NCBI GenBank assembly: GCA_900320595.1
Contig: ONSW01000024.1
Span: 1-34,372, forward strand
From: an uncultured Eubacteriales bacterium
Lineage (GTDB): Bacteria; Bacillota; Clostridia; Oscillospirales; Oscillospiraceae
Reading direction: 5' to 3'
Length of the DNA stretch: 34,372 bases
The notes under the pieces are model-generated. The model worked only from the letters and a program-made list of their open reading frames with translations. It was not told the DNA's origin and did not search any database. Each line of letters opens with the position of its first letter. Within the stretch, counting starts at the first letter, position 1. The position numbers were made by a program, and so were the translations under genes. This document shows positions 1 to 34,372 of this stretch, piece by piece.

Positions 1-82
1 CTTATTTTTGCATAAGCTGTTCTTACATTGTTCAATTTTCAAGGTACATCCCCGCTCCCTCTTCCAAGGGGGCAGCTTGTTT
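1..82 (-). promoter_or_regulatory. Leader of an RNA operon that begins left of the window (probably rrn)
   Basis: Transcribed leftward from the two promoters at 83-111 and 191-219. On the minus strand, positions 44-20 contain CCTTGAAAATTGAACAATG. This resembles the 'TTGAAAACTGAACAA' leader and spacer element that commonly precedes 16S rRNA or lies in rRNA spacers of Firmicutes. No open reading frame with a ribosome-binding site follows before the window ends. I infer that a 16S gene starts just beyond base 1. A tRNA cluster or another stable RNA is the main alternative. Confidence 0.6.
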
Positions 83-111
83 AATATAGCACAGAGGAAG
101 GTCCATGTCAA
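83..111 (-). promoter_or_regulatory. Strong promoter P2 (proximal), rRNA-operon type
   Basis: On the minus strand this reads TTGACA (111-106), a 17-base spacer, then TATATT (88-83). A TGC directly before the -10 box makes it an extended -10. The DNA upstream of the -35 (right of 111) carries an eight-base A tract on the minus strand, as expected of an UP element. The predicted start is near 76. It has the same architecture as the promoter 108 bases upstream. It serves no protein gene in the window. Confidence 0.8.
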
Positions 112-161
112 GCTTTTTTTCACATTTCTCAATGCAATCAAAAGTTTTTCGACAGGCTCGA

Positions 162-184
162 TCCACCCCGGTTTTTTCCGGGTG
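162..184 (-). other. Hairpin at the predicted 5' end of the P1 transcript
   Basis: On the minus strand CACCCGG, six A residues and CCGGGGTG form a short GC-rich hairpin. It begins at about the predicted start of the distal promoter. It may stabilise or structure the 5' end of the long transcript. There is no T tract, so it is unlikely to terminate. Confidence 0.4.
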
Positions 185-190
185 ACATGT

Positions 191-219
191 AATATAGCAC
201 CTGGATTGGAACTTGTCAA
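191..219 (-). promoter_or_regulatory. Strong promoter P1 (distal), rRNA-operon type
   Basis: On the minus strand this reads TTGACA (219-214), a 17-base spacer, then TATATT (196-191), again with TGC before the -10. Upstream of the -35, positions 221-250 carry two runs of six A residues and further AT-rich sequence on the minus strand, a textbook UP element. Two tandem near-consensus promoters with UP elements and no nearby start codon are characteristic of rRNA operons. The predicted start is near 184. Confidence 0.8.
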
Positions 220-365
220 CGCTTTTTTGATGCTTTTTTGATAAATTTTTCAAGCACCCAAATCTTGTGGTTTTTCTTGTGATTCCAACACAAAATACAA
301 GCGGCTTTCCGGCAAAAGTAACAAAACCGCGAGGCGAGATTTACATAAACCGGACCTTGTTTCGC

Positions 366-405
366 GAAAAAAGCGCCCAGGGGCTTCCTCCCGCCCCGGG
401 GCGCT
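366..405 (-). terminator. Rho-independent terminator of the zinc-ribbon membrane gene
   Basis: On the minus strand AGCGCCC and GGGGC pair with GCCCC and GGGCGCT around an eight-base loop. One mismatch separates the two helix segments, and six T residues follow. The hairpin ends about 20 bases after the stop codon of the gene at 426-1082. Confidence 0.9.
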
Positions 406-425
406 GCGCCTGTTTATTTTTCCGC

Positions 426-1082
426 TTACTTTTCTCCCAGTCTTCCGATGACGGGCAGTTCCTCCATCTTGCCGTTGTACACATTGCGGATGCCGATGGC
501 GGCGAGCGCGACCTGGAACAGCCAGGCGATCGTGTTGATTCCCGGGATAAAGCTGAGTACCAGCGAGGCAAAGAAGAGCTTTCTCCCCTGCTTGGCGTGG
601 AATTTGGTCGCGGGATCCTGGATCCCGAGGAGCGTCGGCAGGAAGCAGAGGAAGCTGACATACGACATATAGGAGAGTACGCGCGAAAGCGAGGTCTCAA
701 AGGACGTGTCGCTGCCGTAAGGCTTGTTGCGGTGCAGCGTGGCATAGCCGTCCTCGTTGAGGGTGCGCTGATACTGCTGCTCCCTGGCGCGCCGGGCGGC
801 CTCGGCCTGGCTGCGCTCGAAGTCCTCGCGCATCTGGCGGCGGCGCTGCTCGCTCTCGGCCCACTTGCGGTTCATCTCCTGCTGCTCGCGGCGGCGCTGC
901 TCGGCGCGCTGGCGCAGCTCCTCCTCGCGGCGGAGCTCGTCGTCGCTTTTCGGCGCATAGGCATAGGCGGAGGACGACGAGGTGTTCTGTTTTCTCTTCT
1001 CGGCAGCCTCGTCAAAGCCGCAGGCCAGACACACGTCCTGGCCGTCCGGGATATAGGCGCCGCATTTCTTGCAGTATGACAT
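426..1082 (-). CDS. Zinc-ribbon, coiled-coil membrane protein of unknown function
   Basis: The 218-residue protein has three parts. Residues 1-25 are a zinc ribbon with two CxxC pairs (C4/C7 and C18/C21). Roughly residues 30-130 are very rich in Arg, Glu and Gln and look like a long charged coiled coil. Residues about 140-205 hold two or three hydrophobic segments resembling the DUF4870/Tic20-like membrane fold, with the family-like 'KQGRKLFF' stretch. It is probably a membrane protein with a cytoplasmic zinc-binding head; no reaction can be assigned. I chose the ATG at 1082 because GGAGG lies five bases upstream; the ATG at 1094 lacks a ribosome-binding site. It has its own promoter (1112-1140) and its own terminator (366-405), so it is monocistronic apart from any read-through from sleB. 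Confidence 0.8.
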   Translation of the reverse strand: MSYCKKCGAYIPDGQDVCLACGFDEAAEKRKQNTSSSSAYAYAPKSDDELRREEELRQRAEQRRREQQEMNRKWAESEQRRRQMREDFERSQAEAARRAREQQYQRTLNEDGYATLHRNKPYGSDTSFETSLSRVLSYMSYVSFLCFLPTLLGIQDPATKFHAKQGRKLFFASLVLSFIPGINTIAWLFQVALAAIGIRNVYNGKMEELPVIGRLGEK

Positions 1083-1088
1083 AGCTGC

Positions 1089-1109
1089 CTCCAAAGCATT
1101 TCTTTGGAG
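1089..1109 (-). promoter_or_regulatory. Dyad over the start site and ribosome-binding site of the zinc-ribbon gene
   Basis: CTCCAAAG, five bases, then CTTTGGAG form a perfect 8-bp inverted repeat. The proximal arm contains most of the Shine-Dalgarno sequence (1088-1092). The distal arm covers the predicted transcription start. It could act as an operator for a repressor or as an RNA hairpin hiding the ribosome-binding site. The sequence alone does not decide. Confidence 0.45.
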
Positions 1110-1111
1110 AA

Positions 1112-1140
1112 ATTATACCTTATTATATTTCTGTTTTCAA
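1112..1140 (-). promoter_or_regulatory. Promoter of the zinc-ribbon membrane gene
   Basis: On the minus strand: TTGAAA (1140-1135), 17 bases, TATAAT (1117-1112). It matches the housekeeping sigma consensus closely. The predicted start near 1105 leaves a leader of only about 23 bases. Confidence 0.85.
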
Positions 1141-1170
1141 CCGGGATTTGTAAACTCGGGGTAAAGGATG

Positions 1171-1848
1171 TCAGGCGCAGAAGCGGTGGCTGCCGATCGT
1201 GACGATCAGCGGGCGCGACCAGATCCAGGCGCTGGTCGCGGTGGCGGGGTTGAAATAGTACAGCGCGCCGCCGCTGGGGTCGCTGCCGCCGAGCGCGTCA
1301 CGCGCCGCGCGCCAGGCGCTTTCGGCGATGGGCTGGTCAAACTGTCCGTCGGAGACGGCGGTGAAGGCGTCGGTCTGGTAGATGACGCCGGAGACCGTGT
1401 CCGGGAAGGAGGGGTGGCGCACGCGGTTGAGCACGACCGCGCCGACCGCGACCTGGCCGTCATAGGGCTCGCCGCGCGCCTCGGCGGAAATGATGCGAGC
1501 CAGGAGATACTCGTCCCCTTCTCCGCCGCCGCGCTGTCCGCCGCCGCCCGTCGCGGGGATGCCGAGCGCGGCGAGCGTGGCGCTGCCGACCTGACCGTCG
1601 ACAGAGAGCCCGTTTTTACGCTGGAAATAGCGCACGGCCGCTTCGGTACGGCTGCCGTAAACACCGTCTACCGCGCCGTCGTAATAACCCCAGGCCTTCA
1701 GACGGGTCTGGATCTCCGTGACCGTCGCGCCGGAGGCGCCGCGCTTGTAGAGATCGGCGTGTGCGCGCGTCGCGAGCGTGATGGCCAGCATGTTGAAGGC
1801 AAAGACGACCGCGAGCGCGAGCAGCAGCTTTTTCCTTTTTTCGCTCAA
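1171..1848 (-). CDS. sleB: Cell-wall hydrolase of the SleB family (spore cortex-lytic type)
   Basis: The 225-residue protein cleaves peptidoglycan; SleB homologues are lytic transglycosylases that open the spore cortex during germination. Residues about 7-31 form an N-terminal signal or anchor helix. Residues 37-95 are a peptidoglycan-binding type 1 domain ('LKAWGYYDGAVDGVYG'). After a Gly-rich linker, residues 113-225 are the Hydrolase_2 catalytic domain, with the probable catalytic Glu at E123 in 'SAEARGEP'. I chose the TTG at 1848 because GAGGTGATCC stands at the right distance; the frame stays open upstream only into thrS DNA. A strong terminator ends just before this ribosome-binding site and no convincing promoter follows it. 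Vegetative cell-wall hydrolases of the same fold exist, so the germination role is inferred. Confidence 0.85.
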   Translation of the reverse strand: MSEKRKKLLLALAVVFAFNMLAITLATRAHADLYKRGASGATVTEIQTRLKAWGYYDGAVDGVYGSRTEAAVRYFQRKNGLSVDGQVGSATLAALGIPATGGGGQRGGGEGDEYLLARIISAEARGEPYDGQVAVGAVVLNRVRHPSFPDTVSGVIYQTDAFTAVSDGQFDQPIAESAWRAARDALGGSDPSGGALYYFNPATATSAWIWSRPLIVTIGSHRFCA

Positions 1849-1862
1849 ATGGATCACCTCAA

Positions 1863-1899
1863 AACAAAAAATCCTCACAGACAAGTCTGTGAGGATTTT
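1863..1899 (-). terminator. Terminator after thrS, abutting the sleB ribosome-binding site
   Basis: AAAATCCTCACAGAC (1868-1882) and its perfect 15-base complement (1885-1899) are separated by two bases. On the minus strand the hairpin runs into TTTTTTGTTTTG. It should end transcripts coming from thrS. It lies less than ten bases from the sleB Shine-Dalgarno sequence. Confidence 0.85.
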
Positions 1900-1918
1900 C
1901 AAATAATTATACATTGCA

Positions 1919-1966
1919 GCCTTCCCCTGGGGGAAGGTGTCAGACTTTGTCTGACGGATGAGGGCG
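1919..1966 (+). repeat. Interspersed two-hairpin repeat, copy A
   Basis: A CCTTCCCC/GGGGAAGG hairpin is followed by TG, then a second hairpin TCAGAC/GTCTGA, then CGGATGAGG. The same module order occurs twice at the right end of the window (34025-34148) with a different second hairpin. It lies in the gap between the thrS stop codon and its terminator. Confidence 0.7.
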
Positions 1967-1984
1967 AATGGATGCGCCGGGATC

Positions 1985-3772
1985 TTATCTTGCTCTCGAG
2001 GCGATCTCTTCGCTGATCTTCGCGATGAAATCGGCAAGCGGCATCGCGCCGAGATCCTCGCCGCTGCGGGTGCGGACGGCGACGGTATTGCCCTCGGCCT
2101 CGCGCGCGCCGATGACGAGCATGTAGGGCACGCGGTCCTCCTGCTGGGCCAGACGGATCTTATAGCCGATCTTTTCGTTGGACTCGTCGAGCACAACGCG
2201 CAGATCAGCCTTTTCAAGCTCCTCGGTGACGGCGCGGGCGTAATCGAGCGTCTTTTCGCTGACGGGCAGGACCTTGACCTGGACCGGCGCGAGCCAGGCC
2301 GGGAAGCGGCCCTTGGTCTCCTCGATCAGGTAGGCCATGAAGCGGTCAAGCGAGCCGAGGATCGCGCGGTGGATGACGACGGGGCACTTCTCGCTGCCGT
2401 CGCGGTCGATATAGCGGAGGTTGAACTTCGCCGGCAGGCAGAAGTCCAGCTGGCAGGTGGAGAGCGTGTACTCGGCGCCCACGGCGGGCTTGACGTTGAC
2501 GTCCAGCTTCGGGCCGTAGAAGGCGGCCTCGCCGATCTCCTCGGTGAAGTGGATGCCGAGCTCGGTCAGCACCTCGCGCAGCGCGCTTTCGGCGTGATCC
2601 CACATGGCGTCGTCCTGGTGGTACTTCTTCTTGTCGGCCGGGTCGCGCAGCGAGAGGACGCAGCGGTAGTCCGTGATGCCGAAGTCACGGTAGACGTCGA
2701 AGATCAGATCGCAGACCGCGGCGACCTCGTCCTTGATCTGCTCTGGCATGCAGAAGAGGTGGGCGTCGTTCTGGCAGAAGTGGCGGCCGCGCTCGATGCC
2801 CTTGAGCGTGCCGGAGGACTCATAGCGGAAGTCGTGCGCGATCTCGCCGATGCGCAGGGGCAGCTGGCGGTAGGACCGCGGACGGTTGGCGAAGATGCGC
2901 ATGTGGTGCGGGCAGTTCATCGGACGCAGGACGTAAGCCTCGCCCTCGAGCTCCATGGCCGGGAACATGTTGTCCTTGTAGTGATCCCAGTGGCCGGAGG
3001 TCTTGTACAGGTCGACCGTGCCGACGCAGGGTGTGAGCACGTGCTGATAGCCCTGGGCGCGCTCCTTGCGCTTGATGTAGGTCTCGAGCTCCTGCCAGAC
3101 CGTGTAGCCGTTGGGCAGGAACATCGGCAGACCGCGGCCGACGAGATCGTCGGTCATGAACAGCTGCATTTCCTTGCCGATCTTGCGGTGGTCGCGCTCG
3201 CGCGCCTCGGCCTGCTGCTTTTCCCACTCGGCCAGCTCCTCGGCCGTGCGGAAGGCCACGCCGTTGATGCGCGTGAGCATCTTGTTCTCGCTGTCGTTCT
3301 TCCAGTAGGCGCCGGACTGCTGCGTGACCTTGAAGGCCTTGAGCGCCTTGGTATAGGTCAGGTGCGGTCCGAGGCACATGTCGACATACTCGCCCTGCTG
3401 GTAGAAGCTGAACTCGCTCTCCTCGCTGAGGTCGTCTATGTGCTCGAGCTTGTACTTCTCGCCGCGCTCTTCCATCAGCTTTTTCGAATCCTCGCGGTTC
3501 AAGACGAAGGACTTGATCGGCAGGTTCTCCTTGACGATCTTCTTCATTTCCTTTTCGATCGCCTCGAGATCCTCCGGCGTCAGCTTCGTATCGCCGAGGT
3601 CGACGTCATAGTAAAAGCCGTTCTGGGTCGCGGGGCCATAGGCAAAGTCCGCCTGCGGGAACAGACGCTTGATCGCCTGGGCCATCACGTGCGCCGCCGT
3701 GTGGCGGATGACGTGCAGTTCTTCCTCCTGCGGGCACTCGTCCACATGGCCGTCCTTGTAGATGATCTTCAT
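1985..3772 (-). CDS. thrS: Threonyl-tRNA synthetase without an N-terminal TGS domain
   Basis: The 595-residue enzyme charges tRNA-Thr with threonine. The editing domain begins almost at once: the HTAAH zinc/editing motif is at residues 24-28, whereas in full-length ThrRS it lies near residue 75. So about 50 residues, the TGS domain, are missing. The class II catalytic core follows ('RPMNCPHHM' with the zinc Cys, 'YESSGTLKGIERGRHF'), then a normal anticodon-binding domain ending 'FIAKISEEIASRAR'. The start is the ATG at 3772 with GGAGGGAG upstream. An in-frame extension to 3874 is the translated T-box antiterminator region and is not protein. The gene is controlled by a T-box (3788-4031) and terminated at 1863-1899. 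Confidence 0.95.
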   Translation of the reverse strand: MKIIYKDGHVDECPQEEELHVIRHTAAHVMAQAIKRLFPQADFAYGPATQNGFYYDVDLGDTKLTPEDLEAIEKEMKKIVKENLPIKSFVLNREDSKKLMEERGEKYKLEHIDDLSEESEFSFYQQGEYVDMCLGPHLTYTKALKAFKVTQQSGAYWKNDSENKMLTRINGVAFRTAEELAEWEKQQAEARERDHRKIGKEMQLFMTDDLVGRGLPMFLPNGYTVWQELETYIKRKERAQGYQHVLTPCVGTVDLYKTSGHWDHYKDNMFPAMELEGEAYVLRPMNCPHHMRIFANRPRSYRQLPLRIGEIAHDFRYESSGTLKGIERGRHFCQNDAHLFCMPEQIKDEVAAVCDLIFDVYRDFGITDYRCVLSLRDPADKKKYHQDDAMWDHAESALREVLTELGIHFTEEIGEAAFYGPKLDVNVKPAVGAEYTLSTCQLDFCLPAKFNLRYIDRDGSEKCPVVIHRAILGSLDRFMAYLIEETKGRFPAWLAPVQVKVLPVSEKTLDYARAVTEELEKADLRVVLDESNEKIGYKIRLAQQEDRVPYMLVIGAREAEGNTVAVRTRSGEDLGAMPLADFIAKISEEIASRAR

Positions 3773-3787
3773 GTTTTCTCCCTCCGA

Positions 3788-4031
3788 AAAAGTGAAAGCA
3801 CCTTTGGCGCTCTCATAGAATAGCGCCAAGGGTGCTGTTGGTAAGCACGGTTCCACCTTGAACTTTTCACTCATTTGATGCGCTTAACGCGCGCCGCGCG
3901 GGAGGGCATTTTCTCCCTCCGGCTCGGGAGCGGTGATCTCTCCTTCGTCCGTAAGCCGCTTTCAGCCCGGGGCGGCTCTCTCTGTGACGGCGCGATGCGG
4001 AAAAACCTTCTCCGTCAAAGCCTTTTGACAA
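3788..4031 (-). promoter_or_regulatory. T-box leader of thrS
   Basis: Uncharged tRNA-Thr would bind this leader and prevent premature termination. The T-box core AAGGTGGAACCGTG lies at 3859-3846. It is followed by a terminator hairpin (3836-3797: AGCACCC/TTGGCGCT pairing with AGCGCCAA/AGGTGCT) and a T-rich run ending near 3788. Upstream, the Stem I-like landmarks GACGGAGAAGG and CAGAGAG are present. A likely ACC (Thr) specifier is at 3934-3932, in the context GATC-ACC-GCTCCCGAGC. The specifier assignment is by position and context only; I did not fold the full Stem I. Confidence 0.9.
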
Positions 4032-4037
4032 TAGAGA

Positions 4038-4066
4038 ATCTTATCATCCTTATTTTGCCCTGTCAA
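4038..4066 (-). promoter_or_regulatory. Promoter of the thrS T-box transcript
   Basis: On the minus strand: TTGACA (4066-4061), 17 bases, TAAGAT (4043-4038). The predicted start near 4031 gives a leader of about 260 bases, the usual size for a T-box. Confidence 0.85.
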
Positions 4067-4109
4067 GCAGAGAATCACGCAGAAAAGAGCTGCCGACGGG
4101 AAAAATGAC

Positions 4110-4703
4110 TTATTTTTTCACTTTCCATCCGCACCGGGGGCAAAAGATTATTTCGCCGGTCGGAAGTCTCAGCCCACAGTTCTCGCAGAACAGCGGTCGT
4201 CTACCTTGATTCTCCCTTGCAACGGGGGTGTCATACACTGGAGTATCAGCTTTCACCGAGGGAACAGGCTCTGGATATGTCGTTTCAACAGCAACCTTTG
4301 TTTTAACAAAGCTGTCAATAGCATGACACTGTGCACACTCTTTGTACCAGCCGGTCGACTGATAGCCGCATTTCTCACATTGGAAAACGTAACGCGTCGG
4401 ACGCCCCTCGGTTTTTTCCCGTGCTGCAGCTGCGGGATCTTCAATAAGATTTTTCCCTCTCAGGATGCTTGTGCCGATTCCCGCAAAGATTGATGTCCAA
4501 AGAACATAGGGAACAATCGACGGCCGATCCCGCCGCATGACGCCTGCAAAAATAAAGAACCCAAGTAATATTGAGATGTTAAGCAGAAAGCAGTAGACAG
4601 TAAATCTCGTTTTTGTAATGCTTTCATCCTGCAAAAAAGCATATACAAGAGGAAAAACTGCGTAGAGGGCAGCGGTAACCAACAGTCCCAGTATAACAGA
4701 CAT
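4110..4703 (-). CDS. Membrane protein with two C-terminal zinc ribbons, lower GC than its neighbours
   Basis: The 197-residue protein starts with three predicted membrane helices (about residues 3-24, 35-56 and 64-81). A cytoplasmic part follows with two CxxC/CxxC zinc ribbons: 'CEKCGYQSTGWYKECAQC' near residues 109-126 and 'CENCG...CPRCG' near 174-193. I do not recognise a named family; zinc-ribbon membrane proteins of this kind are common in Clostridia and unassigned. The ATG at 4703 has GAAGGG upstream. Base composition looks clearly more AT-rich than flanking genes, and codons are less GC-ending, which suggests later acquisition or relaxed selection. It could be co-transcribed with the small gene at 4790-4963. 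No terminator is visible before the thrS promoter. Confidence 0.7.
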   Translation of the reverse strand: MSVILGLLVTAALYAVFPLVYAFLQDESITKTRFTVYCFLLNISILLGFFIFAGVMRRDRPSIVPYVLWTSIFAGIGTSILRGKNLIEDPAAAAREKTEGRPTRYVFQCEKCGYQSTGWYKECAQCHAIDSFVKTKVAVETTYPEPVPSVKADTPVYDTPVARENQGRRPLFCENCGLRLPTGEIIFCPRCGWKVKK

Positions 4704-4789
4704 TCAGTCCCTTCTTTCTTTTCCAGCATAGACGCTCGGCTGTCTGTTCTGATTTCCTGCAGCCTTTTCTGTACTGTTTCCCTATCTTT

Positions 4790-4963
4790 TCAGCGAAAGC
4801 GGTTTTGCGCCGCGTCATAGGAAAAGCCGGCGGCGGCAAGAAGGGCGCGAAGCGCGTCCTCGTCCTCGCCGAGATCGTCGCAGAGCGCGGCGAGCGAGTC
4901 GTATTCGTCGCGCAGTCTGGTATTGACGACGCTGAGCAGGATCATCGGATCTTTCGGAAGCAT
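4790..4963 (-). CDS. Small DUF4250-family protein (57 residues)
   Basis: Reads MLPKDPMILLSVVNTRLRDE and continues to a TGA at 4790. This matches the compact DUF4250 pattern of Clostridia (M-L-P-K-D-P-x-I-L-L-S-x-x-N-T-x-L-R-D-E-Y, then 'LCDDL'). The function of the family is unknown; the fold looks helical and may bind a partner or nucleic acid. AGAAGGAGA stands eight bases before the ATG at 4963. It follows ychF by 67 bases, with a terminator in between, so its expression probably depends on read-through or on an unseen promoter. It is too short for many gene finders. Confidence 0.8.
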   Translation of the reverse strand: MLPKDPMILLSVVNTRLRDEYDSLAALCDDLGEDEDALRALLAAAGFSYDAAQNRFR

Positions 4964-4990
4964 CCCGATCGTCTCCTTCTATTAGAATAC

Positions 4991-5021
4991 AAAAATGCCG
5001 TGCGGCCCTCGCGGGCTGCAC
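4991..5021 (-). terminator. Terminator after ychF
   Basis: On the minus strand GTGC-A-GCCC, a GCGA loop, GGGC-C-GCAC, then GGC and five T residues. It lies ten bases after the ychF stop codon and upstream of the DUF4250 gene. Confidence 0.75.
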
Positions 5022-5030
5022 AGGGAAGCG

Positions 5031-6104
5031 TCATACATTGAATCTGAACATGGTCACGTCGCCGTCGGCCATGACATAGTCCTTGCCCTCGAGACGGAAC
5101 AGGCCCTTTTCCTTGGCCGCGGCCATGCTGCCGCAGGCTTTGAGGTCCTCAAAGGCGACGATCTCGGCGCGGATAAAGCCGCGCTCGATATCCGTGTGGA
5201 TCTTTCCGGCGGCCTTGGGCGCCTTGGTGCCCTTGACGATCGTCCAGGCGTGGACGTCGTCCTCGCCGGCGGTGAGGAAGGAGATGTAGCCGAGCAGCTC
5301 ATAGGAGGTCTTGATCAGACGGTCAAGCCCCGTCTCGCTCAGCCCGAGGTCGGCCATGAACATCTGCGCCTCCTCGGCGTCGAGCCCGGCGATGTCCTCC
5401 TCAAACTTGGCCGCGACGGGCAGCACGGCCGCGCCCTGCTTCGCCGCGTGGGCGGCAAGAGCCTGATAATTGGCGTTATTCGCAAGATCCGCCATGCCGC
5501 TCTCGTCCATGTTGGCGGCATAGATCACGGGCTTGACGGTCAGCAGGCCGCCGTCGGTCAGGATGTCCTTGTCCTCGTCGGTAAAGGGAAAGTCGCGCGC
5601 GGGCTTTTCCTCCTCAAGGTGGGCGATCAGCGCCTCGCACATCTCCGCCTCGCGCTTGTACTTCTTGTCGCCGCTCTTGGCGTTCTTCTTCGCGCGGTCG
5701 AGGCGGCGCTCGACGATCTCGATGTCGGCCAGGATCAGCTCCAGCTCAAAGCTCTCGGCGTCGCGGACGGCGTCGGCCTTTTCAAGGAAGATGCTGTCGT
5801 CGTCAAAGCACCTCACGACCTCGACAAGCGCGTCGACCTGGCGGATGGCCTGGAAGACCTCGTTGCCCTTGCCGCCCGCGGCCACACCCGGCACGTCGAC
5901 GAATTCGATCGTCGCGGGGCTGTATTTCTTCGGGTGGTAATACTCCGCCAGCCAGTCGAGCCGCTCGTCCGGCACCTTGGCCACGCCGACGTTGGGCTTG
6001 GCCCCGGCCACGGTATAGGCGCCCGTCTCGGCCTGGGAGCCTGTGAGCGCGTTGAACAGCGTCGTCTTGCCGACGTTCGGCAGACCTACGATACCCAGTT
6101 TCAT
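5031..6104 (-). CDS. ychF: Redox-regulated ATPase YchF (OLA1 family)
   Basis: The 357-residue Obg-related P-loop ATPase binds ribosomes and takes part in stress responses. The P loop is 'GLPNVGKT' at residues 7-14, followed by 'FVDVPG' (G3). The G4 position reads 'ANMDE' instead of NKxD, the change that gives YchF its preference for ATP over GTP. A coiled-coil insert ('RLDRAKKNAKSGDKKYK') is in the usual place. The C-terminal TGS domain contains 'AWTIVKGTKAPKAAGKIHTD' and the protein ends 'DGDVTMFRFNV', as is typical. Length is normal. The ATG at 6104 has AAAGGAGAT upstream and its own promoter at 6145-6173. Confidence 0.97.
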   Translation of the reverse strand: MKLGIVGLPNVGKTTLFNALTGSQAETGAYTVAGAKPNVGVAKVPDERLDWLAEYYHPKKYSPATIEFVDVPGVAAGGKGNEVFQAIRQVDALVEVVRCFDDDSIFLEKADAVRDAESFELELILADIEIVERRLDRAKKNAKSGDKKYKREAEMCEALIAHLEEEKPARDFPFTDEDKDILTDGGLLTVKPVIYAANMDESGMADLANNANYQALAAHAAKQGAAVLPVAAKFEEDIAGLDAEEAQMFMADLGLSETGLDRLIKTSYELLGYISFLTAGEDDVHAWTIVKGTKAPKAAGKIHTDIERGFIRAEIVAFEDLKACGSMAAAKEKGLFRLEGKDYVMADGDVTMFRFNV

Positions 6105-6144
6105 CTATGTCGATCTCCTTTGTTCTGACTTTTCATGTTCATAT

Positions 6145-6173
6145 ATTATAGCATGCTCCCGGCCTGTCCACAA
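6145..6173 (-). promoter_or_regulatory. Promoter of ychF
   Basis: On the minus strand: TTGTGG (6173-6168), 17 bases, TATAAT (6150-6145), with TGC directly before the -10 (extended -10). The predicted start is near 6138, giving a leader of about 34 bases. It lies immediately after the stop codon of the upstream RCC1/TPR gene, for which no terminator is visible. Confidence 0.75.
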
Positions 6174-6185
6174 GTACCGGCACGT

Positions 6186-7619
6186 TTAAGACAGCTTCCA
6201 GCCGCCTGTTTCACACTCGCCGTGCTCGTTTTCGCCGAGCGTGATGACGTCGCCGCTCTCCGTGACGAAGGCGCAGTGCGTCCCGCCCGCGGCCATCGCG
6301 GCCACGCCGCGCAGAGGAGAGAGGTCGAGCTCCGCGTCGGGGTGGAAGAAGACGGCGTGGACGCGCCCCTGCGCGTCGAGCCCCAGGACCGCGTTGGCCG
6401 AGGCCGCGACCGCGACGATGTCCGTCCATTCGGAGAGGTCGGCGGCGGCGCAGACCGCGCTGCCGTCCTCACGCAGGCCGACGGCATAGCCCGTATTGAC
6501 GGCGATGCCGCACAGATCGTGCAGCTCGTCCGAGCGCGCGCTCTCATGCGAGAGCAGCGCGTCGCCGTCCTCCCGCAGCGCGGCGAGCGCATAGGAGCCG
6601 CCCGAGATCGCCGTGATCTTCGTCCAGTCGGAAAGCGTGGGATAGCCGTTGAAGCCGCAGACGACGACCGTGCCGTCGCGCCTCAGCCCGAAGGTGGCCC
6701 AGTCCGCCGCCGCTATGGCGACGATGTCTCGCCATTCCCCCACCTCGCACTGGCCCTCGTCGCTGCGGCCGGCAGCGACGACCGTGCCGTCCTCGAGAAG
6801 GCCGACGGTGTGGTACGCGCCGGCGCAGATCGCCTTGACATGGCGCCAGGCGCTCACGTCGCATTCGCCATAGCTGTTGTCGCCGCAGGCGAGGACCGTG
6901 CCGTCGCGCCTGAGCGCGGCCGTATGGTAGAACCCGACGGCCACGACGTCCTTCGGCAGGGAATCGCGCTTTTCTTTCAGTTCGTTCCGGTGTGCGACCT
7001 CGGACGGGGAGAGATAGCGCGCCGCGGCCAGCGCCGCGTCGAGATCCCGCCGCCCGCAGATCGTCACCGCAAGCTTCATCGCCCGCTCGCGTGCGTCGGC
7101 GTAATCGCCGAGCTTGTGGAACAGGAGGATGCTCTCGTGGACCTCTCCCTCCCGCTCGAGCGCGTCGGCCTTTTCATAGCGGGCGCGCTGCGCCTCCTCC
7201 GGCGCGTCGGCATAGGCGCCGAGTGCGTCAAAGTGCGCGGCCGCCTCGTCCCAGGCACCGTTTTCCAGCTCCTCTTCCGCCAGGCGGTAGCGCGCCTCGG
7301 CATAGCCCTCGGCTGCGCCGGAGGCGTCGCCGAGCGAGGCATAAAGCGCCGCGGCCTCGCGCCACTCGCCCGCTTCCATGCAGGCGGCCGCTTCGGCAAA
7401 GCTGCAGCGGGTTTCGAACGCTGCGCGCAGCTCCTCGTCTTTGATCCTCGCGGTCAGGGTGGAGGCGCGGGCGGTGTCGCCGCGCGCAAGCGCCTTTTCG
7501 ATCCGTTCCGGAAGGCTTTCCGCCGCGGCAGCGGAAAACGCAAGCGCGGCCGTGAGCAGCAGCGCAAACGCAAGCGTTGAGAGGAAGATCGTCCGTATGA
7601 CCGCTTTTTTCTCGTTCAT
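6186..7619 (-). CDS. Secreted TPR-like plus RCC1-repeat protein
   Basis: The 477-residue protein begins with a signal peptide (hydrophobic residues about 9-32, Ala-rich end). Residues about 35-215 are helical TPR/Sel1-like repeats in which 'LGDYADA'-type turns recur ('SLGDASGAAEGYAEARYRLAEE', 'LGAYADAPEEAQRARYEKA', 'KLGDYADARERAMKLA'). From about residue 225 to the end there are RCC1-type blades of the form W-x-x-I-V-A-I-A-A-G-x-x-H-T-x-G-L-x-x-D-G-T-V-x-A-x-G, about six or seven, enough for a beta-propeller. Such proteins usually bind partners rather than catalyse. It is the last gene of the operon after the MBOAT and DHHW genes, 15 bases behind the latter, so a role in the same surface-modification complex is likely but inferred. 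Confidence 0.8.
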   Translation of the reverse strand: MNEKKAVIRTIFLSTLAFALLLTAALAFSAAAAESLPERIEKALARGDTARASTLTARIKDEELRAAFETRCSFAEAAACMEAGEWREAAALYASLGDASGAAEGYAEARYRLAEEELENGAWDEAAAHFDALGAYADAPEEAQRARYEKADALEREGEVHESILLFHKLGDYADARERAMKLAVTICGRRDLDAALAAARYLSPSEVAHRNELKEKRDSLPKDVVAVGFYHTAALRRDGTVLACGDNSYGECDVSAWRHVKAICAGAYHTVGLLEDGTVVAAGRSDEGQCEVGEWRDIVAIAAADWATFGLRRDGTVVVCGFNGYPTLSDWTKITAISGGSYALAALREDGDALLSHESARSDELHDLCGIAVNTGYAVGLREDGSAVCAAADLSEWTDIVAVAASANAVLGLDAQGRVHAVFFHPDAELDLSPLRGVAAMAAGGTHCAFVTESGDVITLGENEHGECETGGWKLS

Positions 7620-7634
7620 CGTCTCTCCTCCCCG

Positions 7635-8948
7635 CTATGCGATGTCCGCCGCGTCCAGAAAGCGCTCGAGCCGCCAGGAGAAGACCGGCCCGTTGATCGA
7701 GGTCCACTGGCAGGTGATGATGTAAACGTCGTCGACGTCGTAGTATTCCATGTACTCCCGGATGCTCGCGCCGACGAGGTCGAGGTTGTAGTTGTTGTTG
7801 CGCAGATCGGTCTGCAGGATGCTGTCATAATAGGGGAAGAGATAGTAGGCCATCGCAAAGGCATAGCTGTCGGAGATGATCAGCGCGCTGCGGCCGGTAT
7901 GGAAGCCCGTTTCAAACAGGCGGTACGGCCCCTTCGCCCCGCCGAGATACATCGTATAGCCGTGCTGCCTGAAGTTATAAATCTCCGTCGGCTCGCGCTG
8001 TGTCAGGCCGGTGATGCACGAGGCCGTCACCGGCGAGAGGATCCGCGGCACCATCAGGTTTTCGCGCGTGATCGTCATGTCCTTGAGCTGCTCCGGCGTA
8101 TAAGGTCCGTTTCGGATCGTGTCACGCAGATAGTAGTCATAGTCGTAATAATCCGTCGGAGCGTAGCCGAGGTCCTCGACAAAGGCATTCGAAACACGCC
8201 ACGCCGTTTTGACATACCAGTGCAGGTCGCTCGTTGAGAACAGCGCGCCCTCATCCCGGTAAGGCTCAAGAAGCCTGGGCACATTATAGATCTTTACGCC
8301 CCGGTTAAGCAGCGGCTGCATTGCCTCATCAAGATCATAGCCCCAGTCGGCATAGCGGTGCGTGTCGAGCACGTCGTTGGCCACGTCCGAGGCCGGAGAA
8401 TTGACGAGGAAGATCCGGCCGTTTTCGCCCAGCGCTTCGCGGTAGCGGTTGAGCACCGATGCGACATGGGACACGGTCTCGGGCGTGTACTGCTCGATAT
8501 TCTTGACCGTGCCGTCCGCCCGCACGACCCAGAGCGCGGCGCTCTTTGCCTCGGCGGCGGGAAGGGTCTCCTCCTGCTTCGGCGCAGCGGCTGATACAGG
8601 CGCGCTCTCCTCCGGTGCGAAATCATCGATCATGCCAAGCTCTTCGTCAAAGACGCGCCTGGCCTCCTCCTGGGCGTCGGTCCTGCCGAACACGCCCGTC
8701 AGCGCGTTCGACACGGCGATCATCCGCTCGCGCGCGGGGAAGGCGTCGGAGAGATAGTTCTCAAATTCCTCCATATAGCGGCCGGAGGCAACGGCGTCGG
8801 CGCGCAGCTCCGGAAAGGGCTGCAGCGTGCGGTTCTCGGTTTCGGACACGCCGCCGGATCGATCGGCAAAGAGCAGCAGGAAGAGCCCCAGCGTCAGACA
8901 GCCGAGCAGAAGGATATAGTTTTCGGCAAATCGAAGATACTTCTTCAT
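7635..8948 (-). CDS. DHHW/AlgJ-like surface protein, partner of the MBOAT acyltransferase
   Basis: The 437-residue protein has one N-terminal membrane helix (about residues 11-29) followed by an extracellular SGNH-like domain. The early 'SETENRTLQPFPE' and 'FENYLSDAFPARE' stretches are signatures of the DHHW/AlgJ/AlgX group. The family motif appears as 'SDLHWYVKTAW'. A further conserved element is 'ALIISDSYAFAM', where the Ser-Asp resembles the nucleophile block of SGNH esterases. Residues about 105-135 are a Pro/Glu/Ala-rich linker. In known systems such proteins, encoded next to an MBOAT protein, help transfer acyl groups to an exported polymer. It lies 50 bases behind the MBOAT gene. The acceptor polymer cannot be told from the sequence. 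Confidence 0.85.
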   Translation of the reverse strand: MKKYLRFAENYILLLGCLTLGLFLLLFADRSGGVSETENRTLQPFPELRADAVASGRYMEEFENYLSDAFPARERMIAVSNALTGVFGRTDAQEEARRVFDEELGMIDDFAPEESAPVSAAAPKQEETLPAAEAKSAALWVVRADGTVKNIEQYTPETVSHVASVLNRYREALGENGRIFLVNSPASDVANDVLDTHRYADWGYDLDEAMQPLLNRGVKIYNVPRLLEPYRDEGALFSTSDLHWYVKTAWRVSNAFVEDLGYAPTDYYDYDYYLRDTIRNGPYTPEQLKDMTITRENLMVPRILSPVTASCITGLTQREPTEIYNFRQHGYTMYLGGAKGPYRLFETGFHTGRSALIISDSYAFAMAYYLFPYYDSILQTDLRNNNYNLDLVGASIREYMEYYDVDDVYIITCQWTSINGPVFSWRLERFLDAADIA

Positions 8949-8998
8949 GGCAAAAACTCCGTTTTATACCGGTGTCTGCTTTTCATCCGAAAGCAGGA

Positions 8999-10405
8999 TC
9001 AGAAGCGGAAATAGATAAAGGGATTGTAGCTCTGTCCGACGAGAAAAACGAGAGACAGGGCAAAGAGCAGCGCGACGGCGCACGCGCGCACGATCGCGGC
9101 CGTACGCTCGCCGCCGCGGGCGAGCAACAGCCGTTTTGCCGCCGGAACGACGGGCAGCGAAAAGACGAAGGCCACCAGCGGGAAGAGCGACCAGCGCCGC
9201 ATGACCTTCCATGAGGCCGCGTCGCAGAAGGGCAGCGCCGTGCCGCCAAGGGGGAACATCGCGCGCAGCGTGCCGCCGAGAGCGGCGAGGTCGGTCTCAT
9301 AAAAGATCGCCCAGCCGACGACCGCGACAAGGAAGGTCACGGCCCAGCGCAGCGCCTTCGGCGCGCGGTCGAGCACGCGCTTGAAAACCGTGCGCTCCAG
9401 CACGAGCAGCACGCCGAAGTAAAGCCCCCAGATCATAAAGTTCCAGGCCGCGCCGTGCCAGAAGCCCGTCAGCGTCCAGACGATCAGAAGGTTGAGGATC
9501 GTGCGCGCCGCACCGCGGCGGTTGCCGCCGAGGGGGATGTAGACATAGTCGCGGAAAAAGCTGCCGAGCGAGATGTGCCACCGCCGCCAGAACTCCGTGG
9601 CAGACAGGGAGACATAGGGGTAGTTGAAGTTTTCCTTATACCGAAAGCCCAGCACGCGCCCCAACCCGATCGCCATGTCCGAATAGGCGGAAAAGTCGAA
9701 ATAGATCTGCAGCGTGTAGACGAAGGCGTGATACCACGCGCCGGCAAAGCTCGCCGCGGCGCCGGGCATCGCCTCGACCACCGCGCCGCAGAGGTTGGCA
9801 AGCAGCACCTTTTTTGCAAGGCCCGTGACAAAGCGCTCGATCCCGGTGCTGAAATCCTCCACGCTCGTCGTGCGCGCGTCGAGCTGCTGCTCGATGTCGG
9901 CGTACTGGACGATCGGGCCCGCGATCAGCTGGGGGAAGCAGCTGACGTACAGCAGCAGCTTCCAGAAGCTCTTCTGCACGCCCACCTTCCCGCGGTAGAC
10001 GTCGATGGTATAGGTCAGCACCTGGAAGGTGTAAAAGGAGATCCCGATCGGCAGACGGATCTGCGGCGCCGCGACTTTCAGCGAAAGGAGAGCCGCCACG
10101 TTTTCAAAAAGGAACGAGAAATATTTAAAATAAAAGAGCAGCGCAAGCGACACGCCCACGCCGAGCGCGCAGGCCGCCTTGCGCCTGCGCGCATCCGTGG
10201 CCGCGCCGATGGCCCGCGCGCAGAGATAGTTCACCGCCGTCGAGCCGAGCATCGCCAGCACGCACACCGGCTCGCCCCAGGCGTAGAACAGCAGCGACGC
10301 CGCGACCAGCACCGCGTTTTTCCCTCTCAGCCCCGGCGCCAGAAAGTACAGAAGCAGCACGATCGGCAGAAAGAGCAGCAGAAAGGTCATACTTGAAAAA
10401 ACCAC
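8999..10405 (-). CDS. MBOAT-family O-acyltransferase (AlgI/DltB-like)
   Basis: The 468-residue polytopic membrane protein has about ten hydrophobic segments. Conserved MBOAT/AlgI features are present: 'FNYPYVSLSATEFWRRWHIS', 'RDYVYIPLGGNR' and 'TLTGFWHGAAWNFMIWG', whose His is the catalytic residue of the family. It would pass an acyl group, probably acetyl, across the membrane to the partner protein encoded next. I chose the GTG at 10405 because GGAGGATGAC stands directly upstream and because the resulting N-terminus VVFSSMTFLLLFLPIVLLL matches the usual MVFSS..F start of this family; an ATG five codons later is less well placed. It is the first gene of a three-gene operon with the DHHW and RCC1/TPR genes. 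Confidence 0.93.
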   Translation of the reverse strand: MVFSSMTFLLLFLPIVLLLYFLAPGLRGKNAVLVAASLLFYAWGEPVCVLAMLGSTAVNYLCARAIGAATDARRRKAACALGVGVSLALLFYFKYFSFLFENVAALLSLKVAAPQIRLPIGISFYTFQVLTYTIDVYRGKVGVQKSFWKLLLYVSCFPQLIAGPIVQYADIEQQLDARTTSVEDFSTGIERFVTGLAKKVLLANLCGAVVEAMPGAAASFAGAWYHAFVYTLQIYFDFSAYSDMAIGLGRVLGFRYKENFNYPYVSLSATEFWRRWHISLGSFFRDYVYIPLGGNRRGAARTILNLLIVWTLTGFWHGAAWNFMIWGLYFGVLLVLERTVFKRVLDRAPKALRWAVTFLVAVVGWAIFYETDLAALGGTLRAMFPLGGTALPFCDAASWKVMRRWSLFPLVAFVFSLPVVPAAKRLLLARGGERTAAIVRACAVALLFALSLVFLVGQSYNPFIYFRF

Positions 10406-10432
10406 GTCATCCTCCAGGAAAAGAGTCGTTTC

Positions 10433-10461
10433 ATTATAAACCGTCCCGGCCGTAAAATGAA
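10433..10461 (-). promoter_or_regulatory. Probable promoter of the MBOAT operon
   Basis: A perfect TATAAT -10 (10438-10433 on the minus strand) has only a weak -35 (TTCATT, 10461-10456) at a 17-base spacing. The predicted start is near 10426, about 20 bases before the GTG. The weak -35 suggests low activity or the need for an activator. Confidence 0.5.
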
Positions 10462-10472
10462 GTCCTTTTACC

Positions 10473-10504
10473 AAAAAAAGCCCCGTTTTTTCAAAAACGG
10501 GGCT
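10473..10504 (-). terminator. Terminator of the C69 dipeptidase gene
   Basis: AGCCCCGTTTTT and AAAAACGGGGCT form a 12-bp stem with a two-base gap. A run of T residues follows on the minus strand. It lies 15 bases after the dipeptidase stop codon and upstream of the MBOAT promoter. Confidence 0.85.
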
Positions 10505-10518
10505 CTGGTCCTTGTCGC

Positions 10519-11979
10519 TTAGTTGTCCGCGCGGTTGAAGCCGTTTTTCATATGCATGCTCGACTCGTAAAGCACCTTGCCAAGCGTATCGGTGGTCTGC
10601 TCGCGCGCCATTTTGCACAGCTTTTCGTTGGCCTCGGCGGCAAGAGAGAAGTCGCCGGTCTCGGCCATGCGGCGGTCATACTCGCGCACGATCCGGCGTC
10701 CCTGGGTCATGACGGCGTTTTCATAGCGCTCGATCTGCTGGATGCAGCTCGGGTAATCGTGGTCGGCCAGCGCGCCGATCAGCCGGCTTGCCCAATAGTA
10801 GTTCTCGGTCGAGACGTCGAGCGTCACATTCGAAAGATATTTCGGCAGCTTCGGCACGTTCGGGTATACGGGCAGCATCGCGGCAAAGGCCGTCGAGCCG
10901 AAGCAGATCCACTCGATCCCCCGGATCGCCTCCGGCATGCCGGGACGGATCTGGCAGATCGACGTGACGCCGGTGCGGTTGATGCCGATCGAGCGGTACT
11001 TGCCCCGCTTGCCGGTATCGCGGCCGAGATAGGGATCGAATTCCGTGCCCTGATAGTGGCCGGAGAGCATATACTTCACGTCCTCCACGGCAACCTTGCG
11101 GTCGGGCACGAAGGACCAGGGGATGTTGTCGCTCTCGGGCGTGAACTCCGTATTTTCGCCCTCCCAGCGGTGGGAATACGGCGTGAGATACCGTCCCATG
11201 AACCAGGCGCGCGGGGTGTTGTAGATGTGGTCCATGTCGGTGTGCGAGCCGAAGATATCGCGCGGGTTGAACGCGCCGTTCCGGTTGAGATCCAGGTCGT
11301 TTTCCGTGATGAAGTCCCGCAGGTCCTTCGAGCAGAGATGCGCCTTCCCCGCGCCGAGCGCGTCGTCAAGATCAAAGGCGTCCATGCCGAACTGGTTGGG
11401 GTTGACGACGACCACGTCGTCCGGCACGCGGCGCGCCATCCAGTGGCGGCCGCCGATGGTCTCCATCCACCAGACCTCGTTTTCATCGTTGAAGGCGATG
11501 CCGTTGGATTCATAGGTGCCGTACTGCTCGAGAAGCGCAGCGAGTCTCTCCACGCCCTCGCGGGCGGTGCGGATATAGGGCAGCACGAGCAGAACGATGT
11601 CCTCCTCGCCGATGCCGCCGGGGATCTCCTTTTTGCGGCCCTCGGCCTTTTGCAGCACGACGAGCGGATCGGCCGCAAGGACGCGGGGGTTGGAGGTGAT
11701 GGTTTCGGTCGCGGTCATGCCGACGCCGGCTTCGTTGATGCCGGTGGCGGCCCAGACGCCGTTTTTGGGGTCTACGCTGGGACAGGCCGTGCAGCGCATT
11801 GCCCCCTCCTCCAGCGGGATCGTAACATGGGACAGGACGCTTTTGTATGTTGTTTTCCCCTTCTTCGGCTCGAGCACGATCATCTTTTTGACGTCGAAAT
11901 GCCCGTCGTCCGTGCGGGCGATCATCGTCGAGCGGTCGTTGGATGCGGCCTTGCCGACCAGAACGGTTGTGCAGGACAT
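10519..11979 (-). CDS. C69-family dipeptidase (PepD type, Ntn-hydrolase)
   Basis: The 486-residue protein begins M-S-C-T-T-V-L-V-G. In this family the early Cys becomes the catalytic N-terminal nucleophile after removal of the leading residues. Other family signs are 'ASNDRSTMIARTDDGH', 'GINEAGVGMTATETI', 'DENEVWWMETIGGRHWMARRVPDD' and the later 'GRYLTPYSHRWEG'. It most likely hydrolyses dipeptides in the cytoplasm, since no signal peptide is present. The ATG at 11979 has AAGGAGG eight bases upstream; an in-frame ATG at 12021 overlaps the promoter and has none. It is transcribed divergently from the Sel1-repeat gene, with the two promoters back to back in about 140 bases. It ends at its own terminator. 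Confidence 0.93.
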   Translation of the reverse strand: MSCTTVLVGKAASNDRSTMIARTDDGHFDVKKMIVLEPKKGKTTYKSVLSHVTIPLEEGAMRCTACPSVDPKNGVWAATGINEAGVGMTATETITSNPRVLAADPLVVLQKAEGRKKEIPGGIGEEDIVLLVLPYIRTAREGVERLAALLEQYGTYESNGIAFNDENEVWWMETIGGRHWMARRVPDDVVVVNPNQFGMDAFDLDDALGAGKAHLCSKDLRDFITENDLDLNRNGAFNPRDIFGSHTDMDHIYNTPRAWFMGRYLTPYSHRWEGENTEFTPESDNIPWSFVPDRKVAVEDVKYMLSGHYQGTEFDPYLGRDTGKRGKYRSIGINRTGVTSICQIRPGMPEAIRGIEWICFGSTAFAAMLPVYPNVPKLPKYLSNVTLDVSTENYYWASRLIGALADHDYPSCIQQIERYENAVMTQGRRIVREYDRRMAETGDFSLAAEANEKLCKMAREQTTDTLGKVLYESSMHMKNGFNRADN

Positions 11980-12016
11980 GCGTTTTTCCTCCTTGTTTCG
12001 ATGGCTTTCGTCTTGC

Positions 12017-12045
12017 ATCATAGCACACTTTCAAAACCGCGACAA
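12017..12045 (-). promoter_or_regulatory. Promoter of the C69 dipeptidase gene
   Basis: On the minus strand: TTGTCG (12045-12040), 17 bases, TATGAT (12022-12017), with TGC before the -10. The predicted start is near 12010. Confidence 0.7.
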
Positions 12046-12061
12046 CTTCTTTTCGGAAGCG

Positions 12062-12090
12062 TTGTCATCGGCGGGAAAAAGTGTTATTCT
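12062..12090 (+). promoter_or_regulatory. Promoter of the Sel1-repeat gene
   Basis: TTGTCA (12062-12067), 17 bases, TATTCT (12085-12090). The -35 boxes of this and the divergent dipeptidase promoter are only 16 bases apart, so one regulator could influence both. Confidence 0.55.
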
Positions 12091-12121
12091 CATAATAAGA
12101 ACGATCTATGGGAGATCTCAC

Positions 12122-14389
12122 ATGGACGAGAACAGAACGAATTCATCTGAATACGAAGCGGCGCCGGAGCAGGTCGTCTTCTTCTCGCCGGAATTTCTGC
12201 AGGCTGCCCAGCAGAAGCAGGACCGGCTCGGCGCGATCCGCGCGGCGGCCGAAAGCGGCGACGCGGCCGCGCTCTTTGAGCTGGGCGTCTATTCGCTCGG
12301 CGAGCTCGGCGGGCAGCCGCGCGACGCCGAGGAGGCCTTCCGCTGCCTCTCCCGGCTGCCGCACGACAACGCGGCGGGGCTGTTTTATCTCTCCTATTGC
12401 TATGATATGGGCGTAGGCACGGAGCGCGACCTGAACAAGGCGGCCGCGCTGCTCTCGGAGTCGTCCGAGCTCGGCTACGCTCCCGCTATCAGTGCGCTGG
12501 GGCTGTGCTTTGAAAACGGCCGCGGCGTCGAGCGCGACGAGAAAAAGGCCGCGGAGCTCTATGCCCGGGCCGCCGAGCAGGACTATCCCCCCGCGATCTG
12601 CAACCTCGCGGTCTGTTACCGCGCCGGGATCGGCGTGGAGCAGGATCTCATCCGTGCAGCCTCGCTCTTTTCCCGCGCCGCCGAGCTGCACTTTCCCCGC
12701 GCGCAGCAGCTGCTTGGCGTGTGCTACGAGTTCGGCGAGGGCGTGCCGCTCGATCTGAAAAAGGCCTTTCTCCTCTATGAGGAGGCAGCGCGCCAGGACT
12801 ATCCGGAGGGGATCTGCTCGCTGGGCGTGATGTACTTCAACGGCCGCGGCTGCGAGGAGGACAGGGAAAAGGCCTTCTCCCTCTTCCGCCGGGCAGCCGA
12901 CATGGGACTTGTGCGCGCCCAGTTCATCACGGCGCGCTGCTATGACAACGGCGACGGCGTCGCGCCCGATCCCGCCGGGGCCTTTCGCTATTACACGCTT
13001 GCCGCGGACGGCGGCCACAGCGACGCGATGTTCCTCGCGGGGCTCTGCTGCGCCGCCGGCCAGGGCACCGAGCGCGATCCGGCGCGGGCCGCAGCCTTCT
13101 GGCAGCGCGGCGCAGAGGCGGGAAACGTACGCGCAATGGCGCACCTCGGCGTCTGCTATGAGGCCGGGCGCGGCGTGGAGGAGGATATGGAAAAGGCCGT
13201 CGCCCTCTACCGCGAGGCCGCGGAGAAGGGCGGCGCGGAGGGGCAGTGCGATCTCGGCGCGCTCTACCGCGAAGGCGTGGGCGTGGAGCAGAACGACGAA
13301 ACGGCCGTAGCGCTCTTCGAAAAGGCGGCGGCGCAGGGGCTGCCGCGCGCGCAGTTCCTGCTTGGGCTGCACTGTGAGGTCGGCCGCGGGATCGAAAAGG
13401 ACCGCGAAAGGGCCGCCTCGCTCTATCGTGCGGCATCCGCGCAGGGCTATGTGCCCGCCACGCGGGCGCTCGGCGTTTGCTATGAATGCGGCATCGGCGT
13501 GGAAAAAAACATGCAACGCGCCTTTGAGTTGTTCTCCCGGGCAGCGGAAGGCAAAGATACGCTCGCGACCTATTATCTTGCCAACTTTTACTTCGTCGAA
13601 TATGAGCCGGTTGAGGATGTACATCGTGCCGCCGAATTGTATCGTATCGCTGCGGAGGACGGTCACGGCGGCGCCCAATGCCAGTATGCCTACTGTCTTA
13701 GAAAAGGTGTCGGCGTTGAGCAGGACGCTGCGGCCGCAGCGTCCTGGTATGAAAAAGCTGCCGAGCAGGGCGAGGGCAACGCTCTGTATAATCTCGGGCG
13801 GATGCTGGAAGATGGCGAGGGCGTTCCGCGCGATCCATCCCGCGCCGCAAAGCTTTACCGCCTTGGGGCAGAGGCCGGAGACAAGTTTGCCATGCATGAA
13901 CTGGGCAGAGTCTATCGGGACGGCATCGGCATCAAGCGAGACAAAAAGCAGGCTTCTTTCTGGTTTGAGAAGGCCGCTGAGGCAGGATATCCGGATCCCG
14001 GCGCGATCACCAGGCAGCGGCAGCACGCCAATGCCGTGGGGCACTGGATGCTGCGCGTGTGCGCCGACGCCGCCCTTGCCGGCTGCTTCCTCGCGGGGGT
14101 GACCGGGCTTTCGTATCCGCGCAGCCGCGAGGATCTCATCGGCGCGGTCTACCTCGGCACGGTTGCGCTGATCTTCCACGCGCTGGCGCTCTATATGCGG
14201 CCGAAGGAACGAAAACGCGCGCCGCGCGCCGTCCACATCGTGCTCGGCGCGGTGCTTGTGATCCTGCTTCTTGCCATTCTCAGCGTGTTCTGGGGCGGCG
14301 GGGTCGTCGATCCGGAGGACATCTGGATCATCGGCTGGATCGCCGCGATCGCCGCGCTGGCCCTCTACCGCGCGTTTCGAAAACGATAA
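12122..14389 (+). CDS. Large Sel1-repeat (SLR/TPR-like) membrane protein
   Basis: The 755-residue protein has about 16 consecutive 36-residue Sel1-like repeats of the form A-x-x-x-L-G-x-C-Y-E-x-G-x-G-V-E-x-D-x-x-K-A-A-x-L-Y-x-x-A-A-E-x-G (about residues 45-625). A C-terminal membrane region with four or so helices follows (about 640-750), ending 'LYRAFRKR'. There is no signal peptide, so the repeats probably face the cytoplasm. SLR proteins are scaffolds for protein-protein contacts; no enzymatic function is visible. The ATG at 12122 has GGGAGAT upstream. The segment about 13500-14030 (end of repeat 12 to repeat 16) is clearly less GC-rich than the rest, and repeat 13 is degenerate ('FYFVEYEPVED'), which hints at a mosaic origin. 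Confidence 0.88.
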   Translation: MDENRTNSSEYEAAPEQVVFFSPEFLQAAQQKQDRLGAIRAAAESGDAAALFELGVYSLGELGGQPRDAEEAFRCLSRLPHDNAAGLFYLSYCYDMGVGTERDLNKAAALLSESSELGYAPAISALGLCFENGRGVERDEKKAAELYARAAEQDYPPAICNLAVCYRAGIGVEQDLIRAASLFSRAAELHFPRAQQLLGVCYEFGEGVPLDLKKAFLLYEEAARQDYPEGICSLGVMYFNGRGCEEDREKAFSLFRRAADMGLVRAQFITARCYDNGDGVAPDPAGAFRYYTLAADGGHSDAMFLAGLCCAAGQGTERDPARAAAFWQRGAEAGNVRAMAHLGVCYEAGRGVEEDMEKAVALYREAAEKGGAEGQCDLGALYREGVGVEQNDETAVALFEKAAAQGLPRAQFLLGLHCEVGRGIEKDRERAASLYRAASAQGYVPATRALGVCYECGIGVEKNMQRAFELFSRAAEGKDTLATYYLANFYFVEYEPVEDVHRAAELYRIAAEDGHGGAQCQYAYCLRKGVGVEQDAAAAASWYEKAAEQGEGNALYNLGRMLEDGEGVPRDPSRAAKLYRLGAEAGDKFAMHELGRVYRDGIGIKRDKKQASFWFEKAAEAGYPDPGAITRQRQHANAVGHWMLRVCADAALAGCFLAGVTGLSYPRSREDLIGAVYLGTVALIFHALALYMRPKERKRAPRAVHIVLGAVLVILLLAILSVFWGGGVVDPEDIWIIGWIAAIAALALYRAFRKR

Positions 14390-14395
14390 AAACGC

Positions 14396-14425
14396 AAAAC
14401 AGCCACCCGGACGGGTGGCTGTTTT
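14396..14425. terminator. Shared bidirectional terminator between the Sel1 gene and asd
   Basis: AAAACAGCCACCC, a GGAC loop and GGGTGGCTGTTTT form a perfect 13-bp stem with A residues on one side and T residues on the other. It lies seven bases after the Sel1 stop codon and 12 bases after the asd stop codon, so it can serve both converging genes. Confidence 0.9.
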
Positions 14426-14436
14426 CTTTCTTTATT

Positions 14437-15366
14437 TTATTCTTTTTCCGCGAGCAGCTTTAGGATCTGCACGGCGTTCGACGCCGCGCCCTTGCGGATC
14501 TGGTCGCCGCAGCACCAGAGCGTCAGACCGTTTTCGTCGGTCAGATCCTCGCGGATGCGGCCGACCCAGACGAGATCCTGATCCGTGGTGTCAAGGGGCG
14601 TGGGGTAGCAGCGGCCCTCGTAATCCTCAATCAGACGCACGCCCGGGAAGGCGGCGACAGCGGCTCTGGCGTCCGCGACGGAGACCTTTTCCTTCGTATG
14701 CAGCGTCACGGCGATCGAGTGGGAGCGCATGACCGGCACGCGCACACAGGTGCAGTTGACCTTCAGCTCGGGGCTGTGCAGGATGCGGCGGCCCTCGTTC
14801 TGCATCTTCATCTCTTCCTTGGTATAGTCGTTGCCGTAGGGCGCGTCGATAAAGGGGATGACGTTCATCGCGATCTGCGCGGCAAAGGTCCTGACCTCGG
14901 GCTTCTCCCCGTTCGCCAGGGCTGCCATCTGGGAATTGAGCTCGGCGATGCCGGCCTGGCCCGCGCCGGAGACGGCCTGGTAGGTGCAGACGATCATCTT
15001 CTCGATCGGCGAAAGTCTCGCGATGCCGGCCACGGCCATCAGCGCGATGATCGTGCAGCAGTTGGGGTTTGCGATCAGGCCGCTGTTGTCAAAGGCGTCC
15101 GCGCCGTTGATCTCCGGCACGACAAGGGGGACGTCCGGCTCGAGACGGAAGGCGCCGAGGACAAAGTCGAGGCCCTCGAAGCTCTCGTCCGTCGCGGCCT
15201 GGATGGCCACGTCCTGTCCCTTGAAGCGGATCAGGCTGCCCGCGCTGCGCGCGCTCGCCAGCGGGCGGAGCTCCGCAACGGGAATGTCGTATTCCTCCAG
15301 GATCTTGAGCATCTCCTGGCCAACGGCGCCGGTCGCGCCGAGTACGCCGATTTTCAGTTTTTTCAT
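14437..15366 (-). CDS. asd: Aspartate-semialdehyde dehydrogenase with an internal deletion
   Basis: Asd reduces aspartyl phosphate to aspartate semialdehyde with NADPH, a step towards lysine, threonine and methionine. The N-terminal NADP loop 'GATGAVGQEML', the catalytic Cys in 'NPNCCTI', 'TYQAVSGAGQAG' and the late 'VRVPVMRSHS' His motif are all present. However, the protein is only 309 residues against about 330-345. 'GLDFVLGA' runs directly into 'FRLEPDVPLVVPEIN': about 25 residues, including the 'G(A)VVxDNSSA' strand of the cofactor domain, are missing at 15150/15151 without a frameshift. Enzyme activity is therefore doubtful, unless a second copy exists elsewhere or the gap is an assembly error. 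The ATG at 15366 has AAAGGAG upstream; the gene follows lysC in the hom operon. Confidence 0.92.
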   Translation of the reverse strand: MKKLKIGVLGATGAVGQEMLKILEEYDIPVAELRPLASARSAGSLIRFKGQDVAIQAATDESFEGLDFVLGAFRLEPDVPLVVPEINGADAFDNSGLIANPNCCTIIALMAVAGIARLSPIEKMIVCTYQAVSGAGQAGIAELNSQMAALANGEKPEVRTFAAQIAMNVIPFIDAPYGNDYTKEEMKMQNEGRRILHSPELKVNCTCVRVPVMRSHSIAVTLHTKEKVSVADARAAVAAFPGVRLIEDYEGRCYPTPLDTTDQDLVWVGRIREDLTDENGLTLWCCGDQIRKGAASNAVQILKLLAEKE

Positions 15367-15383
15367 GAATGATTCTCCTTTCC

Positions 15384-16697
15384 TCATCCCGCGAAACCGT
15401 TATAAAGAACGCGGATCGCCGTTTCAAAGTCCTTGTTGTCCACGCCGACGGTGATCGCCAGCTCATCCGCGCCCTGTGCGATCGTGCGGATGTTCACGCC
15501 CGCGTCGCCTAGCGCCTTGAAAAGGCGGCCGGAGATACCGGGACGGGAGCTCATCTTGCGGCCGACGGCCGCGACGAGCGCGATGTCCTCCTGCACGCGG
15601 ACGTCGTCGGGGCGGCAGGTCTTTCGGATGTCGGCCAGCACGTCATAGAGCGCGTCGCCCATCGCGTTCGTGCCCGACACCAGCGCAAAGCTGTCAAGTC
15701 CGAGCGTGATATGCTCGACCGGTGCGTGATAGCGATCCATGATCTCCAGCGCCTGGCAGAGCGTGTGGTTGGCGTTCATGTCGCGCTTGGTCACCGTGAT
15801 GATTGTAAAGTCGCGCTTTCCGGCGATGCCGGTGATGAAGCGCTCGCCGTCGTCACGGTCGAGCGCGTCGCCGACGATCAGCGTGCCGGGATCGTCGGGG
15901 CGGTTGGTGTTGCGGATGTTGAGCGCGATGCCCTTTTCCTTGACCGGCTCGATCGATTCCTCGTGCATGACCGAGGCGCCCATGAAGGCCAGCTCGCGCA
16001 GCTCGGCATAGGTGACCTTTTCGATCGGGCGCGGATCGGGAACGATCCGGGGGTCGGCCATCAGGATTCCGGAGACGTCCGTCCAGTTTTCATACACGTC
16101 CGCTCCCGCCGCGGCCGCCGCCAGCGCGCCGGTGATGTCGCTGCCGCCGCGGCTCATGACCTTGATCTTGCCGGTGGGCAGGCGGCCGTAAAAGCCCGGG
16201 ATCACGATCCGGCCGTGCTCCGAGAGCGCGGCGGCGATCGACCGGTCGGTCTTCTCGCGGTCAAGCTGGCCGTCAAAGCCGAAGAAGACGCACTCCGCCG
16301 CGTCGACGAAGGCATAGCCGAGGTATTCGGCCATCAGCCGCGCCGTGAAATATTCGCCGCGGGAGACCAGCTCGTCGACGCTCATGCTGCGGTCGAGCCG
16401 CGCGCGCAGCGCCTTCATCTCGCCCTCGACGTCATAGCGCAGGCCCAGCTCGCCGCGGATCTGGGCAAAGCGCTGCTCGATGGTCTGCAGGATCTCGTCG
16501 CAGGACACGCCGTAGGTCAGATGCGCGTGGCAGAGATACAAAAGGTCCGTCAGCTTGTGATCGTCCGCGCTGCGCTTGCCCGCGGCCGACACGACGACGA
16601 TGCGCCGCGAGGGGTCCGCTTCTATTATACTTTTAACTTTTTTGAATTGTTCCGCACCGGCGACGGAGGAGCCGCCGAATTTCGCAGCCTTGAGCAT
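15384..16697 (-). CDS. lysC: Aspartate kinase with regulatory ACT domains
   Basis: The 437-residue protein phosphorylates aspartate, the first step of the aspartate family pathway. The N-terminal catalytic motif is 'KFGGSSVAGAEQFKKV' (residues 4-19), later 'VMSRGGSDITGA' and 'VYENWTDVSGILMADPRIV'. The C-terminal region has two ACT-like parts ('FTIITVTKRDMNANH', 'DIALVAAVGRKMSSRPGISGRLFKALGDAGVNI'), so feedback control by an end product is expected; which one cannot be read from the sequence. The ATG at 16697 follows the hom stop codon by four bases, with GGAGG overlapping the end of hom, so translation is probably coupled. The asd start lies 17 bases after its stop codon. Confidence 0.95.
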   Translation of the reverse strand: MLKAAKFGGSSVAGAEQFKKVKSIIEADPSRRIVVVSAAGKRSADDHKLTDLLYLCHAHLTYGVSCDEILQTIEQRFAQIRGELGLRYDVEGEMKALRARLDRSMSVDELVSRGEYFTARLMAEYLGYAFVDAAECVFFGFDGQLDREKTDRSIAAALSEHGRIVIPGFYGRLPTGKIKVMSRGGSDITGALAAAAAGADVYENWTDVSGILMADPRIVPDPRPIEKVTYAELRELAFMGASVMHEESIEPVKEKGIALNIRNTNRPDDPGTLIVGDALDRDDGERFITGIAGKRDFTIITVTKRDMNANHTLCQALEIMDRYHAPVEHITLGLDSFALVSGTNAMGDALYDVLADIRKTCRPDDVRVQEDIALVAAVGRKMSSRPGISGRLFKALGDAGVNIRTIAQGADELAITVGVDNKDFETAIRVLYNGFAG

Positions 16698-16701
16698 CCT
16701 C

Positions 16702-17850
16702 TCATCCCTCCATCGCGGCAAAGAAGACCGCCGCGCCGCCGAGGCGCAGCTCCTTTGCCTTTGCGTGCATCTCGGTGACGGCCATCTCCTCCGTCACGCC
16801 GCGCACCACGTCGCCGTCAAGCTCTTTTTCCGCAAAGGGCAGGCTGTCGGCGCACCTCTCCGGCAGACGGACGTAATAGCGCTTTTTCACGACGCTGTTG
16901 TCCGCCGCGACGCGCACGCAGGAGCTCTTCATCATCTCGCGGCGGCCGTGGAGGATGTCGATGACGTCGCGCACGACGGCGGATGCCGTCGGGAAGCGGC
17001 CGGCGCCCTGGCCGATGAAGATGATATCGCCGGCGTTTTCGCCGCGGTATTTGGCCATGTTGAAGTTGTTGAGCACCGAGGCCTCGGGCGACGAGACCGG
17101 CAGCAGGCAGGGCTGGACGAAAGCATATATTGCGCCTCTCTCGCTCTCTCCCCCGCTGACGAGCAGACGCAGCACCAGATCCTTTGAGCGAAAATGGCGC
17201 ACGTCGTCGGCCGTGACCGCTTCGATCCCTTCGAGCGAGAAGCCGTCGCACGGCAGTTTGTCATAGGCCACCGCGCAGCCGAGCATGATCTTTCTCAGCG
17301 CGTCGAGTCCGGAGACGTCCGCCGTCGGGTCGGACTCGGCATAGCCGAGATATTGGGCTTCTTTCAGAGCTTCGGCATAGTCCATGCTGCGGCGCTGCAT
17401 CGCGTCGAGCATAAAGTTGGTCGTGCCGTTGAGGATGCCGCCGATGGAGAGGATCCTGTCGCTCTCCGCCGCGAGGGCGAGATTGTGCAGGAAGGGCACC
17501 GCGCCGCCGCAGGCCGCGCTGAAGAGGAAGCCCACGCCCCGCTCCGCCGCGAGTTTTGCCAGCTCCGGCCCATGTGCGGCGACGAGCGCCTTGTTCGAGG
17601 TCACGACATGCTTGCCCGCGCGCAGCGCGGCGCTGACATAGCTGTAAGCCGGCTCAAGGCCGCCCATGACCTCGGCCACCGCGTCCGTCTCCGGATCGGC
17701 GCAGATCTCCTCGATCGACGTGACCTTAAACGGCTTGTCCGCCTTGCCGGGCCGGACGAGCACATAGCGCAGCTCCAGCCCCGGCGCCGCTTCGAGCATC
17801 GAGCAGACGCCCACGCCGACTGTTCCGTATCCCAAAACCGATACTTTCAT
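16702..17850 (-). CDS. hom: Homoserine dehydrogenase with a shortened C-terminal (ACT) region
   Basis: The 382-residue enzyme reduces aspartate semialdehyde to homoserine. The Rossmann motif 'GYGTVGVGV' is at residues 7-15. Also present are 'VTSNKALVA', 'SAACGGAVP', 'GGILNGTTNFML' and 'AQYLGYAESDPTADVSGLDALRK', which carries the substrate-binding and catalytic residues. Enzymes with a full ACT domain have about 400-440 residues. Here the part after 'KKRYYVRL' is only about 50 residues and does not show the usual ACT pattern, so threonine feedback on this enzyme may be weak or absent (inference). It is the first gene of hom-lysC-asd, starting from an ATG at 17850 with AAGAAGGA upstream. Confidence 0.94.
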   Translation of the reverse strand: MKVSVLGYGTVGVGVCSMLEAAPGLELRYVLVRPGKADKPFKVTSIEEICADPETDAVAEVMGGLEPAYSYVSAALRAGKHVVTSNKALVAAHGPELAKLAAERGVGFLFSAACGGAVPFLHNLALAAESDRILSIGGILNGTTNFMLDAMQRRSMDYAEALKEAQYLGYAESDPTADVSGLDALRKIMLGCAVAYDKLPCDGFSLEGIEAVTADDVRHFRSKDLVLRLLVSGGESERGAIYAFVQPCLLPVSSPEASVLNNFNMAKYRGENAGDIIFIGQGAGRFPTASAVVRDVIDILHGRREMMKSSCVRVAADNSVVKKRYYVRLPERCADSLPFAEKELDGDVVRGVTEEMAVTEMHAKAKELRLGGAAVFFAAMEG

Positions 17851-17911
17851 CTATCTGTTCCTTCTTTCTGTAAATCCGCGATAAAAAGACACTTGTATTT
17901 TGTACGCGAAC

Positions 17912-17941
17912 AGTGTATCATGGTGCCATGTCAAAATGCAA
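17912..17941 (-). promoter_or_regulatory. Probable promoter of the hom-lysC-asd operon
   Basis: On the minus strand: TTGCAT (17941-17936), 18 bases, TACACT (17917-17912), with TGA before the -10 (extended -10). The leader of about 55 bases shows no T-box, riboswitch or attenuator. No equally good promoter was found for the divergent thrC side of this 180-base gap. Confidence 0.5.
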
Positions 17942-18030
17942 GCTTTTCTTTTCTTTTCCACAAAAGGGTAGAATTCTTTGACGATCCGGCGTATGATATT
18001 GGGCATATGAAACAACGGGAGGGATGCGGC

Positions 18031-19512
18031 ATGGTTTATATCAGCACGCGGGGCGGCGCCTCGGCCGGTGCGGCGGAGGCTGTCCTGCGCGGGATCGCGG
18101 CGGACGGAGGGCTGTTCGTCGACCCCATGCTCGCTCAGGAGCCCTTTGACTGGCAGCACTGTCTGACGCTCGACGCGCTCGGGATCCAGACCATGCTGCT
18201 CAAGCACTTGCTGCCGGACATCGACGGCATGGACGGGCTTTGCCGCCGCGCGTATGACGGAAAATTTGAAACGGACGAGCTCACGCCGCTCGTCAGGGTC
18301 GGAGAGGATTATGTGCTGGAGCTTTTCCGCGGCCCGACGTCCGCTTTCAAGGACGTGGCGCTTTCGATGCTGCCGCAGCTCGTCACCGCGGCGCGCACGC
18401 AGCGCGGCGAGAGAGGCGAGTGCGTCGTGCTGACGGCCACCTCCGGCGACACGGGCAAGGCCGCGCTCGAGGGCTTTCACGACGTTCCGGGCACGCGCAT
18501 CTTCGTCTTTTATCCCCACGGCGGCGTCAGTGCGATCCAGCGCGCGCAGATGGTCACGCAGGAAGGGAAAAACGTCACGGTCTGCGCCGTGCGCGGCAAC
18601 TTTGACGACTGCCAGACGGGCGTGAAAAAGGCTTTCGCCGCTCTCGCCGGCGACGAGGAGCTACTTTGCCGCGGCCTCTCGCTCTCGAGCGCCAACTCGA
18701 TCAACATCGGCCGTCTCGCGCCGCAGCTGGGCTATTACTTCATCGCCTATGCCGCGCTCCTTCGCGAGGGGCGGATCGCTCTCGGCGACAAGGTGGACTA
18801 TGTGGTGCCGACCGGGAACTTCGGCGATATCCTGGCGGGCTGGATGGCCAAGCGGCTGGGGCTGCCGGTCGGGCGGCTTGTCTGCGCGTCGAACGCTAAC
18901 CGCGTCCTGACGGACTTTTTCGAGACCGGCGTCTATGACCGGCGGCGCGACTTTTACCGCACCGACTCGCCGTCGATGGATATTCTCGTCTCGTCAAATC
19001 TTGAGCGGCTTCTCTTCTATGTCTCGGACGGAGACTGCGCTCTGGTCCGCTCCTGCATGGAGCAGCTTGCGCGGGAGGGCTTTTACCGCTTCCCGGAGGA
19101 GCTGATGGAAAAGCTGCGCGCGGAATTTTCCGCCTATTGCTGCACCGACGCCGAGGGCGCGGAGACGATCGGCGCGCTCTGGCGCGAGGAGGGCTATCTC
19201 TGCGACCCGCACACGGCCGTCGCCGTGCGTGCCGCGCAGGACTATCGCCGGGAGCGGCCGGGCGACGTGCCGCTCGTCATTCTCTCCACCGCCTCGCCCT
19301 ATAAATTCCCCGGTGCCGTGCTCGGCGCGATCGGTGGCCGTGCGGAGGGCGACGAGTATGCGCAGATGGACGCGCTCGCTTCCCTTACCGGCGTACCGGT
19401 CCCGCGCAGACTTGCCGCGCTGCGGGAGAAGGACGTGCTGCACCGCGACGTGATCGGGATCGATGAGATGATCCCGTATATCAAGACAAAACTATCGGAG
19501 GCATTATCATGA
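18031..19512 (+). CDS. thrC: Threonine synthase
   Basis: The 493-residue PLP enzyme converts O-phosphohomoserine to threonine. The N-terminus 'MVYISTRGG' is the classic start of the long ThrC type. 'ELFRGPTSAFKDVALSMLP' contains the PLP lysine. 'VLTATSGDTGKAALEGF', 'SANSINIGRLAPQ' and 'VPTGNFGDILAGWMAKRLGLP' are further conserved blocks. The ATG at 18031 has GGGAGGG upstream; an ATG eight codons earlier has no clear ribosome-binding site. The stop codon overlaps the start of thrB (ATGA at 19509-19512), so the two are translationally coupled. The pair reads away from hom-lysC-asd. Confidence 0.97.
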   Translation: MVYISTRGGASAGAAEAVLRGIAADGGLFVDPMLAQEPFDWQHCLTLDALGIQTMLLKHLLPDIDGMDGLCRRAYDGKFETDELTPLVRVGEDYVLELFRGPTSAFKDVALSMLPQLVTAARTQRGERGECVVLTATSGDTGKAALEGFHDVPGTRIFVFYPHGGVSAIQRAQMVTQEGKNVTVCAVRGNFDDCQTGVKKAFAALAGDEELLCRGLSLSSANSINIGRLAPQLGYYFIAYAALLREGRIALGDKVDYVVPTGNFGDILAGWMAKRLGLPVGRLVCASNANRVLTDFFETGVYDRRRDFYRTDSPSMDILVSSNLERLLFYVSDGDCALVRSCMEQLAREGFYRFPEELMEKLRAEFSAYCCTDAEGAETIGALWREEGYLCDPHTAVAVRAAQDYRRERPGDVPLVILSTASPYKFPGAVLGAIGGRAEGDEYAQMDALASLTGVPVPRRLAALREKDVLHRDVIGIDEMIPYIKTKLSEALS

Positions 19513-20390
19513 TCGTACGTGTACCTGCCAGCTCCGCCAATCTCGGCCCGGGCTTTGACAGCTTCGGCATCGCCTGGCAGCTTTATAATGAAATCAGTTT
19601 TCAGCTTGCCGAGGAGACGGAGATCCTCGGCTGTGGCGAGGCCTATCGGAACGAGGACAATCTGGCGCTGCGCGCCTACCGGCGCGTGCTGGAGCGCTGC
19701 GGCGTCCGAGAGGAGGGCGGCGTCTCGATCCGCTTCGGCAAAACCTCCATCCCCGTTTCGCGCGGGCTCGGCTCCTCCGCGGCGCTGATCACTGCGGGCG
19801 TGATGGCGGCAAACGAGCTGTATGAGCTCGGTCTCTCGCGCGAGAGGCTGTTCCTGCTCGCCACCGAGGTGGAGGGGCATCCCGACAACGTCGCGCCCGC
19901 GCTCTACGGCGGGCTGAGCGTGTCGGCCATGGCCGGCGGGCATGCGGTGACGCGCCGCTTCCCCGTCAGCGACAAGCTGTTCTTCACGGCGCTGATCCCG
20001 CCGTTTGAGCTGTCGACTGCGCTGGCACGCAGTGTCCTGCCCGAGAGCGTCTCCCGCGAGGACGCGATCTTCAACGTGTCGCGCGGCGCGCTGGTGCTGC
20101 GGGCGCTGGGCGACGGCGACGCGGAGCTGCTCGCCTTTGCGATGGACGACCGCATCCACCAATCTTATCGTGCGACGCTGATCGACGGCTTCTCCGCCGC
20201 GCGCATCGAGGCGCAGGAATGCGGCGCGGCCGCGATCTGCATCTCCGGCGCGGGGCCGACGCTGCTTTGCGTATCCGACAGGCCGGACTTTCCTTCCAGG
20301 ATGGAAACGTCGCTTTCGCTGACGCTGCCCGGCTGGGAGATGAAGGCGCTGACGCCCGATCTCGACGGCGCCAAGATCGCCGCGCTGTAA
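19509..20390 (+). CDS. thrB: Homoserine kinase (GHMP family)
   Basis: The 293-residue enzyme phosphorylates homoserine and so provides the substrate of ThrC. The GHMP hallmarks are 'VPASSANLGPGFDSFGIA' at residues 4-21, the ATP loop 'PVSRGLGSSAALI' near residues 84-96, 'EVEGHPDNVAPALYGG', and the C-terminal 'ISGAGPTLLCV'. Length is normal. It overlaps thrC by four bases and ends before a strong terminator (20404-20440). Together with hom, lysC and asd the window encodes every step from aspartate to threonine. Confidence 0.97.
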   Translation: MIVRVPASSANLGPGFDSFGIAWQLYNEISFQLAEETEILGCGEAYRNEDNLALRAYRRVLERCGVREEGGVSIRFGKTSIPVSRGLGSSAALITAGVMAANELYELGLSRERLFLLATEVEGHPDNVAPALYGGLSVSAMAGGHAVTRRFPVSDKLFFTALIPPFELSTALARSVLPESVSREDAIFNVSRGALVLRALGDGDAELLAFAMDDRIHQSYRATLIDGFSAARIEAQECGAAAICISGAGPTLLCVSDRPDFPSRMETSLSLTLPGWEMKALTPDLDGAKIAAL

Positions 20391-20403
20391 AAGCAAAGAA
20401 GAC

Positions 20404-20440
20404 AAACCCGGCGTGACCGCTCTGGTCACGCCGGGTTTTT
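20404..20440 (+). terminator. Terminator after thrC-thrB
   Basis: AAACCCGGCGTGACC, a five-base loop and GGTCACGCCGGGTTT form a perfect 15-bp stem, followed by further T residues. It lies 14 bases after the thrB stop codon. It may also act, less strongly, on the converging gene at 20471-22456. Confidence 0.9.
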
Positions 20441-20470
20441 GTTATCTTGTTTTCTCTCGGATGATATGGC

Positions 20471-22456
20471 TCAGGCCCGGGCGGTCTCGGCGCTGTTCTC
20501 TTTGCGGGCCGCGATGTCGACCGCGCCGCAGGCGACGGCCAGAGCGGCCATCAGCGGGGTGTAGCCGTCGACGAGGAGCATGCGGGAGCCGAGGTTCTGG
20601 GTCAGGGCGAAGATCACGACGGCGAGGATGCCGGCGAGGATCTCGACCGTCAGACCCAGCGTGAAGCGGCGGAGGTAGCTCTGCTCTTCTTCGCTGAGCT
20701 CGTCGCTCTCACGGCTCTGCAGCTCGGAGACGCGCGCGAACTTGCTCTTCATGCCCAGCAGCGGGAGCAGGATATACAGGCTCAGGAGCGCGCAGATCAG
20801 GTTGATCAGCGCCCAGCCGTGGAGGGAGCCGGCGCTCACGACAGGAGCGGCCATCGGCAGCTCGCCGTCAAGGATCTCAACGGTGTCGGCGGCGGGACGC
20901 GCGGCAGCGAGCGTAACGATCTCGGCGCCTTCGTTCCCGGTGCTGCGGGCGGTGTTTTCCGCGGCGATCTCGGTCACGACGGCGGGGGCGTTGTCGTTCC
21001 GGACGGCGGCAGGAGCGGTCGCGACGGTCTTGGCGGCCGGGGCGGTCTCGACGGCGGTGATTTCGGCGGCTTCGGTTTCGGTGATCTCGGTCTCGGTGAT
21101 CTCGGTCTCGACGATTTCGCTCTCGACGGTCTCGGTCTCGATGGTCTCGATTTCGGCGATCTCGTTCTCGGCGATCTCGTTCTCGGCGATCTCGGTCTCG
21201 GCGATCTCGGTCTCGGCGATCTCGGTCTCGGCGATCTCGGTCTCGATGGTCTCGGTCTCGATGGTCTCGGTGGTCTTGGTCTCGAAGATTCCGGCAACGG
21301 CTTCCTTGAGCTCCTTCACTTTGGTTCTGAGCACGCCGTTGATGTTCCAGCCGTCGTTGTTGGCGGACTGGTATTTGACCTGGCACCAGAGGACCGCGTA
21401 ATTCTCGGTCGTGAGGGCGTCGGCCTCGATGCGCTTGCCGGTCTCGTCGCGCATGGTCGTCATGCCTCTGCTGACGAAGGAGGAGATCTTGGTGAGGACT
21501 TCCTCGTCGGTCGGGAGGTTGTCAAGCTTCCAGGTCACGTCGCCGGACTCGGAATCGCTCGTGTGGAGGCCGGTGGAGGCGAGGGTGCGGATGTCTTCGT
21601 CTGCCTGGCTGATGGAGGAACTCATGTAGGAGACCATCATGTACTTGCCCTGGTTGTTTTCCTTGAAGTTCAGCTCGGGGTTGTTATAGATGTCGCCGAC
21701 GTTCTTGCCTTTGTTGCCGTGGGAGGGAGAGGCGAGCTCGTCGGGGGTGATCGTGTTGCCCTCGTCATCGAGCGCGACCATGATCGAGCCGCCGACGGAC
21801 GGGGTGTAGCTGGACAGGTTCTCGCCGAGGAGCGTTCCTGCCTCGAAGCATTCGTTGGCGCTCATGGCGTTGGTCCAGAGGGAGAACTTGGCGAAGGGGG
21901 TGCCGCTGCCGGACTTCCAGCTGCCGCTCCAGGCAGAGGAGAGCACGGCGACGCCGTCGCCGTCGGCATCCAGGGTCTCGGCTGCGACTTCGCTGCCGGG
22001 AGTGACGATCTCGCCGCCTTCGGTCATCCAGCCCTTGAAGGCGTAGCTGACGTAAGCGAAGCGGTCTCTTTCGTTGCCGGTGAAGGTCTGGTAGCTGTGG
22101 GCGTCGAGGTCGTGGATCGTGACGTCCTCGCTGCTGTCGACCTGGGTCTCGTTGCCCTCGACGACGGTGGGCATATCGCCGTAAAGGCTGCCCTTGGACT
22201 TGGTCTCGACGACATCGTAAACGATCGTCAGTGTGTTCTCGTTCTGCGCGATCTCTTCGACGATCTCTTCGGCTGTCTCTTCGGCTGTCTCTTCGGCGAC
22301 CTCTTCGACGACCTCTTCGTTGATGTCTTCGACGATTTCTTCTACGATCTCTTCTTCATTCTCTGCATCGGCATAGATGCGGCCGGCGGGGAGAGCGATG
22401 GAAAGGAACATGGCCAGGACCAGGATCATGGTCAGTGTACGTCTCATTTTCTTCAT
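20471..22456 (-). CDS. Exported membrane-anchored protein with Glu-rich repeats, unknown function
   Basis: The 661-residue protein starts with a signal peptide ('MILVLAMFLSIALPAG...YADA'). An acidic stretch of E-E-I-V-E-E / A-E-E-T units follows (about residues 34-70). Then comes a domain that looks like one InlB B-type repeat ('YAFKGWMTEGGEIVTPGSEV', ending 'AVLSSAWSG'). The middle domain (about 170-385) includes 'ENYAVLWCQVKYQSANNDGWNINGVL' and is unrecognised. After it stands a second low-complexity block of five-residue units (E-I-A-E-T, E-I-A-E-N, E-T-I-E-T; about 390-465), an Ala/Val/Pro-rich stretch, and about three C-terminal membrane helices beginning 'GWALINLICALLSLYILLPLL'. The ATG at 22456 has AAGGTGG upstream. 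It is probably a surface protein anchored by its C-terminus. No LPxTG motif is present. Confidence 0.8.
   Translation of the reverse strand: MKKMRRTLTMILVLAMFLSIALPAGRIYADAENEEEIVEEIVEDINEEVVEEVAEETAEETAEEIVEEIAQNENTLTIVYDVVETKSKGSLYGDMPTVVEGNETQVDSSEDVTIHDLDAHSYQTFTGNERDRFAYVSYAFKGWMTEGGEIVTPGSEVAAETLDADGDGVAVLSSAWSGSWKSGSGTPFAKFSLWTNAMSANECFEAGTLLGENLSSYTPSVGGSIMVALDDEGNTITPDELASPSHGNKGKNVGDIYNNPELNFKENNQGKYMMVSYMSSSISQADEDIRTLASTGLHTSDSESGDVTWKLDNLPTDEEVLTKISSFVSRGMTTMRDETGKRIEADALTTENYAVLWCQVKYQSANNDGWNINGVLRTKVKELKEAVAGIFETKTTETIETETIETEIAETEIAETEIAETEIAENEIAENEIAEIETIETETVESEIVETEITETEITETEAAEITAVETAPAAKTVATAPAAVRNDNAPAVVTEIAAENTARSTGNEGAEIVTLAAARPAADTVEILDGELPMAAPVVSAGSLHGWALINLICALLSLYILLPLLGMKSKFARVSELQSRESDELSEEEQSYLRRFTLGLTVEILAGILAVVIFALTQNLGSRMLLVDGYTPLMAALAVACGAVDIAARKENSAETARA
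21061..21285 (-). repeat. Tandem 15-bp repeats encoding Glu-Ile-Ala-Glu-Thr units
   Basis: A degenerate 15-base unit (GCGATCTCGGTCTCG on the plus strand) is repeated through this stretch. About six successive units at 21156-21245 are almost identical: two with GTTCTCG and four with GGTCTCG endings. It lies within the surface-protein gene and keeps the frame, so slippage would change protein length in five-residue steps. Confidence 0.85.
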
Positions 22457-22525
22457 TGGTAGTTTCCACCTTTCAATCTTATTTGTCAGTCTGTCGCCTT
22501 CGTGGGCGGCTTCATTTCCCTTTTG

Positions 22526-22541
22526 CACGTTCATCATACCA
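22526..22541 (-). promoter_or_regulatory. Possible extended -10 promoter of the surface-protein gene
   Basis: On the minus strand TGG-TATGAT (-10 at 22538-22533) stands about 75 bases before the start codon, without a good -35 box. The surrounding 22457-22634 stretch is otherwise non-coding and AT-rich to the right of 22560. No other clear signal was seen in it. Confidence 0.35.
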
Positions 22542-22634
22542 GCCGCACCGTCAACAGAAGCATCAACAATCAATAAAATAATGCGTCTTTTTCATATTTT
22601 TATTGATTTATTGATTCCTTTTTTCGTGCCGCAC

Positions 22635-22666
22635 AAAAAAAGCACCCGGATCCGCAGATCCGGGTG
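22635..22666 (-). terminator. Terminator of the gdpP-ftsH operon
   Basis: On the minus strand CACCCGGATC, a TGCG loop and GATCCGGGTG form a perfect 10-bp stem, followed by C and seven T residues. It lies 25 bases after the ftsH stop codon. Confidence 0.92.
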
Positions 22667-22690
22667 TTGCTTCTTGTTCCTTTTTCAGGC

Positions 22691-24745
<2,055 letters not shown>

Positions 24746-24793
24746 GCGTGGGTCACATCCTATCTAAGCACGTTGGCTTGTCTGTGCGGTGTT

Positions 24794-25327
24794 TTATGAA
24801 TATATTTCGCTTTTGAGCACGCCGATATACGGCAGATTGCGGTAGCGCTGGTTATAGTCGAGGCCGTAGCCGACGACGAAGGCGTCGGGCACCTCGAAGC
24901 AGGAATAGTCCGCATAAATGTCCGCCTTGCGGCGCGAGGGCTTGTCCATCAGCGTTGCGATCGTGATGGAGGCCGGCTTGCGGACCATCAGATAGTTCTT
25001 CAGATAATTGAGCGTCACGCCCGAGTCGAGGATGTCCTCGACGAGGATGACGTGGCGCCCCTCGATCGGGGCGGAGAGGTCCTTGTCGATGCTGACCGCG
25101 CCGGTAGAGGTCGTCCCCTTATAGGACGAGACGGCCATAAAGTCCATCGAACACTTGACGTCCACACAGCGCATCAGGTCGGCCATGAAAATGAAGCAGC
25201 CCTTGAGCACGCCGATGAACACCGGATCCTTGTCCTGAAAATCGCGCGTGATCTGGGCGCCGATCTCGGCGACGCGCTTTTGGATCTCTTCTTCCGAAAT
25301 CAGAATTTCCTGAATATCTTTCTCCAT
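24794..25327 (-). CDS. hpt: Hypoxanthine phosphoribosyltransferase
   Basis: The 177-residue purine-salvage enzyme joins hypoxanthine or guanine to PRPP. The PRPP loop 'VILVEDILDSGVTL' is at residues 93-106. 'FIGVLKGCFIFMADLMR' and 'DFMAVSSYKGTTSTG' are typical of the family, as is the C-terminal 'FVVGYGLDYNQRYRNLPYIGVL'. The ATG at 25327 has GGGGGAT upstream. It lies 16 bases behind tilS and ahead of ftsH, the order known from many Firmicutes. Confidence 0.97.
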   Translation of the reverse strand: MEKDIQEILISEEEIQKRVAEIGAQITRDFQDKDPVFIGVLKGCFIFMADLMRCVDVKCSMDFMAVSSYKGTTSTGAVSIDKDLSAPIEGRHVILVEDILDSGVTLNYLKNYLMVRKPASITIATLMDKPSRRKADIYADYSCFEVPDAFVVGYGLDYNQRYRNLPYIGVLKSEIYS

Positions 25328-25343
25328 AAATCCCCCAAAAAAA

Positions 25344-26651
25344 TTATAGTTTTTTGATCATGATCAGCAGTTCTCCGCCGTTTCCGTCCGGCAGACAGCG
25401 TTCGGCGACGCCGAAGGGCGGGACGAGCACGACGCCCGTCTCGTCGCGGAAGACCGGCGTCAGGCGTTTTTCCCGGCCTGTCATCCCCCGCTCGGCAAAG
25501 AGAGCTTTCAGCGTTTTGGTACAGCCGCGGTGCGCGAGGCGAAAGCGTTCGCCCGGCCGCGGCGAGGAGAAGGAGATCTTCCCGCCTATACTCTCATATT
25601 TCAGACGATAAGTCTTGAACGAGTTGTGAATTTCTGCCTCCCCCGCAAGCGCGCAGCGGATCTCAAGCCCCACCTCGGGAAGCTCGATCGTCTGTCCCGG
25701 GGCAAGCGGCGTTTCCGGGATCGCGGCGCCGTCGTCCGGGTCGATCACAAGCCGTCCCCGCTCGCAAAGCACGCGGTGTCCGGGCACGAAGAGCTCGTGC
25801 CGCTCGCTGCCTCTGCAGAGCGCGAGCACCGCCGAAATGTGCTTTTCCTCCGCGCCGGGGCCGAGCAGGGCGTGCACGACGCGGCTTGAAACGGCCTCGT
25901 GCAGTGCAAGGAGCGCCGCGGTCGGGATGCCCTCGCCGTCTAAGTGCTCCCGGATAAATTTCTCGGCCTGCGCGGCAAGGAAATCCTCGTCCCGCCGCAG
26001 GTGCGCGGCGGTGCGCGCCGCGGCGGCGGAAAAGGCGGGGTTGAGCTCCCGCAGCACTGGCATGACCGCGCGGCGGATGCGGTTGCGGCGGATCGACTCG
26101 TCCGCATTCGAGCTGTCCTCGACGTGGGGCGTGCCGCGCTCTTCCAAAAGCTCCTCGATCTCCGCGCGCGTGAGCCCCAGCAGCGGCCGGATGATCTTCC
26201 CGCGCCGCGGCGGGATGCCGCAGAGCCCCGCGGCGGACGTGCCGCGCGCAAGGTTTAAGAGCATCGTCTCGGCGTTGTCGTCGGCGTTGTGGGCGGTGGC
26301 GATAAGGTCATAGCCCTCCTGCCCGGCGACACGCTCGAGAAAAGCATAGCGCAGCTCGCGCGCCGCCTCCTCGAGCCCCAGACTGTTTTCGGCGGCATAG
26401 CGCGGCACGTCGGCATGCTCCGTGAAGCACGGGATGCCGTGCGCGGCGCAGTAGTCGGAAACGAAGGCGCAGTCGCGCAGGCTCTCCCCGCCGCGGATGC
26501 CGTGCTCGAAGTGCGCGGCGGCGACGGTATAGACGCCGAGATCGCACAGCAGCGAGAGCAGGCACATCGAATCCGCCCCGCCGGACACGGCGCACAGCAC
26601 GCGCGCCCCTTCTTCCGGCAGCAGGAGCTTTGCCTTCAGCTCATCCCTCAT
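25344..26651 (-). CDS. tilS: tRNA(Ile)-lysidine synthase
   Basis: The 435-residue enzyme converts C34 of tRNA-Ile(CAU) to lysidine, so that the tRNA reads AUA. The PP-loop motif 'SGGADS' is at residues 23-28, followed by 'ATAHNADDNAETMLLNLARGTSAAGLCG'-type conserved positions and 'SSNADESIRRNRIRRAVMPVL'. The C-terminal domain ends with 'RFRLAHRGCTKTLKALFAERGM'. Its ATG at 26651 overlaps the last 11 bases of dnaB, so translation is coupled. Confidence 0.96.
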   Translation of the reverse strand: MRDELKAKLLLPEEGARVLCAVSGGADSMCLLSLLCDLGVYTVAAAHFEHGIRGGESLRDCAFVSDYCAAHGIPCFTEHADVPRYAAENSLGLEEAARELRYAFLERVAGQEGYDLIATAHNADDNAETMLLNLARGTSAAGLCGIPPRRGKIIRPLLGLTRAEIEELLEERGTPHVEDSSNADESIRRNRIRRAVMPVLRELNPAFSAAAARTAAHLRRDEDFLAAQAEKFIREHLDGEGIPTAALLALHEAVSSRVVHALLGPGAEEKHISAVLALCRGSERHELFVPGHRVLCERGRLVIDPDDGAAIPETPLAPGQTIELPEVGLEIRCALAGEAEIHNSFKTYRLKYESIGGKISFSSPRPGERFRLAHRGCTKTLKALFAERGMTGREKRLTPVFRDETGVVLVPPFGVAERCLPDGNGGELLIMIKKL

Positions 26652-27987
26652 CGTCGCGGTATTTCTCCACGCTGTAGAAGGTGGTGTACTCCGGCACCCA
26701 GGTCAGATTCACCGTGCCGGTCTGGCCCTTGCGGTTTTTCAGCACGATCGCCTCGGCCAGGTTCGGGTTTTCGCATTCGCGGTTGTAATAGCCGTCGCGG
26801 TAAAGGCCGATGACGACGTCGGCGTCCTGTTCAATGGCGCCGGATTCGCGCAGGTCGGAGAGCATCGGGCGCTTGTCCTGGCGCGATTCGTTGGCGCGGG
26901 ACAGCTGCGAGAGGCAGATGACCGGGACATTCAGCTGCTTGGCCATGATCTTGAGCATGCGGCTGATGTCGCTGACGGCCTGGGTGCGGCTCTCGTTCGA
27001 CCAGCTGTGGCCGCTGCCGGCCGACTGCATCAGCTGGAGATAGTCGATGACGACAAGGTCGAGATCCTTGACCATGCGGCACTGGGCGTTCATGTCCGAG
27101 ACCGTTAGGGTGGGGTTGTCGTCGATGAGGATCGGCGATTCGCTCAGCGTGTTGGCCGCGGCCGCGACGTCGCGCCACTGCTGCTCGGTCAGCTGGCCGG
27201 TCAGCAGGTTCTGCGACGGGACGAGCGAGGCGCGGGAGAGAAGGCGGCTGACCAGCTGCTCGCGCGACATTTCCAGCGAGAAGACCGCGACCTTTTTATG
27301 CTGGGTCATGGCGACGTTCAGCGCCATGTTCAGCGCGATGCTCGTCTTGCCCATGCCGGGGCGCGCCGCAATCAGAATCAGTTCGGACTTGTTAAGGCCC
27401 AGGATCATGTTGTCGAGATCCGGCAGCCCCGTGGACAGGCCCGGGATCCTGCTGCCGGAGGAGGCCGCCTCGCTCATCGCGTCGAAGACGTTTTGCATGA
27501 CGTAGCGGATCTCCTTGAGCCCGCTCGTGCCGCGTCCTTCGCGCAGGGCGTACATCTTGGCCTCCGCCGCCTCGAGGACGCTGTCGGCCTCGCCGCTGCC
27601 CTCGTAAACCATGGTGTTGATCTCGTCCGCCGTGGTGCCGATCGAGCGCAGCAGCGCGCGGTCGCGGACGATGGCGGCGTATTCCATCGCGTTGGCCGAG
27701 GTCGGCGTGACGCGGATGATCTCGGCAAGGTAGCCGGGCGTGTTGTCGTCGCCGACGCCGCGGACCTTCATCTGGTCGAGCACCGTGACCGGGTCGACCG
27801 TCTGGCCGTAGGAGAACATGGCGACGATCGTTTCAAAAATGTCGCGGTTGGCGCGGACGTAAAACTCGTCCGGCCGCAGCTTTTTGATGACCTCCGCGAT
27901 GCAGCGCGGGTCGATCAGCATCGAGCCGATCACAGCCTGCTCCGCCTGGGAGGAATAGGGGATCTTCTTCCCCAGCAGTTCGTCCAT
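26641..27987 (-). CDS. dnaB: Replicative DNA helicase DnaB
   Basis: The 448-residue hexameric helicase unwinds DNA at the replication fork. The N-terminal primase-interacting domain spans about residues 8-110 ('PYSSQAEQAVIGSMLIDP'). The RecA-like motor has the Walker A 'AARPGMGKTS' at about 208-217, Walker B 'LVVIDYLQLM' and 'VICLSQLSRANESRQDKRPMLSDLRESGAIEQDAD', a hallmark segment. Length is normal. It starts 15 bases behind rplI and its stop overlaps the start of tilS. Confidence 0.97.
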   Translation of the reverse strand: MDELLGKKIPYSSQAEQAVIGSMLIDPRCIAEVIKKLRPDEFYVRANRDIFETIVAMFSYGQTVDPVTVLDQMKVRGVGDDNTPGYLAEIIRVTPTSANAMEYAAIVRDRALLRSIGTTADEINTMVYEGSGEADSVLEAAEAKMYALREGRGTSGLKEIRYVMQNVFDAMSEAASSGSRIPGLSTGLPDLDNMILGLNKSELILIAARPGMGKTSIALNMALNVAMTQHKKVAVFSLEMSREQLVSRLLSRASLVPSQNLLTGQLTEQQWRDVAAAANTLSESPILIDDNPTLTVSDMNAQCRMVKDLDLVVIDYLQLMQSAGSGHSWSNESRTQAVSDISRMLKIMAKQLNVPVICLSQLSRANESRQDKRPMLSDLRESGAIEQDADVVIGLYRDGYYNRECENPNLAEAIVLKNRKGQTGTVNLTWVPEYTTFYSVEKYRDDEG

Positions 27988-28002
27988 ACCGTTTTCCCTT
28001 TT

Positions 28003-28449
28003 TTATTCCTCGACGACCAGCAGATTGATCGTTCCGCTTACCTCATAGCCGAGCTTGGCCTTGACCGTGTAGGCACCGAAGGTCTTGATCGCCTCGCCCT
28101 GGACGATCTTGTTCTTTTCGATGTCGATGTCAAACTGCTCCTTCAGCGCCTTGCTGATCTCGGCGGAGGTAACGGCGCCGAAGAGCTTTCCGGCCCCGCC
28201 CGCCTTGGCGCGGACGATGACCTGCACGCCCTCGAGCTTCTTCGCGTTTTCCACGGCCTGCGCCTTCTCCAGTTCCATCTGGCGGGCTCTGGCCTTCTCT
28301 TTGAGCTTCAGGGCGTTGATGTTGTCCGCGGTCGCCTCGCTCGCGAGCTTGCGCGGCAGGAGATAGTTGCGCGCGTAGCCGTCGGAGACTTCCTTGAGCT
28401 CGCCCTTTTTGCCCTGTCCCTTGACGTCGGTGTTGAAGATCACTTTCAT
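28003..28449 (-). CDS. rplI: 50S ribosomal protein L9
   Basis: The 148-residue two-domain protein binds 23S rRNA near the base of the L1 stalk. The N-terminal domain has '[28 protein letters not shown]', a family signature. A long connecting helix (about residues 40-75) leads to the C-terminal domain. Length is normal. It lies between gdpP and dnaB, as in many Firmicutes. Confidence 0.98.
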
Positions 28450-28475
28450 GGTTCTTCCCCTTTCCGTTTGATGCT

Positions 28476-30482
28476 TTATTGATCGAGATATTCGTCGATG
28501 GCCGCGCGCACACGCGCGACGACGGTCTCGAGATCGGTTTCTTCAAATTGCGCCGCGGCCGCGCTGCGGTTGCCGCCGCCGCCCAGCTTTTCCATCAGGA
28601 TCTGCACGTTGATCTCGCCGATCGAACGGGCGGAGGCATAGATGTTGCCCTTGCCGTCGGGCGCGATGACGATCGACGCCTCGACGCCGGAGATGTTCAG
28701 CAGCTCGTCCGCGGCCTGGGCGGCCACGACGCGGTTCTGCGTCTCCTCGGGCGCGGCGATGGCGATGTTTCGGTAAAGCTCGGCGTTCTGCATGATGCGG
28801 TAGCGCGCGACCGTATCCTCCATGTCGTTCTGCAGCAGGCGTTTGACATAGGTCGTGTCGGCGCCGCAGCGGCGCAGATAGGCCGCCGCGTCAAAGGTGC
28901 GCTCGCCGGTGCGGATCGTAAAGCTCTTGGTGTCGAGCACGATGCCGGAGAGCAGCGCCTCGGCCTCGCACTTGATGATGTCGCTCGGTTCGGCGACCTC
29001 CTGCAGCACCTCGGTGATCAGCTCGCAGGCCGAGGAGGCGTACGGCTCGATAAACGCGAGGGCGGCGTTCTGGATATAGGTCGCGGCGACGCGGTGGTGG
29101 TCGACGACGGCGACGCGGTTGCAGGCCGCGAGCAGGTCGGGGTCCTCCACCCGCTCGGGGCGGTTGACGTCGACGACGACCAGAAGCGTCCGCCCGTCGG
29201 CGCGCAGCATCGCCTCGGTCTTGCTCATGAAGATATCTTTGTATTCCGGCTGCTGGCGCAGCATGGCGATCAGACTTTGCGCCGCGTTCTTTTCGAGATC
29301 CGTGACGATGTTCACGCGGACGCCGAATTTGCGTGCCAGACAGCACACGCCGACGGCGGAGCCGATCGCATCGAGATCCGCGAAGCGGTGGCCCATGACG
29401 ATCACGCGCGACGAGTCGCGCACGAGCTCGGCCAGCGTGGTGGCCATGACGCGGGATTTGACCTTGGTCCGCCGCTCGACCTCGCCGCCGCGGCCGCCGT
29501 AGAAGTCGAAGTTCAGGCGGTTTTTGATGACGGCCTGGTCGCCGCCGCGCGAGAGAGCCAGCTCAGCCGCCACCTGGGCGAACTGCATCGCCTCCTGCAG
29601 CGTCTGGCCGTCCACGCCGAGACCCAGGGAGAGCGTGGCGTTGACGCCCGCGGGACTGACGACCTGGTGTACCTCCTCGATGATGGAGAATTTTCCTTCC
29701 TTGAGCGCGTCGAGATAGCGCCGCTCGAGCACGAAGATATAGCGGTCGCGGTCATAGCGCCGCAGGATCGCCTTGCGCTCGTCCGCCCACTGGGTCAGCT
29801 TGTCGTCGACCGCGTCGCGCAGGTCGTTCTTGATGCGCTCGGGCTGGTTCTTCGTCAGCTCGTCGAGATTGTCGATCACGATCACGCCGGCGACCGGGCG
29901 GCTGTTTTCAAATTCGACGCGGATGCTGTCATACTCGGTGACGTCGACCCAATAGGTGATGCCCATGAAGGCGCTCTGCTCGTCGGAGTGCTCCGAACGG
30001 ATGATGTTGCCGTGGAGCTGGTACTTCTTTCCGTTGACCTCCAGCAGACCGGGATACTGGGTCTTGCCCTCGAGCAGCCATTTTCCCGTAAAGCCCGGCA
30101 CGGTGTCGGCAATGCTCGCGTCGAGGCGCGTGCCCGTTTTGCCGCACATGTCGAAGAACATCTCGTTGCCCCAGACGATGCGCGAGTCGGCCAGATGGAA
30201 GACCGCGATCGGCAGCGGGAAATTCATCAGCGTGTTGTTCTTGGCGTTTTCCGTGTCATAGGTCACCGATTCGATATACGCGGCCAGCTGCTTTTCGCGG
30301 CGGCGGCGCATGATGACGGTATAGATGATCAGCAGCAGGATGGCTCCGCCTTCGGCCATCGCGAGGGTAAACATATCCAGATCATAGACCTTGAAGAAAA
30401 GAGTCGCCGCCGCGAAAAGCACGAGAAAGACCAGATACAGTCTCGAGCCCGGCTCGGCAAGGCGCTTGAGGGTGTTGTTCAT
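28476..30482 (-). CDS. gdpP: Cyclic-di-AMP phosphodiesterase GdpP
   Basis: The 668-residue membrane protein hydrolyses c-di-AMP, which controls potassium, osmotic balance and wall stress. Two helices lie at about residues 14-31 and 41-58. A PAS-like domain (about 75-180) and a degenerate GGDEF domain (about 195-320) follow; the GGDEF motif itself is not conserved. The DHH domain starts with '[17 protein letters not shown]' (363-379) and continues with 'VVDHHR' (459-464) and 'GIVLDTKSF'. The DHHA1 domain ends with '[15 protein letters not shown]'. The metal-binding residues appear intact. The ATG at 30482 has AAAGGACGGATCACC upstream. It is the first gene of a six-gene operon. Confidence 0.95.
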
Positions 30483-30561
30483 GGTGATCCGTCCTTTGCT
30501 TTCTCTTCCGTTTGGGAAAAAAGCTGCCGTGAGCTGTTATTGATATAGTAAGCGATAGTAT

Positions 30562-30590
30562 ATTATAGCAAAAGCGCCTTTACTTTACAA
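30562..30590 (-). promoter_or_regulatory. Promoter of the gdpP-rplI-dnaB-tilS-hpt-ftsH operon
   Basis: On the minus strand: TTGTAA (30590-30585), 17 bases, TATAAT (30567-30562), with TGC before the -10. The predicted start near 30555 gives a leader of about 70 bases. No other promoter is evident within the operon. Confidence 0.85.
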
Positions 30591-30599
30591 GGGAGCAAT

Positions 30600-30636
30600 G
30601 CCGCGGCGCGGGCAAAATATTTTCCCCCGCCGCGGC
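30600..30636. other. GC-rich inverted repeat between gdpP and the nucleotidyltransferase gene
   Basis: GCCGCGGCG (30600-30608) and CGCCGCGGC (30628-30636) are perfect complements. They flank GGG/CCC and a central palindrome AAAATATTTT (30614-30623). It has no T tract and starts ten bases upstream of the gdpP -35 box. It could be an operator or a hairpin in the leader of the plus-strand gene. CATACTA at 30638-30644 resembles a sporulation (sigma-G-like) -10, but only a poor -35 accompanies it. Confidence 0.5.
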
Positions 30637-30676
30637 TCATACTAGCTTCACACAAGAAAGAAAAAGAGGTGCAATT

Positions 30677-31699
30677 ATGAAGGCGGTCATTCTCGCCGGC
30701 GGCGAGGGAACGCGGCTTAAGGCCGTCACGGGCGACACGCCAAAGCCCCTGGTGCCGCTGCTCGGGCGGAGCATGATGGAGCATATCCTGCGGCTGCTGC
30801 GGCGCTGCGGCTTTACGGAGGTGTGCGCGGCGCTGCGCTATCACGCGGCGGATTTTGAAAAGGCCTTTTCCGACGGCTCACAGTTGGGGCTGCGGCTTTG
30901 CTATCGGGTAGAGGACGAGCCGCTCGGCACGGCGGGCGCCGTGAAAAACTGCGAGGATTTTTACGGGGACGAGGACTTTTTACTCATCTCCGGCGACGCG
31001 GCCTGCGATTATGATCTCGCGGCGCTCGCCGCCGAGCACCGTGCGCGCGGCGCGGCCGTGACCGTGGCGCTCACGCGCGAGAGCGTGCCGCTGCGCTTCG
31101 GGCTGGCCGTGACGGACGCAGCGGGAGACATCCGCGGCTTTGTCGAAAAGCCGGACTGGGGGCGGGTCGTGAGCGACCTTGTCAACACCGGGATCTATGT
31201 ACTCTCGCCCCGCGCGATGGCGCGCGTGCCGCGCGGCGTGCCCTTTGACTTTGCGCGGGATCTCTTTCCCCTGCTGCTGCGAGAGGGCGAAAAGCTCGCG
31301 GGCGTCGTGTGTGAGGGCTACTGGTGCGATGTCGGCACGCCGGCGAGCTATTACCGCTGCTGCGCCGACGCGCTGGAGGGGCGGCTGAGGCTTGAGCTGC
31401 CCGAGGCGTTTTCCCCTCCCCGCGAGGCAGCGGAGGAGCGGCGGGAGCGGGCCGCGGCCATCCGGGATTTTCCCTGCCGCGACCGCGCCGCGACAATGAC
31501 GGCGCTCTCCGGGCTGATGCTGGAGATGGGCGCCGACTATTCCGACGGCATCCGTTTTCCGCTTGCGGCGGGAGGGGTGCATATCTTTCCGCGTGCCGCG
31601 CGGAGCGCCGTCGCCGTCGCCGTGGACGCGCCGGACGCGGAGTTCGCAGCCTCGCTTGCTTTGGACGCCGGGGAGATCATCAAAGCGCTGGATCTTTGA
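30677..31699 (+). CDS. Sugar-1-phosphate nucleotidyltransferase with a phosphomannomutase-like C-terminal tail
   Basis: The 340-residue protein starts with a complete nucleotidyltransferase domain (about residues 1-235): 'AGGEGTRLKAVTGDTPKPLVPL', 'DEPLGTAGAVKNCEDFYG', 'LLISGDAACDYDL', 'GFVEKPDWGRVVSDLVNTGIYVLSP' and 'EGYWCDVGTPASYYR'. It would activate a sugar phosphate for surface polysaccharide synthesis; GDP-mannose or a related sugar is likely but not proven. After a charged linker, residues about 262-340 ('RDFPCRDRAATMTALS', 'YSDGIRFPLAAGGVHIFP', 'ASLALDAGEIIKAL') resemble the last domain of the phosphomannomutase half of long bifunctional enzymes (about 800 residues) of Clostridia. The left-handed helix and mutase domains I-III of those enzymes are absent. 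The ATG at 30677 has AAGAGGTG upstream. Confidence 0.82.
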   Translation: MKAVILAGGEGTRLKAVTGDTPKPLVPLLGRSMMEHILRLLRRCGFTEVCAALRYHAADFEKAFSDGSQLGLRLCYRVEDEPLGTAGAVKNCEDFYGDEDFLLISGDAACDYDLAALAAEHRARGAAVTVALTRESVPLRFGLAVTDAAGDIRGFVEKPDWGRVVSDLVNTGIYVLSPRAMARVPRGVPFDFARDLFPLLLREGEKLAGVVCEGYWCDVGTPASYYRCCADALEGRLRLELPEAFSPPREAAEERRERAAAIRDFPCRDRAATMTALSGLMLEMGADYSDGIRFPLAAGGVHIFPRAARSAVAVAVDAPDAEFAASLALDAGEIIKALDL

Positions 31700-31728
31700 T
31701 TTACAAGCGTCCCTCTTTGCGGTATAAT
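31700..31728 (+). promoter_or_regulatory. Promoter of the LUD-cupin genes, embedded in a terminator
   Basis: TTTACA (31700-31705), 17 bases, TATAAT (31723-31728). The -10 box forms most of the eight-base loop of the terminator hairpin at 31710-31748, and most of the spacer is its left arm. The predicted start near 31735 falls inside the right arm, so transcripts made here would not contain the full hairpin. Confidence 0.8.
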
Positions 31729-31748
31729 GGCCGCAAAGAGGGATTTTT
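31710..31748 (+). terminator. Terminator of the nucleotidyltransferase gene, overlapping the next promoter
   Basis: TCCCTCTTTGCGG (31710-31722) and CCGCAAAGAGGGA (31731-31743) form a perfect 13-bp stem with loop TATAATGG, followed by five T residues. It begins ten bases after the stop codon. Confidence 0.85.
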
Positions 31749-31781
31749 ATTTGCGCTTTACAAAACAAGGAGGGAAACAGC

Positions 31782-32375
31782 ATGGATGTGGAAAAAACCA
31801 TACGCAATCTGAAACTGCGCGGGTACAGCGTCCGGCACTTCGCGACAGGCGAAGAGGCAGCGGCCTATCTCGACGCGCAGATCGACGGCACCACGGTCGG
31901 CATCGGCGGGTGCATGACGGCGAAGGAGCTGGGGCTGTATGACAAGCTCGCGGCGCACAACGAGGTGTTCTGGCACTGGATCGTGCCGGGGCAGGAGACG
32001 ATCGAAAAGGCCAACGCCGCCGCGGTGTATATCTCCAGCGCCAACGCGATGACCGAGGGCGGCGAGATCTTGAACATCGACGGCAACGGCAATCGTTTGG
32101 CCGGACAGGTGTACGGCCGGAAGCGGCTCTTTATCGTCGCGGGCACGAACAAGATCTGCCCCGACTTTGAAAGCGCGCTTTCGCGAGCACGCAATGTGGC
32201 GGCCACGCGCAACGCGCTGCGCTTCGAGGCGAAAAAAACGCCCTGCAAGCTCGACGGCAAATGCCACGACTGCCGCAGCGCGGACAGGATCTGCAACGCG
32301 CTGCTCGTGCTGTGGGCGCCGATGGGCGGCATGACGAGCGAAATCATTTTGATCGACGAGGAGCTGGGGTTCTGA
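31782..32375 (+). CDS. LUD-domain protein (lactate utilisation, LutC/YkgG-like)
   Basis: The 197-residue single-domain protein belongs to the LUD (DUF162) group. Indicators are 'TVGIGGCMTAKELGLYDKL', 'YISSANAMTEGGEILNIDGNGNRLAG', 'IVAGTNKICPDFESALSRARNVAATRNA' and a Cys cluster 'CKLDGKCHDCRSADRICNAL' near residues 149-170. LUD proteins take part in lactate oxidation with LutA/LutB in some bacteria, but stand-alone copies like this one have no settled function. LutA and LutB are not encoded nearby. AAGGAGG stands before the ATG at 31782. The next gene, a cupin, starts one base after its stop codon, so the two are coupled. Confidence 0.88.
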   Translation: MDVEKTIRNLKLRGYSVRHFATGEEAAAYLDAQIDGTTVGIGGCMTAKELGLYDKLAAHNEVFWHWIVPGQETIEKANAAAVYISSANAMTEGGEILNIDGNGNRLAGQVYGRKRLFIVAGTNKICPDFESALSRARNVAATRNALRFEAKKTPCKLDGKCHDCRSADRICNALLVLWAPMGGMTSEIILIDEELGF

Positions 32376-32376
32376 T

Positions 32377-32730
32377 ATGAGTATCGTCAGAAGAAACGGA
32401 GAGGAAAAGGTCCTCCACAAGAAGATGTTCGGCGGCGATGGCGAGGCTGAGATGCATGTGATCCTCGACGGTGAGGCGGAAATGTACGGGAAGGGGCGCG
32501 TGTTCAACCGCGTCGTGCTCGCTCCCGGGGCCGAGGTCGCCTGGCACGTCCATCACGGCGACGGCGAATGCTATTATGTTCTCAAAGGCGAGGGCACATA
32601 CAGCGACAACGGCACCGTCATCACGATGCACCCCGGCGACATGAGCTTTGTCGGCGACGGCGAGGGGCATTCGATGAAGAACAACGGCAGCGAGGATCTG
32701 GAAATGATCGCGCTGATCTTGTACGTATAA
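32377..32730 (+). CDS. Small single-domain cupin protein
   Basis: The 117-residue protein consists of one cupin barrel. Motif 1 reads 'WHVHHGDGECYYVLKGEG', which has the H-x-H...E...G metal-ligand pattern, and motif 2 reads 'HPGDMSFVGDGEGHSMKN' with the fourth ligand His. It should bind a metal ion in the cytoplasm; small cupins of this type may be sensors, isomerases or oxygenases, and the substrate cannot be told. Its ATG at 32377 follows the LUD stop codon by one base and its ribosome-binding site (GAGGAG) lies inside the LUD gene, so the two are translated together. It ends at the terminator 32742-32780. Confidence 0.88.
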   Translation: MSIVRRNGEEKVLHKKMFGGDGEAEMHVILDGEAEMYGKGRVFNRVVLAPGAEVAWHVHHGDGECYYVLKGEGTYSDNGTVITMHPGDMSFVGDGEGHSMKNNGSEDLEMIALILYV

Positions 32731-32741
32731 AAAACGCAAGG

Positions 32742-32780
32742 ATCGCGGAGGGCGGATTCTGTCCGCCCCTGCGATTTTTT
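32742..32780 (+). terminator. Terminator after the cupin gene, abutting the next ribosome-binding site
   Basis: ATCGC and GGGCGGA pair with TCCGCCC and GCGAT around a five-base loop, with a small internal mismatch, and six T residues follow. The next gene's AAGGAGG starts at the base right after the T tract. Confidence 0.85.
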
Positions 32781-32796
32781 AAGGAGGTTCTCCCCT

Positions 32797-34020
32797 GTGA
32801 AGGCTGAAAGAGGCTATCCGAAATGCATCATCACCGCCAAGGGCACGCGCTGGGTCGAGGGCGGACACCCCTGGATCTACGCCGAGGAGGTGCTGCGCGA
32901 AGAGGGCGCATGCGAAAACGGCGCGCTGTGCGACGCGGTGAGCGAAAAGGGAAAATATCTCGGCACCGGCTTTCTCAGCCGCGAGAGCAAGATCCGGCTG
33001 CGCCTCCTTTCGCGCAACGCCAACGACCGCTTTGACGAGGCCTTCTGGCGGCGGCGCATCCGCTATGCCTGGGATTACCGCAAGAGCGTGATGGTGCCGG
33101 AGGATCTGGGCTGCTGCCGTGTGATCTTCGGGGAGGCCGACGGCTTTCCCGGGCTGACGGTCGACCGCTTTTCCAATCTTCTTGTCGTGCAGACGCTGTC
33201 AGTCGGGATGGAGCGGATCAAGGACCTGCTCTTCCCGCTGCTCCTCGGTGAGCTGCGCGCGGACGGGCAGGAGATCGGCGGCATCTTCGAGCGCAACGAC
33301 GTCGCGATCCGTTCGCTCGAGGGCATGGAGCAGTACAAGGGCTGGTGGGGCGGCGAGCACCCCGAGAGCCCCGTCACGGAGATCTGTGAAAACGGCGTCT
33401 ATTATGCCGTTGACGTGGAAAACGGGCAGAAAACGGGCTTTTTCCTTGACCAGAAGTACAACCGTCTGGCGGTGGCGCGGCTGGCGAAGGGCAAGCGCGT
33501 GCTCGACTGCTTTACCCACACCGGCTCCTTCGCGCTCAACGCCGCGATGGGCGGCGCGGCGCATGTGACGGCGGTGGACGTGTCCGAGAGCGCGGTCGAG
33601 ATGGCGCGGCGGAACGCGGCGCGCAACGGTCTGGAAGATAAGATGGACTTTCTCGCCGCGGACATTTTCGATCTGCTCCCCGCGCTTGAGGCGCAGGGAG
33701 GCAAGCCCTATGACTTCATCATCCTCGATCCGCCGGCCTTTACGAAATCGCGCAAAACCGTTTCGAGCGCGGAGAGAGGCTATAAGGAGATCAACTACCG
33801 CGCGATGAAGCTGCTGCCGCGGGGCGGCTATCTCGCCACGGCTTCGTGCAGCCACTTCATGCCGAGCGCGCTGTTTGAAAAGATGCTCAAAAGCGCGGCG
33901 GCGGACGCCGGCGTGGAGCTGCGGCAGATCGAGGCGCGGCAGCAGGCGCCGGATCATCCGATCCTGTGGAGCGTGCCGGAGACGGATTATCTGAAGTTTT
34001 ATCTCTTCCAGGTGGTATGA
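32797..34020 (+). CDS. rlmI: Class I rRNA large-subunit methyltransferase (RlmI/RlmK-like, PUA domain)
   Basis: The 407-residue protein probably methylates a base of 23S rRNA; E. coli RlmI makes m5C1962. The N-terminal PUA domain holds 'HPWIYAEEVLREEG' and 'YLGTGFLSRESKIRLRLLS'. The linker contains 'RVIFGEADGFPGLTVDRFSN', a family hallmark. The SAM domain has 'GQKTGFFLDQKYNR', 'VLDCFTHTGSFALNAA', 'VTAVDVSESAVEMARRNA' and the catalytic-loop 'FIILDPPAFTKS'. The start is a GTG at 32797 with AAGGAGG nine bases upstream. That site lies directly after the cupin terminator, and I see no room for a promoter between them. The exact base modified is inferred from the family. Confidence 0.93.
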   Translation: MKAERGYPKCIITAKGTRWVEGGHPWIYAEEVLREEGACENGALCDAVSEKGKYLGTGFLSRESKIRLRLLSRNANDRFDEAFWRRRIRYAWDYRKSVMVPEDLGCCRVIFGEADGFPGLTVDRFSNLLVVQTLSVGMERIKDLLFPLLLGELRADGQEIGGIFERNDVAIRSLEGMEQYKGWWGGEHPESPVTEICENGVYYAVDVENGQKTGFFLDQKYNRLAVARLAKGKRVLDCFTHTGSFALNAAMGGAAHVTAVDVSESAVEMARRNAARNGLEDKMDFLAADIFDLLPALEAQGGKPYDFIILDPPAFTKSRKTVSSAERGYKEINYRAMKLLPRGGYLATASCSHFMPSALFEKMLKSAAADAGVELRQIEARQQAPDHPILWSVPETDYLKFYLFQVV

Positions 34021-34024
34021 AAAA

Positions 34025-34148
34025 GCCTTCCCCTTGAGGGGAAGGTGGCGCGGCGAAGCCGCGACGAATGAGGTGGATTCTTTTACAAATGGATTATCCA
34101 CCTCATCAGTCAGCCTGACGGCTGACAGCTTCCCCTTGAGGGGAAGCC
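34025..34148. repeat. Inverted pair of the interspersed two-hairpin repeat (copies B and C)
   Basis: Copy B (34025-34076, plus) has CCTTCCCC/GGGGAAGG, then a second hairpin CGCGGC-GAA-GCCGCG, then GACGAATGAGGTGG. Copy C (34098-34148, minus) has the same outer hairpin, then TCAGCC-GTCA-GGCTGA, then CTGATGAGGTGG. The copies face each other across about 20 AT-rich bases, with TGAGGTGGAT/ATCCACCTCA as inner inverted repeats. The whole looks like a small non-coding, MITE-like or REP-like element. It follows the rlmI stop codon and copy A lies at 1919-1966. Confidence 0.8.
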
Positions 34149-34157
34149 AATAAAGGA

Positions 34158-34193
34158 AAGAGCCGAGCTGAAAGCGATCTCAGCTCGGCTCTT
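34158..34193. terminator. Terminator at the 3' end of ireB
   Basis: AAGAGCCGAGCTGA (34158-34171) and its perfect 14-base complement (34180-34193) enclose an eight-base loop. T-rich but interrupted tails stand on both sides, so it may work for ireB (minus) and for rlmI (plus). Confidence 0.75.
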
Positions 34194-34201
34194 CTTCTGT
34201 T

Positions 34202-34372
34202 TTACTTCGCCAGATAGGTTCTGACCAGCTCCTGCAGCAGCTCGTCACGGTCGATACGGGTGATCAGCGTGCGGGCGTTGTTGTAGTTGGTGATGTAGGT
34301 CGGATCCTCCGAAAGGATATAGCCCACGATCTGGTTGATCGGGTTGTAGCCCTTGACCATCAGGGAGTTATA
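34202..34372 (-). CDS. ireB: IreB-family regulatory phosphoprotein, 3' part only
   Basis: The last 56 codons are inside the window; the start is off the right edge. They include '[21 protein letters not shown]', '[20 protein letters not shown]' and end 'RTYLAK', closely following the IreB (DUF965, YrzL) pattern of Firmicutes. IreB is a small substrate of the PASTA-domain Ser/Thr kinase and phosphatase pair and affects wall stress and cephalosporin tolerance in Enterococcus. The phosphorylated Thr residues lie in the missing N-terminal part. In many Firmicutes ireB stands between alaS and ruvX. Here a terminator follows directly, so ruvX is not downstream; alaS may lie to the right. Confidence 0.92.

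Follow-up and report, generated by a model that had tools for sequence, protein, structure and literature searches.

The asd gene in the draft, gut-type genome of an uncultured Eubacteriales bacterium encodes an aspartate-semialdehyde dehydrogenase (Asd) that lacks 26 residues of its NAD(P)-binding domain, and none of the relatives examined shares this short form. The most likely cause is a defect in the assembly or, failing that, an allele that was broken recently; a novel type of enzyme is not favoured. The gene lies in a 34,372 nt stretch of contig ONSW01000024.1 (termed the window), the relevant features of which are given in Table 1.

Table 1. The short asd gene, its break point and its pathway neighbours in the window
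Feature	Position	Strand	Description and basis
asd, aspartate-semialdehyde dehydrogenase	14437..15387	-	316 aa as listed, without 26 cofactor-domain residues; open reading frame, family profiles
Break point of the 78 bp deletion	15152..15154	-	3 bases, GCG on the + strand, shared by the flanks; blastn against L114
lysC-type aspartate kinase	15384..16721	-	adjoins asd; PRK09034, 464.9 bits (cut-off 434)
hom, homoserine dehydrogenase	16702..17850	-	PRK06349, 295.6 bits (cut-off 205)
thrC, threonine synthase	18031..19512	+	divergently transcribed; TIGR00260, 238.4 bits (cut-off 167.1)
thrB, homoserine kinase	19467..20387	+	stop-to-stop frame; TIGR00191, 235.8 bits (cut-off 168.25)

A 78 bp gap in an unbroken reading frame

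As the initial annotation of this DNA had reported, the sequence GLDFVLGA runs directly into FRLEPDVPLVVPEIN and there is no frameshift; the frame is also free of stops. That annotation estimated the loss at about 25 residues, or 75 bases. The loss itself is confirmed by alignment, and its size is corrected to 26 residues between GLDFVLGA and FRLEPDVP, which is exactly 78 bp and in frame. Translation more likely begins at the internal ATG of MKKLKIG at 15366 than at the listed start.

The nearest relative is a metagenome-assembled genome from goat rumen (RGIG3527, JAFSWC010000093.1; G071, locus L031), whose asd is 95% identical to the window asd over the shared part and carries the 78 bp block that the window gene lacks. 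When the window is compared by blastn with this relative (locus L114), one flank ends at 15154 and the other begins at 15152, and L114 holds between the two alignments 75 unmatched bases plus the 3 that are shared. The break lies in the middle of the contig, its position is ambiguous by these 3 bases and no longer repeat flanks it. The gap between asd and lysC is about 205 bp longer in L114 (9134-9344) than in the window (15385-15390) or in L115, and in another locus, L122, it is about 240 bp longer than in these two.

Among the loci fetched, L114/L031 was the nearest for every segment tested, namely three segments of asd, together with lysC, hom and thrC. Because both parts of asd and the three neighbouring genes thus have the same nearest relative, a chimera between species was rejected as the source of the junction.

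Family membership and the content of the lost block

The short protein is recognized as a bacterial Asd. It passes the curated cut-off of TIGR01296 (asd_B) with 325.1 bits against 324.2, compared with 369.3 bits for a full-length relative, and it scores 364.3 bits against a cut-off of 223 with PRK14874 (NF011456). Both profiles are matched in two stretches. The dimerization and catalytic domain is nearly complete (PF02774, profile positions 8-184 of 184), in contrast to the NAD(P)-binding domain, of which only the first part is matched (PF01118, positions 1-73 of 121). The protein resembles members of these families in its GATGAVG, NPNC, EEMK and RSHS motifs, in agreement with the earlier statement that motifs elsewhere in the protein, including the catalytic Cys and His regions, are intact. 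Its gene resembles theirs in having aspartate kinase and homoserine dehydrogenase as neighbours, and it differs in the 26 missing residues. The best solved relatives by sequence, known here by their molecule names only, are the Asd structures 8juo and 2gyy, the latter presumably from Streptococcus pneumoniae; a full-length relative aligns to them through the block in one stretch, whereas the window protein aligns in two.

From the Asd fold and the order of the motifs, we take the block to comprise a helix plus a strand from the cofactor-binding Rossmann domain. Eight residues within it are invariant across 46 relatives. The last serine of DNSSA, which belongs to the lost stretch, stands three residues before the invariant arginine of the phosphate site; this serine is invariant in the 46 relatives and absent from the short form, which has a glycine in its place. 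In Haemophilus influenzae Asd (PMC3276109), Ser100 likewise precedes Arg103, where an oxyanion is bound, and that study assigns both the NADP site and the active site to the N-terminal domain. With positions and catalytic roles assigned from the spacing in the same study, the short Asd retains Cys110, Glu191, Lys194, Arg216, His223 and Arg81, and Gln137 is kept as well. Cys110 and His223 are invariant in our alignment, and the threonine of GATGAVG is nearly so. Since eight invariant residues are lost with the block, the protein as written, without a helix and a strand of its Rossmann sheet and without the phosphate-site serine, is probably inactive.

The block is present in all relatives examined

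The block is found in each of the 109 other asd loci compared, so that alignment with close relatives, which the initial annotation had proposed as a check, leaves the window gene with a 26-residue gap against every one of them. These loci comprise L002-L030 from genomes of the genus and L031-L110 from the genome_contigs set; several contigs occur in both sets, and fewer than 109 genomes therefore stand behind them. Searches of whole genomes gave the same result. An asd match was obtained in 92 of 102 genus genomes, our own included, and among the matches listed our genome alone gives one unbroken stretch through the junction, which none of the 91 others does. At the level of the order, 53 of 394 genomes had a match at 1e-20, and all 52 others span the junction at full length (from residues 1-6 to residues 330-336 of the full-length relative, at least 978 bp); only our genome splits there. 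The short form was accordingly rejected as a trait of the lineage. One in-frame TAA was seen in the asd matches of G053, G160, G190, G243, G255 and G266, which are all the genomes of genus g18 with an asd match; the matches may simply end at this codon.

When all open reading frames of the window were compared with those of relatives, only asd had a clean gap that recurred identically in all the alignments. The frames at 6189-7634, 7638-8963, 9002-10675 and 20474-22591 also have gaps of at least 8 residues, each in alignments to between one and three comparators (32-78% identity); these were not judged to be lesions. As hom was displaced from this comparison by overlapping frames, its assessment relied on the family score and the nearest-relative test. 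The long frame at 11597-14389 (+ strand), which we take to consist of many Sel1-like repeats, shares 59-79% identity with the corresponding frames of three relatives and matched NCBIfam profiles only below their cut-offs.

The remainder of asd shows no decay

Outgroup parsimony, for which eight outgroup rows were used, assigns 21 synonymous changes and 6 nonsynonymous ones (S54R, E100D, K124R, K159N, K166R and K241R) to the branch of the window asd since its nearest relative; the sister branch has 25 and 8, respectively. No residue is unique to the window gene. Decay of the gene was rejected on these counts, and judged by its coding sequence the rest of asd evolves as if functional.

A single asd in the assembled genome

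The genome (G000) comprises 2,074,547 bases in 107 contigs and is 92.65% complete; from the number of contigs, the completeness and the records of its relatives, we infer that it was assembled from a metagenome. A second asd, one of the options raised by the initial annotation, is not supported: protein, PF02774 and PF01118 searches of the assembly each gave one match, in every case the window asd. Nor does the block lie elsewhere in the assembly, where a query of 126 bases of a relative around the block matched only the known flank. Both a second copy and a displaced block were therefore rejected for the sequence at hand. Since the gene with PF01118 and PF02774 is single, no argC is seen in this assembly either.

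That a real deletion is compensated by an intact second asd in sequence that the assembly lacks is highly improbable. The assembly is indeed incomplete, and a few genus genomes list two asd copies (G082, on two contigs, and G083), but contamination figures in the genus set reach 8%, and those double copies may thus be contamination; the single matches found here argue in the same direction.

Lesions of asd and its neighbours in other genomes

At least 4 of the 92 genus genomes with an asd match carry a lesion in the gene, our own included. The other three, which were found by fetching the odd rows of the genus search, in which small in-frame lesions are invisible, are a 98 bp deletion with a frameshift (G097, L120), a 40 bp deletion with a frameshift (G102, L119) and a 27 bp tandem duplication (G101, L118). 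The further odd rows that were checked (G010, G081, G083 and G107) stop where their contigs stop. Of the four lesions, two are frame-breaking, which is what an absence of selection on the frame would lead one to expect. The four fall in stretches shared exactly between species more often than random placements do (p = 0.054, 0.045 and 0.114 for k = 21, 27 and 31), a weak trend drawn from one reference gene and four lesions only.

As a control, asd and the neighbouring genes were scanned for stops, split frames and gaps of at least 6 residues in the 80 genome_contigs loci and six more (L117-L122), of which L118-L120 had been added for their lesions. Rows with lesions numbered 0 of 70 for lysC, 2 of 68 for hom, 4 of 38 for thrC and 4 of 86 for asd. 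Because L117 is the contig of L034 and L118 that of L058, the distinct cases are one for hom, three for thrC, two of which may be natural variation, and three for asd. In loci that were not picked for their lesions, the asd rate is 1 in 80 (L058, on the same contig as the G101 lesion). Thus, asd does not clearly fare worse than the neighbouring genes, for example thrC, which weakens the case for an artefact. In G026 (L117/L034), neither hom nor thrC is read in a single frame, a pattern that resembles frameshift errors.

Assembly error or recent deletion

We place the chance that the short asd arose from a local fault in the draft assembly or its consensus at about even. Under such an error, 78 bp would have been dropped from sequence that hardly differs between related species, and the real asd of the organism would be full-length and ordinary, with the block carried by the DNA molecules of the population. 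This reading fits slightly better than its main rival, a real and recent null deletion, because the draft genome is spread over 107 contigs, because three other genomes of the genus have asd lesions, two of them frame-breaking, and because the remaining coding sequence is free of decay. That our genome alone has the short form among all those examined also speaks for an error; the retention of the frame, expected by chance in one case in three, speaks against it. The specific suggestion that the assembly had collapsed about 75 bases fares less well than the broader idea of an assembly fault, in that the flanks share only 3 bases and collapse of a repeat does not explain the break.

The deletion allele that the initial annotation also considered is a serious possibility and comes a close second. 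A recent loss of 78 bp in the population, by slippage or end joining at the 3-base microhomology, would leave asd null. It retains its weight because the break is in mid-contig, in frame and without a long repeat, on a contig that is not chimeric, and the junction is clean. A recent origin would also explain the absence of decay. The relative carries within the block a 12 nt inverted repeat that is 92% complementary, but as a single strand the region folds no better than shuffled sequences do (z = -0.19), and a deletion driven by a hairpin was rejected on this ordinary folding energy. Furthermore, 10 of the 102 genus genomes have no asd match, two of these being among the 34 better genomes, so that loss may be tolerated, although incompleteness may explain their absence instead. 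Against a real deletion, lysC, hom, thrC, thrB, dapA and lysA are all retained, with no sign of a pathway in loss. None of the titles and abstracts listed in literature searches describes a natural asd deletion, and searches on assembly errors and on dapB in Oscillospiraceae yielded nothing that is used here.

A working short Asd, in which the 26-residue helix and strand would be dispensable in this lineage and a trimmed Rossmann sheet would still bind NADP and yield aspartate semialdehyde, is very unlikely. The in-frame deletion, the retained GATGAVG and catalytic residues listed above and the lack of decay are what such an enzyme would be expected to show, but its form occurs in none of the relatives examined, eight residues invariant across 46 relatives are gone and a glycine stands at the position that corresponds to H. 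influenzae Ser100 (PMC3276109).

Consequences for diaminopimelate synthesis and for the organism

In Salmonella, asd is needed for diaminopimelate, and its absence leads to lysis (PMC5591321), a requirement that speaks for an assembly error. Searches of our own genome found no dapB, so that the usual dependence of cell-wall synthesis on Asd is less certain in this organism, which to that extent favours a real deletion. In 41 genus genomes, the dapB profiles PF05173 and TIGR00036 were matched in one and three, respectively, and dapB seems to be missing from most genus genomes examined; by their sequences, two weak TIGR00036 matches look like a diaminopentanoate-dehydrogenase-like frame and an RfbD-like frame. 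Since dapA and lysA are present in our genome, another enzyme may replace dapB in the reductase step of diaminopimelate synthesis.

The short asd is a warning that key genes may seem to have suffered a loss when only one draft genome is considered. If the deletion were instead real and tolerated, the organism would depend on outside sources of threonine and methionine and of lysine or diaminopimelate.
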